In this document: piece by piece, positions 1 to 64,000 of the stretch
How the letters are laid out: the number at the start of each line of letters is the position of its first letter
Numbering within the stretch: the first letter of the stretch is position 1
Source of the DNA: Dehalococcoidia bacterium
Lineage (GTDB): Bacteria > Chloroflexota > Dehalococcoidia > Tepidiformales > Tepidiformaceae
Assembly: GCA_022827945.1 (NCBI GenBank)
Contig: JAJEIT010000035.1
Location: 62,001 to 126,000 of the forward strand
Length of the DNA stretch: 64,000 nt
Direction: 5' to 3'
The notes under the pieces: model-generated
Told to the model about the DNA's origin: nothing
Databases searched by the model: none
Seen by the model: the letters and a program-made list of their open reading frames with translations, nothing else
Translations under genes and position numbers: made by a program

Positions 1-1
1 G

Positions 2-232
2 GGCCAGACCGCGACCCCCGAGATGGCCCAGGAAGCCTGCGCCCTTATCCGCAGCCTCCTTCGCGAGCTCGGCGGCGACGCCGCCGGCGACATACGCGTT
101 CAGTACGGGGGCAGCGTGAATCCCGGCAACGCCGCCGACCTCCTCGCCCAGCCCGACATCGACGGCGCCCTCGTCGGCGGCGCCTCCCTCAAGGCCGACC
201 AGTTCGCCGCCATCGTCGCGGCCGCGGGCTGA
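2..232 (+). CDS. tpiA: Triosephosphate isomerase, C-terminal part
   Basis: This is the end of a TIM-barrel enzyme that interconverts dihydroxyacetone phosphate and glyceraldehyde 3-phosphate. The frame is open at the window edge and begins in the family's GQTATPE segment. The phosphate-binding loops YGGSV and ALVGGASL are intact near the C-terminus, and the gene ends in TGA. The 5' part lies outside the window. miaA starts 4 nt after the stop, so the two are probably co-transcribed. Confidence 0.95.
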
Positions 233-236
233 CTCT

Positions 237-1148
237 GTGCGGCGGCTCGTCGCCGTCGTCGGTCCGACTGCCGCCGGCAAGTCGGCCATCGCCCTCGCGC
301 TCGCCCGGCGCTTCGGCGGCGAGATCGTCAACGCCGATAGCCGCCAGGTCTACCGCGGTATGGACATCGGCACGGCCAAGCCCTCCCCCGACACCCGCGC
401 CCTCCTCCCCCACCATCTCTATGACATCGCCGACCCAGCCGACGCCTACAGCCTCGCGCTCTACCGGCGCGACGCACTCGCCACGCTGGAAGACATCTGG
501 GTGCGCGGCGAGCTTGCCTGGCTCGTCGGCGGCACGGGCCAGTACGTCTGGGCCCTGCTGGAAGCATGGCAGGTCCCCGATGTCGCCCCCCGGCCCGCCC
601 TCCGCGTCGAACTCGCCGCCGTAGCCGACCGCGACGGCCCCGAGACGCTCCACGCTCGCCTTCGCGCCGTCGACCCCGAGGCGGCCGATCGCATCGACGC
701 GCGCAACGTCCGGCGCGTCATCCGCGCCCTCGAGGTGTACGAGGTGACTGGCAGGCCCATCACCGATTGGCAGACGAAGGGCGTCCCCGACTTCGACTTC
801 AGCATCCTCGGCGTCCGGTGCGAGGAGAAGGAGCTGATCTGGCGCATCAACCGCCGTACCGAGGCGATGTTCGCCTCCGGCCTCGTCGACGAAACCCAAG
901 CCCTCCTCGCCGCCGCCGTCCCCCCGGACGCATCCGCCCTCTCCTCCATCGGCTACGCCGAAGCCCTCCGCGATATCCGTGGTGAGATCACCCGCGACAA
1001 GGCCATCGAGCTGACCAAGCGCTCGACCAGGCGCCTCGCCCGCCGCCAGCGCCAGTGGTTCCGCCCCCAGGACCGCCGCATCGCCTGGGCTTCCGACGCC
1101 GACGAAGCGGCGAGCGCCCTCGCGCCGTTCGTCGAGGCTCCCGGCTAG
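237..1148 (+). CDS. miaA: tRNA dimethylallyltransferase MiaA
   Basis: The enzyme transfers a dimethylallyl group from DMAPP to N6 of A37 in tRNAs that read U-starting codons. At 303 aa it has normal length. The P-loop GPTAAGKS lies at residues 9-16, the DSRQVYR motif at about 34-40, and the GGTGQYV motif near residue 100. It starts with GTG only 4 nt after the tpiA stop, so translation is probably coupled. Its TAG stop shares the palindrome CTAG with the stop of the convergent PIN gene. Confidence 0.95.
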   Translation: MRRLVAVVGPTAAGKSAIALALARRFGGEIVNADSRQVYRGMDIGTAKPSPDTRALLPHHLYDIADPADAYSLALYRRDALATLEDIWVRGELAWLVGGTGQYVWALLEAWQVPDVAPRPALRVELAAVADRDGPETLHARLRAVDPEAADRIDARNVRRVIRALEVYEVTGRPITDWQTKGVPDFDFSILGVRCEEKELIWRINRRTEAMFASGLVDETQALLAAAVPPDASALSSIGYAEALRDIRGEITRDKAIELTKRSTRRLARRQRQWFRPQDRRIAWASDADEAASALAPFVEAPG

Positions 1149-1558
1149 AGCGCCGGCACGAGCTCCAGCGCCTCCACGTGCCGGGGCCGCAGCAGCCCGA
1201 AGTGCCGGTGGTCGAGCGTCGCCAGCTTCGGCTCCCCCAGCCGCTCCACAACGCTCAGCACCGCCGCATCGACGAACCCGACGCGCGCATCCGCGTATTG
1301 CTCACAGACTTCGGCGGCGCGGGCGTAGTCCTCCGGGAGCAGGTCCTCTACGGTGTACGCGCCTCGGACGATGTCGGAGAGGAAGGCAACAAGAACCTGG
1401 GGCGGTAGCTGTTCGTCCATGAAGTAGGCGACTTCCGTGAGCACGGGCGCAGGGATAACCAGTTGCTCGCGGGATGTCTCGATGAGTGTCCTTGACCGCT
1501 CGTGATCGGCGTCCGCGTCGTTGAATGAGGCGAAGAGCGGGCCAGCGTCGAGGATCAG
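1145..1558 (-). CDS. PIN-domain (VapC-like) toxin, probable CTG start
   Basis: This 137-aa protein has the PIN ribonuclease fold signature: an N-terminal ILDAGP segment, TEV near residue 40, GFVDAAV near 100 and TLDHRHF near 120, which supply the acidic metal-binding residues. It follows an RHH antitoxin and overlaps it in CTGA. The frame has no ATG, GTG or TTG near the required N-terminus. CTG at 1558-1556 gives exactly the VapC-like beginning M-ILDAGP, so CTG is my preferred start. The longer reading frame that runs back to 1840 covers the antitoxin in another frame and is not believable. VapC-family proteins usually cleave tRNA or mRNA; that role is inferred. Confidence 0.8.
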   Translation of the reverse strand: MILDAGPLFASFNDADADHERSRTLIETSREQLVIPAPVLTEVAYFMDEQLPPQVLVAFLSDIVRGAYTVEDLLPEDYARAAEVCEQYADARVGFVDAAVLSVVERLGEPKLATLDHRHFGLLRPRHVEALELVPAL

Positions 1559-1794
1559 CGCCAGGGTGGTATCTCCGGCGTTGTGTCGCCCAACTGCCGA
1601 GCGGGCGTGGCATCCGGCGCGTGGACCATTCCCAGCGAACTCGGCTTCGGGCGCTTCCTCGGACGCAGCTTCTGCGACAGCTTCTCGTCGATCGCCTCCC
1701 GCACCAGGCACGACACCGACACGCCCCGCTCCGCCGCCAGTGTCCGCAGCGCGTCCAGCTTCTCCGCATCCAGCGTGACCGTTGTTCGCGTCAT
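1555..1794 (-). CDS. Ribbon-helix-helix antitoxin (VapB/CopG-like)
   Basis: This 79-aa protein begins with the short beta strand TRTTVTLD, followed by two helices (residues 9-45), as in MetJ/Arc/CopG DNA-binding antitoxins. The basic, proline-rich tail probably binds the toxin. The gene lies directly upstream of the PIN toxin with a 4-bp overlap. There is no Shine-Dalgarno; instead TAGGAT (1806-1801) stands 6 nt before the ATG, which suggests a leaderless transcript. Such antitoxins normally repress their own promoter. Confidence 0.8.
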   Translation of the reverse strand: MTRTTVTLDAEKLDALRTLAAERGVSVSCLVREAIDEKLSQKLRPRKRPKPSSLGMVHAPDATPARQLGDTTPEIPPWR

Positions 1795-1800
1795 GTTCCC

Positions 1801-1806
1801 ATCCTA
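1801..1806 (-). promoter_or_regulatory. Candidate -10 box for leaderless antitoxin transcript
   Basis: Reading the minus strand, TAGGAT is followed by six bases and then the ATG of the antitoxin. No convincing -35 box and no Shine-Dalgarno is seen. The dapF -10 candidate lies 30 bp away on the other strand, so the divergent promoters overlap. Confidence 0.45.
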
Positions 1807-1835
1807 CGCCATGCGACCGTCGAGACATCCGGCTG

Positions 1836-1841
1836 TACACT
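1836..1841 (+). promoter_or_regulatory. Candidate -10 box for leaderless dapF transcript
   Basis: TACACT is followed by seven bases and then the dapF ATG at 1849. No Shine-Dalgarno lies between them. No clear -35 element is visible. Confidence 0.4.
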
Positions 1842-1848
1842 CGCCAAC

Positions 1849-2688
1849 ATGCGCGTGACGAAGATGCACGGACTCGGCAACGACTACGTCTACGTCCGAC
1901 CCGAGGCGGAACAGGACTGGTCCGCCGTCGCCCGCAAGGTCAGCGACCGCCACTTCGGCGTCGGCAGCGACGGCCTCATCCTCGCCCTGCCCTCCGAGGT
2001 CGCCGACCTTCGCATGCGTATGTTCAACGCCGACGGCTCCGAGGCGGAGATGTGCGGCAACGGCATCCGCTGCCTCGCTAGGTACGCCGTCGAGGAGGGC
2101 ATGGTCCCCGCCGACATCGAGTCCGTCACCATCGAGACGCTCGCCGGCGTCCTCACCCTGCAGCTCTTCCGCGAGAACGGCGCCGTCAGCGCCGCCCGCG
2201 TCGACATGGGTCCCCCCAGCTTCGACCCTGCCTCCCTCCCCGCCGACGTCGAGGGTCCTGGCCCCGTCGTCGACTACCCCCTGGAGGTCGACGGCATGGA
2301 GCTTCGGCTCACGCTTGCCAGCATGGGCAACCCCCACGCCATCCACTGGCTCGATGGCGACGTCGACGACTTCCCCCTCGAGCGCATCGGCCCGCAGGTC
2401 GAGCACCATCCCCTCTTCCCCAACCGCACGAACTTCCAGGTCGTGCAGGTGGTGGACCGCGGGCACGTGCGTCACCGCGTCTGGGAGCGCGGGACGGGCA
2501 TCACGCTCGCGTCCGGCACCAGCGCCTCCGCCGTCTGTGCCACCGGACGCCTCACCGGCCGCACCGGCGACTCCATCACCGACTCCCTCCCCGGCGGCGA
2601 CCTCCAGCTCTCCTGGGACGGCCACGGCTCCGTCTTCATGACCGGTCCCGCCGCCCGCGTATTCGATGCCGAGTGGCACGAGGCCTAG
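1849..2688 (+). CDS. dapF: Diaminopimelate epimerase DapF-like, second catalytic Cys replaced
   Basis: The family epimerises LL- to meso-diaminopimelate for lysine and peptidoglycan. The protein is 279 aa, a normal length. The N-terminal MHGLGNDYV and the first catalytic motif CGNGIRC (Cys69) are intact. The second motif, usually GETLACGTG, reads GITLASGTS, so Ser222 stands where the second catalytic Cys is expected and the usual Glu is Ile218; a Cys is present at 230. I chose ATG 1849 because MRVTKMHGLGN matches family N-termini, although the frame is open upstream. Either this lineage tolerates the change or the substrate differs. Confidence 0.85.
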   Translation: MRVTKMHGLGNDYVYVRPEAEQDWSAVARKVSDRHFGVGSDGLILALPSEVADLRMRMFNADGSEAEMCGNGIRCLARYAVEEGMVPADIESVTIETLAGVLTLQLFRENGAVSAARVDMGPPSFDPASLPADVEGPGPVVDYPLEVDGMELRLTLASMGNPHAIHWLDGDVDDFPLERIGPQVEHHPLFPNRTNFQVVQVVDRGHVRHRVWERGTGITLASGTSASAVCATGRLTGRTGDSITDSLPGGDLQLSWDGHGSVFMTGPAARVFDAEWHEA

Positions 2689-3509
2689 TGCAGATGCCCT
2701 TCGTTCACGCCGGCGACATCGACATCTACTACGAACTCCAGGGCGAAGGCCCGCGCGTCCTCAACATCAGCGGCACCGGCGGCGACCTCCGCCGACGCCC
2801 CGGCCTCGCCTCCCTCATTGGCGACCACTTCACCGTCCTCTCCTACGACCAGCGCGGCCTCGGCCAGACCACCATCCCCGGCGGCCCCTACAGCATGGCC
2901 GGCTACGCCGCGGACGCCGCCGCCCTTCTCGACGCCCTCGGCTGGGAACGCTGCATGGTCATGGGCACCTCGTTCGGCGGGATGGTCGCGCAGGAGTTCG
3001 CGGTCACGTTCCCCGAGCGCGTCGAGAGGCTGGTCCTGAACTGCACGTCGAGCGGCGGCGCGGGCAACCCCTCCTACCCCCTGCACGAGCTCCAGGACCT
3101 CGAACCCGAGACCCGCATGCGGACGCAGATTCGCCTCAGCGACACGCGCGTCACCCCCGAGTGGGAGCGGGAGAACGCCGCCGAGCTCGAAGCCCTGCTC
3201 GACCAGCGCCGCACGATGGCCGCCATCGGCGCCGATGAGCCCCGGCGCGAGCTCGGCGCCCGCCTCCAGCTCGAAGCGCGCATCGGTCACGACGTCTATG
3301 ACCGCCTCCCCGCCCTCACCATGCCCGTCCTCGTGTGCGCTGGCGCCTACGACGGCATCGCCCCGCCTGCCAACAGCCGCGCCATCGTCGCCCAGGTTCC
3401 GACCGCGAGCTACGAGGAGTTCCAGGGAGGTCACGGCTTCTTCTGGCAGGACCCTCGCGCCGCCGAGGTCATCACCGCCTTCCTCCGCGGTGATGACGCT
3501 TCCGCCTAG
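2688..3509 (+). CDS. Alpha/beta-hydrolase
   Basis: A 273-aa alpha/beta-hydrolase of the 3-oxoadipate enol-lactonase/proline iminopeptidase type. The nucleophile elbow GTSFGG places Ser95; an Asp lies in GAYDGIAPP and a His in GGHGFFW, completing the triad. GTG at 2688 overlaps the dapF TAG by one base; ATG at 2694 is the alternative start. The substrate cannot be read from sequence. The neighbouring Rieske oxygenase suggests catabolism rather than cell-wall work. Confidence 0.85.
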   Translation: MQMPFVHAGDIDIYYELQGEGPRVLNISGTGGDLRRRPGLASLIGDHFTVLSYDQRGLGQTTIPGGPYSMAGYAADAAALLDALGWERCMVMGTSFGGMVAQEFAVTFPERVERLVLNCTSSGGAGNPSYPLHELQDLEPETRMRTQIRLSDTRVTPEWERENAAELEALLDQRRTMAAIGADEPRRELGARLQLEARIGHDVYDRLPALTMPVLVCAGAYDGIAPPANSRAIVAQVPTASYEEFQGGHGFFWQDPRAAEVITAFLRGDDASA

Positions 3510-3607
3510 CCCTCCCCTCGCGCCCCGACCAGCGCTCGCGTAGCATTGCCCCTATCACTGAGCGTTGCCGCCCAGGGGCGGTGCACGCGCTGCTGGAGAA
3601 CCACCGC

Positions 3608-4885
3608 ATGGTCATCGAAACCGGGTACGTCACCCCTACCGAGAAGGCTCCCGAGCCCTCAATGGGCACCGCCCTCATCCCCAAGGAGCGCTACACCTCG
3701 AAGGAGTACATGGAGCTCGAGTGGGAGCGCATGTGGACCCGGGTCTGGAACATGGCCGGCCGTGAGTCCGACATCCCCAACGTCGGCGACTACTTCACGA
3801 CCGAGCTCGGCCCCGAGTCCTTCCTGATCGTCCGCGAGGCCGAGGACAAGGTCCGCGCCTTCTACAACGTCTGCCCGCACCGCGGAAACCAGATCCGCAA
3901 CCCGGGCATGGGCCACGCGGAATCGTTCCAGTGCGCCTACCACTTCTTCGAGTTCAACCTCGACGGCTCGAAGAAGTTCGTCCCGGACGAGGACACCTTC
4001 ACCCAGGGCGTTCCCCAGGAGACGGCGCTCGTCGAAGTGCCCTGCGACACCTGGGGCGGCTTCGTCTGGTTCAACATGAACCCCGACGCCGAACCCCTGC
4101 TTGAGTTCCTCGGCGTTGTCGCCGACCACCTCGCGCCCTACCACTTCGAGGAGTACGCGATCGTCGGCGACATGACGATCGAGTGGGACACGAACTGGAA
4201 GGCCTCCGTCGATGCGTTCAACGAGGTCTACCACGTGCAGGGCATCCACCCGCAGCTCCTCGAGTCGCTCGACGACATCCACGTGCAGATCGACCTGTAC
4301 GAGCGCCACAACCGCTACCTCGTTCCCTTCGGGCTCGTGAGCCCGCGCTACCCGAACCAGAACAAGGTCACCCAGCCGCTCAAGCAGTTCCTGGCCGGCT
4401 CCGGCATCGATCCCGATTCGTTCGAAGGCGGCATGGGCGACGTTCGCCCGGCCATGCAGAAGGCCGTCCGCGCCGCCGCCGAGGCCCAGGGTATGGATGT
4501 CTCCGGTCTGAACGACGACCAGATGTCGGACGACTACCACTACTACCTCTTCCCCAACCTCACCTTCAACATCACGGCGCTCGGCTTCGGCTTCTTCCGC
4601 CAGCGCCCCCATCCCACCGACCCGAACAAGATGTTCTTCGACCTGCAGAGCTACGCGCGCATCCCACCGGGGGCCGACTCGCCCCCGCGGCCCGTGCACA
4701 GCCAGCACAAGCACGGCGAGATCTCGATCGGCCTCGTGATGGACCAGGACTCCTACAACCTGCCGCGCGTTCAGAAAGGCATGAACTCGCGCTCGTACAA
4801 GGGCCTGCTTATCAACTACCGCGAGCGCCGCATCCGCCACATGCACACGGTCCTCGACGGTTACCTCGAGGGCCCCGACCGGTAG
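3608..4885 (+). CDS. Rieske non-haem iron oxygenase, large subunit
   Basis: A 425-aa ring-hydroxylating-type oxygenase alpha subunit. The Rieske [2Fe-2S] ligands are C89-x-H91 in CPHRG and C109-xx-H112 in CAYH. The catalytic domain has NWKASVDAFNEVYHVQGIH, which carries the bridging acid and the two iron-binding His. The usual aromatic W after the second motif is F (HFFEF). ATG 3608 is preferred to an upstream GTG at 3581. No ferredoxin or reductase gene is adjacent, so electron partners must come from elsewhere. A strong hairpin follows the gene. Confidence 0.9.
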   Translation: MVIETGYVTPTEKAPEPSMGTALIPKERYTSKEYMELEWERMWTRVWNMAGRESDIPNVGDYFTTELGPESFLIVREAEDKVRAFYNVCPHRGNQIRNPGMGHAESFQCAYHFFEFNLDGSKKFVPDEDTFTQGVPQETALVEVPCDTWGGFVWFNMNPDAEPLLEFLGVVADHLAPYHFEEYAIVGDMTIEWDTNWKASVDAFNEVYHVQGIHPQLLESLDDIHVQIDLYERHNRYLVPFGLVSPRYPNQNKVTQPLKQFLAGSGIDPDSFEGGMGDVRPAMQKAVRAAAEAQGMDVSGLNDDQMSDDYHYYLFPNLTFNITALGFGFFRQRPHPTDPNKMFFDLQSYARIPPGADSPPRPVHSQHKHGEISIGLVMDQDSYNLPRVQKGMNSRSYKGLLINYRERRIRHMHTVLDGYLEGPDR

Positions 4886-4910
4886 CTCGCCTCTCGGCAG
4901 GCACAGTCCC

Positions 4911-4938
4911 GAAGCCGGACCCCCAGGGGTCCGGCTTC
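4911..4938 (+). terminator. Terminator-like hairpin after the Rieske gene
   Basis: GAAGCCGGACCCC (4911-4923) pairs perfectly with GGGGTCCGGCTTC (4926-4938), leaving almost no loop. It begins 25 nt after the stop of the Rieske oxygenase. No run of T follows, so termination may need a factor. Confidence 0.7.
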
Positions 4939-5010
4939 GTTGATCCCGCTACCTCGACGCCTCTCGCGACGGGGCGGTATCGTCCCCGCACGTCCATTCC
5001 CGGAGGCCCC

Positions 5011-5883
5011 ATGGACCACGCCACCACCCTCCGCGCCATGCTACACCGCCCCGAGATCGTCGTCCTGCCTGGCGCCTACGACGCCCTCTCCGCGCGCCTC
5101 GCCGAGCAGGCCGGCTTCGAGGCGCTCTTCACCACCGGCTTCGGCTTCTCCGCCTCCGCCCTCGGCGCCCCCGACATCGGCCTGCTGACCATGTCCGAAA
5201 CGATGGAGCGCGTCCGCCATATCGTGCGCGCCATCGACGTGCCCCTCGTCGCCGACATGGACACCGGCTACGGCAACCCCCTCAACGTCATCCGCACCGT
5301 CCGCGAGTGCGTCGAGTCCGGCGTCGCCGGCATCATCCTCGAGGACCAGGAGTGGCCCAAGAAGTGCGGCCACTTCGAGAACAAGCGCGTCATCCCCGCC
5401 GAGGAGCAGGTCGCGAAGCTCCAGGCCGCCGTCGAGGCGCGCGGCGACAGCGACCTCGTCATCATCGGCCGCACCGACGCCCGCGGCCCCCTCGGGCTCG
5501 ACGAGGGCATCCGCCGCGGCAAGCTCTACCACGAGGCCGGCGCCGACGTCGTCTTCGTCGAGGCGCCGCAGTCCCTGGACGAGCTGCGCGCCATCGCCGG
5601 CGCCTTCCCCCGCGGCACTCCCCTCTTCGCCAACATGATCGAGGGCGGCAAGACGCCCCTCCTTACCGCCGCCGAGCTCCAGGAGATAGGCTTCACCATG
5701 GTCGTCTACCCGCTCTCCGGACTCTTCTCCGCGGCGAAAGCGATCGGTGAGACCTACCGCGCCCTCCACGACACCAAGACGACCGCCTCCCGCCGCGACC
5801 ACATGGTCGACTTCCACGAGTTCGAAGGCATTGTCAACGCCCCCGGCTGGCGCGACATCGAGACCCGCCACGCGGTGCGCTGA
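5011..5883 (+). CDS. Isocitrate lyase/PEP mutase family enzyme
   Basis: A 290-aa member of the PEP mutase/isocitrate lyase superfamily: 2-methylisocitrate lyase, oxaloacetate decarboxylase or carboxyphosphonoenolpyruvate mutase-like. The catalytic loop KKCGH lies at residues 117-121, and the metal-binding Asp residues are in VADMDTGYG at about 82-84. GGAGG stands 5 nt before the ATG. KKCGH favours C-C lyase activity on an acid substrate rather than phosphonate chemistry, but the exact substrate is open. The stop overlaps the next start in TGATG. Confidence 0.85.
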   Translation: MDHATTLRAMLHRPEIVVLPGAYDALSARLAEQAGFEALFTTGFGFSASALGAPDIGLLTMSETMERVRHIVRAIDVPLVADMDTGYGNPLNVIRTVRECVESGVAGIILEDQEWPKKCGHFENKRVIPAEEQVAKLQAAVEARGDSDLVIIGRTDARGPLGLDEGIRRGKLYHEAGADVVFVEAPQSLDELRAIAGAFPRGTPLFANMIEGGKTPLLTAAELQEIGFTMVVYPLSGLFSAAKAIGETYRALHDTKTTASRRDHMVDFHEFEGIVNAPGWRDIETRHAVR

Positions 5884-6209
5884 TGCCCGAGTTCGACGCC
5901 GAAACCGAGGCCACCCTCGACCAGCTTGCGCGCTTCCTCTCCCCCGGTGACCGCGAAGCCGCCCGCGAGGCCGCCGTCTACGCCATTCTCATGACCGAGA
6001 GCGACATCTCCCCCGGTACGGCCACCGTCGCCGCCTGGTGCTACGAGTACGCTGGCGAGGGCATCGCCTACCACCAGTGGCCCGCGCTCGTCGCCGCCCG
6101 CAGCCTCACCCCCGACCCCGCCGATTCCCCCTCCGCCCGCGCCCACGCCCGCGCCCGCCGCGACTCCCTCGCGCAGGGCCTGACCGACAAGGGCGAAATC
6201 CCGAACTAG
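5883..6209 (+). CDS. Hypothetical protein, 108 aa
   Basis: I do not recognise this small acidic, mainly helical protein. It overlaps the preceding lyase gene by one base (TGATG), so it is translationally coupled and may act with it. No membrane segment, signal peptide or metal motif is seen. The C-terminus is alanine- and arginine-rich. Its stop shares CTAG with the convergent LLM gene. Confidence 0.65.
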   Translation: MPEFDAETEATLDQLARFLSPGDREAAREAAVYAILMTESDISPGTATVAAWCYEYAGEGIAYHQWPALVAARSLTPDPADSPSARAHARARRDSLAQGLTDKGEIPN

Positions 6210-7390
6210 CGCCGCCGCGCCGCCGCCTGCTTCTCCGCCGTCTCCACCTCGATGCCCGCGTCGCTGAACGCCTTCTCCACCGCCGCGCGACTGATCTTCG
6301 CGTCCGGCGTGGCTGCCACCCACTGCTGGCTGCCGCGCTGTGCGTCGAGCTGCCCCCGGAAGTGCGGCATCACGTACCGCGAGAACAGTTCGTAGCTGCG
6401 CACCGTCTGCTCCCACGTCGCCCACTCGTGCGCCCGCGCCAGGAACCCCCCGAACCCGCCGGTGATCTCCAGCAGCCGCTCGATGCCCGCGATCGCGTCG
6501 TCCACGGTCCCGATGATGGCCCCGCCACCCGCGATCCCCGCCTCGATGGTCGAGGCGTCCGGCGCCATCCGCGAGGTGATCGTGCCCGAGAAGTAGTCCA
6601 CCAGCTCCCGCTCGTACCCCTCGCGCGCCTCCTCGATCGCCTGCTCGCGCGAGTCGGCCAGGTAGAACGGCACGCCCAGCCGCCACTGGTCCCGCGAGAC
6701 CGTGTGCCCCGCCTCCCGCGCCGCCTCCTCGTACCACCCATACGTGTTCGAGAGCGCCTCCCCGCTGGCGTCGCTCAGTCCTCCGAAGGAGACCATGTCG
6801 ATCCCGTGCCGCCCCGCCGCCTGTGCGCCCGCCGGTGAGCCCCCCGCCGCCACCGCCATCGGCGGGTGGGGATGCGTGTACGGCGCGATCTGCAAGCGCG
6901 CCTCGCGCAGCCGGAACCAGTCCGTCTCGACCGTCACGACTTCCCCGCGGAAGAGCCGCATGATCACGTCCAGCGACTCGTTCATCATGCGCCGCTGGTC
7001 CAGCGGGTCGATGCCCAGCATGTAGGCGTCGGAGCTGAGCGCGCCGGGGCCCATCCCCAGGATCGCCCGTCCCCGCGTCATGTGGTCGAGCTGCACGAAC
7101 CGGTCCGCCACGATTAGCGGGTGTTGGTAGGGCAGGCTCAGCACCCCTGACGCCAGCCGCAGCTTCTTCGTGCGCTGCGCCGCCGCCACGATGAACAGCT
7201 CCGGCGAGGCGATGGTCTCCCACCCCGCGCTGTGGTGCTCCCCGATCCACGCCTCGTCGAAGTCGAACCGCTCGATCTGTTCGAGCAGCTCCAGGTCGCG
7301 ATCGAACGCGATCGTCGGGTTCTCCTCGAGCCGGTGGAACGGCCCCATGAAGATGCCGAACTTCATCCGCGGCGGCCGGTACGTGGTCAT
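6206..7390 (-). CDS. LLM-class flavin-dependent oxidoreductase
   Basis: A 394-aa bacterial-luciferase-like monooxygenase. It has the typical N-terminal strand MKFGIFMGPF, the EAWIGEHH segment and the ILGMGPG and GG(S)P elements of the FMN/F420 barrel. ATG 7390 adds eight residues before the family-like MKFGIF start. TAGGAT lies 9 nt upstream on the minus strand. Such enzymes oxidise or desulfurise small organics; the substrate is unknown. This is one of three LLM paralogues in the window. Confidence 0.87.
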   Translation of the reverse strand: MTTYRPPRMKFGIFMGPFHRLEENPTIAFDRDLELLEQIERFDFDEAWIGEHHSAGWETIASPELFIVAAAQRTKKLRLASGVLSLPYQHPLIVADRFVQLDHMTRGRAILGMGPGALSSDAYMLGIDPLDQRRMMNESLDVIMRLFRGEVVTVETDWFRLREARLQIAPYTHPHPPMAVAAGGSPAGAQAAGRHGIDMVSFGGLSDASGEALSNTYGWYEEAAREAGHTVSRDQWRLGVPFYLADSREQAIEEAREGYERELVDYFSGTITSRMAPDASTIEAGIAGGGAIIGTVDDAIAGIERLLEITGGFGGFLARAHEWATWEQTVRSYELFSRYVMPHFRGQLDAQRGSQQWVAATPDAKISRAAVEKAFSDAGIEVETAEKQAAARRR

Positions 7391-7506
7391 GGCCGGCTCA
7401 TCCTACAGGCGGGGGCGATGGATCGCCGTGGGGGGCGCTTCTGCCTCGCGTCGAGGCTGCCGGGTACGATGGCGACCACCCCTGCGAAGAAGGAGCCCGC
7501 GACGGC

Positions 7507-7914
7507 GTGAACATCGACTACCTCATCCTTGCCGACTGGGCCGAGGTCATCAACGGCAAGATCTACATCCAGGGCGGCGGCTGGACGACCATCAACGCCC
7601 ACGAGCCCCTGCCCGTCAGCCGCACGATTGCGATCGCCGTGTCGCCCCGTGTCGAGTGGCACGAGACGAACGTCCCCCACGAGCTCGTGATACGCATCAT
7701 CCGCGAGGAGGGCCAGGCCGAGCTCGCCAGGATCGATGCCCGCTTCGAAGTAGGCCGTAGCGCCGGGCTGCCCCAGGGGGCCTCCCAGCCACACCCCATC
7801 GCGGTCAACCTGCCGCTCACGTTCGAGCACGCGGGTGAGTACGAGGTCCGCGCTTCCATCGACGGCGAGGAGGTCACCACCCTCGCCTTCCGCATCGACG
7901 AGAAGGCGTCCTAG
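7507..7914 (+). CDS. DUF6941-like protein
   Basis: A 135-aa beta-rich protein. The start NIDYLILADWAEVINGKIYIQGGGW matches, from memory, the DUF6941 family of unknown function (no single residue run is diagnostic). It has an Ig-like strand pattern and no signal peptide. GTG at 7507 is the only sensible start, with GAAGGAG upstream. TACGAT at 7465-7470 could be its -10 box. The stop is shared as CTAG with the next gene on the opposite strand. Confidence 0.7.
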   Translation: MNIDYLILADWAEVINGKIYIQGGGWTTINAHEPLPVSRTIAIAVSPRVEWHETNVPHELVIRIIREEGQAELARIDARFEVGRSAGLPQGASQPHPIAVNLPLTFEHAGEYEVRASIDGEEVTTLAFRIDEKAS

Positions 7915-9071
7915 CCGCCGCCCTGCCCCGTCAGGCCGTACTTCGGGACGGGGCCGAAGGCCGCGCACTCGAAGTGCGCTGAGCCCACCTGGTCGCCGCT
8001 CTTCAGCAGCACGAAGCTCTCCGCAAGCACCGTGGGAAAGTCGTCGACCTCGTTCCCGTCGCTGTCGACGATCTTCGTGGGGTGCGTGCAGTCCCAGACC
8101 TCGCCCTCTTCGTGGTATTCGCCCCGGTAGGCGCCCTGCCCCAGCCGGTCGTTGAACCCGCCGAAGTAGCCCCCGCCATGGCAGTACACCCAGCCCATGT
8201 CCTCGATCTCGAACTCGCGCGTGATGCCCTCCGAGTCGTGGATGGCGATGCTGCCCCCGCTGATGCGGCTTGATCCGTCGTAGAAGGTGAGGTCGTGGTC
8301 CACGTCCGTCACGAAGACCTCCCGGTCCGCGTGCAGGATCTCGCCCGTCATCTTGTTCCAGGAGCCGTCGACGTTCGCAATCGCGCCCGACCACTTCTCC
8401 CCGTCCGCGTCCTCGATGAACTCGTAGAACCCGGCGTGGTCCGGCATCGTGTAGAGCACCCAGTTCCTCAGCCCCTGCGGTCGCTGCACCGCCGGCGGCG
8501 GGGCCGCGTGCATGGGCGGTCCGCCCCGGCCCCGCAGGATCCCCCACGAGTGGTTCCGGAACACCCCCGACCGCTCCGGCGTCAGCTCGAAGCGCTTCCC
8601 CGCGACCTCGATCCACCCCTCCGCGCGCCCCGCCACCTCGTACGTCATGCGCTCCATCAGCAGCCACCCGTCGATCCGGTTCGTGCTGAGCGGACCGTGG
8701 TACGGCCGCCCCACCGTGTGGCACACGATGTCGCAGGCGATGCCGTAGTCGTTTGGCTCCAGCACCAGCCGGATCGCCTTCATCGGCTCAACCAGTTCCA
8801 CCCGCAGCGGTCCCACGCGGTACTCGAAGTCCGGGCGCAGCTGCCGCGAGACGCGGATGTTGTACTGCTTCCCCTCGTGCCGGATGCACACGAACCCGTC
8901 GAGCACGTTCGTGTTCTGGTACAGCCGCACCGTCGAGACGAGCGACACGTTCCCGTCCATGTCGCACAGGCAGATGTAATGCCCGTCGTTCCAGTGCTTG
9001 TCCGAGGTGTGTACCGCCGCGAACGACTCCGCGATCTGGTGGAACGGGTACTCGTCGGCCTTGGTCAGCAT
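7911..9071 (-). CDS. Beta-rich protein, DUF7064/DUF7065-like
   Basis: A 386-aa soluble protein with many Trp, Tyr and His residues and motifs such as HSWG and GWVYCHGGG. The pattern recalls two-domain lipocalin-like proteins (CrtC/AttH type, DUF7064/7065) found beside lipid and terpenoid catabolism genes; this is recall, not a search. GAGGAG stands before ATG 9071. It is followed at 10 nt by a SnoaL-like gene and precedes an enoyl-CoA hydratase in the same direction on the chromosome, which suggests a degradative pathway. Confidence 0.6.
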   Translation of the reverse strand: MLTKADEYPFHQIAESFAAVHTSDKHWNDGHYICLCDMDGNVSLVSTVRLYQNTNVLDGFVCIRHEGKQYNIRVSRQLRPDFEYRVGPLRVELVEPMKAIRLVLEPNDYGIACDIVCHTVGRPYHGPLSTNRIDGWLLMERMTYEVAGRAEGWIEVAGKRFELTPERSGVFRNHSWGILRGRGGPPMHAAPPPAVQRPQGLRNWVLYTMPDHAGFYEFIEDADGEKWSGAIANVDGSWNKMTGEILHADREVFVTDVDHDLTFYDGSSRISGGSIAIHDSEGITREFEIEDMGWVYCHGGGYFGGFNDRLGQGAYRGEYHEEGEVWDCTHPTKIVDSDGNEVDDFPTVLAESFVLLKSGDQVGSAHFECAAFGPVPKYGLTGQGGG

Positions 9072-9081
9072 GGCTCTCTCC

Positions 9082-9522
9082 TCAGGCGGTGTTGGTCGTT
9101 CGCTGGGTGCCCCGCGTCCGCAGGTCGCGGTGCGTGATGGTCCACTCGTGCCCGTCCCCGACCCGCCGCATGTCGTCCACGTAGGTCGCCCAGAGCGTCG
9201 TGATGGTGTCCGGGTCATCGGCCATGAAGTGGGTCGCCTGCAGGTCCGTCTCGACGTGCGCCACGTCCCCGTCGAACTCGACGACCTGGTTGCCCAGCAG
9301 GTGCTGGGTGGCGCCAAAAGGCACGAGCAACCTGCGAATCGTCTCCGTGTAGGTGTCGCCGCCGTGCTGGGCGTCCGGCGAGCCGATGTTCGTGAACACG
9401 AGGTCGTCGGCGAAGCACGAGCGGATCCCCGGGAAGTCGTGGCTGTCCACGGCCCTCGCATAGCGGATGAGCAGGTCCATGATCGCCAGCCGGTCCAGTT
9501 CCCGGCTCAGGTCGCTGCTCAT
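9082..9522 (-). CDS. SnoaL-like/NTF2-fold protein
   Basis: A 146-aa cone-shaped-fold protein of the SnoaL_4 type. It shows an N-terminal helix (ELDRLAIMDLLIRYARAVDSHD), a FADD turn and strands rich in Thr and His, as in ketosteroid isomerase-like or dioxygenase small-subunit-like proteins. ATG 9522 has GGAGG 7 nt upstream; the frame continues upstream without a better start. Its stop lies 10 nt before the downstream DUF7064-like gene, so the two form one operon. Confidence 0.75.
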   Translation of the reverse strand: MSSDLSRELDRLAIMDLLIRYARAVDSHDFPGIRSCFADDLVFTNIGSPDAQHGGDTYTETIRRLLVPFGATQHLLGNQVVEFDGDVAHVETDLQATHFMADDPDTITTLWATYVDDMRRVGDGHEWTITHRDLRTRGTQRTTNTA

Positions 9523-9573
9523 GGCGCTCCTCCGCGTGGCGAGCCTACACGTCCTCCGGGGTCGCCGTGCGAA

Positions 9574-9601
9574 CGAGGGGGTGGCGCGCGCCACCCCCTC
9601 G
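9574..9601 (-). terminator. Hairpin after the enoyl-CoA hydratase gene
   Basis: CGAGGGGGTGGC pairs perfectly with GCCACCCCCTCG around a GCGC loop. It lies 14 nt downstream of the stop of the minus-strand crotonase gene. It is palindromic, with no clear T-tract. Confidence 0.65.
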
Positions 9602-9615
9602 CGAAGGTCTCGTGG

Positions 9616-10476
9616 CTAGTTGGCGGCGGCAGCCTGCCGGCCCGGAATGGCCGCGGCGCCCTCGCCCGTGTAGAGCGGCATGCCGCTCTCGTTCACGTCC
9701 CGCCAGTGCGTGTGCGCGAGCGTGTGCATGATGAAGACGGCCTGCTGGGCCGTCCACAGACCCTGCGCGTCCTGCGTCTGGTTCACCGCTTCCTTCGTGA
9801 TCTTCAAGCCGAAGGAAGGCTTCTCCGCGATCTTCCGCGCAAGGTTCTCGACGTATTCGCTCAGCTCTTCGCGGGGCACGACCTCGTTCACCATGCCCGC
9901 CTCGTAGCAGCGCTGGGCGCTCACCCAGTCGCCCGTGTAGAGCATCTGGCGCGCGAGCCGGTGGCCGAACTCCCACGGATGGGCGAAGTACTCGACGCCC
10001 GGGATGCCCCAGCCCACGACGAGGTCGCGGAACTCGGCGTCATCCGAGGCGATGATGATGTCGCAGACCCACGTCAGCATGAGGCCGCCCGCGATCGTCT
10101 TGCCCTGCACTTCGGCGATCATCGGCTTGGGCAGATTCCGCCAGCGGCGGCACATCTGCAGGTAGATCTCCTCCTCGCCCGCCATCGCGCCCTCCGCGCC
10201 CGGCTGGTCGAAGTTGGCCCACGTGCCGACCGGCTTGAAGTCGGCGCGCGTGGCGCCGGTGCCGCCGCGCATGTCGTGGCCGGAGTTGAAGTGCGGCCCC
10301 TCGCCGCTGAGGATGATGACCCTCACCTGGTCGTCCTGGTTGGCGGCGTCGAACGCGTCGTTCAGGTCGTAGGTCAGCTGCAGGTCCTGGGCGTTGCGCG
10401 CCTCCGGACGGTTCATCCGCACCCGCACGATCTCGGGTGTCAGGTTTTCGTACAGCACGGTCTTGAATTCGGGCAT
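9616..10476 (-). CDS. Enoyl-CoA hydratase/isomerase family protein
   Basis: A 286-aa crotonase. The two oxyanion-hole regions are visible: HFNSGHDM near residue 65 and TIAGGLMLTW near 130. The FRDLVVGWGIPGVEY segment replaces the commoner catalytic Glu region, so the reaction could be isomerisation or decarboxylation instead of hydration. ATG 10476 has a full AGGAGG Shine-Dalgarno. The gene stands alone between a GNAT gene and a terminator. Confidence 0.85.
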   Translation of the reverse strand: MPEFKTVLYENLTPEIVRVRMNRPEARNAQDLQLTYDLNDAFDAANQDDQVRVIILSGEGPHFNSGHDMRGGTGATRADFKPVGTWANFDQPGAEGAMAGEEEIYLQMCRRWRNLPKPMIAEVQGKTIAGGLMLTWVCDIIIASDDAEFRDLVVGWGIPGVEYFAHPWEFGHRLARQMLYTGDWVSAQRCYEAGMVNEVVPREELSEYVENLARKIAEKPSFGLKITKEAVNQTQDAQGLWTAQQAVFIMHTLAHTHWRDVNESGMPLYTGEGAAAIPGRQAAAAN

Positions 10477-10529
10477 GCGTACCTCCTGTCGTGCCGCGAA
10501 TCTTAGGGGACTCCCGCTTTGACCGCCCG

Positions 10530-11561
10530 CTACCCGCCCCGCGCCCACGCCACCCGCTCGTCGATGTGCCGTTCCAAACTGTATTCGACGGGCTCGAATC
10601 CGTTGGCGAACCAGAACGGCTCGCCGCTGTAGTTCGCCGACAGCACGTGCAACGTGCAGCGCTCGTACCCCTCCTCTCGCGCCCACGCCATCCCGTGGTC
10701 GAGCAGCGCCCTCCCCACGCCGCCGTCCTGCGCCTCCGGCTCCACGATCCCCATGAACAGGTACACGTTCTTCTCGCTGTTGATGTACGGAGGGATGAAC
10801 CCCTGCTTCAGGAAGCTCGTCAGCCCCACCGCCTCCCCCTCCCGGTAGGCGACGTAGTGCGGGTTGCCCTCGTCCTCGAGCAGCCCCGAGAAGAAGGTGC
10901 GCGCGAGCCCGTCGTGCTCCGCTTGGACGGGCCAGTACATGAACATCGGCGAATCGAGGTGGTGCAGCCCCAGCGTCCGCGCCAGCTCCAGCAGCTCCCC
11001 CACGTCCTCGCTCCCCGCCGCGCGAACCTCGACATCCGCCGCGTCCGCCCCCGCCACCGGCCCCGTCCCCTCCCGCACCGCGACCGAGACGTGCCGCCCG
11101 AACCCGAGGTTGAACCACGCCTCCTGCAGCCGCTCGTCCCCGGCTGCGATGTTGACCGTGTGGGCGTAGTACCCCGAGGCCACCCATCCCGCCGCCAGGT
11201 GGCGGTAGAGCATCCGGCAGACCGCGTTGGCGTCGTACCCGGCAGCGACGGCGTGGTCGCGCGAGCCGATGCTGACCGAACGCGGCGTCGAGAGCTGCCC
11301 CATATAGCTGTCCGGCGGCGCCCCCGCCGCGCGCTCGCCGATCGCGTAGCCCGCGAGCGTGTCCCCGTCCACTGCCACCGCCCCGTCGGTGCGCTCGTTG
11401 TCGAACCACTTCGCCAGCATCGACCGCGCCTCGTCGGTGTCCTCAAGCGCTTCCGTGAGCACCGGATGCCGTTCGCGGTCCGCCCGGTGTTTCTCCGCCA
11501 GCAGCCCCGCCGCCGCGTCGAGATCGCCGCGCTCGAAGGACCGGACTGTCACGCGCGCCAT
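10530..11561 (-). CDS. Tandem GNAT acetyltransferase
   Basis: A 343-aa protein built of two GNAT halves. The N-terminal half starts with VTVRSFERGDLDA and is divergent. The C-terminal half keeps the acetyl-CoA loop EAQDGGVGRALLDHG and the late WFANGFEP strand. A Shine-Dalgarno (GGAGGAAG) precedes the ATG. The substrate is unknown; double-GNAT proteins often modify antibiotics or small amines. Confidence 0.8.
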   Translation of the reverse strand: MARVTVRSFERGDLDAAAGLLAEKHRADRERHPVLTEALEDTDEARSMLAKWFDNERTDGAVAVDGDTLAGYAIGERAAGAPPDSYMGQLSTPRSVSIGSRDHAVAAGYDANAVCRMLYRHLAAGWVASGYYAHTVNIAAGDERLQEAWFNLGFGRHVSVAVREGTGPVAGADAADVEVRAAGSEDVGELLELARTLGLHHLDSPMFMYWPVQAEHDGLARTFFSGLLEDEGNPHYVAYREGEAVGLTSFLKQGFIPPYINSEKNVYLFMGIVEPEAQDGGVGRALLDHGMAWAREEGYERCTLHVLSANYSGEPFWFANGFEPVEYSLERHIDERVAWARGG

Positions 11562-11627
11562 CGCCTTCCTCCGCGCCGCCGCATCTAGCGGCCCGCTCCA
11601 CTACCCTACGCGCTCAGGAGGTGCGAC

Positions 11628-12386
11628 ATGGACCTGGGACTGGCTGGACGGAAGGCGATCATCCTCGGCGCGAGCCGCGGCATCGGCCGCTACACGGCGG
11701 AGACCCTGATCGACGAGGGCGCGAACGTCGCCATCTGCGGGCGCGACCCCGAGCGGCTCGCCCAAACGCGCGACGAGCTCGCCGCCCGCGGCGACGTGAC
11801 CGTGCACGCGGCCCCCGCCGACCTCGCCGACTCCGAGTCCACCCGCGCCTTCGTTGCCGGGGCCGTCGAGGCCCTCGGCGGGCTCGACATCCTCATCCAC
11901 AACGCCACCGGCCAGTCCGGCCAGGACGCGCAGGGCTGGCAGAGCACCTTTGATGTCGATGTCATGGCCGCAGTCCATGCCGTCGAGGCCGCCCAGCCCG
12001 CGCTCGAGGAGAGCGACGCCGCCAGCGTCATCTTCATCGGTTCGACCGCCAGCAAGCAGTGGTTCGGGCGCTGGTCCTCGTACGGACCGCTCAAGGGCGC
12101 CATGCGCGTGCTCGCCAACGAGCTCGGACAGGCCCTGGGCCGCAAGGGCATCCGCGTGAACGCCCTCTCCCCGGGCGCGACCCTCATGCCCGGCGGCAAC
12201 TGGGACCGCACGCGCGAGGCCAACCCCGACTTCTACAAGAGCGTCGAGCGCAGCATCCCCTTTGGCCGCCTTGGGAGCGGCGAGGAAGTGGCCCGAGCCA
12301 TCACCTTCCTTGCCAGCCCCGCCGCCAGCTGGATCAACGCCACCCACATCATCGTCGATGGCGGCCAGGGCAAGTTCGTCGACTAG
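11628..12386 (+). CDS. Short-chain dehydrogenase/reductase
   Basis: A 252-aa classical SDR. The Rossmann motif is GASRGIG (residues 18-24), NAT replaces NAG, and the active site is Ser in IGSTAS with YGPLK as the YxxxK motif. AGGAGG lies before the ATG. The C-terminal SWINATHIIVDGGQ is typical of SDRs that reduce keto groups of acids or CoA esters. The gene converges on the DUF6932/XRE pair with an 11-bp gap. Confidence 0.88.
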   Translation: MDLGLAGRKAIILGASRGIGRYTAETLIDEGANVAICGRDPERLAQTRDELAARGDVTVHAAPADLADSESTRAFVAGAVEALGGLDILIHNATGQSGQDAQGWQSTFDVDVMAAVHAVEAAQPALEESDAASVIFIGSTASKQWFGRWSSYGPLKGAMRVLANELGQALGRKGIRVNALSPGATLMPGGNWDRTREANPDFYKSVERSIPFGRLGSGEEVARAITFLASPAASWINATHIIVDGGQGKFVD

Positions 12387-12397
12387 GGTGAGCGCTG

Positions 12398-12802
12398 TTA
12401 CGGCTCCAGCGCGGCTACGACTCTCTTGATTCGGGAGAGACTGGCTGCTGCGTAATTGGTGGCTTCGTATCTCTGTATCTGCTGCTCTTTGAGTCCAACT
12501 CGCCTTGCGAGTTCTCTCTGGGTTAGCCCCCGAGCGATCCTCGCCTTGACAAGGCGAGTCGCCAGGTCGTTAACCACGCTCAGGTCCTCCACCTTGAGGG
12601 CGCCGGCCTTGAGCTTCTCGTACTCGAGCAACTCCCTTTGGAGGTCCGCCAGCTGGCTCTCCACCGCCTCCTCCTGGGCCCTTGCGATACGCGGGTGGAT
12701 GCCTTCAGGGCTGTCCCGACGCTCCTTGAGGCCTTCAAGGGTTCGCGCGAAGCGCGCAGCTTGCGCTTTCGTGATCCGATATTGCCGTTCGTTCTTGATC
12801 AT
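12398..12802 (-). CDS. XRE-family HTH antitoxin-like protein
   Basis: A 134-aa protein. Residues 10-75 are charged helices that probably form a coiled coil. The C-terminal third is a Cro/CI-type HTH with GLTQRELARRVGLKEQQIQRYE. It is the second gene after the DUF6932 protein, with a 4-bp ATGA overlap. This order resembles HigBA-type modules, where the antitoxin follows the toxin. It probably binds the palindrome at 13242-13261. Confidence 0.75.
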   Translation of the reverse strand: MIKNERQYRITKAQAARFARTLEGLKERRDSPEGIHPRIARAQEEAVESQLADLQRELLEYEKLKAGALKVEDLSVVNDLATRLVKARIARGLTQRELARRVGLKEQQIQRYEATNYAAASLSRIKRVVAALEP

Positions 12803-13239
12803 GTAAGGCCTCCTGGGTCTATGGCGATGATTCCCTTCCGTTCTCCGCTCTCCTTGTCGGCTTGGAAGAACTCAAGGAACGACACCCTGCTCTCAATCGC
12901 TGGAGCGGTGGCAGGAAACAACTCTCCCAGGTACTTGGCCTTCTGAGCTTCCCGCCCGCGATCAAACGTCAGAAGTACGGGATCGAGAGCGTCGGGATCG
13001 ACCCCGTGTTCGTCCCAGCAGGCATCGAAGTCTCCCGGCGCCTCCTTGTTCGTCACGAAGCTTCCGTTCACGTAGACGGTTCGACAGCCAGCGTCCCTCA
13101 GGTTTTCGAGAGCTTCCCGCAGTCCAGCCAAGAGCTCCGCCCTCCGCTTGGTGTTCCCGAACCGGGTTGCGATCTCCTCCCAGGTGGCCCAGTGAATCCC
13201 TGGCGGCAGGAGCCCGCCGTCAGTGAAGCCGGGGACCAT
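12799..13239 (-). CDS. DUF6932-like protein, probable toxin partner
   Basis: A 146-aa protein recalling DUF6932, a nucleotidyltransferase-like family often paired with HTH proteins. The start VPGFTDGGLLPPGIH, the segment VYVNGSFVTNK and the following GDFDACW give a GS...DxD-like nucleotidyltransferase pattern. I chose ATG 13239 over GTG 13245 because the -10 box ends 7 nt upstream of that ATG. No Shine-Dalgarno is present. Base composition is less GC-rich than the neighbours, which hints at transfer. Confidence 0.7.
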   Translation of the reverse strand: MVPGFTDGGLLPPGIHWATWEEIATRFGNTKRRAELLAGLREALENLRDAGCRTVYVNGSFVTNKEAPGDFDACWDEHGVDPDALDPVLLTFDRGREAQKAKYLGELFPATAPAIESRVSFLEFFQADKESGERKGIIAIDPGGLT

Positions 13240-13241
13240 CA

Positions 13242-13275
13242 ACACAATTATATCGTTGTGTCAGTCCCGCCTCAA
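13242..13275 (-). promoter_or_regulatory. Promoter with overlapping palindromic operator for the DUF6932-XRE pair
   Basis: On the minus strand TTGAGG (13275-13270), a 17-bp spacer and a perfect TATAAT (13252-13247) form a strong promoter. The predicted start is at or beside the ATG at 13239, so the mRNA would be leaderless. The inverted repeat ACACAA-N8-TTGTGT (13242-13261) is centred on the -10 box, the usual position for an autorepressor operator. Confidence 0.75.
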
Positions 13276-13278
13276 GCG

Positions 13279-14706
13279 TTAACCCGGCCTCGGATCGAGC
13301 CGCGCCCGCAGCGTCGCCGCCGCTTCCCGGTCGCGGATGAGCAGGGCCGCCAGGATTCCGGCGGCGATGAATATCGCCGTCACCACGAAGCCGTCCGCGA
13401 AGGCGCTCACCGAGCCGGCCACGTTGTCCACGGGTCCGAGTGCCGCGCCGTGGTGCGCCAGCCGGCTCGTGAGCACCGTCGCGATGATCGCCACGCCGAA
13501 GCTCTGCGCTACCTGCCGTGTCGCGTTGAAGAGCGCCGTCGCGCGACCCGTATCGGCCATGCTGATCCCGGCGAAGGCCGCCGTCTGCAGCGGCACCAGC
13601 ATCATGCTGAAGCCCACGCCCCGCGCGAACATCGTCCCCCGCACCCACCACAGGTCCGTCTGCAGGTCCATCAGGATCAGCGGCACGGTCGTGGCGCTCG
13701 CCGCCAGCAGGCCGACCGCCACCAGCCGCCGCGGTCCCACGATCGGGTAGATCCGCGCCATCACCGGCGCCATCACCATCACCCCGATCGCCTGCGGGAA
13801 GGTCGCCAGGCCCGACTCGAACGGGCTCAGCCCCCGCTCGAGCTGCAGGATGAGCGGTAACAGGAAGAGCGTCGCCGCGAATCCCATGAACGCTACGCTC
13901 TGCGTGATGTTGGCCAGCGCGAACATCCGGTCCAGGAAGAGCCGCACGTCGATCAGCGGCTCTTCGGTCCGCAGCTCCACCAGCACGAAGACGGCCAGCA
14001 GCGCGAGCCCCGCGCCCCCGAACCCGAGGACCACCGGGTCGCCGAACCCGCGCTCGCCTGCTTCCGCCAGCCCGTACAGGAAGACCGCAAGCCCGCCCGA
14101 CGCCAGCATCAGCCCGGGAATGTCGATCCGGCCCGGCGCGTCCTCGCGCTGCTCCCGCAGGAACGCGACCGCCAGCAGGATCCCGGCCACCCCGACGGGG
14201 ATGTTCACGAGGAAGATCCACGGCCACGACAGGTAGTCGAGGATGATGCCCCCGATCAGGGGACCGCTTGCCGGCGCGAACGTCGTCGGCACCACCAGGA
14301 TGCCCGCTGCCTTCGACCGTTCCTGCTGAGGGAAGGCGCGGAACACCATCGTCTGCGAGACCGGCATCAGGAAGCCGCCGCCCAGCCCCTGCAGGACTCG
14401 GAACAGGATCAGGCTCTCGATGTTCCACGCCACCGCGCACAGCGCCGACCCGACCGTGAAGAACGCCAGCGCCAGGACGAACATGATCTTCGTCCCGAAG
14501 CGATCCCCCGCCCAGCCGCTCACCGGGATCGCCACCGCCACCGCCAGCAGGTAGCCCGTCACCACCCACTGCACCTCCCGCGCCGAGGCGTCCATCTCCG
14601 AGGCCAGGACGGGCACGGCGACGTTCACGATCGTCAGATCGAGGAGGTTCATGAACATCCCGAACACGCTGATGAGCGCGACGATGTACTTGTGCTCCAG
14701 CCGCAT
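13279..14706 (-). CDS. MFS drug transporter, DHA2 (EmrB/QacA) type
   Basis: A 475-aa membrane protein with about 14 hydrophobic segments. Motif A is GDRFGTK after TM2, and the DHA2 elements LDLTIVNVAVP (TM1) and QGLGGGFLMP are present. It exports lipophilic drugs or metabolites by proton antiport. No adjacent MarR/TetR regulator is seen. The upstream CoxG-like gene ends 11 nt before its start, so they may share a transcript. Confidence 0.88.
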   Translation of the reverse strand: MRLEHKYIVALISVFGMFMNLLDLTIVNVAVPVLASEMDASAREVQWVVTGYLLAVAVAIPVSGWAGDRFGTKIMFVLALAFFTVGSALCAVAWNIESLILFRVLQGLGGGFLMPVSQTMVFRAFPQQERSKAAGILVVPTTFAPASGPLIGGIILDYLSWPWIFLVNIPVGVAGILLAVAFLREQREDAPGRIDIPGLMLASGGLAVFLYGLAEAGERGFGDPVVLGFGGAGLALLAVFVLVELRTEEPLIDVRLFLDRMFALANITQSVAFMGFAATLFLLPLILQLERGLSPFESGLATFPQAIGVMVMAPVMARIYPIVGPRRLVAVGLLAASATTVPLILMDLQTDLWWVRGTMFARGVGFSMMLVPLQTAAFAGISMADTGRATALFNATRQVAQSFGVAIIATVLTSRLAHHGAALGPVDNVAGSVSAFADGFVVTAIFIAAGILAALLIRDREAAATLRARLDPRPG

Positions 14707-14717
14707 CCCCGCCGCCG

Positions 14718-15182
14718 CTACTCCGCCTGCTCGCCGGCGGGCTCATCCGCCAGGTTGCGCGCGAGCCCCTGCAGGAAGTCTCGGATGAGGATCCGGATCG
14801 AACCGCCGATGAAGCGCCCGCCCAGCCGCGTCAGCGCCCCGTGAACCGTCAGGTCGCCCCGGTACCGGAAGAGCACGCCGTCCTCGTCCTCGTGCAGCGT
14901 GATCGTTCCCTGCGCCATCGCCGTGCCCTCCGCCGCCGCCCCCGAGAGCCGCAGGTGATACGACTGCCCCTCGACGATGTGGCTCACCCGCGCCAGCCCC
15001 CGGAACCGCCCCCAGAACCCCCGCACCTCCACGAACGCCACCAGCTCGTACGTGTCCTCGTCGATGCGCTCGAGCGACTCGAACGCTGGCAGCGCCGCCC
15101 GCAGCGCCGCCGGGTCGAACAGTGCCCCCCAGAGCGCGTCCTTCGCCGCCTCGAAGCGGTGCTCACCCTCGATCTCCACCAC
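14718..15182 (-). CDS. CoxG-like SRPBCC protein
   Basis: A 154-aa START/Bet v1-fold protein of the CoxG (carbon monoxide dehydrogenase subunit G) family. It starts MVEIEGEHRFEAAKDALWGALFD and has GRF.GG and ARNLAD elements at the end. CoxG anchors CO dehydrogenase to the membrane, but many homologues occur without cox genes, as here. Start is GTG; the next codon is also GTG. Confidence 0.75.
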   Translation of the reverse strand: MVEIEGEHRFEAAKDALWGALFDPAALRAALPAFESLERIDEDTYELVAFVEVRGFWGRFRGLARVSHIVEGQSYHLRLSGAAAEGTAMAQGTITLHEDEDGVLFRYRGDLTVHGALTRLGGRFIGGSIRILIRDFLQGLARNLADEPAGEQAE

Positions 15183-15252
15183 GGCCCGTCCGCGCGAAGT
15201 GGCGCGCGCGGCACATGCTACCCCGCCTGCCGCTCGCTATGATGCGCCTCCC

Positions 15253-16335
15253 ATGCTCGATCGTTTCCACGTCCCCGACGACATCGCCGTCCGCGTGCCG
15301 CCCGCTCTTATGAAGGCGACCGTCAGGAGCATCTTCGAGGCGCTCGGTTCGCCCCCCGACGACGCCGAACGCTGCGCCGAGACGCTCCTCTACGCCGATC
15401 GGCGCGGCATCGACACGCACGGCGTCAGCAACATGATGCGCGTGTACGTCGCCGGCATCCGCGGCGGCGCCATCAATCCGGCCCCGAAGTGGAGCATCGT
15501 CCGAGAGGCCGAGGCCACCGCCACCATCGATAGCGACGAGGGGCTCGGTCTCACCGTCGGGCCCCAGGCCATGGACCTCGCCATCGAGAAGGCGCGCAAG
15601 TGCGGCATCGGCTCCGTCGCCGTCATGAACAGCCGCCACTTCGGCGCCGCCGCCTTCCACGCCCACCGCGCCGTCCCCCACGACATGATCGGCGTCGCCA
15701 CGACCGTCGGCGGCAAGCAGGTCGCCCCCACCTTCGGCGCCGAAGCCCTCATCGGGTTGAACCCCATCGGTGTGGCTGTCCCCGCCCGAGAGGAGGCGCC
15801 CTTCGTCTTCGATGCCTCCATGAGCTCCGTCGCCGGCAACAAGATCCGCCTCGCCCGCCGCCTCGGCGCGAGCGTGCTCCCCGGCTGGATCGCCGAAGCC
15901 GACGGCACCCCCATCATGGAAGAGCGCCCCGTCCCCGATGAGTTCATGATGCTGCCCGTCGGGGGCACCCGCGAGATCGGCTCGCACAAGGGCTACAGCC
16001 TGGCCATCGTCGTCGACGTGCTCAGTGGCGTCCTCTCAGGCACCGGCCCCGGTTTCGCCACGCGCATGGGCAACGGCCACCACTTCCTCGCCTACCGCAT
16101 CGACGCCTTCACCGACCTCGACCAGTTCAAGGACGACATGGACCACTACCTGCGCACCCTCCGCGAAAGTAAGACCGCCCCCGGCCAGGAGCGCGTCTAC
16201 TACGCCGGTCTGAACGCCTCCGAGAAGGAGGAGGAGCGCGCCGAGCTGGGCATCCCCTACCACCCCGAGGTCATCGGCTGGTTCCACGAGGTCCTCGGCG
16301 AGTTGGGCGTGCCGGACGATCTGCCCGCCGTCTGA
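15253..16335 (+). CDS. Ldh-type (malate/L-lactate/ureidoglycolate) dehydrogenase
   Basis: A 360-aa NAD(P)-dependent 2-hydroxyacid dehydrogenase of the MDH2/Ldh_2 family, unrelated to Rossmann-type LDH. Signature segments are RGIDTHGVSNM near residue 60, the SRHFGAAAFHA active-site region near 125 and GSHKGYSLA near 250. TATGAT at 15238-15243 stands 9 nt before the ATG and no Shine-Dalgarno is seen, so the leader must be very short. The substrate may be a sulfolactate- or ureidoglycolate-like acid. Confidence 0.87.
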   Translation: MLDRFHVPDDIAVRVPPALMKATVRSIFEALGSPPDDAERCAETLLYADRRGIDTHGVSNMMRVYVAGIRGGAINPAPKWSIVREAEATATIDSDEGLGLTVGPQAMDLAIEKARKCGIGSVAVMNSRHFGAAAFHAHRAVPHDMIGVATTVGGKQVAPTFGAEALIGLNPIGVAVPAREEAPFVFDASMSSVAGNKIRLARRLGASVLPGWIAEADGTPIMEERPVPDEFMMLPVGGTREIGSHKGYSLAIVVDVLSGVLSGTGPGFATRMGNGHHFLAYRIDAFTDLDQFKDDMDHYLRTLRESKTAPGQERVYYAGLNASEKEEERAELGIPYHPEVIGWFHEVLGELGVPDDLPAV

Positions 16336-16400
16336 CCCCGCCGCACAACCCCCGCGGTCGCTAGAATCCGCCGACACCCACCACGCACCAGGAGGCCACC

Positions 16401-17180
16401 ATGGAGATCTCGGGAAAGGTCGCGCTCGTCACCGGCGGTTCATCGGGAATCGGACGCGCCACGGCGAAGGCGCTTGCTGCTGAGGGCGCCAGCGTCGCCG
16501 TCGCCGATATCGACCGCGCCGGCGGCGAGGAGACCGTGCGCGTCATCGCCGCCGAGGGCGGCGAGGCCTGCTTCTTCCACGGGGACGTCTCGACCCCCTC
16601 CGGCATCCAGTCGCTCTTCGCCGCCGTCGAGGCCGCCTACGGCGGCATCGACATCGTTCACAACAACGCCGGCATCATGACCGGCGACACCCCCGGCTGG
16701 CCCGAGGTCGGCCTGGACAAGATTCACCTCGTCGTCAGCGTCAACGCCGCCGGCGTGATGATGGGCACCGGCGCTGCCGTGCGCGCCCTTCGCAAGCGCG
16801 GTGGTGGAGCCGTCGTCAACACCGCTTCGGTCGCCGCCCTCGGACCCATGCCCTTCGACCCCATGTACGCCGCCACCAAGGCCGCCGTCGTCAACTTCAC
16901 CGAGGCCTGCGCCATGCTCGCCGAGACCGAGAACATCCGCGTCAACGCCGTCCTCCCGGGCATGGTCGATACCCCCATCATCGGCAAGACCGGCGACGGC
17001 GAGACCCCCGCTGCCTGGCTCGCCCCGGCGATAGCGGCCACGACCATGCTCCAGCCGGAGGAGATCTCCGACAAGGTCATCGAGCTCATCAAGGACGACT
17101 CGAAGGCCGGCGCTGCCGAGCTCGTCGTCCAGCCCGACACCCCTCGCGCCGCCGAGATCGCCGCGGAAGCCGGCGACTAG
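16401..17180 (+). CDS. Short-chain dehydrogenase/reductase
   Basis: A 259-aa classical SDR with TGGSSGIG at 11-18, NNAG near 90, Ser in NTASVAA and YAATK as the catalytic YxxxK. AGGAGG precedes the ATG, and TAGAAT at 16362-16367 is a possible -10. The C-terminus lacks the usual DGG motif and instead ends in a region about residues 215-255 that recalls SDRs with hydrolytic or fatty-alcohol substrates. The stop is shared as CTAG with the next minus-strand gene. Confidence 0.87.
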   Translation: MEISGKVALVTGGSSGIGRATAKALAAEGASVAVADIDRAGGEETVRVIAAEGGEACFFHGDVSTPSGIQSLFAAVEAAYGGIDIVHNNAGIMTGDTPGWPEVGLDKIHLVVSVNAAGVMMGTGAAVRALRKRGGGAVVNTASVAALGPMPFDPMYAATKAAVVNFTEACAMLAETENIRVNAVLPGMVDTPIIGKTGDGETPAAWLAPAIAATTMLQPEEISDKVIELIKDDSKAGAAELVVQPDTPRAAEIAAEAGD

Positions 17181-17902
17181 CGCGCCGCCCGAGCCCTCGG
17201 GACGCGCGGGAACTCCAGCCGCGCGTCCCCGAAGGTCGCGAACGCCGTCACGTTGAACGCGGGGCGAAGCTGCCGCCAGACGCCCGCTCCGCGCGGCATC
17301 GTCGCCTCCCAGTCGCGCGAGAGCGTGCCCTCCACCTCCGGCAGCGGGATGCGTACGCCGTAGCGCAGCAGCGCCGGCGCGGCGTCCTCCTCCCCCGGTA
17401 CGAGCAGCGCATCGAACTTGAGCATGGTCGCGTCGCAGCGCCGCAGATTGCCCATGCGGATGCGGCACAGCTCGCCTTCCTCTGCCGCGATGACGGCGCT
17501 GATCCCGTCCTCGCTCACGTCGAGGTCGATCGTCCCCGCCCGCCGCGACCCGCCGAAGCACCGCCGGCTGCTCGCGAGCTGTTCGTCGCCCTGCACGATC
17601 GCGTCGAGCAGCACGTTCCGGATCTGGACGCGGTCCCGCGCGCCCAGGTAGAGCCCCGCCTCCCGGTACGGCCCGGCCGGCGAGTCCGGCGCGTCCACGA
17701 TGATCACCTTCGCGTACGGCGGAACCGGCCGGATCAGACCCTCCGGCAGCAGGTCCATCATCTGCGTCTTCGAAAGCTCGAACGTGAGGCTGACGACACG
17801 CGTGTCCGACAGCTCCCAGCCGTCCTCCCCCTCGCCCTCCCCCGGCGCGATCGCGAGCAGATCGGGAATCGACGCGAGCGTGCGCGTCCCGAAATCAGGC
17901 AC
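17177..17902 (-). CDS. Acetoacetate decarboxylase-like protein
   Basis: A 241-aa protein of the ADC-like beta-barrel. LLPEGLIRPVPPYAK and GPYREAGLYLG are the hallmark N-terminal strands. The catalytic Lys of true acetoacetate decarboxylase, in the conserved KK motif, is not obvious, so another lyase or non-enzymatic role is possible. GTG start. It is the last gene of a minus-strand operon with a CoA-transferase and an LLM oxidoreductase. Confidence 0.6.
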   Translation of the reverse strand: MPDFGTRTLASIPDLLAIAPGEGEGEDGWELSDTRVVSLTFELSKTQMMDLLPEGLIRPVPPYAKVIIVDAPDSPAGPYREAGLYLGARDRVQIRNVLLDAIVQGDEQLASSRRCFGGSRRAGTIDLDVSEDGISAVIAAEEGELCRIRMGNLRRCDATMLKFDALLVPGEEDAAPALLRYGVRIPLPEVEGTLSRDWEATMPRGAGVWRQLRPAFNVTAFATFGDARLEFPRVPRARAAR

Positions 17903-17917
17903 GCTGGCCCCGCGCCG

Positions 17918-18664
17918 TCACGCCGACGCCCGCGGCGCGATCGCGAACGTAAGCGCCTCGCCGAAGTGCGTCGCAAGGAAGGTCGGGAGCTCGCACGCGC
18001 GCCATTCTACGGGCGCGGGTGCTGCCTGCTTCCAGGCATCGAGCCCCTCCGGCGCGTTGGCCACCAGCCCTACCCCGCCCGCCGACGACACCGATGCCAG
18101 CGCGTACTCCGCCGCCTCCTCGACTGTCTCGAATCCGCCCAGCACCCGCGACGCCAGCCGCACCCGCAGGAGCGCGTACGGCTCCTCCGGGATGCCCTCG
18201 GGCGCCTCGATGAACGCCTCCGTGGGCGCCGTCTCCAGCCGCTCCGACTCCGCCACCACCCACATCCCCGTCGCCACCCCGGCGTCGTCGAGCCAGGCCA
18301 TCGCCTCGTCGGGCGGCAAGCCGCCGTCCGCCAGGCTGGCCGTGAGCGCCCCCAGCCCGAGGAAGCTGCGTCCCACGTTGAGCACGTGTACCCGGTCCGG
18401 GTCGATCTCCTCCCGAGCAAGGTCGTTCCGCCCGCCCGCCGCCGCCGTGAACGCGGGCGAGTAGCCGTACGGCCCGACCAGGCAGAGAACCGGCTCCGGA
18501 CCGTGCCGGAGCGCCTCGCGGAGGGCCGCCGTGTACGTCGCGCGCGGCGCCGGATCCCCGAAGCGCTGCTTGCCCGCGTCCGGCGCGACCACCTCGACAT
18601 TCGCCAGCGATCCCGCCCCGAGCGCGCTCGAGTAGTCGACGACGATGCGAGCCGCTTCGCTCAC
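17918..18664 (-). CDS. Unknown protein in CoA-transferase operon
   Basis: A 248-aa protein I do not recognise. It has an N-terminal IVVDYSSALG strand, central Gly/Ala-rich segments (LVGPYGYSPAF, VLNVGRSFLGLG) and a C-terminal FATHFGEALTF-like region. No membrane segment is visible. GTG at 18664 overlaps the CoA-transferase stop in GTGA, so the two are coupled. It may be an accessory subunit of the transferase or bind the acyl-CoA product; this is inference from context. Confidence 0.65.
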   Translation of the reverse strand: MSEAARIVVDYSSALGAGSLANVEVVAPDAGKQRFGDPAPRATYTAALREALRHGPEPVLCLVGPYGYSPAFTAAAGGRNDLAREEIDPDRVHVLNVGRSFLGLGALTASLADGGLPPDEAMAWLDDAGVATGMWVVAESERLETAPTEAFIEAPEGIPEEPYALLRVRLASRVLGGFETVEEAAEYALASVSSAGGVGLVANAPEGLDAWKQAAPAPVEWRACELPTFLATHFGEALTFAIAPRASA

Positions 18665-20139
18665 GGGCGCAGCCCGAAGAGCTGCTCCGCTTCGCGCCGC
18701 AGCTCCGGGCGGAAGTCCGGGTGCGCCACCGAGATCAGCTCCGCCGCCCGTTCCCGCGTGCTCTTTCCGAAGAGCTGCGCCACCCCGTACTCCGTCACGA
18801 TCGTGTCCGCCAGCGACCGCGGGATCGTCACCACCGTCCCCGGCTCGTGCATCGGCACCACCCGCGACACCGCCCCGCCCAGCGCGGTCGACTTCATCAC
18901 CGTGATCGCGCGCCCGCCCTTCGAGTACATCGCCGCGTAGTGGCTGTCGGGCTGGCCGCCCGTCCCGTTGATCATGCGCGGCCCGTGCACCGTCTCCGCG
19001 TTGATCTGCCCCTGGAAGTCGACGTTGATGGCGCTGTTGATCGCGTGAACGCGGTCGTTCGCCGCCATCACCTTCGGGTCCAGCACGAAGTCCGAGGGGT
19101 GCAGCTCGCAGCGCGGGTTCTCCGCGATGAAATCGAGGTCCTGCGGCGTGCAGCCGGCCCACCCCGCCGCCACCGCCACCCCCGGGCGGAACGCCTTGTT
19201 CAGGTCGTCCATCTGCCCCTCGCGGATGAGCTTCGTCCACCCCGGGATGATCATCTCCGAGTGCAGCCCCAGCCCCTGTTTCTCGTCGAAGGCCCCACCC
19301 CGCACGAGCGAGCTGCTCGGCTCCCCCACTCCGATCTGCAGGTTCGCCCCGTCCGAGACCACCTCCGCCACGTTCGCCGCGATCGCCTTCGACTCCGCGT
19401 CCGGCTCCGGACCCTTCCCCAGCAGCGGCGCCACCATCACCGGGTCCAGCTTCTCGAAGAACCAGAAGCTGCGCCGCAGCATCCCCCGCAGCCAGCGGTC
19501 CGGCACCGAGTCCATCAGGTCCAGCAGCCCCTCGCGCTTCCGCTCGTCCTCCACCGCCTCCACCTTCGCCCGGATCTCCTCGTTGCTCGGCCCGTAGTCC
19601 CCCTCGACCAGGTAATCGATCTCGGAGACGTGCACCGTGCAGTCCCCGTGGAACACCGGGAAGCTGTCGTCGATCTCCGCGATCACCGTGCGGCAGTTCT
19701 GCACGTAACCGCGCTTGTTGAACATCATCGGCCCGAAGTTCACGTATCCCTTCTCGTTCGGCCGGCTCACCCGCGTGATGAACACGTCCGGGAAGAGGCA
19801 GTCGTCGGGCCGTTCGATCTGCTTCATCTCCGTCGAGAAAAGGTTCGGGATGTACGACGCCACCTTCGAGTCCGTCGCGTACCGCGCGAAGTCCCCGATG
19901 AAGATCTGGAAGTCGACGGTGAAGCGCTCGTCCCCCGCCTCGGGCGCGAGCCAGCCCGGATCCTGCCCGGGCGTCGTCAGTCGCACGCGCACGTCCTTCA
20001 GGTCGCGCCGCTCCGCGATCGCGTCCAGCACGTAGTCCAGCGACGTCAGCGAGCAATACAGGACGTCACCGTCCCGAACCGCCGAGGCCGCCTCCTCCGG
20101 AGAGACGGTCCGGTATGCTGCCGAGGCCGTCGTCGTCAT
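18661..20139 (-). CDS. Acetyl-CoA hydrolase/4-hydroxybutyrate CoA-transferase family
   Basis: A 492-aa family I CoA-transferase-like enzyme. The region GVGEPSSSL near residue 275 and the LHSEMI segment, whose Glu is the expected thioester-forming residue, are present, and the late YGVAQLFGKSTRERA motif is intact. It moves CoA between acetate and another short acid or hydrolyses acetyl-CoA. It overlaps both neighbours by 4 bp (20136-20139 and 18661-18664), showing a tight operon. Confidence 0.85.
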   Translation of the reverse strand: MTTTASAAYRTVSPEEAASAVRDGDVLYCSLTSLDYVLDAIAERRDLKDVRVRLTTPGQDPGWLAPEAGDERFTVDFQIFIGDFARYATDSKVASYIPNLFSTEMKQIERPDDCLFPDVFITRVSRPNEKGYVNFGPMMFNKRGYVQNCRTVIAEIDDSFPVFHGDCTVHVSEIDYLVEGDYGPSNEEIRAKVEAVEDERKREGLLDLMDSVPDRWLRGMLRRSFWFFEKLDPVMVAPLLGKGPEPDAESKAIAANVAEVVSDGANLQIGVGEPSSSLVRGGAFDEKQGLGLHSEMIIPGWTKLIREGQMDDLNKAFRPGVAVAAGWAGCTPQDLDFIAENPRCELHPSDFVLDPKVMAANDRVHAINSAINVDFQGQINAETVHGPRMINGTGGQPDSHYAAMYSKGGRAITVMKSTALGGAVSRVVPMHEPGTVVTIPRSLADTIVTEYGVAQLFGKSTRERAAELISVAHPDFRPELRREAEQLFGLRP

Positions 20140-21227
20140 GTCGACGCCCCGCTGGCCACGGGCTCGTCCAGGAACGCGGGCATCACCTCTTTCGCGAACA
20201 GCCGCATCGACTCCAGGTTCTGCTCATGCGTCGACCAGCGTCCCGTGATCCCGATATTGAGCGCGTCCACCCCCAGCTTCTGCCAGTCCTCCACCGCTTT
20301 CGCCACTTCATCGGGGTTCCCCACGAGCTTCCCCACCTGGTCCGCCCCCAGCGGTGGCCGGAAGGCTGCCCCCGAGCCCAGCGAATGGGCGTGATAAGCC
20401 GGGCTCGGGTAGGTCGAGCCCATCGTCATCAGGTACGAGCTCAGCGGCCCCGCCAGCTGCTCCTCCGCCTTCCCCGCCATCTTCTGCGCGAAGTCTGAGT
20501 CCGGGTGGCAGAAGAGCCCTCCCTGCGCCCGCACCTTGTTGTTGACCGTCACCCCGATCGGCTCCGCCTCGCGGCTTGCCCGCCGGTAGTCCGCGATCAG
20601 GTCCGCGTACTTGGGGATGCCGCCCAGCGTCACCCCCAGCATCCCGATCCCCTTCTCCCCCGCCAGCACCGCCGTCTCCGGGCTCTGCACCGCTACCCAG
20701 ATCGGTGGATGCGGCTCCTGCACCGGCTTCGGCAGCACGTTCCGCGGCGGCATCGAGAAATGCCGCCCCTTGATCGAGAACTCGTCGCTCGTCCACATCT
20801 TCACCACCGAGCGCGTCGATTCCTCCCACATCTCCTTCGTGTCGTCCGGCTCGACGAGGAACCCCCCCAGCTCCGTCCACGTCGCGCTCCGCCCCGTCCC
20901 CAGCTCGACGCGACCGTTGCTGAGAATGTCCAGCGTCGCGATCCGCTCCGCCACCCGCGCCGGGTGGTTGATGTTCGGCAGCATCAGGTAGATGCCGTGC
21001 CCGAAGCGGATCTGCTTGGTCCGCGCCGCGCAGTACGCGAAGAACATGTCCGGCGCGGACATGTGCGAGTACTCCTCGAGGAAGTGGTGCTCCACCGACC
21101 AGGCGCTGTCGAAGCCCAGCTGGTCCGCCAGCTCCACGATTTCGACCGCCTCGTGGAAGACGCGCGACTCGCTCATCTTGTCCCAGGGCTTCGTCACCAC
21201 GGAGCCCACCGAGATTCCGAACTTCAT
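20136..21227 (-). CDS. LLM-class flavin-dependent oxidoreductase
   Basis: A 363-aa luciferase-like monooxygenase with MKFGISVG at the start, SAWSVEHHFLEEYSH, RVELGTGRSA and PIWVAVQSPET. This resembles the LuxA/limonene-monooxygenase branch. ATG 21227 has GGAGG upstream. It is the first gene of the operon with the CoA-transferase, the unknown gene and the ADC-like gene. This suggests oxidative attack on a substrate followed by CoA activation and cleavage. Confidence 0.87.
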   Translation of the reverse strand: MKFGISVGSVVTKPWDKMSESRVFHEAVEIVELADQLGFDSAWSVEHHFLEEYSHMSAPDMFFAYCAARTKQIRFGHGIYLMLPNINHPARVAERIATLDILSNGRVELGTGRSATWTELGGFLVEPDDTKEMWEESTRSVVKMWTSDEFSIKGRHFSMPPRNVLPKPVQEPHPPIWVAVQSPETAVLAGEKGIGMLGVTLGGIPKYADLIADYRRASREAEPIGVTVNNKVRAQGGLFCHPDSDFAQKMAGKAEEQLAGPLSSYLMTMGSTYPSPAYHAHSLGSGAAFRPPLGADQVGKLVGNPDEVAKAVEDWQKLGVDALNIGITGRWSTHEQNLESMRLFAKEVMPAFLDEPVASGAST

Positions 21228-21316
21228 GCGCGGCCTCCACCCGCCGCCGCGGGCCGCCAGCATCTTGCCACGTCCGCGCCCTGCCGGTCAGGTCCGCGGG
21301 CGGCGCACAGACAGAA

Positions 21317-21341
21317 GGAGACGCCCCCGGGGGGCGTCTCC
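21317..21341 (-). terminator. Intrinsic terminator after first DinB gene
   Basis: GGAGACGCCCC (21317-21327) and GGGGCGTCTCC (21331-21341) pair perfectly around three bases. On the minus strand the hairpin follows the DinB stop at 21372 and is followed by TTCTGTCTGT, a weak T-tract. It also bounds the LLM operon that begins at 21227. Confidence 0.75.
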
Positions 21342-21371
21342 GTTCGAATCACGCAGGGAAGAAGGAGCGTG

Positions 21372-21878
21372 CTAGGCCCAGCGGTGCGCCGTCTCCAGCT
21401 CGACCACCGCCGAGTCGTCGAGACCCGCCGCCTCGAGCGCCTCGGTCACGTGCTGGTGCTCGTGCTGCGTCAGCAGGCTCAGGACCGTGCCCAGCGAGAA
21501 GCTGTTCCCGCCCAGCGAGAACTCCTGCGCCAGGTCCTCGTCGCTGAACCGCTGGATGTACATCCAGACCACCCCGTGGGCCGTGTTCAGCTCGATCCGC
21601 AGCATCTTGTAGTCGAGCGAGGCGAACTTGTCGACGCCGGCCTGGTTGCCGCTCTCGTCCGCGGGAAACTCGCCGGTCGCCAGCATCGCGCGAACGTGCG
21701 CCGACGTGTCGTGGCTGAGCGCCGTGATGTGGCGAATGATGTCGCCTACCGACCAACCGTCGTATGCCGCCTTGTCGAAGTGATCGCCGAGCGCGCCGAT
21801 CGCGTCCTCGGTCCTCTGCCACGTCTCGCACATGGACTGGAACAACGCCTCTCGGGTAACCGCTGCGTCAGCTGCCAT
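21372..21878 (-). CDS. DinB-like protein, copy 1
   Basis: A 168-aa four-helix DinB/MDMPI-like protein. The putative metal ligands are His residues in IRHITALSH, a central His in NTAHGVVWMY and the late QHEHQHV. DinB-like proteins are often metal-dependent thiol transferases using bacillithiol or mycothiol, but the role here is unknown. GGAGG precedes the ATG. It is one of three adjacent paralogues with an identical central block around positions 80-105. Confidence 0.82.
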   Translation of the reverse strand: MAADAAVTREALFQSMCETWQRTEDAIGALGDHFDKAAYDGWSVGDIIRHITALSHDTSAHVRAMLATGEFPADESGNQAGVDKFASLDYKMLRIELNTAHGVVWMYIQRFSDEDLAQEFSLGGNSFSLGTVLSLLTQHEHQHVTEALEAAGLDDSAVVELETAHRWA

Positions 21879-22021
21879 TGTCTGCCTCCGTGCCCTCTGG
21901 GAAGTGCGACCCGCATTGTGTCCCATCGCGGAGGGTCGGTCTAGCGGGTTCTTGAAGAACGGGCTCCGAGCGTAGCTGACGGCGGCGAGCACGGCCTTAA
22001 CGCGTCCTCCGGTCACTCGAT

Positions 22022-22088
22022 CCTCAGCCACGCGCCAGCGGGGCGCTCTCCTCATCCTCAGCCGTGCGTCAGCACGGCGCTCCACTCG
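22022..22088 (-). repeat. Hairpin repeats directly after DinB copy 2 stop
   Basis: Read in the gene's direction, the TGA is followed by the box GAGTGGAGCGC, a hairpin (GCCGTGC-GTCA-GCACGGC, 22061-22078), CTGAGGA, then GAGGAGAGCGC and a second hairpin (22026-22043, one mismatch) ending in CTGAGGA. The same architecture lies after DinB copy 3 and on both sides of the 61-kb region. Confidence 0.8.
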
Positions 22089-22598
22089 TCAGACCCAGCG
22101 GTGCGCCGTCTCCACCGGCACGATCACCGACTCCGCCAACCCCAGCGCCTCCAGCGCCTCGTTCACGTGCCACGTCTCGTGCAGGACCCGTTGCTGGATC
22201 ATATCGCCCAGCGTGTGCTCCTCGTCGAAGATCGTGAATGTCTGCGCCAGGTCCTCGTTGCTGAACCGCTGGATGTACATCCAGACCACCCCGTGCGCCG
22301 TGTTCAACTCGATCCGCAGCATCTTGTAGTCGAGCGACCGGAACTTCTCGACCCCCTCCGCGTTCCCCGAGTCGCCCGGGAACGGAAGCTCGCCCGTGGC
22401 CAGCAGCGCCCGGATGCGCCCCGACATGATGTGACTCGCCGCCGTCAGGTGCCGGAACGCGTCCCCGACCGTCCAGTCGCCGCTGCAGGGCGCCTCGAAG
22501 TGCTCCCCCAGCGCCGCGATCGCATCCTCCGTCCGCTGCCACACCTCGCACACTTCCCGGAACAGCGCCTCTCGCGTCATCGTTTCGCCCTCAGCCAT
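22089..22598 (-). CDS. DinB-like protein, copy 2
   Basis: A 169-aa paralogue of the flanking DinB genes. It shares MTREALF at the start, the central MLRIELNTAHG block and the C-terminal VETAHRW. Loop regions and the late metal region (RVLHETWHV) differ, so the copies may have different substrates. AGGGGG precedes the ATG. The hairpin repeats after its stop are nearly identical to those after copy 3, so the duplication unit included the 3' flank. Confidence 0.82.
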   Translation of the reverse strand: MAEGETMTREALFREVCEVWQRTEDAIAALGEHFEAPCSGDWTVGDAFRHLTAASHIMSGRIRALLATGELPFPGDSGNAEGVEKFRSLDYKMLRIELNTAHGVVWMYIQRFSNEDLAQTFTIFDEEHTLGDMIQQRVLHETWHVNEALEALGLAESVIVPVETAHRWV

Positions 22599-22678
22599 CG
22601 TTGCCCCCTGACTTCTGCGGGATTGGCGCCCGCGCGCCCGAATCTTGCCACCCTCGCGCAGAGTGCGCCTACCACTCA

Positions 22679-22747
22679 CCCCTCAGCCACGCGCCAGCGG
22701 GGCGCTCTCCTCACCCTCAGCCGTGCGTCAGCGCGGCGCTCCACTCG
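22679..22747 (-). repeat. Hairpin repeats directly after DinB copy 3 stop
   Basis: Same two-unit structure as at 22022-22088: after TGA come GAGTGGAGCGC, a hairpin (GCCGTGC-GTCA-GCGCGGC, 22720-22737, one G-U pair), CTGAGG, GAGGAGAGCGC and a second hairpin ending CTGAGG. Differences between the two copies are few, which fits recent duplication. Confidence 0.8.
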
Positions 22748-23251
22748 TCAGGTCCAGCGGTGCGCCGTCTCGACCGGCACGACCGCCGACTCCGGCACCC
22801 CCGCCGCCTCCAGCGCCACCGCCACGTGATCCGCCTCGTGCCTCGCGACAACGCCCAGCACCTGCCCGAGCGTCCAGTCGTTCCCCATCAGCTTGTATGT
22901 CTGGGCCAGGTCCTCGTCGCTGAACCGCTGCACGTACATCCAGACGACCCCATGCGCCGTGTTCAGCTCGATCCGCAGCATCTTGTAGTCGAGCGACCGG
23001 AACTTCTCGACTTCCGCCTCGTTCACCTCGTCGCCCGTGATGACGTACTCCCCCGTCGCCAGCATTGCCCGCACTGCCGCCGACTCGCCGTGGCTGATCG
23101 CCGTCAGGTGCCGGAAGATGTCGCCCACCGTCCACCCGTTGTGCGCGGCCTTGTCGAAGTGCTCCCCCACCGCCGCGATCGCGTCCTCGGTGTACTGCCA
23201 CTGCTCGCAGAGCGCCTCGAACAGGCTCTCCCGCGTGATCGGCTGGGCCAT
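22748..23251 (-). CDS. DinB-like protein, copy 3
   Basis: A 167-aa third paralogue, sharing FDKAAHNGWTVGD, the central MLRIELNTAHG block and VETAHRW at the end. The late metal region is ARHEADHV, giving the usual HxxxH spacing. It starts at ATG 23251 and is divergent from an F420/flavin LLM gene. Being the first of the three on the minus strand, it may lead the set, although the spacers between copies (about 150-210 bp) allow separate promoters. Confidence 0.82.
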   Translation of the reverse strand: MAQPITRESLFEALCEQWQYTEDAIAAVGEHFDKAAHNGWTVGDIFRHLTAISHGESAAVRAMLATGEYVITGDEVNEAEVEKFRSLDYKMLRIELNTAHGVVWMYVQRFSDEDLAQTYKLMGNDWTLGQVLGVVARHEADHVAVALEAAGVPESAVVPVETAHRWT

Positions 23252-23374
23252 CTGTTGCCTCCCTCGAAAGAACCCGCGCAGTCTGACCGATCCCCCCGCC
23301 GCCGGTCCACTGGCAGAAACTCCCCGTAGAATCCCCGCATTGCGGAGCGCGAACGACGCTCCCGGGAGCGCAAC

Positions 23375-24427
23375 ATGAAGCTTGGCATCAGCATCGGCTA
23401 CTCCGGCCCCCAGATGAACCTGCCCGTCGAGAAGGTCCAGATGGCCGAACGCCTCGGCTACGACTCCGTCTGGACCGCTGAGGCCTACGGCTCCGACGCC
23501 GTTACCCCCCTCGCCTACCTCGCCGCCGTCACCGACCGCATCCGCCTCGGCACCGGCATCATGCAGCTCGCCGCCCGCACCGCCGCCAACTGCGCCATGT
23601 CCGTCGCCACCGTCGACGCCATGGCCGGCGGCAACCGCTTCATCGCCGGCATCGGCGTCTCCGGCCCCCAGATCGTCGAGGGCTGGTACGGCGAGCCCTG
23701 GGGCAAGCCCTACTACCGCATCCGCGACTACGTCCAGATCATGCGCAAGATCTTTGAGCGCGAGCGCCCCGTCATGCACGAAGGCAGCGAGATTTCCCTG
23801 CCCTACGCCGGCGAAGGCTCGTCCGGCCTGGGCAAGCCCCTCCGCTCCATCCTCCACATGAACAAGAACATCCCCATCTGGCTCGGCACCGGCACGCCCG
23901 CCAACACCCGCCTCACCGCCGAGATCGCCGACGGATGGCTCCCGCTCGGCTACGTTCCCGGCAAGAAGCTCGACCACTTCATGCCCTGGCTCGAGGAAGG
24001 CTTCCGTCGCGCCGGCGGCGGCAAGAGCCTCAAGGACATCGAGATCCAGGTCGGCGCCACCGTTCGCATCACCGATGACGTCCAGGGCGCCCTCGACGCC
24101 ATGAAGCCCGGCACCGCCCTCTACATCGGCGGCATGGGCGCCCGCAGCAAGAACTTCCACAACGACAACATGGTCCGCCGCGGCTACGCCGACGCAGCCG
24201 CGCGCATCCAGGAGCTCTTCCTCGCCGGGCGCAAGGAGGAGGCCGCCGCCGCCGTCCCCGACGAGTTCCTCGACGAGACCGCCCTCATTGGCCCCGTCGA
24301 GCGCATCCGCGAGCGCTACAAGCTCTGGGCCGACGACCCCATCACCGGCATCACCGTCAACGCCACCCAGCCCGAGGCCATGGAGCTCATGGCTGAGCTC
24401 GCCGAGGTCGAGCCGGTCAAGGCGTAG
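23375..24427 (+). CDS. LLM-class (F420-type) oxidoreductase
   Basis: A 350-aa luciferase-like enzyme resembling the F420-dependent branch: MKLGISIGY start, SVWTAEAYGSDA, LGTGIMQLAARTA and RFIAGIGVSGPQ. A trailing MELMAELAE helix is typical. TAGAAT at 23327-23332 is a possible -10, giving a leader of about 35 nt with GGGAGCG before the ATG. The substrate is unknown. If F420 is the cofactor, cof genes must lie outside this window. Confidence 0.87.
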   Translation: MKLGISIGYSGPQMNLPVEKVQMAERLGYDSVWTAEAYGSDAVTPLAYLAAVTDRIRLGTGIMQLAARTAANCAMSVATVDAMAGGNRFIAGIGVSGPQIVEGWYGEPWGKPYYRIRDYVQIMRKIFERERPVMHEGSEISLPYAGEGSSGLGKPLRSILHMNKNIPIWLGTGTPANTRLTAEIADGWLPLGYVPGKKLDHFMPWLEEGFRRAGGGKSLKDIEIQVGATVRITDDVQGALDAMKPGTALYIGGMGARSKNFHNDNMVRRGYADAAARIQELFLAGRKEEAAAAVPDEFLDETALIGPVERIRERYKLWADDPITGITVNATQPEAMELMAELAEVEPVKA

Positions 24428-24438
24428 GAACGGGGGGC

Positions 24439-25266
24439 TCAGCTCCCCATCCGCCCCAGGAGCGACCTGTACTCCGCCAGCCCCACCGGCCGCACCACCC
24501 GCCCCATCCCCGACCAGTGTTCCCAGCGCCAGTTGCCCGTCGCGCGGGGCTGGCCGGCGGGCTCCTCGAGGGGTGCGGTCTTGCTCGCCAGCATCAGGTG
24601 GTAGTGCTCGCTCAGCGGGAGCGACTCGTTCACCAGCCCGATCCAGTAGCGCAGTTCGCCGTCATCTGGGGCGAACGTCGTCCCCAGGTAGCGGAAGCGG
24701 CCCTGCACCGGCGTCGACGAGCTGTTCTCGTAGCGGACGCCCGTGCCGAAGCGCTCGCGCAGCGCCGCTCCGCCCAGCGCGTAGAGCCGGTTCGTGTGGA
24801 GCGCGTCGTCGAGCCCCACCTCCCCCAGACCGAGCACGTCGCGACGCACGAACTCGCCGAACTCGCGCGCGAGCCCGTCCGCATCGTCCGCCACCGCCTC
24901 CGCGATGGCGTCCCAGGTGATCGCGCCCGCCTCCGCGCCGTCGAACCCGACCCGCAGCCGTGCGCCCTCGGCGCTCGGCCGCTCGACGGCCTCGCCTGGA
25001 GCCACCTCGACCTCGACGAGCGCCTCCCGCCCGTCCGCGAACGTGATCCCGAGGTCGGCAACCGCGGCCCCCGCCCCCGGCTGAACGGTCACGTCCGTCA
25101 CGCTGGCGTCCCCCGCCCCCGCTGCATCCGCGAAAAGCGCGCCCAGCGGCTCGCATCCGGACCCCAGCAGGTAGGCGAGACCGTTCGTGCAGTAGTCCTC
25201 GAAGGGGGAGGTGCCGGCGCCCGGCCGGTAGGCCGAGAGCATCGTGAAGAGGTTCGCGCCGTCCAC
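24439..25266 (-). CDS. PD-(D/E)XK nuclease-like protein
   Basis: A 275-aa protein. The N-terminus LFTMLSAYRPGAGTSPFED followed by a Leu-rich helix recalls PD-(D/E)XK_4 family proteins. A possible active site is DLGITF plus EALVEVEV (D-x(n)-ExE), but the Lys is replaced. The rest has Trp-rich strands (RYWIGL, NWRWEHWSGMG). The start is GTG. It could be a catalytically altered nuclease used in defence; confidence in function is low. Confidence 0.55.
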   Translation of the reverse strand: MDGANLFTMLSAYRPGAGTSPFEDYCTNGLAYLLGSGCEPLGALFADAAGAGDASVTDVTVQPGAGAAVADLGITFADGREALVEVEVAPGEAVERPSAEGARLRVGFDGAEAGAITWDAIAEAVADDADGLAREFGEFVRRDVLGLGEVGLDDALHTNRLYALGGAALRERFGTGVRYENSSSTPVQGRFRYLGTTFAPDDGELRYWIGLVNESLPLSEHYHLMLASKTAPLEEPAGQPRATGNWRWEHWSGMGRVVRPVGLAEYRSLLGRMGS

Positions 25267-25301
25267 GCCCTCAGTATGACCCGGACCCCCGCGCGGTCCA
25301 G

Positions 25302-28300
25302 TCAGGCGGCGTCGGCCAGCGCCCGCAGCACACGCGCGAGCAGTGGCATCCAGTCCGTGCCCGCCTGTTCCCGCGGGATGCGCACCTGCTCCGGCCCGAC
25401 CCGCGCCCCGGGGACGTCCAGCGCCGCCACCGCTCGCCGGTGATGGTGCGTCGTCCCCCCGCGCACCCGCAGGTGGAAGCTCTCCGGGCTCGTCGAGATG
25501 CGCTCGACCCCCGCCTGCCGCCCGACGGCCTTCAGCAGCGCCACACCCAGCAGGTTCTGCACGAGCGGAGGCGGCTCGCCGAAGCGGTCGCGCAGCTCCT
25601 CCTCCATGTCCGCCACCCCGCGCGGCGACTCGATCTTCGCGATGCGCTCGTAGATCGCCAGCCGCGTCTCCATGTCATCGACATAATGCTCCGGGATCGA
25701 CCCGCTCACCGGCAGGTCGACCCTCGGTGCCGGCGGCAGCGATGGCGCCGAGCCGTCCCCGCCCTCCAGCCCGCCCCGCAGCGACTCCACCGCCTCGCCC
25801 ACGAGCTTCGAGAACAGGTCGAACCCCACCGCCGCGATGTGGCCGCTCTGTTCCGCCCCGAGCAGGTTCCCCGCCCCGCGAATCTCGAGGTCGCGCAGCG
25901 CGATCTGGAACCCCGACCCCAGCTCCGCCGCCTCGAAGATCGCCGCCAGCCGCTTCTGTGCCGCCTCCGAGATCGCCCGGTTGCGGTCGTAGAGGAAGTA
26001 CGCGAACGCCCGGTTCGCCGAGCGTCCCACCCGCCCCCGCAGCTGGTAGAGCTGCGCCAGCCCGAACTGGTTCGCGTTGTTGATGATGATCGTGTTCACG
26101 TTCGGCAGGTCGAGCCCGCTCTCGATGATCGTCGTGCAGAGCAGCACGTCGTACTCACCCGCCCCGAACTCGACCATCACGCGTTCGAGCCGCTCCTCCG
26201 GCATCTGTCCGTGCCCGATCGCGATTGCCGCCTCCGGCACGAGCTCCCGCAGCCGCATCGCGATGCGTTCGATGTTGTGCACGCGGTTGTGCACGAAGTA
26301 GACCTGCCCGCCCCGCTCCATCTCCCGCTGGATCGCCTCGCGCACGATCTCGTCGTCCCACCCCGTCACGTACGTCCGGATCGGCAGCCGTTCCTCCGGA
26401 GGCGTCGCCACCATCGACGTGTCCCGGATCCCCGCCAGCGACATCTGCAGCGTCCGCGGGATCGGCGTCGCCGACATCGTCAGCGTGTCCACCTCCGCCC
26501 GCATCTGCCGGAACCGCTCCTTGTGCGCGACGCCGAACCGCTGCTCCTCGTCGATCACCACCAGCCCGAGGTCTTTGAACGCGACGTCCCGCTGCAGCAG
26601 CCGGTGCGTGCCGATCGCGATGTCGATGTCCCCGCCCTTGATCTGGTCGACGATCTCGTGCTGCTCCCCGGCCCCGCGGAACCGCGACAGCACGGCGACC
26701 TCCACCGGGAACCCGCTCATTCGCTCGCGGAACGTCTGCCCGTGCTGCTCTGCGAGCACCGTCGTCGGCACGAGCACGGCCACCTGCCGCCCCGCCATCA
26801 CCGCCTTGAACGCGGCCCGCACGGCCACCTCCGTTTTCCCGTACCCCACGTCCCCCGCGATCAGCCGGTCCATCGGCTTCGTCGACTCCATGTCCGCCTT
26901 CACGTCCGTGATCGCCTGGAGCTGGTCTGGTGTCTCGACGAACGGGAACGCCCCCTCCATCTCGATCTGCCACGGTCCGTCCTCCGCGCACGCGTCCCCC
27001 ACCGCCACCGCCCGCCGCGCGTACAGGTCGAGCAGCTCCTGTGCGATCTCCGCAACCGCCCGCCGCACGCGACGCTTCGTGTGCGCCCACTCCTGCGACC
27101 CCAGCCGCGTCAGCGAAGGCGGCCGGTCGCTCGGCCCCACGTACGCGCTCACCGCATCGAGCTGGTCCGTGGGAACGTAGAGCCGGTCCCCTTCCGCGTA
27201 CTCCAGCTCCAGGTACTCCCGCTCGACCCCGTCCGTCGTCCGTCGCGTGAGCCCCGCGAAACGTGCGATCCCGTGGTCGATGTGTACGACCGAGTCGCCC
27301 GGCTGGAGCGTCGTCAGGATGTTCGGTGTGATGCCCCGCCGTCGCCGCTGCGGACGCCGTGTCCGCCGCAGCCCGAACACTTCCTCGTCGCTGATCAGCG
27401 CGAACGTCTCCCCCAGCAGGAACCCGCCGCTCGCCGTCGCCGGCACGATCGCGACCACCCCAGGCTCCGGCGCCGTGTCGAGCTCGCGCGTGAGCCGTGG
27501 GGTCAGCCCCGCCTCCTCCATCAGGTCGGCGAGCCGCAGCGCCTGCTGCGACGCCAGCACGACCGCCCGCCCCTCCTCCGCCCACTCCGTCGCCTGGCGC
27601 ACGACCTCCCGGATCCGCCCCCCAAACGCAGGCGGCGTCGCGAACGGCAGCCGTTCCGCCCCCAGTTCCTCCGCCCCGAACCGCCCCAGCTCGATGCGCC
27701 CCTCGTGTGCATCCAGCAGCCGCCCCACCGCCTCCGGCTCGAGCCCGAGCGTCGGCAGCCCCTCCGGTATCTCCCCCCGCCGTTCCAGCGCGCCTCGCGC
27801 CTCCTCCTGGTGGCGAACGTGCAGGTCGAGCGCGTCGACCCCCTCCTCCCGCTCGTCGACGATCACCAGCGTGTCCGGTTCGAGGTAATCGAACGCCGTC
27901 GCGCGATTCAGGAGCGGCTCGAAGTACCCCGGGAAGCGGCTGCGTTCGCCGCCCGCCAGCAGCTCCAGCTCCTGCGCGATCGCCTCCGCCGCTTCCCCCC
28001 CGACGCTGATCGCATCCCGCACGTCGCGGGCGCGAGCCTGCGCCTCCGGCGTGTGGCTCGCCAGCGGTGGTAGCACGACCGACTGCACCCGCTCGATGCT
28101 CCGCTGTGTCTCCAGGTCGATCCGCCGGATGCTCTCGACCTCGTCGCCGAAGAACTCGATCCGCAGCGGCTCCTCCGCCCCCGCCGGGAAGACATCGAGG
28201 ATGCCGCCCCGCCGGGCCGCCACCCCCGGCTCCTCCGCCAGCGCCTCGAAGCGGTACCCCGCCTCCTCCAGCCGCCGCTGGAGCGCCTCCGGCGCCAGCT

Positions 28301-28727
28301 CGCCCCCGACCCGTACCTCCGTGCCCGCCGACTCCACCTCCGGCCCCGCCCGGAACTCCGCCACCGCCGCCCACGACGCCACGACCAGCGCCGGCTCCCC
28401 CGTCCGCAGCTGGCGCTGCGCCCGGTCGCGTTCGGCGATGGCCGCCGGGTCGTCCTCGGCCAGCTCGTACGGGAGCCGTTCCCCCGCCGGCAGCCGCACG
28501 ACCGGCAACTCCCCCGCGTACAGCGCCAGCTCCTCTGCCAGCAGCGACGCCCGCCCGGGGCTCGGCGCCAGCACTAGCGTCGGACCATCCCGGTCGGCGG
28601 CGAGCGCCGCCATCGTGACCGGCTTCGCCGCCTCCGGCGCGCCCAGCGCGACCGGCTCGCGCGCACGAGCCAGCCCGCCGAGGTGCCCCTCGACCGCCGT
28701 CCGAACGCCTGCCAGCTGACTCGTCAC
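25302..28727 (-). CDS. mfd: Transcription-repair coupling factor Mfd
   Basis: A 1141-aa SF2 translocase that removes stalled RNA polymerase and recruits UvrA. Residues 1-330 form the UvrB-like region, followed by the RNAP-interacting domain with GDSVVHIDHGIARF, then the helicase core with GDVGYGKTE (Walker A), DEEQRFG (Walker B) and QLRGRVGRS (motif VI), and a C-terminal TRCF domain. I prefer GTG 28727, which has GGAG six bases upstream, to a TTG at 28778 whose extra codons would cover a perfect palindrome. Confidence 0.95.
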   Translation of the reverse strand: MTSQLAGVRTAVEGHLGGLARAREPVALGAPEAAKPVTMAALAADRDGPTLVLAPSPGRASLLAEELALYAGELPVVRLPAGERLPYELAEDDPAAIAERDRAQRQLRTGEPALVVASWAAVAEFRAGPEVESAGTEVRVGGELAPEALQRRLEEAGYRFEALAEEPGVAARRGGILDVFPAGAEEPLRIEFFGDEVESIRRIDLETQRSIERVQSVVLPPLASHTPEAQARARDVRDAISVGGEAAEAIAQELELLAGGERSRFPGYFEPLLNRATAFDYLEPDTLVIVDEREEGVDALDLHVRHQEEARGALERRGEIPEGLPTLGLEPEAVGRLLDAHEGRIELGRFGAEELGAERLPFATPPAFGGRIREVVRQATEWAEEGRAVVLASQQALRLADLMEEAGLTPRLTRELDTAPEPGVVAIVPATASGGFLLGETFALISDEEVFGLRRTRRPQRRRRGITPNILTTLQPGDSVVHIDHGIARFAGLTRRTTDGVEREYLELEYAEGDRLYVPTDQLDAVSAYVGPSDRPPSLTRLGSQEWAHTKRRVRRAVAEIAQELLDLYARRAVAVGDACAEDGPWQIEMEGAFPFVETPDQLQAITDVKADMESTKPMDRLIAGDVGYGKTEVAVRAAFKAVMAGRQVAVLVPTTVLAEQHGQTFRERMSGFPVEVAVLSRFRGAGEQHEIVDQIKGGDIDIAIGTHRLLQRDVAFKDLGLVVIDEEQRFGVAHKERFRQMRAEVDTLTMSATPIPRTLQMSLAGIRDTSMVATPPEERLPIRTYVTGWDDEIVREAIQREMERGGQVYFVHNRVHNIERIAMRLRELVPEAAIAIGHGQMPEERLERVMVEFGAGEYDVLLCTTIIESGLDLPNVNTIIINNANQFGLAQLYQLRGRVGRSANRAFAYFLYDRNRAISEAAQKRLAAIFEAAELGSGFQIALRDLEIRGAGNLLGAEQSGHIAAVGFDLFSKLVGEAVESLRGGLEGGDGSAPSLPPAPRVDLPVSGSIPEHYVDDMETRLAIYERIAKIESPRGVADMEEELRDRFGEPPPLVQNLLGVALLKAVGRQAGVERISTSPESFHLRVRGGTTHHHRRAVAALDVPGARVGPEQVRIPREQAGTDWMPLLARVLRALADAA

Positions 28728-28749
28728 GTCGCGCTCCAACGCCGATCGG

Positions 28750-28770
28750 CCCGAGCGCTTAGCGCTCGGG
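28750..28770. repeat. Perfect 21-bp palindrome upstream of mfd
   Basis: CCCGAGCGCT and AGCGCTCGGG flank a single T. It lies 23 bp upstream of the preferred mfd start. It may be a hairpin in the leader, a terminator for glcF or a protein site. Confidence 0.6.
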
Positions 28771-28800
28771 CGTCGCAACAGGGTACCAGTGGGCGGTCGT

Positions 28801-28927
28801 GAAGAGTGGATAGTGGCTGGTGATTGGTGAGTAGTTGGCTATCGGCCCGCGCCTGGCTTTCGCCTACTCCTCACCGACCACCGACCACCGACCTCCGCGA
28901 GCGAAGCGAGCCACCATCCACCACTCA
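28801..28927 (-). repeat. Composite repeat region between glcF and mfd
   Basis: The 127 bp hold two inverted arms rich in GTAGTG/GTGGAT-like words (28803-28840 and 28911-28945, the latter running into the glcF C-terminus). Between them is a short CCACCGA tract (28872-28893) followed by CGCGAGCGAAGCGAGCC. The tract plus its GC tail recurs near 60.9 kb, and a degenerate tract near 46.8 kb. No gene is seen here. Confidence 0.65.
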
Positions 28928-30193
28928 CTATTCACTACCCACTACCCCGGCCTCGTCCAGCGCCTCCGCCAGGTGCAGGACTCGCGCCTCGATCCCCGCC
29001 TCCCGCACCGCCGCCTCGTACTGCATCTGGCACCCCGGGTTCGCCGTCACGATCACGTCCGGCCGGTGCTTCCGGAACTGCGCCGCCTTCCGCGCCCGCA
29101 GCTCCCCCGACATCCCCGGCTGGATGAGGCTGTAGATGCCCGCCGCCCCGCAGCACATGTCCGCCCCCTCTGTCTCAACCAGCTCGCACCCCTCGACCGC
29201 TTCCAGCAACGCCCGTGGCTCGGCGCTGATCCCCTGCGCGTGCGCGAGGTGGCAGGCGTCCTGGTACGCGACCCGCGCCGGTAGCCGCCCCGGCGGCAGG
29301 TCGCGCCCCGCCAAGTACTCGCTGAAGTCGACCACCTTCGCCGCCACCGCCTCCGCGCGCCCGGCGAACTCGGCGTCATCCGCCAGCAGCTCGCCGTACT
29401 CCTTCATCGCCGCCCCGCACCCCGCCGAGTTCACGACGATCGTCTCCGCCCCCGACGCCTCGAACGCGGCGATGTTCGCCCTCGCCAGCCGCCGCGCCTG
29501 TTCGAGGTCGCCGTCGTGTGCGCTCAGCGCCCCGCAGCACCCCTGTCCGCGTGGTGCGAACACGTTCGCTCCGCTCCGTTCCAGCACTCGAACGCTCGCG
29601 CGGTGCACGTCCCCGAACAGCTCCCCCATGACGCAACCCGTGAACAGCGCGGCATCGCCTGCCCCCGCCGCATCCCGTGGGCGGAACGGCCTACCTGGCC
29701 GCCCGAGCTGCGCCTCCAGCCGCCCCAGTGGTCCCGCCAGCCGCAGCACCCCCGATGCCCGCACCAGCCCCCGCAGGGGCGACCGCGCGAACCAGCGCAC
29801 CGGCGCCAGCATCGCCGCGAGCACCCGCCGACGCGCGATCACGTTCCGCAGGGCGAAGCGTCGCAGCCGTCGCTCCCAGCCCCTCGACGGCGGCGCGGCG
29901 TCGAGCTGCGCGCGCGCCCGCTCCATGATCCGTCCGTACGGCACCCCGCTCGGGCAGACGGCCTCGCAGGCGCGGCACTGGAGGCACAGCTCCCAGTGAC
30001 CCTGCACCGCCTCCGTCAGCGGGATGCGGTCCTCCGCCACCGCCCGCGCCAGGTGGATCCGCCCCCGCGGCGACTCCACCTCCAGCCCCGTGATCGCGTA
30101 GGTCGGGCACGCGTTCACGCAGAGCCCGCAGTGGACGCACTTCGCCAGATCCGCTGTGTCCGGAGCGTCCTCCGCGAGCGGCCAGCCGGTCAT
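28928..30193 (-). CDS. glcF: Glycolate oxidase iron-sulfur subunit GlcF
   Basis: A 421-aa electron-transfer subunit. Two [4Fe-4S] motifs stand at the N-terminus (CVHCGLCVNACP from residue 19 and CLQCRACEAVCP near 70), followed by two CCG domains (GQGCCGA and ADMCCGA). With GlcD and GlcE it oxidises glycolate or lactate and passes electrons to quinone. It begins 1 nt after the glcE stop. The last codons (GVVGSE) lie within a repeat-rich sequence, so the C-terminus may have been altered by repeat insertion. Confidence 0.92.
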   Translation of the reverse strand: MTGWPLAEDAPDTADLAKCVHCGLCVNACPTYAITGLEVESPRGRIHLARAVAEDRIPLTEAVQGHWELCLQCRACEAVCPSGVPYGRIMERARAQLDAAPPSRGWERRLRRFALRNVIARRRVLAAMLAPVRWFARSPLRGLVRASGVLRLAGPLGRLEAQLGRPGRPFRPRDAAGAGDAALFTGCVMGELFGDVHRASVRVLERSGANVFAPRGQGCCGALSAHDGDLEQARRLARANIAAFEASGAETIVVNSAGCGAAMKEYGELLADDAEFAGRAEAVAAKVVDFSEYLAGRDLPPGRLPARVAYQDACHLAHAQGISAEPRALLEAVEGCELVETEGADMCCGAAGIYSLIQPGMSGELRARKAAQFRKHRPDVIVTANPGCQMQYEAAVREAGIEARVLHLAEALDEAGVVGSE

Positions 30194-30194
30194 C

Positions 30195-31373
30195 TCACAG
30201 GCCGCCCACGTACCGGCCCGCGTTCAGCCGCCCGTCCGGATCGAAGGCTGCCTTTACCGCTGCCATCCGGCCGAAGTTCGCCGGCCGTCCCCACGGATCG
30301 AGCGCCCCCCGCAGCTCGTCCGGGATGCGTTCCGCCACGAGCCCCCCGCCGCTCTCCGCCAGCCCTGCCCGCAGCCTCCCCACCGCTCCCGCGACCGTGT
30401 CCGCGTCCGGCAGCGACCCCTCCCCCCAGGTCGCCCGCACCTCCCGCGCGAGTGGCCGCACCAGCACCCGCGACGGCCCCAGCCCTTCGATCGCCGCTGT
30501 AGTCGACGCAATAGCGCTCGTCGGGCAGGACACCCGAACGGTGAGCGCATCCCCTTCCCCGAACCCCAGGTCGCGCACCGCCAGGTAGTCGCCCTCGCCG
30601 GACGGCACCAGGTCTGCCTCTGCGATGCTCTCCGCCTTGGGAACGGCCCCCTCGGTCAGCCGCACGATCCCCACCCAGCCGCTGTCCTCCCTCGTCAGGT
30701 CGAGCAGCTCCGGTCGCAGGTCCGCCCGCAGGAACCGTTCCGCGAGAGCCTGCCCCTGCGCCAGGGTCTCTGTTTCGAAGCGCAGGTCGATCGTCTCGAC
30801 GCGTGGCAGCACCCGCACCGCCACCGACGTCACGATCCCGATCGTCCCCAGCGACCCGCACCAGAGCCGCATGAGGTCGTACCCGGTCACGTTCTTCACG
30901 ACGCGGCCCCCTGCCTTCACCAGTTCGCCGTCCGCGCGCAGCACCGTCATCCCCAGCACGAAGTCGCGCGGGAGGCCGTGGCGCGTGCGCAGCGGGCCGC
31001 CCGTCCCCACCGCCAGCACCCCTCCCAGCGTTGCCTGTTCCGCATGCGGTGGATCGAGCGGCAGCCGCTGTCCGGACCCGGCCAGCCGTGCGTCGAGCTC
31101 CCCCAGCGTGACCCCCGCCGGCGCGACCGCCGTCAGGTCCGCCGGCTCGTGCTCGACCTCCCCTGCCAGCGCCCCCCGCACATCGACCAGCATGAACGGC
31201 TCCCGTGGCGCGCCTCCCAGCGCGAACTGCGTGCCCGCCCCCACCGGGACGAGCGTGCGTCCGTCCCGTTCCGCTACCAGCTCCCGCAGCTCGTTCAGGC
31301 TCGCGGGGGCGACCACTATCTCGGGGGTGCGTCCCGCCACGAGCGGCGGCGCAGGCGCTGCCGCCTCAGACAT
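30195..31373 (-). CDS. glcE: Glycolate oxidase FAD-binding subunit GlcE
   Basis: A 392-aa FAD_binding_4 protein, shorter than GlcD. The PP-loop motif is PVGAGTQFALGG near residue 45; TLGGVLAVGTGGPLRTRHG and KNVTGYDLMRLWCGSLGTIG follow as in GlcE. ATG 31373 overlaps the glcD stop by 8 bp. It works in the GlcDEF complex. Confidence 0.9.
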   Translation of the reverse strand: MSEAAAPAPPLVAGRTPEIVVAPASLNELRELVAERDGRTLVPVGAGTQFALGGAPREPFMLVDVRGALAGEVEHEPADLTAVAPAGVTLGELDARLAGSGQRLPLDPPHAEQATLGGVLAVGTGGPLRTRHGLPRDFVLGMTVLRADGELVKAGGRVVKNVTGYDLMRLWCGSLGTIGIVTSVAVRVLPRVETIDLRFETETLAQGQALAERFLRADLRPELLDLTREDSGWVGIVRLTEGAVPKAESIAEADLVPSGEGDYLAVRDLGFGEGDALTVRVSCPTSAIASTTAAIEGLGPSRVLVRPLAREVRATWGEGSLPDADTVAGAVGRLRAGLAESGGGLVAERIPDELRGALDPWGRPANFGRMAAVKAAFDPDGRLNAGRYVGGL

Positions 31374-32808
31374 AGGCGTCGGGACCGGCTGCCGCCAGCG
31401 CCCCCTCCTGGTGCGCCATCTCGCCGCAGCCGGTGCCCTCGGGGAGCACCTTGCACGGGTTGAACCCGCCCTCGTTCCCGAAGATGCCCCGCACGCGCCG
31501 CATGTTCTCCAGGTCTTCCTCGCTGTAGAGCCATGCCATGAATCGGTTCTTCTCGAAGCCCACGCCGTGCTCCCCCGTGAGCGCGCCCCCAGCGTCGACG
31601 CAGATCCGCATGATCTCCGCGCCTGCCTCCAGCACTCGCGCCGTCGCCCCCTCCTCCCGCTCGTCGAAGAGGAGGCAGGGGTGCAGGTTGCCGTCCCCCG
31701 CGTGGAACACGTTCGCCACCGGGAAGCCGTACCCCTCCCCGATGCGCGCCACCTCCCCCATCGTCTCGACCAGCTTCGAGCGGGGTACCACCCCGTCCAG
31801 CAGGTAGTAGTTCGGCGCAATCCGCCCAAGCGCCCCGATCGCGCCCTTCCGTCCCTTCCAGAGCAGCTCCCGCTCCGCGGGCTCGGTGGCCGTGCGGATC
31901 TCGGTCGCGCCGTGCTCATTGCAGGCCGCCCGCGCCTGTGTCACCTGCCCCCGAACCACCTCGTCGATGCCGTCGAGCTCGATCAGGAGCACTGCTCCCG
32001 CGTCAGGCGGATAGCCGCAGCGAAGCCCCGCCTCCGCCGCCTGCAGCGTGACCGTGTCCATCATCTCGAGCGCCGCCGGTACCAGCCCCGCCCCGATCAC
32101 CGCCGAAACCGTCTCGCTCGCGCTCTCCACGTCGTCGAAGATGGCGAGCAGCGTCACGACCGTTTCCGGCACCGGCACGAGCCGCACCACGACCTTCGTC
32201 GCGATCCCCAGCGTCCCCTCCGACCCGATGAACAGGCCCCGCAGGTCGTAGCCGGTCGGCTCGGGACCGTGGCTCCCCAGCCACTCGACCTCCCCGCTCG
32301 CCGTCACGACCTCCATGCCGATGACGTGGTTCGTCGTGACCCCGAGCGCAAGGCAGTGCGGCCCGCCAGCGTTCTCCGCCACGTTCCCGCCGATCGTGCA
32401 GGCCTTCTGGCTGCTCGGGTCGGGCGCGTAGAAGAGCCCGTGTTCCGCCGCGATCTCCGAGAGACGGATGTTGGCGACGCCCGGCTCGACCGTCGCCGTC
32501 CGCTCGATCGGGTCGACATCCAGGATGCGCCGCATGCGCGCCGTCGCCAACACGACGCCCTGGCGAGTCGGCACGGCCCCGCCGCTCAACCCCGTGCCCG
32601 CCCCTCGTGGCGTCACGGGAACGTCGAGGGCGTTGCAGGCGCGCACGACGCCCTGCACCTCCTCCGTGTTCGCGGGGAACACCACCGCGTCCGGCAGCGA
32701 CCGGTCGATCGTGCCGTCGAGCTCGTACACGAGCAGGTCCTCCGGCTTGTGCAGCACGTGCTCCCGCCCGACCACGTCCCGGAGCGCTTTCAGCAGCTCT
32801 GCGCTCAC
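31366..32808 (-). CDS. glcD: Glycolate oxidase subunit GlcD
   Basis: A 480-aa FAD-linked oxidase catalytic subunit. It has the FAD motif PRGAGTGLSGGAVP near residue 75, GGNVAENAGGP near 140 and the C-terminal HAGDGNLHPCLLFD and LTGEHGVGFEK motifs of the FAD-oxidase C domain. GTG 32808 overlaps the upstream fur stop in GTGA. The substrate could be glycolate or D-lactate. Confidence 0.92.
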   Translation of the reverse strand: MSAELLKALRDVVGREHVLHKPEDLLVYELDGTIDRSLPDAVVFPANTEEVQGVVRACNALDVPVTPRGAGTGLSGGAVPTRQGVVLATARMRRILDVDPIERTATVEPGVANIRLSEIAAEHGLFYAPDPSSQKACTIGGNVAENAGGPHCLALGVTTNHVIGMEVVTASGEVEWLGSHGPEPTGYDLRGLFIGSEGTLGIATKVVVRLVPVPETVVTLLAIFDDVESASETVSAVIGAGLVPAALEMMDTVTLQAAEAGLRCGYPPDAGAVLLIELDGIDEVVRGQVTQARAACNEHGATEIRTATEPAERELLWKGRKGAIGALGRIAPNYYLLDGVVPRSKLVETMGEVARIGEGYGFPVANVFHAGDGNLHPCLLFDEREEGATARVLEAGAEIMRICVDAGGALTGEHGVGFEKNRFMAWLYSEEDLENMRRVRGIFGNEGGFNPCKVLPEGTGCGEMAHQEGALAAAGPDAYV

Positions 32809-33239
32809 GCCTTCGCCTCCTCCCGGCAGTCCTGGCACAGGCCGAAGATGGCGAAATGCTGGAGGTCGGCCTGGAAGCCGAAGTCGCTCCCGACTTCCTC
32901 CGCCAGCCGCTCGAGATAGCGGTGGTCGAGCACCTGCATCCTGCGGCAGCTCGAGCAGATCAGGTGGTGGTGCGCCTCCCCCGCCGACCACTCGAAGAGG
33001 AGGTCGTCGCCCCCCATGTCCGTCACCGTCGCAAGCTGGAGGCGCTTCAGCATCTCGACCGTCCGGTAGACGGTGCTCAGGTCCACCATCGGGTAGACCG
33101 TGCGGACCTCGTCGGCGATCTCAGCCGCGCTCAGGTGGCGTCCCGCGTGGCGCAGCGCCGACGCGACGAGCAGCCGCTGCGGGGTCACGCGGAAGCCCGC
33201 CTCCCGCAGGGTGTTCGCGGTCTCCTGTTCGCACGCCAT
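32805..33239 (-). CDS. fur: Fur-family metalloregulator
   Basis: A 144-aa Fur/Zur/PerR protein. The winged helix contains VTPQRLLVASALRHAGRH and STVYRTVEML. The sensing site HHHLIC is at 90-95, and the structural zinc pairs are C95/C98 and C135/C138. It is translationally coupled to glcD, an uncommon pairing, and follows the suf cluster by 71 bp. TAGACT (33251-33256) lies 11 nt before the ATG. It may tie iron supply to use of the Fe-S-rich glycolate oxidase. Confidence 0.88.
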   Translation of the reverse strand: MACEQETANTLREAGFRVTPQRLLVASALRHAGRHLSAAEIADEVRTVYPMVDLSTVYRTVEMLKRLQLATVTDMGGDDLLFEWSAGEAHHHLICSSCRRMQVLDHRYLERLAEEVGSDFGFQADLQHFAIFGLCQDCREEAKA

Positions 33240-33310
33240 CGGACACGCCTAGTCTACAGCCGCGCCCGCGGCTCTCCGGGGTTCAGGCAGTGAGGGCTGT
33301 CTGGCGCGGC

Positions 33311-33637
33311 CTACCAGATACCCAGCGCCATCTTCACGTCTTCGCTCGCCATCGTGCGCGGGTCCCAGGGCGGGTTCCAGACGATCTCGACGTCCACGTC
33401 CTCGACGCCCGGCAGGTCCTTCACCTTCGCGTAGACCGCCCCCCGGATGATCGGCCCCAGCGGGCAGCCCGGGCTCGTGAGCGTCATCTTCACGTTCACG
33501 GTGCCCTCGTCCCACTCGATCTCGTACACGAGCCCCAGGTCGACGATGCTCATGTCGATCTCCGGGTCCTTCACTTCGCGAATGCGCTCGCGCAGCTCCT
33601 CGTCGGTCGGTCGGATCTTCGTCTCGGCGTCGGCCAT
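33311..33637 (-). CDS. sufT: MIP18/SufT-type Fe-S assembly factor
   Basis: A 108-aa DUF59 protein. It starts ADAETKIRPTDEELRERI, then VKDPEIDMSIVDLGLVYEI, and has the conserved TSPGCPLG Cys motif. SufT-like proteins help mature Fe-S clusters. It follows sufU by 1 nt, closing the suf cluster. Upstream in-frame codons to 33679 would overlap sufU and are not needed. Confidence 0.87.
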   Translation of the reverse strand: MADAETKIRPTDEELRERIREVKDPEIDMSIVDLGLVYEIEWDEGTVNVKMTLTSPGCPLGPIIRGAVYAKVKDLPGVEDVDVEIVWNPPWDPRTMASEDVKMALGIW

Positions 33638-33638
33638 C

Positions 33639-34106
33639 TCAGTCTCCTTGCGGGCTCGTCGCGTGGTCGGTGTCGTCAATACTCAGGGCTTCGCGCAGCA
33701 CTTTCCAGCAGAGAAGGGCGCACTTCACCCGTACGGGGAACTGTGCCACACCCTGCAAGGCCTCGAGGTCGCCCAGCGCCGGGTCGGGTTCGGCCGCCTC
33801 CACGAGCTGCGCCTCGAACAGCCGCATGACCTTCCGCGCCTCGCCGATCGTCCCGCCGCATATGCGCTCCGTCATCATCGAGGCGCTGGACTGGCTGATC
33901 GAGCAGCCCTGCCCGCGGAACGCCATCTTGCAGATGACGTCCCCCTCGACCGCGACGTCCAGCTCGATCTCGTCGCCGCACACGGGATTCGCGCCCTCCG
34001 CCTGGTGCGTGGGCGCCTCCAGCGCCCCCGCGTTCCGGGGACGCCGGTAGTGATCGAGGATCACCTCGCGGTACAGCTCGTCAAACTGCGGTTCGGCTCT
34101 CGACAC
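33639..34106 (-). CDS. sufU: Sulfur-transfer/scaffold protein SufU
   Basis: A 155-aa IscU-like protein. The zinc or cluster ligands are C43 and D45 in PVCGDE, C68 in GQGCSIS, and the C-terminal KCALLCW. In Gram-positive-type Suf systems SufU takes sulfur from SufS. The start is uncertain: GTG 34106 or TTG 34112, both inside the end of sufS, giving a 26-32 bp overlap. Confidence 0.9.
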   Translation of the reverse strand: MSRAEPQFDELYREVILDHYRRPRNAGALEAPTHQAEGANPVCGDEIELDVAVEGDVICKMAFRGQGCSISQSSASMMTERICGGTIGEARKVMRLFEAQLVEAAEPDPALGDLEALQGVAQFPVRVKCALLCWKVLREALSIDDTDHATSPQGD

Positions 34107-35331
34107 GTCCAAACACCCGTTTCGCCTCGTCGAGCGCCTCTACGAGCGCATCGACTTCGCGTTCTTCGTTGTAGAGGTAGAAGCTCGCCCGGTTCGTCGC
34201 TGGAACGCTCAGGTGGCGCATCAGCAGCTGCGCGCAGTGGTGCCCCGCCCGGATCGCGACGCCGTACGCATCGACGATCGTGCTGACATCGTGGGGATGC
34301 ACCCCCTCGACCTCGAAGCTGACCGCCCCGCCCCGCACCTCCACGTCGTGCGGACCGTGCACCGTGATGCCGCCCGACCGCTCCAGCGCCTCGATCGCGT
34401 AGGCGGTGATGCGCTTCTCGTGCTCCCGCACCTCCGCCATGCCGAGTTCGCGCAGGTAGTCGAGCGCCGCGCCGAACGCGATCACGTCGGCGATGTTCGG
34501 CGTGCCCGCCTCGAACTTGTGCGGCCCCTCCGCCCACGTCGACCCCTCCGGCTTCACGATCGAGATCATCTCGCCGCCGCCGAGGAATGGCTCCATCTCC
34601 GCGAGCAGTCCCGGTCGCGCCCACAGGACGCCGACGCCCGTCGGCCCCAGCATCTTGTGGGCGGAGAAAGCGAACACGTCGCAGCCCAGGGCCGTGACGT
34701 CCACCGGCAGGTGCGGAGCGCTCTGCGCCCCGTCCACGAGCAGCAGCGCGCCCGCCTCCCGCGCGATCTCCGCGATCTCCGCGATCGGGTTGATCGTGCC
34801 CAGCACGTTCGACATGTGCGTGACGCTCACGAGCTTCGTCCGTTCGCCGATGAGCGAGCGCAGTTCGTCCAGGTCGAGCCGCCCCTCCTCGTCGATGCCG
34901 GCGTAGCGGAGCTGCGCGCCCGTGCGGGCAGCCAGCAGCTGCCACGGCACGATGTTCGAGTGGTGCTCCATCAGCGTGAGCACGATCTCGTCGCCGTCGC
35001 GCAGGTTCGCATCGCCCCAGGCCCGCGCCACGAGGTTGATGGACTCGGTCGTGTTCCGTGTGAAGACGATGTCCTCCGCGTTGCCCGCTCCGATGTGCCG
35101 CGCTGCCTTCGCGCGTACGCCCTCGTACGCTTCCGTCGCCTCGACCGCGAGCGTGTGGATGCCCCGGTGGATGTTGGCGTTCTGCGTCTCGTAGTAGTGC
35201 GTGAGCGCCTCGATGACTGCCCGCGGCTTCTGCGTTGTCGCGGCGTTGTCGAGGTAGACCAGCGGACGGCCGTTCACCTCGCGACTCAGGATGGGGAAGT
35301 CCTCCCGCAGCCGGGCCGTGTCGATGCTCAC
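34081..35331 (-). CDS. sufS: Cysteine desulfurase SufS
   Basis: A 416-aa PLP enzyme that removes sulfur from cysteine for SufU/SufBCD. EHHSNIVPW is near residue 125, the PLP Lys is in FSAHKMLGPTG near 230, and the active Cys is in AGHHCAQLLM near 365. GTG start overlaps the sufD stop in GTGA. Confidence 0.95.
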   Translation of the reverse strand: MSIDTARLREDFPILSREVNGRPLVYLDNAATTQKPRAVIEALTHYYETQNANIHRGIHTLAVEATEAYEGVRAKAARHIGAGNAEDIVFTRNTTESINLVARAWGDANLRDGDEIVLTLMEHHSNIVPWQLLAARTGAQLRYAGIDEEGRLDLDELRSLIGERTKLVSVTHMSNVLGTINPIAEIAEIAREAGALLLVDGAQSAPHLPVDVTALGCDVFAFSAHKMLGPTGVGVLWARPGLLAEMEPFLGGGEMISIVKPEGSTWAEGPHKFEAGTPNIADVIAFGAALDYLRELGMAEVREHEKRITAYAIEALERSGGITVHGPHDVEVRGGAVSFEVEGVHPHDVSTIVDAYGVAIRAGHHCAQLLMRHLSVPATNRASFYLYNEEREVDALVEALDEAKRVFGRVESRTAV

Positions 35332-36560
35332 GCGCCCGATCCCAGCGCCGTCAGCTTCGCCTCGACCAGCCCGCTCAGCTCGTCGCGCACGCCCTCGCGC
35401 AGCGCGCTGCGGTCGAGCGGTTCGCCCAGGAAGCCCCGCACCAGCAGCCCCACCGCCCCCTCCCGCGTCAGGCCCCGCGACTGGATGTAGAACAGCTCCT
35501 CCTCGTCCACCGGCCCCGCCGTCGCCCCGTGGCTGACGCGCGTCACGTCGTTCGTAAGGATTTCGAGCACCGGGTCGCTGTCCGCCTTCGCCGAGCGGCT
35601 CAGCAGCAGGTTGCGGTTCTCCTGGTTGGCGTCCGCCCGGCGCGCCCCCAGCCCCACCTTCGTGAGTCCGTAATACACCGCCCGCGACTGCTCCCCCAGC
35701 GCCGACTTGAACAGCAGGTCGCTGCGCGTGTCCTCCGCCACGTGGTCCTGGAGCGTGTAGAAGTCGACGTGCTCCTGGCCCCCGCCCACCGTGATGCCGT
35801 ACATCTCGCTGCTCGAGCCCCGCCCCTCCAGCGACGACGTGATGTGGCTCTTCACCAGCCGCCCGCCCGTCACCAGGCTCAGGCTCCGAACGTCTGCGTC
35901 CCGCTCCGTGACCGCGCGCTGCTCGGCGAAGACGCGCGTGCGCGCGCCCCAGCGGTGCAGCGACGTGTAGCTCACCACCGCGCCCGGTCCGACCAGCAGC
36001 TCGACCGCCGGCAGGACCGCAATCGGCTCGTCCCCCGACCGGTACTCCTCGATGACCGTCAGGCGGCTGTTCACGCCCGCCACGATCAGCGTATGCGGCG
36101 TCGCCAGTGTCCCCGCTTCGGAGTACTCCCGCGTCAGCCGCACCGGCTCCGCGATCTCCGCGTTCGCCTTCGTCTCGATGAGCACGCCCCCGCTCAGGAA
36201 GGCGTAGTGCAGCGCCGTCAGCCGGTCGCCGTCGACCGCCACGGCTTCGCCCACACGCTCAAGCGCGTTCCCACCGGCCTCCTCGAAGCTCGCGACCGTC
36301 AGCCCTTCGGCGGCCTGTCCCTCGACCGAGATCGAGGGCGCCGTGCCCGGCGGCGCAAACCCGTCCAGGTCGAGCGCTGCTGGGTCGACGTACTTCCACG
36401 GCCGGTCCAGCGCCGGCGACGGCATTGCCAGCGCGTCGAGCGTCCCCGCGCCCTTCGCGCGCAGCGCCGCGACGGCCGCGCCGTCGCCCAGCGCCTCGCC
36501 GAGGGCGCGGCTCGCCTCGGGCGTGAGCAGCGAGGCGGGGGTGCTCGGGGCTGATGTCAT
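35328..36560 (-). CDS. sufD: Fe-S scaffold protein SufD
   Basis: A 410-aa beta-helix protein that pairs with SufB. SHGATAGPVDEEELFYIQSRGL near residue 345 is the conserved C-terminal signature, including the His that helps cluster assembly. The N-terminal helical part is divergent, as is usual for SufD. It starts at ATG 36560, 97 bp after the end of sufB; that gap has no strong signal. Confidence 0.92.
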   Translation of the reverse strand: MTSAPSTPASLLTPEASRALGEALGDGAAVAALRAKGAGTLDALAMPSPALDRPWKYVDPAALDLDGFAPPGTAPSISVEGQAAEGLTVASFEEAGGNALERVGEAVAVDGDRLTALHYAFLSGGVLIETKANAEIAEPVRLTREYSEAGTLATPHTLIVAGVNSRLTVIEEYRSGDEPIAVLPAVELLVGPGAVVSYTSLHRWGARTRVFAEQRAVTERDADVRSLSLVTGGRLVKSHITSSLEGRGSSSEMYGITVGGGQEHVDFYTLQDHVAEDTRSDLLFKSALGEQSRAVYYGLTKVGLGARRADANQENRNLLLSRSAKADSDPVLEILTNDVTRVSHGATAGPVDEEELFYIQSRGLTREGAVGLLVRGFLGEPLDRSALREGVRDELSGLVEAKLTALGSGA

Positions 36561-36657
36561 GCGGTTCGCACTCCTCTTGACTTGACGAGTTGACGCGCGG
36601 TGCGCAGGCGATCGCCATTCCGGCTCCGCCTTTGCGCGGCGCTGTTCGCGTGCCGGC

Positions 36658-38067
<1,410 letters not shown>

Positions 38068-38079
38068 GGCTCGTCTCCC

Positions 38080-38838
38080 TCAGGCCGTCGAGGCGGCCGC
38101 TTCAATGGTGTCGTACCCGCTCTCCTCGAGCTCTTCGGCGAGCTCGGGACCGCCCGAGCGCACGATGCGCCCGTCGATCAGCACGTGTACGAACTGTGGC
38201 TTGATGTAGTTGAGCAGCCGCTGGTAGTGCGTGATCAGCAGCAGGCCCATGTTCTCGTGCATCAGCGCATTCACGCCGTCCGCGACCGTTCGCAGGGCGT
38301 CGATATCGAGCCCCGAGTCCGTCTCGTCCAGCACCGCCATGCGCGGCTGCAGCATCGCAAGCTGCAGCATCTCCGCGCGCTTCTTCTCGCCCCCGCTGAA
38401 CCCGTCGTTCAGGTAGCGCCGGGCGAAGTCGCGGTCCACCTTCAGCAGCTCCATCTTCTGGAACAGCTCCTGGCGGAACTCCCGCACCGGAACCTCCTCC
38501 CCGCGGACGGCGTTCACCGCCTGCCGCAGGAAGTTCACGACCGTCACGCCCGGTACCGCCACGGGGTACTGGAAGGCGAGGAAGAGCCCGCGCCGCGCGC
38601 GCTCGTCCGGGGCCATCCCGTCCAGCGCCTGCCCGAGGAAGCGCACCTCGCCGCCCGTCACCTCGTAGCGGGGGTTGCCCATGAGCGTGTTCGCGAGCGT
38701 GCTCTTGCCGGAGCCGTTCGGCCCCATGATGGCGTGTACCTCGCCAGGGCGGATGGTCAGGTTCAGCCCGGTGAGGATCTCGTTGCCCGCCACGTTGGCG
38801 CGCAGCGCATCGATTTCGAGAAGCGGTGCTTCGGTCAT
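38080..38838 (-). CDS. sufC: ABC-type ATPase SufC
   Basis: A 252-aa ABC ATPase of the SufBCD complex. Walker A is GPNGSGKST near residue 39, the signature FSGGEKKRAEM near 147, and Walker B AVLDETDSGLD near 172. ATGA overlap with sufR upstream. Confidence 0.95.
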   Translation of the reverse strand: MTEAPLLEIDALRANVAGNEILTGLNLTIRPGEVHAIMGPNGSGKSTLANTLMGNPRYEVTGGEVRFLGQALDGMAPDERARRGLFLAFQYPVAVPGVTVVNFLRQAVNAVRGEEVPVREFRQELFQKMELLKVDRDFARRYLNDGFSGGEKKRAEMLQLAMLQPRMAVLDETDSGLDIDALRTVADGVNALMHENMGLLLITHYQRLLNYIKPQFVHVLIDGRIVRSGGPELAEELEESGYDTIEAAASTA

Positions 38839-39506
38839 GCGTTCCCTTCGGCGGCGTCGCCCACGGCGGCGCCCTCGTGTTCAGGTTTGGTGTTCAGTTC
38901 CACGCGATACTCGCAGCAGGGCGAGCCGTCCACGATACGTTCGATCTGCTCGACGTCCTTGCCGATCAGCAGGCTGATCGCCTGCCGGTCGGCCTCGCAC
39001 GGCAGCCGCGAAAGCTCTGCCGCCTGCGGGTACGGGCAGCACGAGTTCACGAGGTGGAAGCCGTCGTCTTCCGCCCGCCACGTCTCCAGGATCCCCTCCC
39101 GGCGCAGGCTCTCCGTCACGTGCTCGACCAGGTCCTCGCCGTCCTCGGACCCGGCCACTTCGTCCCGGTGCCGCTCCGCGAGCGAGGCCGCGACGCCCGT
39201 CGCCACCGCCTCGTCGATGTGCTCCTTGCCCAGCCACCCCAGGACCCGTGCGAACAGGTCCGCGTACGCCGGCGGCGCCTCCCCGGCGCCCTTGGCCGTG
39301 GGGTACCAGCTCAGGTAGGGACGGCCCGTCGCCTGCTTCACCGGGCGCGATTCGATCAGCCCGTCGGCGCGCAGGTGGTCGAGATGGCGGCGGATCGCTG
39401 CGGCCTTCACGCCCAGCGCATCCGCCACTTCCTCCACGCGCGCGCCGTGGTGCTCGATTACATAATCGAACACGCGCTCCCGGGTCCCGTGCAGGTGCGG
39501 TTCCAT
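38835..39506 (-). CDS. sufR: SufR-like Fe-S-sensing repressor
   Basis: A 223-aa winged-helix protein (HTH at residues 8-70, with VEEVADALGVKAAAIRRHLDHL) followed by a Cys-rich sensor: CCPYP near 157, LPC near 170 and SPCCEYRV near 196. This matches SufR, which carries a [4Fe-4S] cluster and represses suf genes when clusters are sufficient. It is the first gene of the suf operon. TACGAT 6 nt before the ATG suggests a leaderless message. Confidence 0.87.
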   Translation of the reverse strand: MEPHLHGTRERVFDYVIEHHGARVEEVADALGVKAAAIRRHLDHLRADGLIESRPVKQATGRPYLSWYPTAKGAGEAPPAYADLFARVLGWLGKEHIDEAVATGVAASLAERHRDEVAGSEDGEDLVEHVTESLRREGILETWRAEDDGFHLVNSCCPYPQAAELSRLPCEADRQAISLLIGKDVEQIERIVDGSPCCEYRVELNTKPEHEGAAVGDAAEGNA

Positions 39507-39512
39507 GCCCCG

Positions 39513-39541
39513 ATCGTAGGAGGCGCCGCTCTCACAGGCAA
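39513..39541 (-). promoter_or_regulatory. Promoter of the sufR-suf operon
   Basis: On the minus strand TTGCCT (39541-39536), 17 bp and TACGAT (39518-39513) stand just before the sufR ATG at 39506. The start point would be at or beside the ATG. Confidence 0.6.
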
Positions 39542-39546
39542 GGGTT

Positions 39547-39568
39547 TTTCGATCATTTTGTAGCGAAA
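39547..39568. promoter_or_regulatory. Candidate operator upstream of sufR
   Basis: TTTCG and CGAAA form an inverted repeat with a 12-bp AT-rich spacer just upstream of the -35 box. It is the only AT-rich symmetric site here. SufR or Fur binding is possible. Confidence 0.35.
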
Positions 39569-39642
39569 GTTCCGTCCCCGGCAGCGGTCCCTACGAACGG
39601 TAGACTCCCGAGCACCGTGAAGCGCCGGCTTCCTGCTCGCCC

Positions 39643-40740
39643 TCAGGCTCCCCCGCTGAGCTCCCCCAGCGCTTCCGCCCAGCACGGCCCCACCCGCTCC
39701 CACCCGAACCGCCCCGCCGACGCCCGCACCGCCGCCCGGTCCCCCTCGCCCGGCCCCGACAGGATCGCCTCCCGCGTGAGCGCCAGCAGCTCGGCCTCCT
39801 TCTCGAAGAGGCACCGTTCCTGCAGCGCCTCCGGCACGAGCGCCGGGTAGTTGTAGCGACGCGGAGCGATCGGCAGGCACCCGCACCACATCGCCTCCAC
39901 CGTCGAGATGCCGAAGAACTCGTGCCGCGTGCTGCTGATGCTGATGTTCGCCTCCCACAGCAGCCGCGCGTACCCCGCCCGCCCCTCCACCGGCCCGAAC
40001 TGCACGAGCCGCTCCCGCAGCCGCTCCGGCAGCTCCTCCATCGCTGCGCTCGGGTTGTCGCCCCGCTCCCCCGCCACCGCCACGCGGAAGTCGTGCCCCT
40101 CCTCCGCCAGCGTCGACACCGTCCGCACGAACGCCTCCGGCGACTTGTCGAACTCCCAGCGATGGTTCCACAGGATCAGCGGGCTCCCGCCCGCCTCCGC
40201 CGCCCCATCCCCCAGCGACGCGAGGTCCACCCCCACCGGCAGCACCGTGCTCTTCCCCCGGATCGCCTCGATCCCGTCCGTCGTCAGCCAGTTGTTCGGC
40301 TGACGCTCAAGCTGCTCCAGCGCGTGGAGAAAATCCTGCCGGTGGTACTCCGAGTTGAACGCCACCCGGTCTGCCGCCAGCGCCGACAGGTAGTTGATCT
40401 GCCCGAACCACGAGTTCAGCTTCGTCCCCCGCAGCCGCGGATACGTGAGCTGGTTCTCGTGCATGAACAGCAGCACGGGCGTCCGCTCGAATCGCGGCCG
40501 CGTCAGCGCCAGGAACGCCGGCAAATCCAGCATGTCCGACACCAGCAGGAAGTCGAACGGCCCCTCCGCCTCCGCCGCCTGCCCCGCCAGCACCTGCGCC
40601 CCCAGACGCATCCGCCGCCGCCACTCCCGCCCCGGCAGCGTCAGCAGCTCGAGCTCGTGCCCCCCATGCGCCACCAGCCCCTCCGCGAACGCACGGTGGC
40701 TCCCCCCGAAGAACGGCTCCACGAACAACCCACGCGCCAT
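39643..40740 (-). CDS. tRNA-queuosine alpha-mannosyltransferase-like glycosyltransferase
   Basis: A 365-aa GT-B enzyme of the DUF3524/GTDC1 type. FFGGSHRAF at residues 10-18, FMHENQLTYP near 95, FNSEYHRQDF near 130 and WNHRWEFDKSPE near 190 are hallmarks of QTMAN, which mannosylates queuosine in tRNA-Asp. A bacterial homologue suggests tRNA or lipid glycosylation; a queuosine pathway is not visible in the window. It lies 9 nt after a small HAD gene. Confidence 0.8.
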   Translation of the reverse strand: MARGLFVEPFFGGSHRAFAEGLVAHGGHELELLTLPGREWRRRMRLGAQVLAGQAAEAEGPFDFLLVSDMLDLPAFLALTRPRFERTPVLLFMHENQLTYPRLRGTKLNSWFGQINYLSALAADRVAFNSEYHRQDFLHALEQLERQPNNWLTTDGIEAIRGKSTVLPVGVDLASLGDGAAEAGGSPLILWNHRWEFDKSPEAFVRTVSTLAEEGHDFRVAVAGERGDNPSAAMEELPERLRERLVQFGPVEGRAGYARLLWEANISISSTRHEFFGISTVEAMWCGCLPIAPRRYNYPALVPEALQERCLFEKEAELLALTREAILSGPGEGDRAAVRASAGRFGWERVGPCWAEALGELSGGA

Positions 40741-40749
40741 GCCGAAAGG

Positions 40750-41139
40750 CTACAGGTCCCCGCGCTCCGCCAGCTTCTCGACGATTTCCAGCAGCTCCCG
40801 GTCGCTCTCGTTCACTTCCTTGTACTGCGAGACGCAGTACCCCCCGTACTTCTCCACCAGGTACCAGTCGTCGTCGATGATCACGTCCGGCTTCGGATCG
40901 ACGCGCGGGTGCTTGTCGAAGCACCCGTCGACCCACTCCGAGAGGCCGTGCCGCTCCACCGTGCGCTCGCTGTACAGCTGCCCGCCCGCCGACCACACGT
41001 AGATGCTGTGCCCCGCGCCCTTCAGCCGCTCCATCGCCTCGTGCGCCCCCGGACGCAGCGAGCTCATGTCCTTCGTCGTGTAGACCAGCGTGTGGTCCAC
41101 GTCGAAATAGACGTTCAGGGAGCGGGTCGCGTCGGTCAT
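40750..41139 (-). CDS. HAD-like phosphatase, short
   Basis: A 129-aa HAD-fold protein with nucleophile motif FDVDHTL (Asp13, Asp15), a motif II Ser in VWSAGG and DPKPDVIIDDDW as the metal end. It lacks a cap domain. It is preceded by a 140-aa unknown gene and followed by the glycosyltransferase, all in one direction. Confidence 0.78.
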   Translation of the reverse strand: MTDATRSLNVYFDVDHTLVYTTKDMSSLRPGAHEAMERLKGAGHSIYVWSAGGQLYSERTVERHGLSEWVDGCFDKHPRVDPKPDVIIDDDWYLVEKYGGYCVSQYKEVNESDRELLEIVEKLAERGDL

Positions 41140-41149
41140 GGGGTGAGCG

Positions 41150-41572
41150 CTATGCCTCAGCGATCGTCAGGCCCCACACCGGCCGGTAGCGCCACGTGCG
41201 GATGCCCTTGTAGCGGATGCCGTGCTTCCGGCAGAGCCGCTTCGCCTGCTGCACCTGCCCCGAGGGCACGTACAGCAGCAGATTGCCCATCTTCGAGAAC
41301 GGCAGCCACTTCTTCTCCGCCTGCTCGTCCGTGATCGTGTCCGCCGTCTCGACCTGCGCCACGAACTCCAGCCACTGCCCCGGTCGCCGCACGACCACGA
41401 TGTCCGGGTAGAGCGGCTCGCCCTCCCATTCGCCCACCGAGATCGACGGCTCCGGGTCGTTCAGGAGCGTTTCCAGCTCCGGGTGCTCCTCGCTCGGGTA
41501 GGGGAAGCGCGACTGCGCGATCTCCGCGACCGTGCCCGTGTGACGCTGATCCCGCAGCTCCTTGACCGGCAC
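41150..41572 (-). CDS. Unknown protein, nuclease-like strand pattern
   Basis: A 140-aa protein. YPDIVVV followed by WLEFVAQVET gives a D-x(n)-E-x-E pattern that faintly recalls PD-(D/E)XK folds; KRLCRKHGIRYKGIRTWRYRP is basic. I do not recognise the family. GTG start with AAAGGAG upstream, 15 nt after the stop of the biotin carrier gene, so it may be in the same transcript. Confidence 0.6.
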   Translation of the reverse strand: MPVKELRDQRHTGTVAEIAQSRFPYPSEEHPELETLLNDPEPSISVGEWEGEPLYPDIVVVRRPGQWLEFVAQVETADTITDEQAEKKWLPFSKMGNLLLYVPSGQVQQAKRLCRKHGIRYKGIRTWRYRPVWGLTIAEA

Positions 41573-41587
41573 CGGCGACTCCTTTGC

Positions 41588-42112
41588 CTACTCCAGGATC
41601 ACGAGGGTCTCGCCCTCGGACACCTGCGCGCCCTCGCTCACCGTCACCTCTTTCACGGTTCCGGCCTTGGGCGCGTTGATCTCGTTCTCCATCTTCATCG
41701 CTTCGAGGACGAGCAGCAGTTGACCCGCTTCCACGGCGTCGCCCGCCTGCACCTCGATCCGGAGCACCTTACCCGATAGCTGCGCCGCCACGCCTCCCGG
41801 CACGTTCGAGATTGCCGGCGCGCCTCCGCCCGCCGCCGCGCTCGCTGCCTTCGGCGTGGGCCGCGCCGGACCGCCCCCCAGCCGCCCCTCGTACTCGAGC
41901 GTGAACGGCCGGTGGTCGACCTCGATGGCCATGCCCGACTCGCGCGCGTCCTCGGGGGGAAGCGCCACGCGGTAGCTCACCGCGCCCGCCGTCACCGTGT
42001 CGTACGCGTCGCCGCGCGCGATCGTGACCGGGAACTCTTCGCCGTCGACGACAACCGTGTCGCCTCGTACTTCGACCTCGTAGGTGCGTCCGCCGATCGT
42101 GACCGTCGCCAT
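41588..42112 (-). CDS. Biotin carboxyl carrier protein (1.3S-like)
   Basis: A 174-aa protein: a beta-rich N-terminal part (VTIGGRTYEVEV), an Ala/Pro linker and a biotinyl domain with the biotinylation motif EAMKMEN near residue 139. It starts 2 nt after the stop of the 5S-like subunit. The pair resembles the 5S and 1.3S parts of transcarboxylase or a split pyruvate/oxaloacetate carboxylase. Confidence 0.9.
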   Translation of the reverse strand: MATVTIGGRTYEVEVRGDTVVVDGEEFPVTIARGDAYDTVTAGAVSYRVALPPEDARESGMAIEVDHRPFTLEYEGRLGGGPARPTPKAASAAAGGGAPAISNVPGGVAAQLSGKVLRIEVQAGDAVEAGQLLLVLEAMKMENEINAPKAGTVKEVTVSEGAQVSEGETLVILE

Positions 42113-42114
42113 CG

Positions 42115-43611
42115 TTACCGCATCTGCCTCATGCGCCCGAACTGGCGCCACTCGGCGCCCGGGCCCGCGCCGTTTGCGGATGGCGCTGCGGTGGGGCGCG
42201 CCCCTGCCGCCGGCCGGTCCTTGATCGCCATCGCCCCCACGACCGCCGCCACGAGCTCGCGCTCGGGGCCGCCGCCCTCGCGCCGCCATTCCAGGAACTT
42301 CTTCGCCGGCTGCGGGAACATCACGTACGAGAGCACGTCCTCGGGGCTCTCGGCGAGGTCGCCGATCTCCTCCTTCGCGCTCTCCAGCTCCGGCTCGAGG
42401 TCGTCCGCCGGACGGTGGTCGATCTGGGGCACGTCGCCCAGGACGAGGTCCAGCACTTCCTGCGTGATCGGCTCCGCCGTCGCGCCGTAGAGGCCCTGCG
42501 CGAGGTTGCGCGTCTCCTTCGTCACGACGCCGTAGCGCTTCCCCGTCAGCACGTTCAGCACGGCCTGCGAGCCCACGATCTGCGAGCTCGGCGTCACCAG
42601 CGGCGGGTAGCCGAGGTCCGCGCGCACGCGCGCGTTCTCCTCCAGCACCTCGCCCAGCTTCGCCTCCTGGCCCTGGTCCCGTAGCTGACCCACGAGGTTC
42701 GAGATCATGCCGCCCGGAACCTGGTGCCGCAGCACCCCCGCGTCGACGCCGAGCAGGTTGCTCTCGTGCTTCCAGTACTTCTTGCGCACCCCGCCGAAGT
42801 AGTCCGCCGTCTCGACGAGGTCGTCGAGCGCGATGCCTGTGCCGTTGTCTTCGTCCTCGCCCAGCGCCGCCACCAGCGTTTCCGTGGCCGGCTGCGAGGT
42901 GCCCCCCGCGAGCGGGCTGATCGCCGTGTCGATCGCGTCCGCGCCGGCGCGAACGGCCAGCAAGTACGCCATCTCCGAGTAGCCGGAGGTGTCGTGGCAG
43001 TGCAGCTGCAGCGGAACGTCGGGATGGTCGCCCTTGATGCGCGTCACGAGACGCTCCGCCATGACCGGGCTCAGCAGCCCCGCCATGTCCTTGATGCAGA
43101 GCGAATCGGCGCCCATCTCCACCAGCCGGTCGGCCAGCGACCCGAAGCTCTCGACCGTATGCACGGGGCTCGTCGTGTAGCAGAGCGTGCCCTGCACGTG
43201 CCCGCCCGCGCGCTTCACGCCCTCGAACGCCGTCTCCAGGTTCCGGGTGTCGTTCAGCGCATCGAAGATGCGGAAGATGTCCATGCCGTTCTCGACGGCG
43301 CGCTCGCAGAACTCGAGCACGACGTCGTCGGCGTAGTGCCGGTAGCCGACCGCGTTCTGGCCGCGCAACAGCATCTGCGTGGGCGTGTTCTTCAGCCGCG
43401 CTTTCACCTCGCGCAGGCGCTCCCACGGGTCTTCCAGCAGGAAGCGCATGGCCGTGTCGAAGGTCGCGCCGCCCCAGCACTCGATGCTGCCGTAGCCGAT
43501 GGCGTCCATCCGCTCGAGGGCGGGAATCATGTCCTCGGTGCGCATCCGCGTGGCCAGCAGCGACTGATGCCCGTCGCGAATGGCGGTCTCCGTGATGCGT
43601 ACCTGGCCCAT
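42115..43611 (-). CDS. Pyruvate/oxaloacetate carboxyltransferase (5S/OadA/PycB-like)
   Basis: A 498-aa HMGL-like TIM-barrel carboxyltransferase. TETAIRDGHQSLLATRM at the start, the catalytic Lys in SLCIKDMAGLL near residue 180, and the metal site QLHCHDTSGYSE near 210 are intact. It ends before the biotin domain present in OadA/PycB; the domain is encoded by the next gene. It moves CO2 between biotin and pyruvate/oxaloacetate. Confidence 0.9.
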   Translation of the reverse strand: MGQVRITETAIRDGHQSLLATRMRTEDMIPALERMDAIGYGSIECWGGATFDTAMRFLLEDPWERLREVKARLKNTPTQMLLRGQNAVGYRHYADDVVLEFCERAVENGMDIFRIFDALNDTRNLETAFEGVKRAGGHVQGTLCYTTSPVHTVESFGSLADRLVEMGADSLCIKDMAGLLSPVMAERLVTRIKGDHPDVPLQLHCHDTSGYSEMAYLLAVRAGADAIDTAISPLAGGTSQPATETLVAALGEDEDNGTGIALDDLVETADYFGGVRKKYWKHESNLLGVDAGVLRHQVPGGMISNLVGQLRDQGQEAKLGEVLEENARVRADLGYPPLVTPSSQIVGSQAVLNVLTGKRYGVVTKETRNLAQGLYGATAEPITQEVLDLVLGDVPQIDHRPADDLEPELESAKEEIGDLAESPEDVLSYVMFPQPAKKFLEWRREGGGPERELVAAVVGAMAIKDRPAAGARPTAAPSANGAGPGAEWRQFGRMRQMR

Positions 43612-43753
43612 GCTCGGCGAAGTCCCCTGCCGCCTGGATCGGCGACTTTGCGGCTCTACGTGAACACTATCACAAGCGCCCTTTACGGCCAGCGCGAGAA
43701 GGCCGATCCGCCGTGTGAATCCGCCGATGCGCTTCAGTTCCTCTTGGCCGGGG

Positions 43754-44975
43754 CTATCGCGCGGAGCTGGCAATCCGGTCGAAGAGCGCGCTCACGTCCC
43801 GGCTGTCGTCAGTGAAGCTTCTGATGTCACGACTCAACTCCTCGCCGGTGTTCAGGTCGAGGTGGAGTAGGGAACCGCTTACGACGTCTTGCAGCCCGAG
43901 GATGTAGCGACCGCCTCCGAGGACAAACCCCGTGAAACGCATGAGCCGCATGCCTGCCGGGACATCGATAACGAGAGGCGAGTGAGGGGCAACTCGATAC
44001 GTCGCCCCTCCCGGAACAGGTTGGTCCTGCAGCATGACTGGTGGGCGGCCTGGAGAGCCCGGTCGGGTGGGAGGCGGGTGCCATCGAAGTTCCACTTGCA
44101 GCCCCTCCTCCCCAATGAGGTCGACGAAGTAGCGCGCCGGACACTCGTCGAGGAACTCAGGCAACTCCTTGACCGCCAGGAGCTTGCGCGGCGGGTCACC
44201 GGGAGGATCCGGGAGGATGGCCTTGACCCTGTATCGCTTCCAGCAGTCCGGGCTCCGGACAGGGACCCACTCGACCACGTCACCTACTTCGATGCTCTCG
44301 TAAATTGCCGCATGTGAAACCCCCGCGCTGTCCGACATGTTCACGAGAAGGGCTGTCGCATCGTAGAGATCGACGAAATTGTCGGCGGCGCTTGCCGTGG
44401 AGCGCGTATTGGTCAGGAGGGCGTGGCTGCCCGCCGTCGCGACCGCGCCGGTGGTGTCGTAGCTGTTGTAGTGGAGGGTGACGGGCGGGGGTGGCGAGAC
44501 GCGCGGCGGGAGGCGCACCGTGACGTCGCCGTAACGGTACCGGTAAGACTTGCTGTAGCCATCAAAAGAGGTCCACGTAGGTCGTTTCGAAGGCGGCCCA
44601 GTCGCCGCCCGCGCGACGGGCGCTGATGTAGTGCTCGATCGGATCGTCGATGCGCTCCCAGATCCGGATCTCGATACTCACCGCCGTCCCGCTTCTCGCT
44701 CGGGCCGGTATCGTGATGTCGCTGTAGCGAAAGAGCCCGTCCTCGCTCAGGCCGTCGTCGAAGTGTAGGCGGATCGTGCCGAAGGGCTTCCAGCTTCCGC
44801 TCGCGGGGCGGGCGCTCACGTAGTTCACCTCGGGATCCTCTTGGTGCTCCCAGATCCGGAGATCGACGATCACCGCTTCCGCCGGCTTCGCGGGAGCGTC
44901 CTCGCCTGCCGCCACGGCCGACGATGCGATGACTGTGATGACCGCTGCGACGAGGGCAAACGCCAGGCGTCCCAT
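43754..44975 (-). CDS. Secreted repeat protein interrupted by a +1 frameshift
   Basis: Two frames encode one protein. The first part (44975-44562, 137 aa) has a signal peptide (residues 1-22) and a unit beginning DLRIWEHQEDPEVNYVSARP, followed by a second unit IEIRIWERIDDPIEHYISARR. The second unit stops at TGA (44564-44562) directly after CTC TTT, but its homology resumes in the +1 frame (DGYSKSYRYRYGDVTV matches EDGLFRYSDITI). Dropping one T of TTTT restores a 406-aa product ending at 43754. Function unknown. This could be a sequencing error, a broken gene or programmed +1 slippage. TAGTGT is 6 nt before the ATG. Confidence 0.65.
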
Positions 44976-45022
44976 GGCGCCACACTAGCACTGTGGCAGG
45001 TGAAATACCGCGTCCGTTGCCC

Positions 45023-46558
45023 CTACAGGGGAATGTTGCCGTGCTTCTTCGGCGGGTTGCGGTCCGCCTTGTTCCGCAGCATCTCCAGCGACGTGATGAT
45101 CTTGCCCCGCGTCTCCCGCGGGTCGATCACGTCGTCGACGAAGCCCCGCCCCGCCGGGATGTACGGGTTCCCGAACCGCGCACTGAAGTCTTGCGCCAGC
45201 TCGTCCCGCTTCGCCTCCGGGTCGTCCGCCTCCGCGATCTCGCGCCGGTTGATGATGCCGACCGCCTGCTCCGGACCCATCACCGCCACCTCCGCCGCCG
45301 GCCAGGCGAAGTTCATGTCGCCCCGCAGGTGCTTGCTCGACATGACGAGGTACGCCCCGCCGTACGCCTTCCGCAGCACGACCGCGATCTTCGGCACCGT
45401 CGCCTCGCTGTAGGCGAACAGCAGCTTCGCCCCGTGCGTGATGATCCCGCCGTACTCCTGCGACGAACCCGGCAGGTACCCGGGGATGTCGACCAGCGTG
45501 ATGATCGGGATGTTGAAGCAATCGCACGTGCGCACGAAGCGCGCCGCCTTGCGGCTCGCCTCGATATCGAGCACGCCCGCCAGGTGCATCGGCTGGTTCC
45601 CCACGAACCCGACCGTCTGCCCGCCCATCCGCGCGAACCCGACCACCACGTTCGGCGCGAAGCTCTCGTGTACCTCGAAGAAGTCGGCGTCGTCGACGAT
45701 GCGGTAGATGATTTCGCGTACGTCGTAGGGCCGGTTCGGCTCGTCCGGCACGATCGTCAGGAGCTCCTCCTCCGGCGCGTGCGTCGGGTGTTCGGTCGGG
45801 AAGAAGGGCGGATCCTCGGCGTTGTTCGAGGGCAGGTACGAGAGCAGCCGCCGGACCTCCGCGAGCGTCTCCTCCTCCCCCTCGATGGCGAAATGCGCCA
45901 CGCCTGAGCGGGTCGCGTGGATGGTCGCCCCACCCAGCGTCTCGTGGTCGATCTCCTCGCCCGTCACGTTCCGGATCACGTCCGGACCGGTGATGTACAT
46001 CTGCCCCGTCCCCGAGGTCATGAAGATGAAGTCCGTGATCGCCGGGCTGTAAACCGCCCCGCCCGCGCAGGGCCCCATAATCACGCTGATCTGGGGCACC
46101 ACCCCGCTCGCCAGCGTGTTCATCGCGAACATCTCGCCGAAGCCGCGCAGGCTCTCGGGCCCGTCCTGGATGCGCGCCCCGCCTGAGTCCTGGATGCCGA
46201 TGATGGGCGCCCCCGTCATCAGCGCGAGGTCCATCACCTTCAGGATCTTCTCCCCCACCGTCTCGCTCAGCGATCCACCCGACACCGTGAAGTCGTACGA
46301 GAACAGGTACACCGGGCGCCCGTCGATGCGGCCCCAGCCCGTCACCACCGCCTCCGGACCGCGGTCCGCCCCCCGCGGCCGCACCAGCGCGTCGACCTCC
46401 TCGAAGGTGTCCTCGTCCAGGAGGAGCTCGATGCGCTCCCGCGCGGTCAGCTTGCCGCGCCCGTGCTGGGCCTCGACGCGCCGCTCGCCGCCGCCGGCGC
46501 GAGCCTCGTCCTTCCGTTCGTTCAGCTCCGCCAGCCGCTCCTGCACGGTCTTCGTCAT
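45023..46558 (-). CDS. Acyl-CoA carboxyltransferase subunit (12S/PccB-like)
   Basis: A 511-aa two-crotonase-domain carboxyltransferase that transfers CO2 from biotin to acetyl-, propionyl- or other acyl-CoA, or the reverse from methylmalonyl-CoA. SGGARIQDG near residue 128, GPCAGGAVYSPA near 165 and RKAYGGAYLVMSS near 397 are characteristic. GGAGGAGAG precedes the ATG. With the 5S- and 1.3S-like genes downstream it could form a transcarboxylase; no biotin carboxylase is in view. Confidence 0.92.
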   Translation of the reverse strand: MTKTVQERLAELNERKDEARAGGGERRVEAQHGRGKLTARERIELLLDEDTFEEVDALVRPRGADRGPEAVVTGWGRIDGRPVYLFSYDFTVSGGSLSETVGEKILKVMDLALMTGAPIIGIQDSGGARIQDGPESLRGFGEMFAMNTLASGVVPQISVIMGPCAGGAVYSPAITDFIFMTSGTGQMYITGPDVIRNVTGEEIDHETLGGATIHATRSGVAHFAIEGEEETLAEVRRLLSYLPSNNAEDPPFFPTEHPTHAPEEELLTIVPDEPNRPYDVREIIYRIVDDADFFEVHESFAPNVVVGFARMGGQTVGFVGNQPMHLAGVLDIEASRKAARFVRTCDCFNIPIITLVDIPGYLPGSSQEYGGIITHGAKLLFAYSEATVPKIAVVLRKAYGGAYLVMSSKHLRGDMNFAWPAAEVAVMGPEQAVGIINRREIAEADDPEAKRDELAQDFSARFGNPYIPAGRGFVDDVIDPRETRGKIITSLEMLRNKADRNPPKKHGNIPL

Positions 46559-46646
46559 TGCTCTCTCCTCCGGGCCCTTCGCCCGCGGAATCCTGCGGTT
46601 CCTCGCTCGCGGCGCGGGGCGCTCGCGCGCGTCGTCAATGTGTAGT

Positions 46647-46722
46647 TGGTGGAGACAGGGGGAGTCGAACCCCCGACCTCAGCATTGCGAACGCTGCGCT
46701 CTCCCAACTGAGCTATGTCCCC
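46647..46722 (-). tRNA. tRNA-Ala (anticodon CGC)
   Basis: A 76-nt cloverleaf with acceptor GGGGACA/TGTCTCC, the alanine identity pair G3-U70, D arm GCTC/GAGC, anticodon stem CAGCG/TGCTG with loop TTCGCAA, T arm GGGGG TTCGACT CCCCC and encoded ACCA end. The anticodon CGC (46689-46687) reads GCG, a frequent codon in this GC-rich genome. Confidence 0.97.
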
Positions 46723-46735
46723 ACGGGCTGCCGCG

Positions 46736-46765
46736 ATCGTAGGGACGGCCCTCTCGGGCCGTCAA
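46736..46765 (-). promoter_or_regulatory. Promoter of tRNA-Ala
   Basis: On the minus strand TTGACG (46765-46760), an 18-bp spacer and TACGAT (46741-46736) lead to a start about 7 nt before the tRNA. The spacer contains a hairpin that may terminate the upstream gene. Confidence 0.6.
46744..46763 (-). terminator. Hairpin between zinc-ribbon gene and tRNA
   Basis: GACGGCCC-TCTC-GGGCCGTC, eight perfect pairs, about 85 nt after the stop of the zinc-ribbon gene. No T-tract. It coincides with the tRNA promoter spacer. Confidence 0.4.
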
Positions 46766-46783
46766 ATGAGCTGGCCCGCACAA

Positions 46784-46816
46784 ACCACCGACCACCGATC
46801 ACAGACCACCGGTCAC
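46784..46816 (-). repeat. Degenerate CCACCGA tract
   Basis: Three or four imperfect copies of CCACCGA/CCACCGG with ATCACAG interruptions. The same heptamer forms nine copies at 60.9 kb and about three at 28.9 kb. It lies 3' of the zinc-ribbon gene in the same orientation as at the other two sites. Confidence 0.55.
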
Positions 46817-46847
46817 AGGGGAGGAGCAGGGAGGAGGAGTAGGGAAC

Positions 46848-47024
46848 CTAGCGTCGCCGGGAGGAGCCTCGTCCGATGCGGTAGCTCGTCTCGCCGGTGA
46901 ACTGGCGCTCTTCGCCGCACTTCTTGCAGCGGCCGAAGGTCAATTCGCCTCTTGGTGGGTCCAGGATCCAGTGGTGGACACAACTGCCTACGACTTGAAG
47001 CGACTCGGCCTTCGCCATCGCCAT
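46848..47024 (-). CDS. Small zinc-ribbon protein
   Basis: A 58-aa protein with C-x-HH in GSCVHHWIL and C-xx-C in CKKCGEERQF, a likely zinc ribbon, then a basic Ser/Arg tail. ATG 47024 follows GGGGGA. Similar small proteins are common in Chloroflexota and of unknown role. It is a single gene 3' of rimM on the same strand. Confidence 0.65.
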   Translation of the reverse strand: MAMAKAESLQVVGSCVHHWILDPPRGELTFGRCKKCGEERQFTGETSYRIGRGSSRRR

Positions 47025-47135
47025 TCCCCCTCGACTGGGTATCGGCGCGCAACTTCCGGGAAACACCCCGCCCGTCGGCCGCTTGCCTCAAAGACGCATC
47101 GAGTCTAGCGGGCGTAAAGATGCCTTTCAACGTTG

Positions 47136-47693
47136 TTATGACGATTCGTCGCCAAGTGATAGCTCGTTTGTGATGAAAAGCACGCCTTTCGCGACATCGA
47201 CCGCTTGCACAACCGATTCGATCGCCGGCACCAGCGTCTCTCCCGAGGGACCCTGCACGACATAAACATCGTTCGCCCCTGTGTTCAGCACCTCGCTGAT
47301 CTCCCCCAGCCTCTTCCCGTCCTCCCGCACCACCTCCAGCCCCACGATGTCGGACACGAGGTATGCGTCCGCCTCCAGCATCAGGTCTTCCTCCGCCACC
47401 TCCAACAGCGCCCCGCGCGCGTCGTCGACGTCGCTGCGGCGTCCCAGCCCCTCCAGCCTCAGGAGCACCCGTCCCCGGTCCCAGCGAACCCGCTCGATTC
47501 GATGCTGCCGCCCGAGCAGCCAGACCTCCCCGTCCGGCTGCAGGTTGGGAAGTTCAGGGTTGAAGGGCGCGACCCGCAGCTCGCCGGTGTTCCCGTGCGG
47601 ACGCAGCACGCGCCCGACCGCGACGAAGCCCTCGCGGGGCTCGATGGGACCGCCGGGACGGGAAGGGGGAGGCTGCGCCGCGCTCGCGGTCAG
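47136..47693 (-). CDS. rimM: 16S rRNA processing protein RimM, probable CTG start
   Basis: RimM helps mature the 30S head by binding uS19. The PRC-barrel end (YLVSDIVGLEVVREDGKRLGEI) and the N-terminal RimM domain with VGRVLRPHGNTGELRV are clear. The only standard start (GTG 47609) would cut off the first strand FVAVGR. Reading upstream to the khpA stop, the frame is open and the only plausible initiator is CTG 47693, which overlaps the khpA TGA as CTGA and gives 185 aa, a normal length. Confidence 0.87.
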   Translation of the reverse strand: MTASAAQPPPSRPGGPIEPREGFVAVGRVLRPHGNTGELRVAPFNPELPNLQPDGEVWLLGRQHRIERVRWDRGRVLLRLEGLGRRSDVDDARGALLEVAEEDLMLEADAYLVSDIVGLEVVREDGKRLGEISEVLNTGANDVYVVQGPSGETLVPAIESVVQAVDVAKGVLFITNELSLGDESS

Positions 47694-47932
47694 TCCCCGA
47701 TCTCAAGGCCGACGCGCACATCCTCGCGGATGGCCGCCACCTTGATCAGCGAGCGCATCGCCGTCGCGATCCGCCCGTCGCGGCCGATCACCCGGCCAAT
47801 GTCGTCCTCCGCCACGTCCAGGTGGATGATGATGCGGCCGTGGTCGTCGTGCTCGGTCACCCGAACCTCGTCTGGCTCGTCCACGAGCGACTTGGCGATG
47901 TACTCGATCAGGTTCGACATCATCGAGGCCAT
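47690..47932 (-). CDS. khpA: KH-domain RNA-binding protein KhpA
   Basis: An 80-aa type II KH protein (YlqC family). The GxxG loop is IGRDGR near residue 50. It is encoded between rpsP and rimM, the classic rpsP-khpA-rimM order. It acts with KhpB/Jag in cell size or RNA control in Gram-positive bacteria. It starts 2 nt after the rpsP stop. Confidence 0.92.
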   Translation of the reverse strand: MASMMSNLIEYIAKSLVDEPDEVRVTEHDDHGRIIIHLDVAEDDIGRVIGRDGRIATAMRSLIKVAAIREDVRVGLEIGD

Positions 47933-47934
47933 GG

Positions 47935-48357
47935 CTAGCTCTCCGTGGCTTCGCCGGCGAGTGCGGGCTCGGCTTCGGCCTCGCCCTCCTCGGCTGGGGC
48001 CTCATCCGTGGCTTCCGCTTCGGTCTTGCTCTCGGCAGACGTTTCCCCTGCGGCCTCAGCCTCGGCCTCGGCGGCCTCCGCCTCCGCGGCTGTCGGAGCA
48101 TCCGCGACCGCTGCGCCGTTCAGGATGCCCGCCCGTCGCAGGATCTTCTCCGCCGCCTCCGAGGGCTGCGCCCCCTGCGAGAGCCAGTGGCGAGCCCGGT
48201 CGGCGTCCAGGTTCGACGTGGGAGGGGTGGCGTGCGGGTCGTACGCGCCCAGCGACTCGAGGAACCTGCCATCGCGCGGAAAGCGCTGATCGGCGACCAC
48301 CACGCGGTAGTACGCCTGTCCCTTCTTCCCTACACGTCGCAGCCGGATACGCAGCAC
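47935..48357 (-). CDS. rpsP: Ribosomal protein bS16 with acidic tail
   Basis: A 140-aa bS16. Residues 1-83 are the normal core (MLRIRLRRVGKKGQAYYRVVVAD, then GRFLESLGAYDP). Residues 84-140 form an extra tail of Ala/Glu repeats with almost no hydrophobic residues. Start GTG with GAGAGGG. The tail is low-complexity and probably solvent-exposed. Confidence 0.93.
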   Translation of the reverse strand: MLRIRLRRVGKKGQAYYRVVVADQRFPRDGRFLESLGAYDPHATPPTSNLDADRARHWLSQGAQPSEAAEKILRRAGILNGAAVADAPTAAEAEAAEAEAEAAGETSAESKTEAEATDEAPAEEGEAEAEPALAGEATES

Positions 48358-48447
48358 TCGCCGATCCCTCTCATTTCGCTGCTCGCGATGCTACCCCACG
48401 TCCCCGCTACGCGCCCGCTACAGCCGAGGCGGGGGAAGGACCTCGGT

Positions 48448-48786
48448 TCAGACGGAGTCGTGGAATGCTGCGGACTGGCGCTGAGCCCTTCGGGCATCCC
48501 ACTTCTTGCGGAGCGCGACGCCAGCATAGGCCGTTCCGATGCCTACCGCGCCAGCCGCCAAGTAGAGAAACAAGACAGCGGCCCAAGAGGTGCCATCGCT
48601 CGTGTACTGGTCCGGGTCCGGTAGGTGGGTGACCGACACGTACAACGAAAGGGCGATGAGGCCCAGACCGACGAAGGGCCACACGAGAGGCCACCAATCC
48701 TTCGGGAACACGAACCCTATCACGCCGGGGCCGATGAACAGGAACACGAAGGTGAACCACATCAACGCTACGGCGAGCACCAGCAT
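48448..48786 (-). CDS. Small membrane protein
   Basis: A 112-aa protein with three hydrophobic segments (about residues 2-25, 33-52, 66-88) and a basic, Arg-rich C-terminus. I do not recognise a family. GAGAGAGG precedes the ATG. It lies between ffh and rpsP in the same direction. Confidence 0.7.
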   Translation of the reverse strand: MLVLAVALMWFTFVFLFIGPGVIGFVFPKDWWPLVWPFVGLGLIALSLYVSVTHLPDPDQYTSDGTSWAAVLFLYLAAGAVGIGTAYAGVALRKKWDARRAQRQSAAFHDSV

Positions 48787-48926
48787 TGCGTACCTCTCTC
48801 GGATGCCCTACCGAACAGGGGTCATCGGACACTTGCGCGTGGTCCCAGCAGGGTTCCGCGTCCGAAGCGAGGAACACCTAGGTAAGGTCACGAGCTCGAT
48901 TCCCCGCCAACTCATGTGAACAGGCC

Positions 48927-50252
48927 CTAACCCAGCCCCGGGATCGCCGGCATCTTGCCCGTGCTGATCTGACGCGCCAGCTTGCGCGCCTCGAAGAACT
49001 GCTTCAGCAGACGGTTCACGTCCGCCGGCATCGTCCCGCTCCCCGCTGCGATCCGCCGGCGCCGCTTCCCGTCGATGCGGTCCGGGTGGCGACGCTCCCA
49101 CGGCGTCATCGAGAGCACGATCGCCTCCGCGTGTCCGAAGTACGACTCATCCAGCGAGTCCACGTTCAGCTGCGACTTGATCGAGTTGAACCCCGGCAGC
49201 ATCTGCACGAGCTGCCCGATCGGCCCCATCTCCCGCACCTGCCGTAGCTGGTCGATGAAGTCCTGCAGGTCGAACGACCCCTTGCGCATCTTCTCGTTGA
49301 AGCGCTCCGTGTCCTCCTCCCCCATCGTCTCCTTGGCCCGGTCGATCAGGCTGAGCATGTCGCCCATGCCCAGGATTCGCCCCGCCAGCCGGTCCGGGTG
49401 GAACGGTTCGAGCGCGTCCGTGCGCTCCCCCACCCCGATGAACTTGACCGGCACGCCAAGCACCGAGCGGATGCTGAGCGCCGCCCCGCCCCTCGCGTCC
49501 CCGTCCAGCTTGGTCAGAACGACCCCCGTGATGTCGACCTGGTCGTGGAACTCCTTGGCCGCCGTCACCGCGTCCTGCCCCGCCATCGCATCCGCCACGA
49601 ACAGCACCTCGGCCGGGTCGAGCTGCTTCCGGAGGTCCGCGACCTCCGCCATCATCGTCTCGTCCACGTGCAGCCTCCCCGCCGTGTCGACCAGCACGTG
49701 GGTGACCGCCGTCCGCCGCGCCTGCTCCATCCCCCGCTCCGCGATCTCCCCCGGCTTCGCGCTCGTCCCTTCCTCGTAGTAGGGAACGTCGATGCTCTTT
49801 GCGAGTGTCACCAGCTGCTCGACCGCCGCCGGCCGGTAAATGTCGCAGGCGACGAGGAACGGACGCTTTCCGTCAGCCTTCAGCCTCGCCGCGAGCTTCG
49901 CCGCCGTCGTCGTCTTCCCCGACCCCTGCAGCCCGACCATCAGGATCACCGACGGCGGCTGCGGGGCGTTCGCCAGCCCCTCCGCCTCCCCGCCCAGGAT
50001 CTCGGTCAGCTCCCGGTTGACGATGTCGATGACCTGCTGCGCCGGCGTCAGGCTCTTGAGCACGTCCGCGCCCAGCGCCTGCTCCCGCACGCTCGACGTG
50101 AACTGCCGCACCACGCGGAAGTTCACGTCCGCTTCGAGCATCGCCAGCCGCACGTCACGCAGGACCCGGTCGAGGTCCTCCTCCGTGACGGTGCCGCGGC
50201 TCCCGAAGCGCTGGAACGCGCCCTGCAGCTTGTCGGTCAGCGCCTCAAACAT
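48927..50252 (-). CDS. ffh: Signal recognition particle protein Ffh
   Basis: A 441-aa SRP GTPase that targets membrane proteins. G1 is GLQGSGKTT near residue 108, then DTAGRL and TKLDGDARGG; the C-terminal M domain contains GPIGQLVQMLPG and RRRRIAAGSG. No Shine-Dalgarno; TAGACT (50265-50260) is 7 nt before the ATG, so it is probably leaderless. Confidence 0.95.
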   Translation of the reverse strand: MFEALTDKLQGAFQRFGSRGTVTEEDLDRVLRDVRLAMLEADVNFRVVRQFTSSVREQALGADVLKSLTPAQQVIDIVNRELTEILGGEAEGLANAPQPPSVILMVGLQGSGKTTTAAKLAARLKADGKRPFLVACDIYRPAAVEQLVTLAKSIDVPYYEEGTSAKPGEIAERGMEQARRTAVTHVLVDTAGRLHVDETMMAEVADLRKQLDPAEVLFVADAMAGQDAVTAAKEFHDQVDITGVVLTKLDGDARGGAALSIRSVLGVPVKFIGVGERTDALEPFHPDRLAGRILGMGDMLSLIDRAKETMGEEDTERFNEKMRKGSFDLQDFIDQLRQVREMGPIGQLVQMLPGFNSIKSQLNVDSLDESYFGHAEAIVLSMTPWERRHPDRIDGKRRRRIAAGSGTMPADVNRLLKQFFEARKLARQISTGKMPAIPGLG

Positions 50253-50279
50253 GCCGTCGAGTCTACGTCCTCGACGGCC

Positions 50280-50636
50280 CTAGTACATGATGAGTCGGGC
50301 GGGGACGAGCCGCTGCAGGACCGGGTCCACGGCCAGCCCCAGACCCTCAAGCGTGTACGCGCCCAGCAGGGGCGGGGACCCTTCTTCGCCGAAGGCGACG
50401 ACGGTTGTCACGCTCCTGTCGCCGAGTGTGGCCCTGGCCTCGCCGATCTCCGTCTCGACAACGTGACCGTCGGCCAGGATGAAGCGGCGCAGGTCAAACG
50501 GCTCGACGCCCAGCTCGCGCAGCAGGCTTGCCGGCAGGGTCGTGTACGCGGACCCCGTGTCGACGGTGGCCTCGACGTCTCTGGACGAGGCGCCACTCAT
50601 CCCGGAGATGCGCAACGGGACGTTGAAGGTTCCCAT
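50280..50636 (-). CDS. Retropepsin-like aspartic protease
   Basis: A 118-aa clan AA protein. The catalytic motif is VDTGSAYT near residue 26 and the second hydrophobic motif is LGAYTLEGLGL near 91. Such single-domain proteins act as homodimers. They are often encoded without membrane anchors in bacteria. TAGAAT 6 nt before the ATG suggests a leaderless message. Confidence 0.8.
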   Translation of the reverse strand: MGTFNVPLRISGMSGASSRDVEATVDTGSAYTTLPASLLRELGVEPFDLRRFILADGHVVETEIGEARATLGDRSVTTVVAFGEEGSPPLLGAYTLEGLGLAVDPVLQRLVPARLIMY

Positions 50637-50642
50637 TCAATG

Positions 50643-50672
50643 ATTCTACCGGATCATTAGTGGGGAACTCAA
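50643..50672 (-). promoter_or_regulatory. Promoter of the aspartic protease gene
   Basis: On the minus strand TTGAGT (50672-50667), 18 bp and TAGAAT (50648-50643) end 6 nt before the ATG at 50636. The -35 begins 3 bp after the gap stop. Confidence 0.6.
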
Positions 50673-50675
50673 GGT

Positions 50676-51692
50676 CTAGAGGCCGCGCTCCACGAGCATC
50701 GCGCTCAGGTCACTCAGCCGGCAGGCGTAGCCCCATTCGTTGTCGTACCAGGCTGCCACCTTCACCAGGTTCCCGCCGACCACGTTCGTCGAACGCCCGT
50801 CGACCACGCTCGAGCGCTCGTCGCCCTTCAGGTCCATCGACACGACCGGGTCGTCCGTGATGCCGAGGATGCCCTTCATCTGTTCGCCCGCCGTCTCCGC
50901 CACGATCGCGTTGACCTCTTCCTTCGAGGTCTCCTTCTCCGTCAGCGCCACGATCTCGACGATCGAGACGGTCGGCGTCGGCACCCGGTAGGCCAGTCCG
51001 TCCAGCTTGCCCTCGACCTCGGGAATCACGAGGCGCAATGCCCGCGCCGCCCCGGTCGACGTCGGCACGATGTTGAGGGGTCCCGAGCGCATTTCGCGCG
51101 GATCGCCCCCGCCCGCCTGGTCGAGGATCTTCTGCGAGCTCGTGTAGCTGTGGACCGTCGTCATCTGGCCCTTCACCAGCCCGAAGTTATCGACCAGCAC
51201 CTTCACCACCGGCGCCAGGCCGTTCGTCGTGCAGCTCGCGTTCGAGATGACGTGGTGCGCCGAGGGGTCGTAGCGCTCGTCGTTCACGCCCAGCACGACC
51301 GTCAGGTCCTCGTTCCGCGCAGGCGCGCTGATGACGACCTTCTTCACGCTGTCCCGCCGGTGCGCCGCCGCCTTCGTCGCGTCGGTGAAGAAGCCCGTGG
51401 ACTCGATCACGATCTCGACGCCCGCGGAGCCCCAGGGAATCTGCCCCGGATCCCGCTCGCTGAAGACCTTCACCAGCCGCCCGTCCACAGCGATCCCGTC
51501 GTCGGTGGCCCGCACGTCCCGGTCCCAGGGACCGTAGTTGCTGTCGTACTTCAGCAGGTTCGCGTTCGTCTCGACATCCACCAGGTCGTTGATCGCAACC
51601 ACCTCGAGCGTGTCGCCGTGGCGCTCGCTGATTGCCTTGAAGACCTGCCTGCCGATCCGTCCGAAGCCGTTGATTCCAATCTTGGTCGCCAC
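50676..51692 (-). CDS. gap: Glyceraldehyde-3-phosphate dehydrogenase
   Basis: A 338-aa type I GAPDH. NAD motif INGFGRIGR at residues 5-13, catalytic SNASCTTN near 150, and the C-terminal WYDNEWGYACR are intact. Start GTG 51692. It oxidises glyceraldehyde 3-phosphate in glycolysis. It is separated by 35 bp from the HAD gene upstream. Confidence 0.96.
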   Translation of the reverse strand: MATKIGINGFGRIGRQVFKAISERHGDTLEVVAINDLVDVETNANLLKYDSNYGPWDRDVRATDDGIAVDGRLVKVFSERDPGQIPWGSAGVEIVIESTGFFTDATKAAAHRRDSVKKVVISAPARNEDLTVVLGVNDERYDPSAHHVISNASCTTNGLAPVVKVLVDNFGLVKGQMTTVHSYTSSQKILDQAGGGDPREMRSGPLNIVPTSTGAARALRLVIPEVEGKLDGLAYRVPTPTVSIVEIVALTEKETSKEEVNAIVAETAGEQMKGILGITDDPVVSMDLKGDERSSVVDGRSTNVVGGNLVKVAAWYDNEWGYACRLSDLSAMLVERGL

Positions 51693-51727
51693 CGTGTACC
51701 CCGTTGTGTTGAGTAGGTGGGTGAAGC

Positions 51728-52423
51728 CTAGCCCCCGTGCGGCGCAGGCGATAGCCCGACCGCTTTGAGCCCCCACAGGAGCGCCTGCGCCGCCTCCGAC
51801 GGCGCCCCCAGCTCCCCGCCGCCGCCCCCTTCCGTCCGTGGCGACCACCCCGCCCGCAGCCCCACCAGCCCCATCCCCCGGGCCGCCTCCACGTCCCGCG
51901 CCTCCGCTCCGACAAACACGCACCCCTCCGCCTCCCGCCCGAAGTACGAGAGGCACTCCGCGGCCCGCGCCCCTACCTCCCACGTCTCCCCCTCGGGCGT
52001 AGCCGAGAGCACCGTCAGGAAGCGATCGACGCCCGTTGCCTGCGCCTGTTTCAGGGCAATCGCGTGCGGCAGCCGCGAGATCGCACCGATCTCGATGCGC
52101 GCCGCCCGGATGTCGTCCAGCGCCATGCCCGTCCCCTCGAACACGAGCAGCCGCTTCATCGCACTGCGCCCCTCGATGCGCTCGCACAGCTCCGCTGCCC
52201 GCCGCCGCTCCTCCGGGTCGTCGAGCACGATCGCGAGGCTGTCGCGCCACGGACGGCGGTGGTACTCCTCGACCAGCGGGCGGGCATCAATGCGCCGGTT
52301 GGCGACGCTCATCAGCGTCTCCTCGAGCGTGTAACGCCAGGCCGGACGGCTGTCGATGAGCGTCTCGTCGAGGTCGAAGATGACCGCCCGGTAGGCGGGC
52401 TCGAACGTGCGCCCGGAGGTCAC
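51728..52423 (-). CDS. HAD-superfamily hydrolase
   Basis: A 231-aa HAD phosphatase. Motif I is FDLDETLID (Asp17, Asp19), motif II VLSATPEG, and motif IV is VFVGAEARDVEAA. A helical cap lies between motifs I and II. GTG start, 6 nt after the mocA-like stop. The substrate is unknown. Confidence 0.85.
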   Translation of the reverse strand: MTSGRTFEPAYRAVIFDLDETLIDSRPAWRYTLEETLMSVANRRIDARPLVEEYHRRPWRDSLAIVLDDPEERRRAAELCERIEGRSAMKRLLVFEGTGMALDDIRAARIEIGAISRLPHAIALKQAQATGVDRFLTVLSATPEGETWEVGARAAECLSYFGREAEGCVFVGAEARDVEAARGMGLVGLRAGWSPRTEGGGGGELGAPSEAAQALLWGLKAVGLSPAPHGG

Positions 52424-52429
52424 CGCCGC

Positions 52430-53020
52430 TTACGAATCGCCGGCGAGCGCGGCGAGGGCGGCCTCGTATTCGTCTGGGGTGTTCAGGTCGAGCAGGCAGC
52501 GCTCGTCGCTGGCCACGTCCACGATCTCGTCGACGTGCGCCTCCATGACGCCCCGAAGGCCGCGCTCGTCCTCGGTGGCGGCCAGCAGTTCGCCCCGCAG
52601 ACGCCCCGCCACCACGACCGGATGGCCGTGATGGTCACCGTGGACGGGCCTCGTTGCGCTGTCCGCCGATGTGTGCCCCTCGATGACCGACCGGATCAGG
52701 TCCGCCGGGCGCGGCTGGTCGACGTTCAGCAGCACGATCGCCGAGGCCTCCGGGCTGACTGCCTTCGCCCCCGCCCGCAGCGACCCCGCCCGTCCCAGCT
52801 GGTAGACCGGGTTCAGGACGCTCCGGTAGGTGAGCCCGTGCAGCTTCCGGTGGATGTCGTCCGCTCGGTATCCGAGCACCACCACCACCTCGTCCACCCC
52901 CGCCTCCTGGAGCTGCCGGATCTGGTAGCAGATGAGGGGCTCCCCGCCCCAGTCGAGGAGCGCTTTCGGCTGCCCCATGCGGGTCGACATGCCCGCCGCG
53001 AGGAGGATGCTCGAGATCAT
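52430..53020 (-). CDS. MocA-like nucleotidyltransferase
   Basis: A 196-aa NTP-transferase of the MobA/MocA family: LLAAGMSTRMGQPKALL at the start, VLLNVDQPRP as the metal-binding Asp, and GHPVVV later. MocA adds CMP to molybdopterin, but other members make nucleotide sugars or act in xanthine dehydrogenase maturation. TAGACT (53050-53055) is a possible -10. Confidence 0.82.
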   Translation of the reverse strand: MISSILLAAGMSTRMGQPKALLDWGGEPLICYQIRQLQEAGVDEVVVVLGYRADDIHRKLHGLTYRSVLNPVYQLGRAGSLRAGAKAVSPEASAIVLLNVDQPRPADLIRSVIEGHTSADSATRPVHGDHHGHPVVVAGRLRGELLAATEDERGLRGVMEAHVDEIVDVASDERCLLDLNTPDEYEAALAALAGDS

Positions 53021-53120
53021 GCTGGTCGCGCCCCTTTGCGTGCCCGCAGTCTAGGCGCGGCGCGCACTTCGGGCGAATGCTCCGCCCTAGTGAGTTGCGA
53101 CTGTTCCGAGGGAGGAAATC

Positions 53121-53630
53121 TCAGTGGTTTTCGAAGCTGTTGAGTTCTGGGTCCGTGCCGAGTTCCAAATGCGCGTAGACCTCAAGGAGAGACTGTTCAA
53201 TGGGGTCTGCAACCTCGGCGACGCGCACCTGCATTTCGCCCACACGTTTCTTGGCGGCCGCGAAGAGAGCATTGAAGTTCGGCACTTTCGCCATGTCCTT
53301 CCTGGACATGGCGTCGATCTCCAGTTTCCCTCCCATGTTGTTTTCCCTGAACTCTCTCTTTGCCAGATTGAAGGCGAATGACGCGCTCTCCGAGCCGGAG
53401 CTGGGGCGACTGTGTTCAAGCAGTCGGTCGGCAAGCCTGTCAGAACGGCCTACGTATACGGGGACGTTGTCGTCGTAGAGCACATAGATGCCTGCGTTCG
53501 CGCGAACCTTCTGGCGGAGGGTTCTTCGCTCGGTCCCCGTCTTCATGCCGATGAGTGGGCAGGCCTCAAGAGCGGCCATGTACTCGGACATCTTGGCAAT
53601 AGCTTCGTGAAATCTTGGGTTTTTCGGCAC
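53121..53630 (-). CDS. GIY-YIG nuclease-like protein
   Basis: A 169-aa protein. GIY at 47-49, VYVG at 58-61, conserved Arg in GRSDRLADR and a Glu in DPIEQSLLE near 145 with a late Asn give a complete GIY-YIG catalytic set. The gene is less GC-rich than both neighbours and stands alone, so it is probably acquired. It may be a small defence or homing-type nuclease. GTG start, weak Shine-Dalgarno. Confidence 0.7.
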   Translation of the reverse strand: MPKNPRFHEAIAKMSEYMAALEACPLIGMKTGTERRTLRQKVRANAGIYVLYDDNVPVYVGRSDRLADRLLEHSRPSSGSESASFAFNLAKREFRENNMGGKLEIDAMSRKDMAKVPNFNALFAAAKKRVGEMQVRVAEVADPIEQSLLEVYAHLELGTDPELNSFENH

Positions 53631-53661
53631 CCTGGGATTGACCTCTAAGTTCGCTGTTGGG

Positions 53662-53973
53662 TCACATCGGCTGGACGCCGCGCTTCTCCACCACCACGTC
53701 CCCCTCGACGTGCGCCTGGCACGCGAGCCGCAGCCGCGGATCCTCGATCGACCGCACCCCCCGCTGCCGGATGAGGTTCTCCCGCTCGTAGCGACCCATC
53801 GCGCTCAGCCGCCCCACCCCGGAGATGACCTCCATCGCGCAGTTCGTGCACTCGCCGATCTTGTCGCACCCGATCGGCCAGAAGTAGCCCTCTGCGGTCA
53901 CGGCGTCCATCACTGTCTCGCCGTGAGGCGCTTCGACCTCGATACCCAGCGGCTCAACCCGAACGCGCGGCAT
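53662..53973 (-). CDS. [2Fe-2S] ferredoxin
   Basis: A 103-aa plant/adrenodoxin-type ferredoxin. The cluster ligands are in GCDKIGECTNC and later LACQAHV. It starts 9 nt after the DUF512 stop, with GGAG before the ATG. It may serve the DUF512 enzyme or an oxygenase; the Rieske oxygenase at 3.6 kb lacks its own ferredoxin. Confidence 0.88.
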   Translation of the reverse strand: MPRVRVEPLGIEVEAPHGETVMDAVTAEGYFWPIGCDKIGECTNCAMEVISGVGRLSAMGRYERENLIRQRGVRSIEDPRLRLACQAHVEGDVVVEKRGVQPM

Positions 53974-53982
53974 AGCTCCAGC

Positions 53983-55416
53983 TTACTCCCCCTCGACCCA
54001 GACCCCTTCGACGGGTACGTCGATGGCGGTGTCGCTCCAGAACGCGCCGTTCGGCGCCGTCGCCGGTTCCGGGTCGTGCGGACCCGCCTGGATCGCCCCG
54101 AACGCCTCGCTCATCGACGTCGCGAACGCGACTGGCGGCCCGATCCCCTCCGCCACCTCCGCCACCGTCATGCTGTCGAGGAAGCGCTCGCCGAAGTAGT
54201 CGAGGCTCGTGCGCGGCAGCAGCACGAGGTCCGCCTCGACGCCCGCCAGCGTGCGCACGTAGTCGCCGCCGCTCAGCAGCCCGCTCACGTTCACCCGTTC
54301 CCCGAAGAGCGTGTTGGTCACGGGATGAACGCTCGCCGCGATACCCGTCTCGGCCGCGAGCTCCCCGGTCAACCGCGTCAGCGTCGGCCCGATGAGCGTC
54401 CCGCACGCGATCGCCACTCGTTTCCCCGCGAGCCCGGTCGCGGGCGCCGACCGCAACCGCCGGCGCAACCGCGCCCAGTCGTCGAGCAGCGTCCGCACCA
54501 TGCCGATGCCGTTCTCGTACTGCGGGAAGCCGTCGTAGCGGCGGGCGGCGGGTACGGGCCGGCCCGCCGCCAGGTAGTACTCGTCCGCGCACTGCACGAC
54601 GCTCGCGCCGTGGGCTTCCTCGCAGGCGCGCTGGAACCGCCGGATCGTCGCGATCAGCGCTCGCGCGAAGTCCCGCTCCGGCGCCACCAGATCGATCCCG
54701 TCCCGGTCCCGCGACCACTCCTCCAGCCGCGGACTCGCCCCCACCGGCACCACCGAGACCGTCTGAACGGTCGGATACAGGTCCGTCAGGTCGTGCAGCG
54801 AGCGCTCCAGCGCTTCGCCGTCGTTCACCCCCGGCGTCAGCACGATCTGTGTGTGCGCCAGCAGGCCCAGGTCCCGCAGCCGCTGAAGCTGTGCGACCAC
54901 GTCCGGCGCGCGCTCGTTTCCCAGCAGCCTGCGCCGCAGCTCCACCTCGGTCGCGTGAACCGACACGTTCAGCGGGCTCAGGCGCTGCTCCTCGAGCCGC
55001 GTCCAGTCGTCCTCCGTCAGGTTCGTCAGGGTCACGAAGTTCCCGTGCAGGAAGCTCAGCCGGTAGTCGTCGTCCTTCAGGTAGAGCGGCTTGCGAAGCC
55101 CTTTCGGCAGCCCCTTCAGGAAGCAGAAGAAGCACATGTTGTTGCAGACCTGCACCCCGTCCCACGTCGCCCGCTCGAATCCCATCCCCAGGTCCTCGTC
55201 GGGATCCTTCTCGAACACGACCAGGTCCTCGCTCCCGTCCGCCTTGCGGAAGCGCGCCGTGATCTCGGGCTCGGCCGCATAGAACTGGTAGTCGACCGCG
55301 TCGCGAAGGGTCCGTCCGTCGATGGCGACGATCGCGTCGCCGGGGACGATGCCCGCCGCTTCAGCCAGGGAACCGTGGACGACGGACGAGACCACGCCGC
55401 CCTCCGGCGTCTTCAC
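53983..55416 (-). CDS. DUF512 radical-SAM-like Fe-S protein with PDZ
   Basis: A 477-aa protein. Residues 1-60 form a PDZ-like domain (SLAEAAGIVPGDAIVAIDG), then the Cys motif CNNMCFFCFLKGLPKGLRKPLY, and the DUF512 C-terminal half with NTLFGERVNVSGLLSGGD. The family often neighbours der and plsC; der is not seen here. The function is unknown. GTG start in a GTGA overlap with plsC. Confidence 0.87.
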   Translation of the reverse strand: MKTPEGGVVSSVVHGSLAEAAGIVPGDAIVAIDGRTLRDAVDYQFYAAEPEITARFRKADGSEDLVVFEKDPDEDLGMGFERATWDGVQVCNNMCFFCFLKGLPKGLRKPLYLKDDDYRLSFLHGNFVTLTNLTEDDWTRLEEQRLSPLNVSVHATEVELRRRLLGNERAPDVVAQLQRLRDLGLLAHTQIVLTPGVNDGEALERSLHDLTDLYPTVQTVSVVPVGASPRLEEWSRDRDGIDLVAPERDFARALIATIRRFQRACEEAHGASVVQCADEYYLAAGRPVPAARRYDGFPQYENGIGMVRTLLDDWARLRRRLRSAPATGLAGKRVAIACGTLIGPTLTRLTGELAAETGIAASVHPVTNTLFGERVNVSGLLSGGDYVRTLAGVEADLVLLPRTSLDYFGERFLDSMTVAEVAEGIGPPVAFATSMSEAFGAIQAGPHDPEPATAPNGAFWSDTAIDVPVEGVWVEGE

Positions 55417-56075
55417 GCCGCCTCGGCCTCGTGTTCCAGCCGCAGCGCCTCCAGTTCCTCGCGGATGCGCTCCGTCAGCGCCTCCACCTGCTTCGACAGT
55501 GATCCCTCCCCGCGCTCAACCGGGAACGGTTCCCCGATACGAATCGTCAGCTGCGGCCGTGGGAACAGGTGCCCCTTCTTCCCGAGTTGGTTCGTGTTGA
55601 ACACCCGGCAGGGGAGGATCGCCGTGTTCGTGCGCAACGCGATCAACGCCGTCCCGCCCTGCAGCGGCCCGAGGTCGCCCGTCTTGCTGCGCGTGCCCTC
55701 CGGGAACATCCCCAGCAGGCCGCCGTTGTGCACCTCCGCTTCCGCCTTCCGCATCGCGTTCCGGTCGGAAGCCCCCCGGTACAGCCTGATCGGATTCCAA
55801 CCGACGACGAACGGCGTGAGGATGTAGCGGAACAGCTGCTCCTTCGCCATGAAGCGGATGTACCGCCGGCGCGGGGCGAAGGCGATCGCGAGCATCATGG
55901 GGTCAACGTTCCCCAGGTGGCTGGAGGCGAGGATCAGCGGCCCGCCCGGGACGTTCCCCCGTCCCACCACCCGCCAGCGCGCCATCAGGAGCAGGATCGC
56001 GTACGAGGTCCACACCGACCACCAGTAGAAACACGGAACATAGATCGCCCACAGGAAGCGCCCCACTGCCTTCAC
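55413..56075 (-). CDS. plsC: 1-acylglycerol-3-phosphate acyltransferase-like
   Basis: A 220-aa membrane-bound acyltransferase. The N-terminal hydrophobic anchor is residues 5-28; the catalytic HxxxxD is SSHLGNVD near 58, and FPEGTRS is near 135. It makes phosphatidic acid. GTG start in GTGA overlap with the upstream fusion gene. Confidence 0.9.
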   Translation of the reverse strand: MKAVGRFLWAIYVPCFYWWSVWTSYAILLLMARWRVVGRGNVPGGPLILASSHLGNVDPMMLAIAFAPRRRYIRFMAKEQLFRYILTPFVVGWNPIRLYRGASDRNAMRKAEAEVHNGGLLGMFPEGTRSKTGDLGPLQGGTALIALRTNTAILPCRVFNTNQLGKKGHLFPRPQLTIRIGEPFPVERGEGSLSKQVEALTERIREELEALRLEHEAEAA

Positions 56076-57547
56076 GTCGTTCGCTCCTCTATCGCAGCTA
56101 TCGCTGCCGCAATCATCGCACCGGCGTCCAGTTCCCCGGTATCGATCACGATCGCCCCTTCCGGCACCACCAGCGGACTGGCCGCGCGCGTGCTGTCGAG
56201 CGTGTCCCGCCCCGTGATGTCCCGTTCTGCCTCGCTGGCGCTCTGCCGTTCCCCCCACTCCGCCGCCTGCTCGCCCCGTCGCTGCGCCCGCACCTCCTCC
56301 GACGCCTCCAGGTAGAACTTCACCGGCGCGTCCGGCAGCACCACCGACCCGATGTCCCGCCCGACCAGCAGCGACGGCTGCATCGCCGCGAAGAAGCGCT
56401 GCTGCGCCACCAGCTCCTGCCTCACCCCCGCGATCGCCGCGTAGTCGCTTACCGCCCCCTCGACCTCCGGCGCTCGCAGCAGGTCGGTCACGTCCTCGTC
56501 GAGCAGGCGGACGCGCGCCTCGCTGCCCTCGATCGCGAGCCGCAGGTCCCCGCTCCCCGCCAGCTCCTCGCAGGCGTCGGCGTCGCTCGCGGGGACGCCC
56601 GCGCGCTGCGCCGCCAGCGCGACCGCCCGGTACATCAGCCCCGTATCCAGCAGCACGTACCCGAAGCGCTCGACCAGGGCGCGAGCCAGCGTGCTCTTGC
56701 CCGAGGCGGCGGGCCCGTCGATTGCGATCGGATGGGGCGCTTGCGGTTTCATCGGCGGTTCGGGGTCGGCTGTCGCCGCTCGCGCCATGCTACCGCCCTC
56801 TCGCGCCTCCGCTCGCTTCGCGGCGCCGTACAACGCCTCGACCTCCTCCGGTGTCAGATCGCGGCTCTCGCCCGAGCCCAGCGTCCCCAGGGCAAGCGGC
56901 CCGATGCGGATGCGTCGTAGCGTCACCACCCGCCTCCCGACCACCGAGAGCATCCGCCGGATCTCCCGCTTGCGCCCCCCGTGCAGCGTGATCAACAGCC
57001 AGCGGGGGTCGGGGCGTTCGGGCGAGCCGCTCGGGCTCACCACCTGCACCGAGTCCGCCTTCAGCCGCTCCCCTTCGTGCCGCACCCCCCGCACCAGCCG
57101 CTCCCGCCCCCGCTTCCCCAGCGGCTGGTCGATAGCGACCAGGTACTCCTTCGAGACCTCGTGCCGCGGGTGCGTCAGCAGCTCCGTGAGTGCCCCATCG
57201 TTCGTGAGCAGGATCAGCCCCTCGCTCTCCAGGTCCAGCCTGCCGACCGGGCGGAGGGTCGCCTCGGGGATGTCGACCAGCGACGTGACCGTCGGGCGTC
57301 CCCGGTCGTCACGCACCGCCGAGAGAACCCCGGTTGGCTTGTGCAGCGCCACGTACCGGTAGCGCTCGCGCAGCACTGGCGTCCCGTCGACCGTGATCTC
57401 GTCCTTCTCCGGATCCGCCCGCGCCCCCAGCGTGTCGAGCGTCTTGCCGTTCACCGCGACGCGCCCCGCCACGATCATCGCTTCCGCCGACCGCCGCGAC
57501 GCCACACCCGCGTTCGACAGGATCTTCTGCAGCCGCTCAACCGCCAC
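56072..57547 (-). CDS. RluB-like pseudouridine synthase fused to cytidylate kinase
   Basis: One 491-aa frame. Residues 1-245: S4 domain ([15 protein letters not shown]) and pseudouridine synthase with catalytic Asp in [10 protein letters not shown], acting on 23S rRNA. Residues about 265-491: cytidylate kinase with [11 protein letters not shown] (P-loop), DTGLMYRA and GRDIGSVV. An Ala/Pro linker (about 245-265) contains in-frame ATG codons that could restart translation. GTG 57547 has GGAGG upstream. Separate rluB and cmk neighbours are common; the in-frame fusion is not. Confidence 0.88.
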
Positions 57548-59525
57548 GACGCCACCTCCCCTGCCAGGCTCCCCGCAGGGCGACCAGTACCAGCACGATA
57601 CTCGCGCCCGCCGCCGCCCCAAGCACGATCCAGGGCGTGGCGCCGCCCGGCTCCTGCTCGAACCGCGTTGGTAGCGCGACCGGCGTCTGCCCGGCCTCGG
57701 GCGCGGCCTCCCGGACGGTAGCCGTCGTCGCGCCCGGAGCTGCCGTGGGCGCTGCCTCGGCCGCGACCGGCGTCTGCGCCTCCGATTGGGCTGCTGTCGC
57801 CGTTGCGGCTGCGAACACGTTGCCGCTCCCTGGCGACGGCCGCAGGGTCACGCCCCAGCGTCCCTCGCCGGCGACGGCCTCGTAAGCGCGGGCGCCGAGC
57901 GTCGCGCCGGACCCGGCGGCGGCAGGTGGTGGGTCGAACACCTCCCTATTCTCGCCAAACGACAGCGCATCGACGACTTCGCCCGTCGGGGACAGCAGAC
58001 GAATCGTGTCTCCCGCGTTGTTCAGACCGTTGCCGATCGTCCCGTCCGGCGCTCGCACCACGAGCACGTTCACCGGCAGGACCGCCGCTTCCGCCGCGAC
58101 CACCACGTACCCGCCCGGCGGCACTTCCACCCCCGGCAGCGCATCGACCGAGCTCGCATCGCCGATCGCCCACCCCGCCGTGCTCACGACCACCGAAGCC
58201 GTGTTCACCAGCTCGACCCACTCGTAGGCGCGATCCACCCCCGGCTCGACCGGGTCCGCGAGCACCTCCGAGAGCCGCAGCGCGAGCGGCCCCACTTCCT
58301 CCCCCTCCCCACCATGAGTCGGGCTCGGTGTCGCGACAGCCCTGGGCTCAGGGGTCGGCGTCGGTGTTGGGGTCGAGGTCGGTGTCGTGGGAGCAGCCGG
58401 AGGCGTCGGGGTTGGCGTTGGCGTCGGCGTAGCCGTCGGGGGTTGTGTGGGTGTTGGTGTCGGTGTCGGCGTCGGCGTCGGTGTCGGTGTCGGAGTGGGA
58501 GTCGGCGTGGGAGTCGGTGTTGGGGTCGGTGTTGGCGTGGGTGTGGGTGTGGGTGTCGGAGTAGGTGTAGGAGTGGGCGCCTCCCCGACCCCGAACCACG
58601 CGTCGTCGAACACCGCCACCGCCCCGCTCGAGGACCCCGGCTGGAACATCAACCGCAACACCGCCGACCGCGCCCCCTCCGGCGCCCGTGCCGGCCCTAC
58701 CGACAGCGCCGTCCACGACCGGCTCCCCGACCCCTCCCCCGTCACCGTGCGCACCTGCCGCCCGCTCCCGTCCCCGGACGCGTACCAGGCGATCCGCAGG
58801 AACACCTCGCCCCGCCCCGTCACCACCTGCCCCCACGCCGACGCCTCATACCAGGCCCCGCCCTCGACCGTGACCGCCTGGTACAGCCACTTCGTCGATG
58901 TGGTCGTCGACCTGAGGATGGCTGCCCGCTCCCCCGTGAACGGCAGCGCCACCACCCCCAGGCCCCCGCCCTGGCCCTGCCACCCCACCGGCCTCCCCTC
59001 CTGCCGCTCCTCGAACCCGCCGTTGTACAGACCCGGCCCGATGGGATGAGGCGTCGGCGTTGGCGTGGGGGTCGGAGTCGGGGTCGGAGTGGGCGTCGGG
59101 CGCACCGTGACCGGACGCGGCGCCGCAACCTGCGCGACCCCCAACCCTTCGAGGCTCGTCCCCGCGCACCCCGCCGGCCCCGCCACCCGCACCGTCGCGA
59201 TGTACAGCGCTGCCCCCGCCGGCGCGACCGTGCTCGCCGTGAGGGTCACGGGGCTCCCGGACAGACTCGCCGGGTGTGCCGCCGTCGCGATCGGGCGAGC
59301 GTTGTCGTCGAGGATCTCCAGCGTCAGAACCGCTGTCTGCGCCCCCTCCCCCGGACGCACCGTCACCGACGCCCGGTACGTCGCTCCCGCCGCCGCCACC
59401 CCGCTCACCCGCCCGCACTCCCCGCGCTCCTGCCCGCGAGCCGATCCGCCCCAGTCCCAGCCCAGCACGACGACGGCCACGCACGTGGCCGCAACCACTG
59501 CCGCCAGCACCCTTCCGACGAGCAA
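57537..59525 (-). CDS. Surface protein with TP-rich linkers and lamin-tail domain
   Basis: A 662-aa exported protein. Signal segment 1-27; beta-rich domain to about 140; TP linker; a jelly-roll, CBM-like domain beginning YNGGFEERQ; a second TP linker of about 80 residues; a lamin-tail domain with RLSEVLADP and AYEWVELVN; and a C-terminal membrane helix ([23 protein letters not shown], about 625-648) with an Arg-rich end. It is probably anchored outside the cell. TTG start is supported by TAGGCT 6 nt upstream. It overlaps rluB-cmk by 11 bp. Confidence 0.85.
58440..58578. repeat. Coding hexanucleotide repeat (Thr-Pro linker)
   Basis: Degenerate GTCGGN/GTGGGN hexamers on the plus strand encode alternating Thr-Pro on the minus strand. 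Copy number may vary between strains. Confidence 0.8.
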
Positions 59526-59560
59526 CGGTTGAGCCTAGCACAACCGCCCCCCGCGCGGCG

Positions 59561-59589
59561 TTGACACCCGCCCCGACGGCCCGAACAAT
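59561..59589 (+). promoter_or_regulatory. Promoter of the alcohol dehydrogenase gene
   Basis: Perfect TTGACA (59561-59566), 17-bp spacer and AACAAT (59584-59589). The start point would lie near 59596, giving a leader of about 70 nt with GAAGGAG before ATG 59667. Confidence 0.65.
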
Positions 59590-59666
59590 GCGGCCCGTCC
59601 CCGGGCCCCACGCACCGGTCCTGGACCCGCTCCCGGGGCGATTCTGAGCAGTCGAAGGAGCCCCCC

Positions 59667-60743
59667 ATGAAGGCCGCAGTCATGTACGGCGTCGACCAGC
59701 CCCTCGTCATCGAGGACGTTCAGCTCGACGAGCCCCGCGCCAACGAGGTCCTCATCCGCACCAGCGCCACCGGCGTCTGCCACTCCGACCTCCACTTCAT
59801 GGAGGGCAAGTACCCCATGGCCTGTCCCGCCGTCCTCGGACACGAGTCCGCCGGCGTCGTCGAGCAGATCGGCGACGAGGTCACCAACGTCCAGGTCGGC
59901 GACCGCGTCGTCGTCGCCTTCGTCGCCTCCTGCGGCTTCTGCGACAACTGCGTCCAGGGCCGCCCCTTCATCTGCATCAACACCAACCGCCTCGGCCGCC
60001 AGGACCGCCTCAGCATGAACGGCCAGGTCGTCACCCAGTTCGCCGGCATGTCCGCCTTCGCCGAGCAGCAGCTCGTCAGCGCCACCGCCCTCGTCCACGT
60101 CCCCGACGACGTCCCCATGGAGGCCGCCGCCCTCGTCGGCTGCAGCGTCATGACCGGCGTCGGCGCCGCCACCAACACCGCCCGCGTCCAGGCCGGCCAG
60201 ACCGTCGCCGTCGTCGGCTGCGGAGGCGTCGGCCTCAACGTCATCCAGGGTGCCGTCGCCGCCGGCGCCTCCCGCGTCATCGCCGTCGACATGCTCGAGA
60301 ACAAGCTCGCCGCCGCCAGAGAGTTCGGCGCCACCGACGTCGTCGATGCCTCCCAGGGCGACCCCGTCGAAGCCGTCAAGGGACTCGTCCGTGGCGGTGT
60401 CGACTACGCCTTCGAGGCCATCGGCCTCGTGCAGACCGCCGAGCAGTGCTTCGAGATGGCCAAGCGCGGCGGACGCGCCGTCATCGTCGGCATGCTCCCC
60501 TTCGACTCCCAGGTCACCATCCCCGGCGCCGCCTTCCTCCAGGAGAAGGGCATGATCGGCAGCTTCTACGGCTCCACCCGCCAGACCTACGACATGGCCT
60601 GGCTCATGGAGCTCTACCGCCAGGGACGCCTCAAGATCGACGAGCTCATCTCCCGCCGCTACGAGCTCGGCCAGATCAACGAAGCCTACGACGCCCTCAA
60701 GGCCGGCGAGGTCAACCGCAGCGTCCTCGTCCTGGAGAACTGA
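59667..60743 (+). CDS. Zinc-dependent alcohol dehydrogenase
   Basis: A 358-aa MDR alcohol dehydrogenase. Catalytic zinc ligands are Cys in GVCHSD and GHESAG; the structural zinc loop is CGFCDNCVQGRPFIC. NAD motif VGCGGVGLN near residue 180. It is similar to the aryl-alcohol or mycothiol-type ADH group. The TGA stop lies inside the first box of a hairpin repeat array. Confidence 0.9.
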   Translation: MKAAVMYGVDQPLVIEDVQLDEPRANEVLIRTSATGVCHSDLHFMEGKYPMACPAVLGHESAGVVEQIGDEVTNVQVGDRVVVAFVASCGFCDNCVQGRPFICINTNRLGRQDRLSMNGQVVTQFAGMSAFAEQQLVSATALVHVPDDVPMEAAALVGCSVMTGVGAATNTARVQAGQTVAVVGCGGVGLNVIQGAVAAGASRVIAVDMLENKLAAAREFGATDVVDASQGDPVEAVKGLVRGGVDYAFEAIGLVQTAEQCFEMAKRGGRAVIVGMLPFDSQVTIPGAAFLQEKGMIGSFYGSTRQTYDMAWLMELYRQGRLKIDELISRRYELGQINEAYDALKAGEVNRSVLVLEN

Positions 60744-60869
60744 GGAGAGCGCTCGCCGCTGTCGCGCTGAGTGGAGCGCGCCGCTACCGCGCCGCTGAGG
60801 AGAGCGCTCGCCGCTGCGCGTCTCGCTGAGGAAAGCGCCCGGCTACCGCCGTGCTGAGTGTTCCGGCGC
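60740..60869 (+). repeat. Post-stop hairpin repeat array (5 units)
   Basis: Five CTGAG boxes at 60740, 60767, 60795, 60826 and 60854 (spacing 27-31) are each followed by GAGAGCGC, TGGAGCGC or a close variant and then a GC-rich, partly self-complementary segment. The ADH stop codon is part of the first box. The array lies in the sense direction of the ADH gene. Confidence 0.75.
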
Positions 60870-60901
60870 ATTGCACTCTCTGCGCCCCACCCCGATCGTC
60901 T

Positions 60902-60964
60902 CCACCGACCACCGACCACCGACCACCGACCACCGACCACCGACCACCGACCAGCGACCACCGC
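60902..60964 (+). repeat. Tandem CCACCGA heptamer repeat
   Basis: Seven perfect copies of CCACCGA followed by CCAGCGA and CCACCGC. It ends at the palindrome GCGAGC-GAA-GCTCGC (60963-60977). The repeats resemble the tract at 28.9 kb, including the tail. Confidence 0.85.
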
Positions 60965-60984
60965 GAGCGAAGCTCGCCAACCCC

Positions 60985-61126
60985 CACTCAGCGCGACGCA
61001 GTCGCGCGCTCTCCTCAGCGAAGCGCCGGCGAAGCCGGCGCAAGCGCTCTCCTCAGCCGCGTGGCAACGCGGCGCTCCACTCAGCCCTGCGCAGCAGGGC
61101 GCTCTCCTGGCCGAAGGCAGCCGGCG
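60985..61126 (-). repeat. Post-stop hairpin repeat array after peroxiredoxin
   Basis: Read from the peroxiredoxin stop, boxes GGAGAGCGC/TGGAGCGC and CTGAG bracket four perfect hairpins: 61084-61100 (GCCCTGC), 61056-61073 (GCCGCGT), 61023-61041 (GCGCCGGC) and 60991-61007 (GCGCGAC), with loops GCA, GGCA or GAA. Stem sequences differ but pairing is kept. The stretch 60744-61126 holds no gene. Confidence 0.8.
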
Positions 61127-61603
61127 TCAGCCGGCGACGCAGGCCAAAACCGGACCGTAGTCCGGCAGCTCCACCACCGCCGGCGCCGTCTCGATATGCG
61201 CCACGTTCCCGTCCCCGTCGACCACGACGACCACGCGGTTCGCCATGTTCATCCCCGGCAGCAGCACGCCGTACGCCTCCGCCGTCGCCCCGATCGGGTT
61301 GAAGTCGCTCAGGACCGGGTAGCTCACGCCCGTCTGCTGCGACCAGGCCGCCAGCGTCCAGGTGTTGTCTGTCGAGATCGCGACCGTGACCGCGCCCTCG
61401 AGGCTCCCCAGCTGCTCCTCGATGATCGGGAGCTGGTTGCTGCACACCGGCGAGAACGCCGCCGGCACGAAGTTGATGACAACCGTCGACCCGCGATGGT
61501 CGCTCAGCTTGAACGGCCCCGGATCGCCCATCGGGTTCTGGGGAAGCTCGAAATCGGGGGCCGCGTCGCCCACCTTCAAAGTCGCCGTCTCAGACATATC
61601 CAC
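61127..61603 (-). CDS. Peroxiredoxin (AhpE-like)
   Basis: A 158-aa thioredoxin-fold peroxidase. The peroxidatic Cys is in PAAFSPVCSNQL near residue 54, with the Pro and Ser of the active site. A C-terminal Cys (LACVAG) may act as resolving residue. It reduces hydroperoxides. TACTGT is 11 nt before the ATG. Confidence 0.87.
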   Translation of the reverse strand: MDMSETATLKVGDAAPDFELPQNPMGDPGPFKLSDHRGSTVVINFVPAAFSPVCSNQLPIIEEQLGSLEGAVTVAISTDNTWTLAAWSQQTGVSYPVLSDFNPIGATAEAYGVLLPGMNMANRVVVVVDGDGNVAHIETAPAVVELPDYGPVLACVAG

Positions 61604-61687
61604 GCCTCACAGTAGAAATTGGAGCCGCGATCGTACGGGCTGCGGCAGGGGCGCGCTAGGCGGGCCGAAAGGGGCTACTGCCGCAGG

Positions 61688-62938
61688 CTATTCGTCTGCG
61701 TGCCAGACGATGAGTGGATCGCAGAAGACCAAATACCACTTTGCAGAATCAGAGCCGTACCCAACAGATCCGTCAGTCTCCTCGATGACCCATCGACACT
61801 CGAATGTGCCTGACTTGCCGTTCACGGTTGCTTCTCCCCTTGTCAACCAGATGGCTGGCGCGGTGTTCTCCAGTTCGGTCACGCGGAAGTCGGACAGGTT
61901 GGTGTGCTCGAAGGTCTCCCTCAACTTTCCGGCCATTTGGCTGACGGAGAGCCCCTGATAGTCCAAATCCCTGCTTGGGAAGCGCGCGAGCGTTCCGAAG
62001 TTCCGTTCACGCCAAGCTGTCAGGAACTCAGCAGTAAGCACATACATCTCGTGGGTTTCAAAGTCAGCCTCGCCGGCCGAGAGTCGGCTCGACTCCCACT
62101 GGTCTAGCTGCGCCCTCGTCTTCGCGTTCTCGGCCATCCCCTGAAGAAGCTCCTTGAACGTTGGCTCAGGTTCCTCCGGTTGGTGGGATTTCGTGGTCGC
62201 TGCCGCCCAGTCAACAAGGGCGAACAGCATGTTCCACGCCTTCGTGGCGACAACCACGTTGTCGAAGCGCGTGATAGAGCCGTGCACAATTCCGTGGCGG
62301 TGGAGTTCGTAGACCTCCCCGTCCACTCGCTTCTTGATGGTCTTGTTGAACGCCTTGAGAGCGTTCGTCAATCCCAGGTGATGGCCAACTACGCTGTCCC
62401 AGGCCGTCATGTCATCGGGTTCTCGCGCAGCGACACCCTGCCTTCGATCGGGTTGGAAGTCGTTGATGAAACCGTCCATCACTGCGATTAGCTGGAGGGC
62501 TGTGCTGTCGAATTGGCCAGCGTCGTAGTGGTCCTTGGCTCGTTCGATCTGATGGAAGCGTTCGCGAAGCCCCTCAACTCCGGAGAGGCGGCTGACCAAG
62601 AAGCTCAGATTGTCCCCGTCTCGATAGAGTGCAATGAACTGTTGCTCAGCCTCCTCGCTGGTGCCCGTCTCGTCGAGAATCGTCTCAACTGCCTCGACGT
62701 TGAGTAAATCGTGGAATATCCAGTTTCGTGGGCCGAGCCGCTCATAGAAGCTATCGACGACATCCGCGAGGTGGTCCAACTGCTGCTCGATTTTGAGCAA
62801 CTCGGTGCGCTGCTCCCGTGCGACGGCGATGGTCAGCAGCTTGAGGCCCTGAATTTGCTCCTTCATTTCTCGGAAAGAGGGCAGGTCGCTGGCCGAGCCG
62901 TAGGGTGAAGGGGCCGGGTTCGAGGATGTTGGGCTCAT
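61688..62938 (-). CDS. HEPN-like helical protein, candidate defence gene
   Basis: A 416-aa protein, helical in the first 330 residues. RHGIVHG near residue 230 fits the R-x4-H motif of HEPN ribonucleases and matches the RNxxxHG-like motif of several helical Abi proteins; this is pattern recognition only. A C-terminal domain (about 320-416) has beta strands and W/F residues. It follows an HNH gene by 13 bp. Lower GC and poor operon fit with the peroxiredoxin suggest acquisition. Start ATG 62938. Confidence 0.6.
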   Translation of the reverse strand: MSPTSSNPAPSPYGSASDLPSFREMKEQIQGLKLLTIAVAREQRTELLKIEQQLDHLADVVDSFYERLGPRNWIFHDLLNVEAVETILDETGTSEEAEQQFIALYRDGDNLSFLVSRLSGVEGLRERFHQIERAKDHYDAGQFDSTALQLIAVMDGFINDFQPDRRQGVAAREPDDMTAWDSVVGHHLGLTNALKAFNKTIKKRVDGEVYELHRHGIVHGSITRFDNVVVATKAWNMLFALVDWAAATTKSHQPEEPEPTFKELLQGMAENAKTRAQLDQWESSRLSAGEADFETHEMYVLTAEFLTAWRERNFGTLARFPSRDLDYQGLSVSQMAGKLRETFEHTNLSDFRVTELENTAPAIWLTRGEATVNGKSGTFECRWVIEETDGSVGYGSDSAKWYLVFCDPLIVWHADE

Positions 62939-62951
62939 GCGGGTGGGTTCC

Positions 62952-63224
62952 CTATTGCCTGTGGCGGCTTCTCTTGCGCCTTGAGTCGCCAAGCTCTCGG
63001 TTCTTGGCGGTGTTCATGGCCTGAAGGTTGCGGAGGTGGTCGCTTCCGCCCTCTGACACCGGCTTGATGTGATCGATCACCCAGCCCATCGGCGAGTCCA
63101 TGCCGTAGTTCTGGTAGTACATCTTGTTTCGATACGGATCCTGCCGGTACACATCAGGATCCTCTCCGCGAATCGTCTTCGCCTTCGCCCAAACATCGTC
63201 CTTTCGATCGCTCACGTCACCCAC
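62952..63224 (-). CDS. HNH endonuclease
   Basis: A 90-aa protein with the HNH core WVIDHIKPVSEGGSDHLRNLQ and a downstream NTAKNR, giving D-H, G-x-x and N plus the terminal basic patch. GTG 63224 has GGAGG seven bases upstream. It lies directly before the HEPN-like gene, so the two may form a pair. Confidence 0.78.
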   Translation of the reverse strand: MGDVSDRKDDVWAKAKTIRGEDPDVYRQDPYRNKMYYQNYGMDSPMGWVIDHIKPVSEGGSDHLRNLQAMNTAKNRELGDSRRKRSRHRQ

Positions 63225-63341
63225 TACCGGTCCTCCAGGAGTCAAGTCCAGTCCGCCAAGGCGGGCAGACTTCCAGCTTTGATCGCAGTCGCCCCAAAGA
63301 TCAATACGCTTAGGCAGACTCTCAGTTTGCTACGCCGGTGC

Positions 63342-63536
63342 CTACGCCACAATCTCCGCGAGCCGCGCCACCAGGTACTCCTGTGGCCGGTCGCCCTTGA
63401 GCCGGTTGCAGTGACCGCACAGGAGCTAGAGGTTGTCGATGTGGTCGGTGCCGCCCCGCGACCGTGGGATGACGTGGTCCACCTCAAAGTGCCGGAACTC
63501 GAAGTGTGACCGGTAGCCCTCGACAAGGACGGGAGC
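63342..63536 (-). pseudogene. Broken HNH domain remnant
   Basis: The frame reads FRHFEVDHVIPRSRGGTDHIDNL, then an in-frame TAG (63428-63426), then LLCGHCNRLKGDRP and EYLVARLAEI before TAG at 63344. This is the C-terminal HNH module seen in many DNA methyltransferase or restriction proteins. The TAG stands where Gln (NLQ) is expected. No upstream part of the gene is left; an in-frame TGA is at 63539-63537. It is a decayed remnant. Confidence 0.8.
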
Positions 63537-64000
63537 TCAGGTCGACTGGCGGACCTCAACCATCTGCAGGTTTCTCTTGCCGAAAAATTCTCCCAAAGCC
63601 TGTGCGTAGTCATTTCTGATGCCGCTTCCGACCGCACTCGATAGCTCCCAGCCTGCACGAGTGAGGGCAACCCCTGACACCTTGACCTCCGTGATCTCGT
63701 CTTGAGTCAAAGGCAATAGGCCCCAGCTTCTGCCTTGGAAGGAAAAGACGGATGTGACTGTCTTCATGTCTGGACTGACGCAGGGCTTGTAATCCATCCA
63801 GGAGTTGAATTCAGAGATGATGAGGCCATGCTCGTTCAAGCTATTGAGGACTGGGAAGTCCAAGCCGTAAGCCTGTAGCGCGTTCGTAGCTGCGTTCCCA
63901 CCAAGCGATGGCACCCGGGCATCAATCCCCCTTCCATAGTGGATAACGGTGCACATTGAGCACAAGTTCTCGAACGCCACGGCGGTAGCTTGGTCCAGAT
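63537..64000 (-). CDS. DUF2806-like protein, C-terminal part
   Basis: The frame is open to the window edge; about 154 codons are visible. Segments LQAYGLDFPVLNSLNEHGLI and VALTRAGWELSS resemble the C-terminal part of DUF2806 proteins, often found near mobile or defence genes. Codon use is less GC-biased than in the core genome. Its TGA abuts the HNH remnant, so an insertion or deletion may have joined the two. Confidence 0.6.
   Translation of the reverse strand, partial: LDQATAVAFENLCSMCTVIHYGRGIDARVPSLGGNAATNALQAYGLDFPVLNSLNEHGLIISEFNSWMDYKPCVSPDMKTVTSVFSFQGRSWGLLPLTQDEITEVKVSGVALTRAGWELSSAVGSGIRNDYAQALGEFFGKRNLQMVEVRQST

Follow-up and report, generated by a model that had tools for sequence, protein, structure and literature searches.

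The hairpin repeats described here are a genus-specific, previously uncatalogued family in an uncultured genus of Dehalococcoidia. They came to attention in the window, which is the whole analysed stretch of DNA of 64,000 nucleotides, and the data bear out a hairpin family that occurs in many copies, carries compensatory changes and is in strong phase with stop codons in the sense direction. Among known repeats, the units most resemble the REPs of other bacteria. In our opinion, they are probably REP-like non-autonomous repeats, specific to the genus, that accumulate head-to-tail on the 3' side of T(R)A and leave hairpins in 3' UTRs.

Each unit has three parts: a purine head that is conserved (GAGAGC or TGGAGC), a hairpin rich in GC and a tail GCTGA. 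The consensus of the head across units is CTGAG[TG][GA]GAGCGC. The cores are 24–38 nt long and mostly intergenic, save a few at ORF ends. The common forms of arrays are an ordered set of four hairpins or two hairpins only, and a form with one hairpin was also found. Longer arrays show the recurrent order GAGAGC-H1, TGGAGC-H2, GAGAGC-H3 (with an internal loop) and GA[AG]AGC-H4, followed by the terminal TGAGTGGGG.

The first-pass annotation had placed such units after four genes of the window, and they were indeed found there: four after the genes of Zn-type alcohol dehydrogenase (ADH; 59667..60743, + strand, from the ORF list and sequence) and peroxiredoxin (Prx; 61127..61603, − strand, from the ORF list), and two after each of DinB copies 2 and 3. 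The orthologues of ADH in related Dehalococcoidia MAGs are 95–96% identical, and Prx is its syntenic convergent partner in congeners. In the ADH array (60741-60858, +), five TGA(G) motifs punctuate the four hairpin units, and the first of them is the ADH stop itself (60741-60743), doubling as the TGA of unit 1. On this strand follow each other TGA-GGAGAGC-hairpin (60741..60767), TGAG-TGGAGC-hairpin (60768..60795, a covariance-model match), TGAG-GAGAGC with the internal-loop type of hairpin (60796..60826) and TGAG-GAAAGC-hairpin with a terminal TGAG (60827..60858, 45 bits by the covariance model).

The Prx array (61107-60984) lies on the − strand, that of Prx itself. Its units are GGAGAGC with the stem GCCCTGC/GCAGGGC (61084..61107), TGAG-TGGAGC with GCCGCGT/ACGCGGC (61056..61083, a covariance-model match), AGCG...CGCT with GCGCCGGC/GCCGGCGC (61018..61055) and a unit with GCGCGAC/GTCGCGC and a terminal TGAGTGGGGG (60981..61017, also a covariance-model match), all on the − strand. 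A two-unit array of the type TGA CGAGTGGAGC-H-TGAGGGTGAGGAGAGC-H-TGAG follows one DinB-like copy (22682..22747, −), and a near-identical one follows the neighbouring copy (22023..22088, −). Since these two arrays are so similar and stand behind duplicated genes (the copies are 74–77% identical), they are not independent. An exact start at stop codons, as had been claimed, thus holds for ADH and takes the form of TGA and then CGAGTGGAGC at the DinB copies, but fails at Prx, where unit 1 begins 19 nt past the TGA (61129-61127); the array of the Prx orthologue in G003 begins at TAG-GAAAGC.

The facing ADH and Prx arrays are not mirror copies, being 77% complementary over 69 nt. The (ACCACCG)n heptamer stretch in the spacer between them (60902..60965) is a separate simple repeat. 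Similar heptamer repeats occur in intergenic spacers at 28865-28902 and 46779-46816 of the window, and the Prx/ADH site of array-less congeners has, in place of (ACCACCG)n, repeats of the TAGTGACTAGTGG type with complementary arms.

The stem covariation in the units is real. To avoid circularity, units were picked by their flanks alone (GAG[GT][GA][GA]AGC-N17/18-TGAG, a pattern with zero matches in the reversed control). The stem cells paired in 95% of cases in 18-nt units and in 97% in 17-nt units, as against 71% and 70% when the 3' arms were dealt to other units. The 5' arms differ among these units (24 and 17, i.e., 41 distinct stems), so that the hairpin sequence is free whereas pairing is kept, and hand-aligned sets of units agree with this result. 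Compensatory change is also seen in orthologous units: unit 2 of the Prx array has GCCGCGT/ACGCGGC in G000 and GCGGCGC/GCGCCGC in G003. The covariation stated earlier is confirmed. The ADH units pair imperfectly. Against shuffled controls, the two whole arrays of the window showed no gain in folding (z +1.38 and +0.03), and exceptional stability was rejected; hence, the evidence for structure is covariation and not energy.

The pattern GAGNNGAGCGCN{6,30}GCTGAG was found 44 times in the 2.85 Mb assembly, in comparison with one match of the reversed pattern. A covariance model (R1) built from 24 units gave 60 matches at E<=1 in this genome, most of them below 1e-4, and the number of units in it is about 53–60. 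Matches numbering 16–60, with the best E of about 1e-9 to 1e-12, were obtained in 8 out of 9 genomes of the genus, the unit-less congener being G008; sister genera gave near-threshold matches only. In a class-wide sample of 197 genomes, four were positive, all of them congeners, and none of the 193 genomes outside the genus passed E 1e-5. The records nearest to the window are Dehalococcoidia/Chloroflexi MAGs and one Tepidiformaceae MAG, and isolate names suggest that several related Dehalococcoidia records are sponge-associated. Rfam at the gathering score gave nothing in the window except a tRNA, a scan of viral contigs with the exact unit pattern found none, and nothing relevant about repeats of this sort in sponge symbionts or Chloroflexi came up in a limited literature search.

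The position of arrays was surveyed at 75 loci of eight genomes, selected as the strongest model matches and containing 193 units in 102 arrays; the counts of arrays rest on the model searches and these loci. The assemblies are fragmented except G004, which is a single contig. A finder of units based on regular expressions only was dropped in favour of the covariance model, as the reversed control outscored the real sequence in matches. Genes were called by a custom codon model seeded with ADH and Prx (GC3 0.905). Arrays shared by orthologous genes cannot be counted as independent: 46 clusters of neighbouring genes account for all 102.

A same-strand stop codon precedes 73 of the 102 arrays. 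The distance from this stop to the array start is 10 nt or less in about 68, with an offset of 0 in at least 37, the typical junctions being TAG-GAGAGC or TGA-GGAGAGC. GAG stands right after the stop in 24 of 70 array genes vs 9 of 468 other genes, and TAG is over-represented as the stop codon at arrays (57/70 vs 280/468, p=5e-4). Several arrays are located within an ORF's 3' end or extend over it, and at L059 and L111 the unit is inside the ORF end, its own TGA serving as the stop. Another seven arrays are directly preceded by the 3' end of tRNA-SeC or tRNA-Gly; two cases removed by eye as artefacts of regular expressions (L061 and L071) really follow tRNA-SeC. The 3' ends of arrays have no register with convergent stops, which are 5–55 nt away. 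A co-directional start codon within 60 nt of the array 3' end was found for only 15 of the 102 arrays, and GGAG is followed by a hairpin rather than a start codon; neither observation supports the earlier reading of GGAG as a Shine-Dalgarno sequence for coupling. Twelve pairs of arrays face each other over gaps of 42–729 bp, most of them after two convergent genes.

About 14 arrays run antisense to a divergent gene and start where the inner edge of its −10-like box lies, so that the orientation to genes is not always the same, contrary to what had been asserted from the window. The survey of positions relative to stops that the first-pass annotation proposed thus confirmed the phasing in sense and at the same time brought out these exceptions. 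The boxes, recognised by eye, sit a few nt before the divergent start codon; for example, a reversed GGAGAGC adjoins TACACT-N6-ATG. A common boundary of stops, −10-like boxes and tRNA junctions is T(G)A-GGAGAGC (the hyphen marks the array start), and the unit tail ...CTGA recreates its T(G)A. In several array-adjacent genes, TACACT-, TAGAAT- or TAAGAT-like boxes occur a few nt before the called start codons (array starts of L042, L050, L051, L092, L095, L101 and L106). Their closeness to these codons suggests that leaderless transcripts may exist in the genus.

The coexistence of arrayed and array-less species at shared loci (rplL, rpiB, purA, the Prx/ADH pair and an SDR pair) indicates that arrays come and go. 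At rplL, rpiB, purA and Prx/ADH, they were gained or lost between close relatives without gene loss. The sisters G002 and G003 are 97.3% identical over three genes, yet differ at rplL, rpiB and Prx/ADH. The convergent SDR genes are separated by TAA CTC CTA in the unit-less G008; in G000, some 300 bp lie between them and include two facing arrays. At the Prx junction, array-less G007 has TAG CGCCGGC followed directly by GAGCTGCGCTCGCGGTGG, and arrayed G000 has TGA CGCCGGC-array-GCGAGCTTCGCTCGCGGTGG; the array of G000 sits between the halves of G007 with extra bases on both sides, so a clean insertion of units was not seen at this site. The number of units at one site varies (0, 1, 2 or 4), and the same gene carries an array in up to five species. 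The rpiB arrays of G003 and G006 are near-identical, and some similar arrays may have been moved by recombination. The cargo between rpiB and thiolase differs among species. At this junction in G002 (L140), the convergent genes are parted by GCGCGGCGCTCTCC alone, which looks like the outcome of a deletion of the whole segment between a facing pair of arrays.

The REPs of other bacteria offer the closest comparison. GTAG-type REP families are described, in PMC3733652 and PMC2817692, as short, covarying and mostly located 3' of genes. According to PMC3733652, GTAG REPs lie downstream of genes, and flanking ORFs often take their TAG stop from the REP termini. For E. coli, earlier work cited in PMC12306157 proposed that 260 of 496 REPs, those within 15 nt of a stop, act in translation, and found that REPs under 16 nt from a stop reduce it. 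These statements in PMC12306157 and PMC3733652 contradict the view of the first-pass annotation that known REPs usually lack a phase with stop codons.

Similarly to GTAG REPs, as portrayed in PMC2817692, PMC3733652 and PMC8266576, the present units are GC-rich hairpins of 20–40 bp whose purine-rich head, on one side, is unpaired, and they are present in many intergenic copies (53–60 per genome); their stems are diversified with compensatory changes, they are mostly downstream of genes, and their termini often supply the TAG stop. Units of the type TAG-GAGAGCGCTCGC found here strongly resemble REPs of Xanthomonas, for example GTAGGAGCGCGCTCGCGCGCGA. TnpA-REP and IS200/IS605 enzymes cleave at CT in a guide-directed manner with fixed orientation (PMC8266576), and the units described here abut CT-GAG. 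Like the E. coli REP/BIME elements of the work cited in PMC12306157, the hairpins begin a few nt past the upstream gene's stop; the start is within 10 nt of it, inside the 15-nt range, in about 68 of 102 arrays.

There are also differences. The head is TGAG-GAGAGC or GTGG-AGC and not the fixed GTAG: GTGG is present in TGGAGC units and TGAGGAG in GAGAGC units, and GTAG arises solely when unit 1 follows a TAG stop. Stems differ almost from unit to unit, and copies are counted in tens, not hundreds. Head-to-tail rows dominate, whereas head-tail dimers are rare in GTAG families; the arrays run one way, unlike E. coli BIMEs with their alternating orientation, and inversion is limited to the 12 facing pairs. 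The genus also has no Y1 transposase, in contrast to GTAG REPs with their RAYT. CGTC-tagged REPs are likewise short tagged palindromes and are reported to lack a dedicated transposase (PMC3733652), but they have a different tag, and ordered rows at stops were not seen for them in the passages considered. Since the GTAG head and a RAYT were not found and the head-to-tail order differs, the units were filed as a new REP-like variant and not as members of the GTAG/RAYT group.

Mycobacterial MIRU repeats are tandem, oriented as the flanking gene and overlap stop codons. By description, the arrays may be alike in these respects, whereas MIRUs are not known to be hairpin units of the present kind.

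The preferred reading, REP-like repeats added on the 3' side of T(R)A, supposes that units or whole arrays were inserted by an event of fixed polarity, as in single-strand insertion of the IS200/IS605 or RAYT type. In this genome (GC 69%), the T(G)A that the array 5' end adjoins belongs mostly to a stop codon, to a sequence at a tRNA 3' end or to the inner edge of a −10-like box. Rows would grow in one direction because each unit ends with CTGA and recreates the site, and the exact register with stops and promoters would appear because only those insertions that disrupt no function persist. One directional insertion and a tolerance filter of a compact genome could in this way account for the register, the bias in orientation, the growth of rows head to tail and the antisense arrays at promoters. 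Most arrays would be transcribed as 3'-UTR hairpins starting 3–6 nt past the stop. By analogy with the E. coli REPs of the work cited in PMC12306157, such hairpins may fall inside the 15-nt window where translation is slowed, and they may also shield the mRNA 3' end.

A linked RAYT or another transposase had been suggested by the first-pass annotation. Y1/RAYT transposases (Y1_Tnp, PF01797) were found in none of the nine genomes of the genus; Y1 proteins are present in 17 out of 29 genomes of sister genera, and no unit occurs at the five best of these Y1 loci. With PF01797 absent from the genus and the Y1 loci free of units, RAYT linkage was rejected. As the nine genomes contain no Y1 enzyme, the mobilising agent should have been lost, be unrecognised or be of a different nature. 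A bolder version, in which a site-specific system without Y1 transposase writes ordered hairpin sets in one orientation 3' of stops, with T(R)A as the target, seems unlikely to us; if true, it would mean Y1-free targeted insertion through which the genus acquires modular 3' UTRs. Against the preferred reading count the lack of a Y1 transposase in the genus, the head, which is not the canonical GTAG, the extra bases on both sides of the Prx array and the recurrence of several arrays at one gene across as many as five species, also expected from selection for function.

Such selection is the essence of the nearest alternative, a dedicated terminator, 3'-processing or mRNA-stability module acting as sense RNA. 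The sense position at about 68 stops and seven tRNA ends, the recurrent order of modules, their presence at the same genes in up to five species and the compensatory changes between orthologous units agree with it, as does an array at rplL, a gene whose expression is expected to be high. It is nevertheless rather unlikely: there are only about 25 arrays per genome, they are gained and lost at the four loci named above without gene loss, about 14 are antisense at promoters, no T-run follows and whole arrays are no more stable than shuffles. A GC hairpin with a T-run, i.e., an intrinsic terminator, was absent from 60650-61200 of the window. The hairpins may have a role in the 3' UTR, as proposed earlier, but such a role cannot account for the antisense arrays that abut promoters.

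Growth without any transposition, by replication slippage and template switching on hairpins with spread among strains via homologous recombination of flanking genes, is improbable. Template switching keeps stems perfect and therefore mimics covariation; the variable number of units at one site, the near-identical rpiB arrays of G003 and G006, a recurrent module within hairpin loops and the lack of a transposase in the genus fit this scheme, which leaves unexplained the arrival at over 40 unrelated genes and the fixed T(G)A register at stops, tRNA ends and promoters. A larger mobile element of variable cargo, inserted between convergent genes, could also have facing arrays as its terminal inverted repeats, as the 12 facing pairs and the changing cargo between rpiB and thiolase might imply. 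We regard this as very improbable. Most arrays are solitary (78 of 102 lie outside any facing pair), which makes the reading weak; the window pair is not a mirror copy, and no conserved internal gene was noticed.

These data extend REP-like repeats with stop-codon register to Dehalococcoidia without Y1 transposase. The set of close relatives makes the gain, loss and compensatory change of 3'-UTR hairpins traceable site by site, and two questions become testable: what disperses REP-like repeats without RAYT, and whether hairpins at stop codons alter expression.

Two minor observations may be added. The − strand of 58400-59525 of the window encodes a protein with long low-complexity stretches of the Pro-Thr type, corresponding to (GGNGTN)n repeats. 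The loops of units contain another short module, CGCTCGACTGCT(G/T)CGCGCTCGCG, with some 10 variable bases in front of it. It was met 12 times, nearly always within unit hairpins and in one orientation, with no occurrence in the reversed control; its sites include L052 (~4096), L091 (3949 and 4011) and L060 (3982) on the − strand and L067 (4025) and L093 (4021 and 4160) on the + strand.
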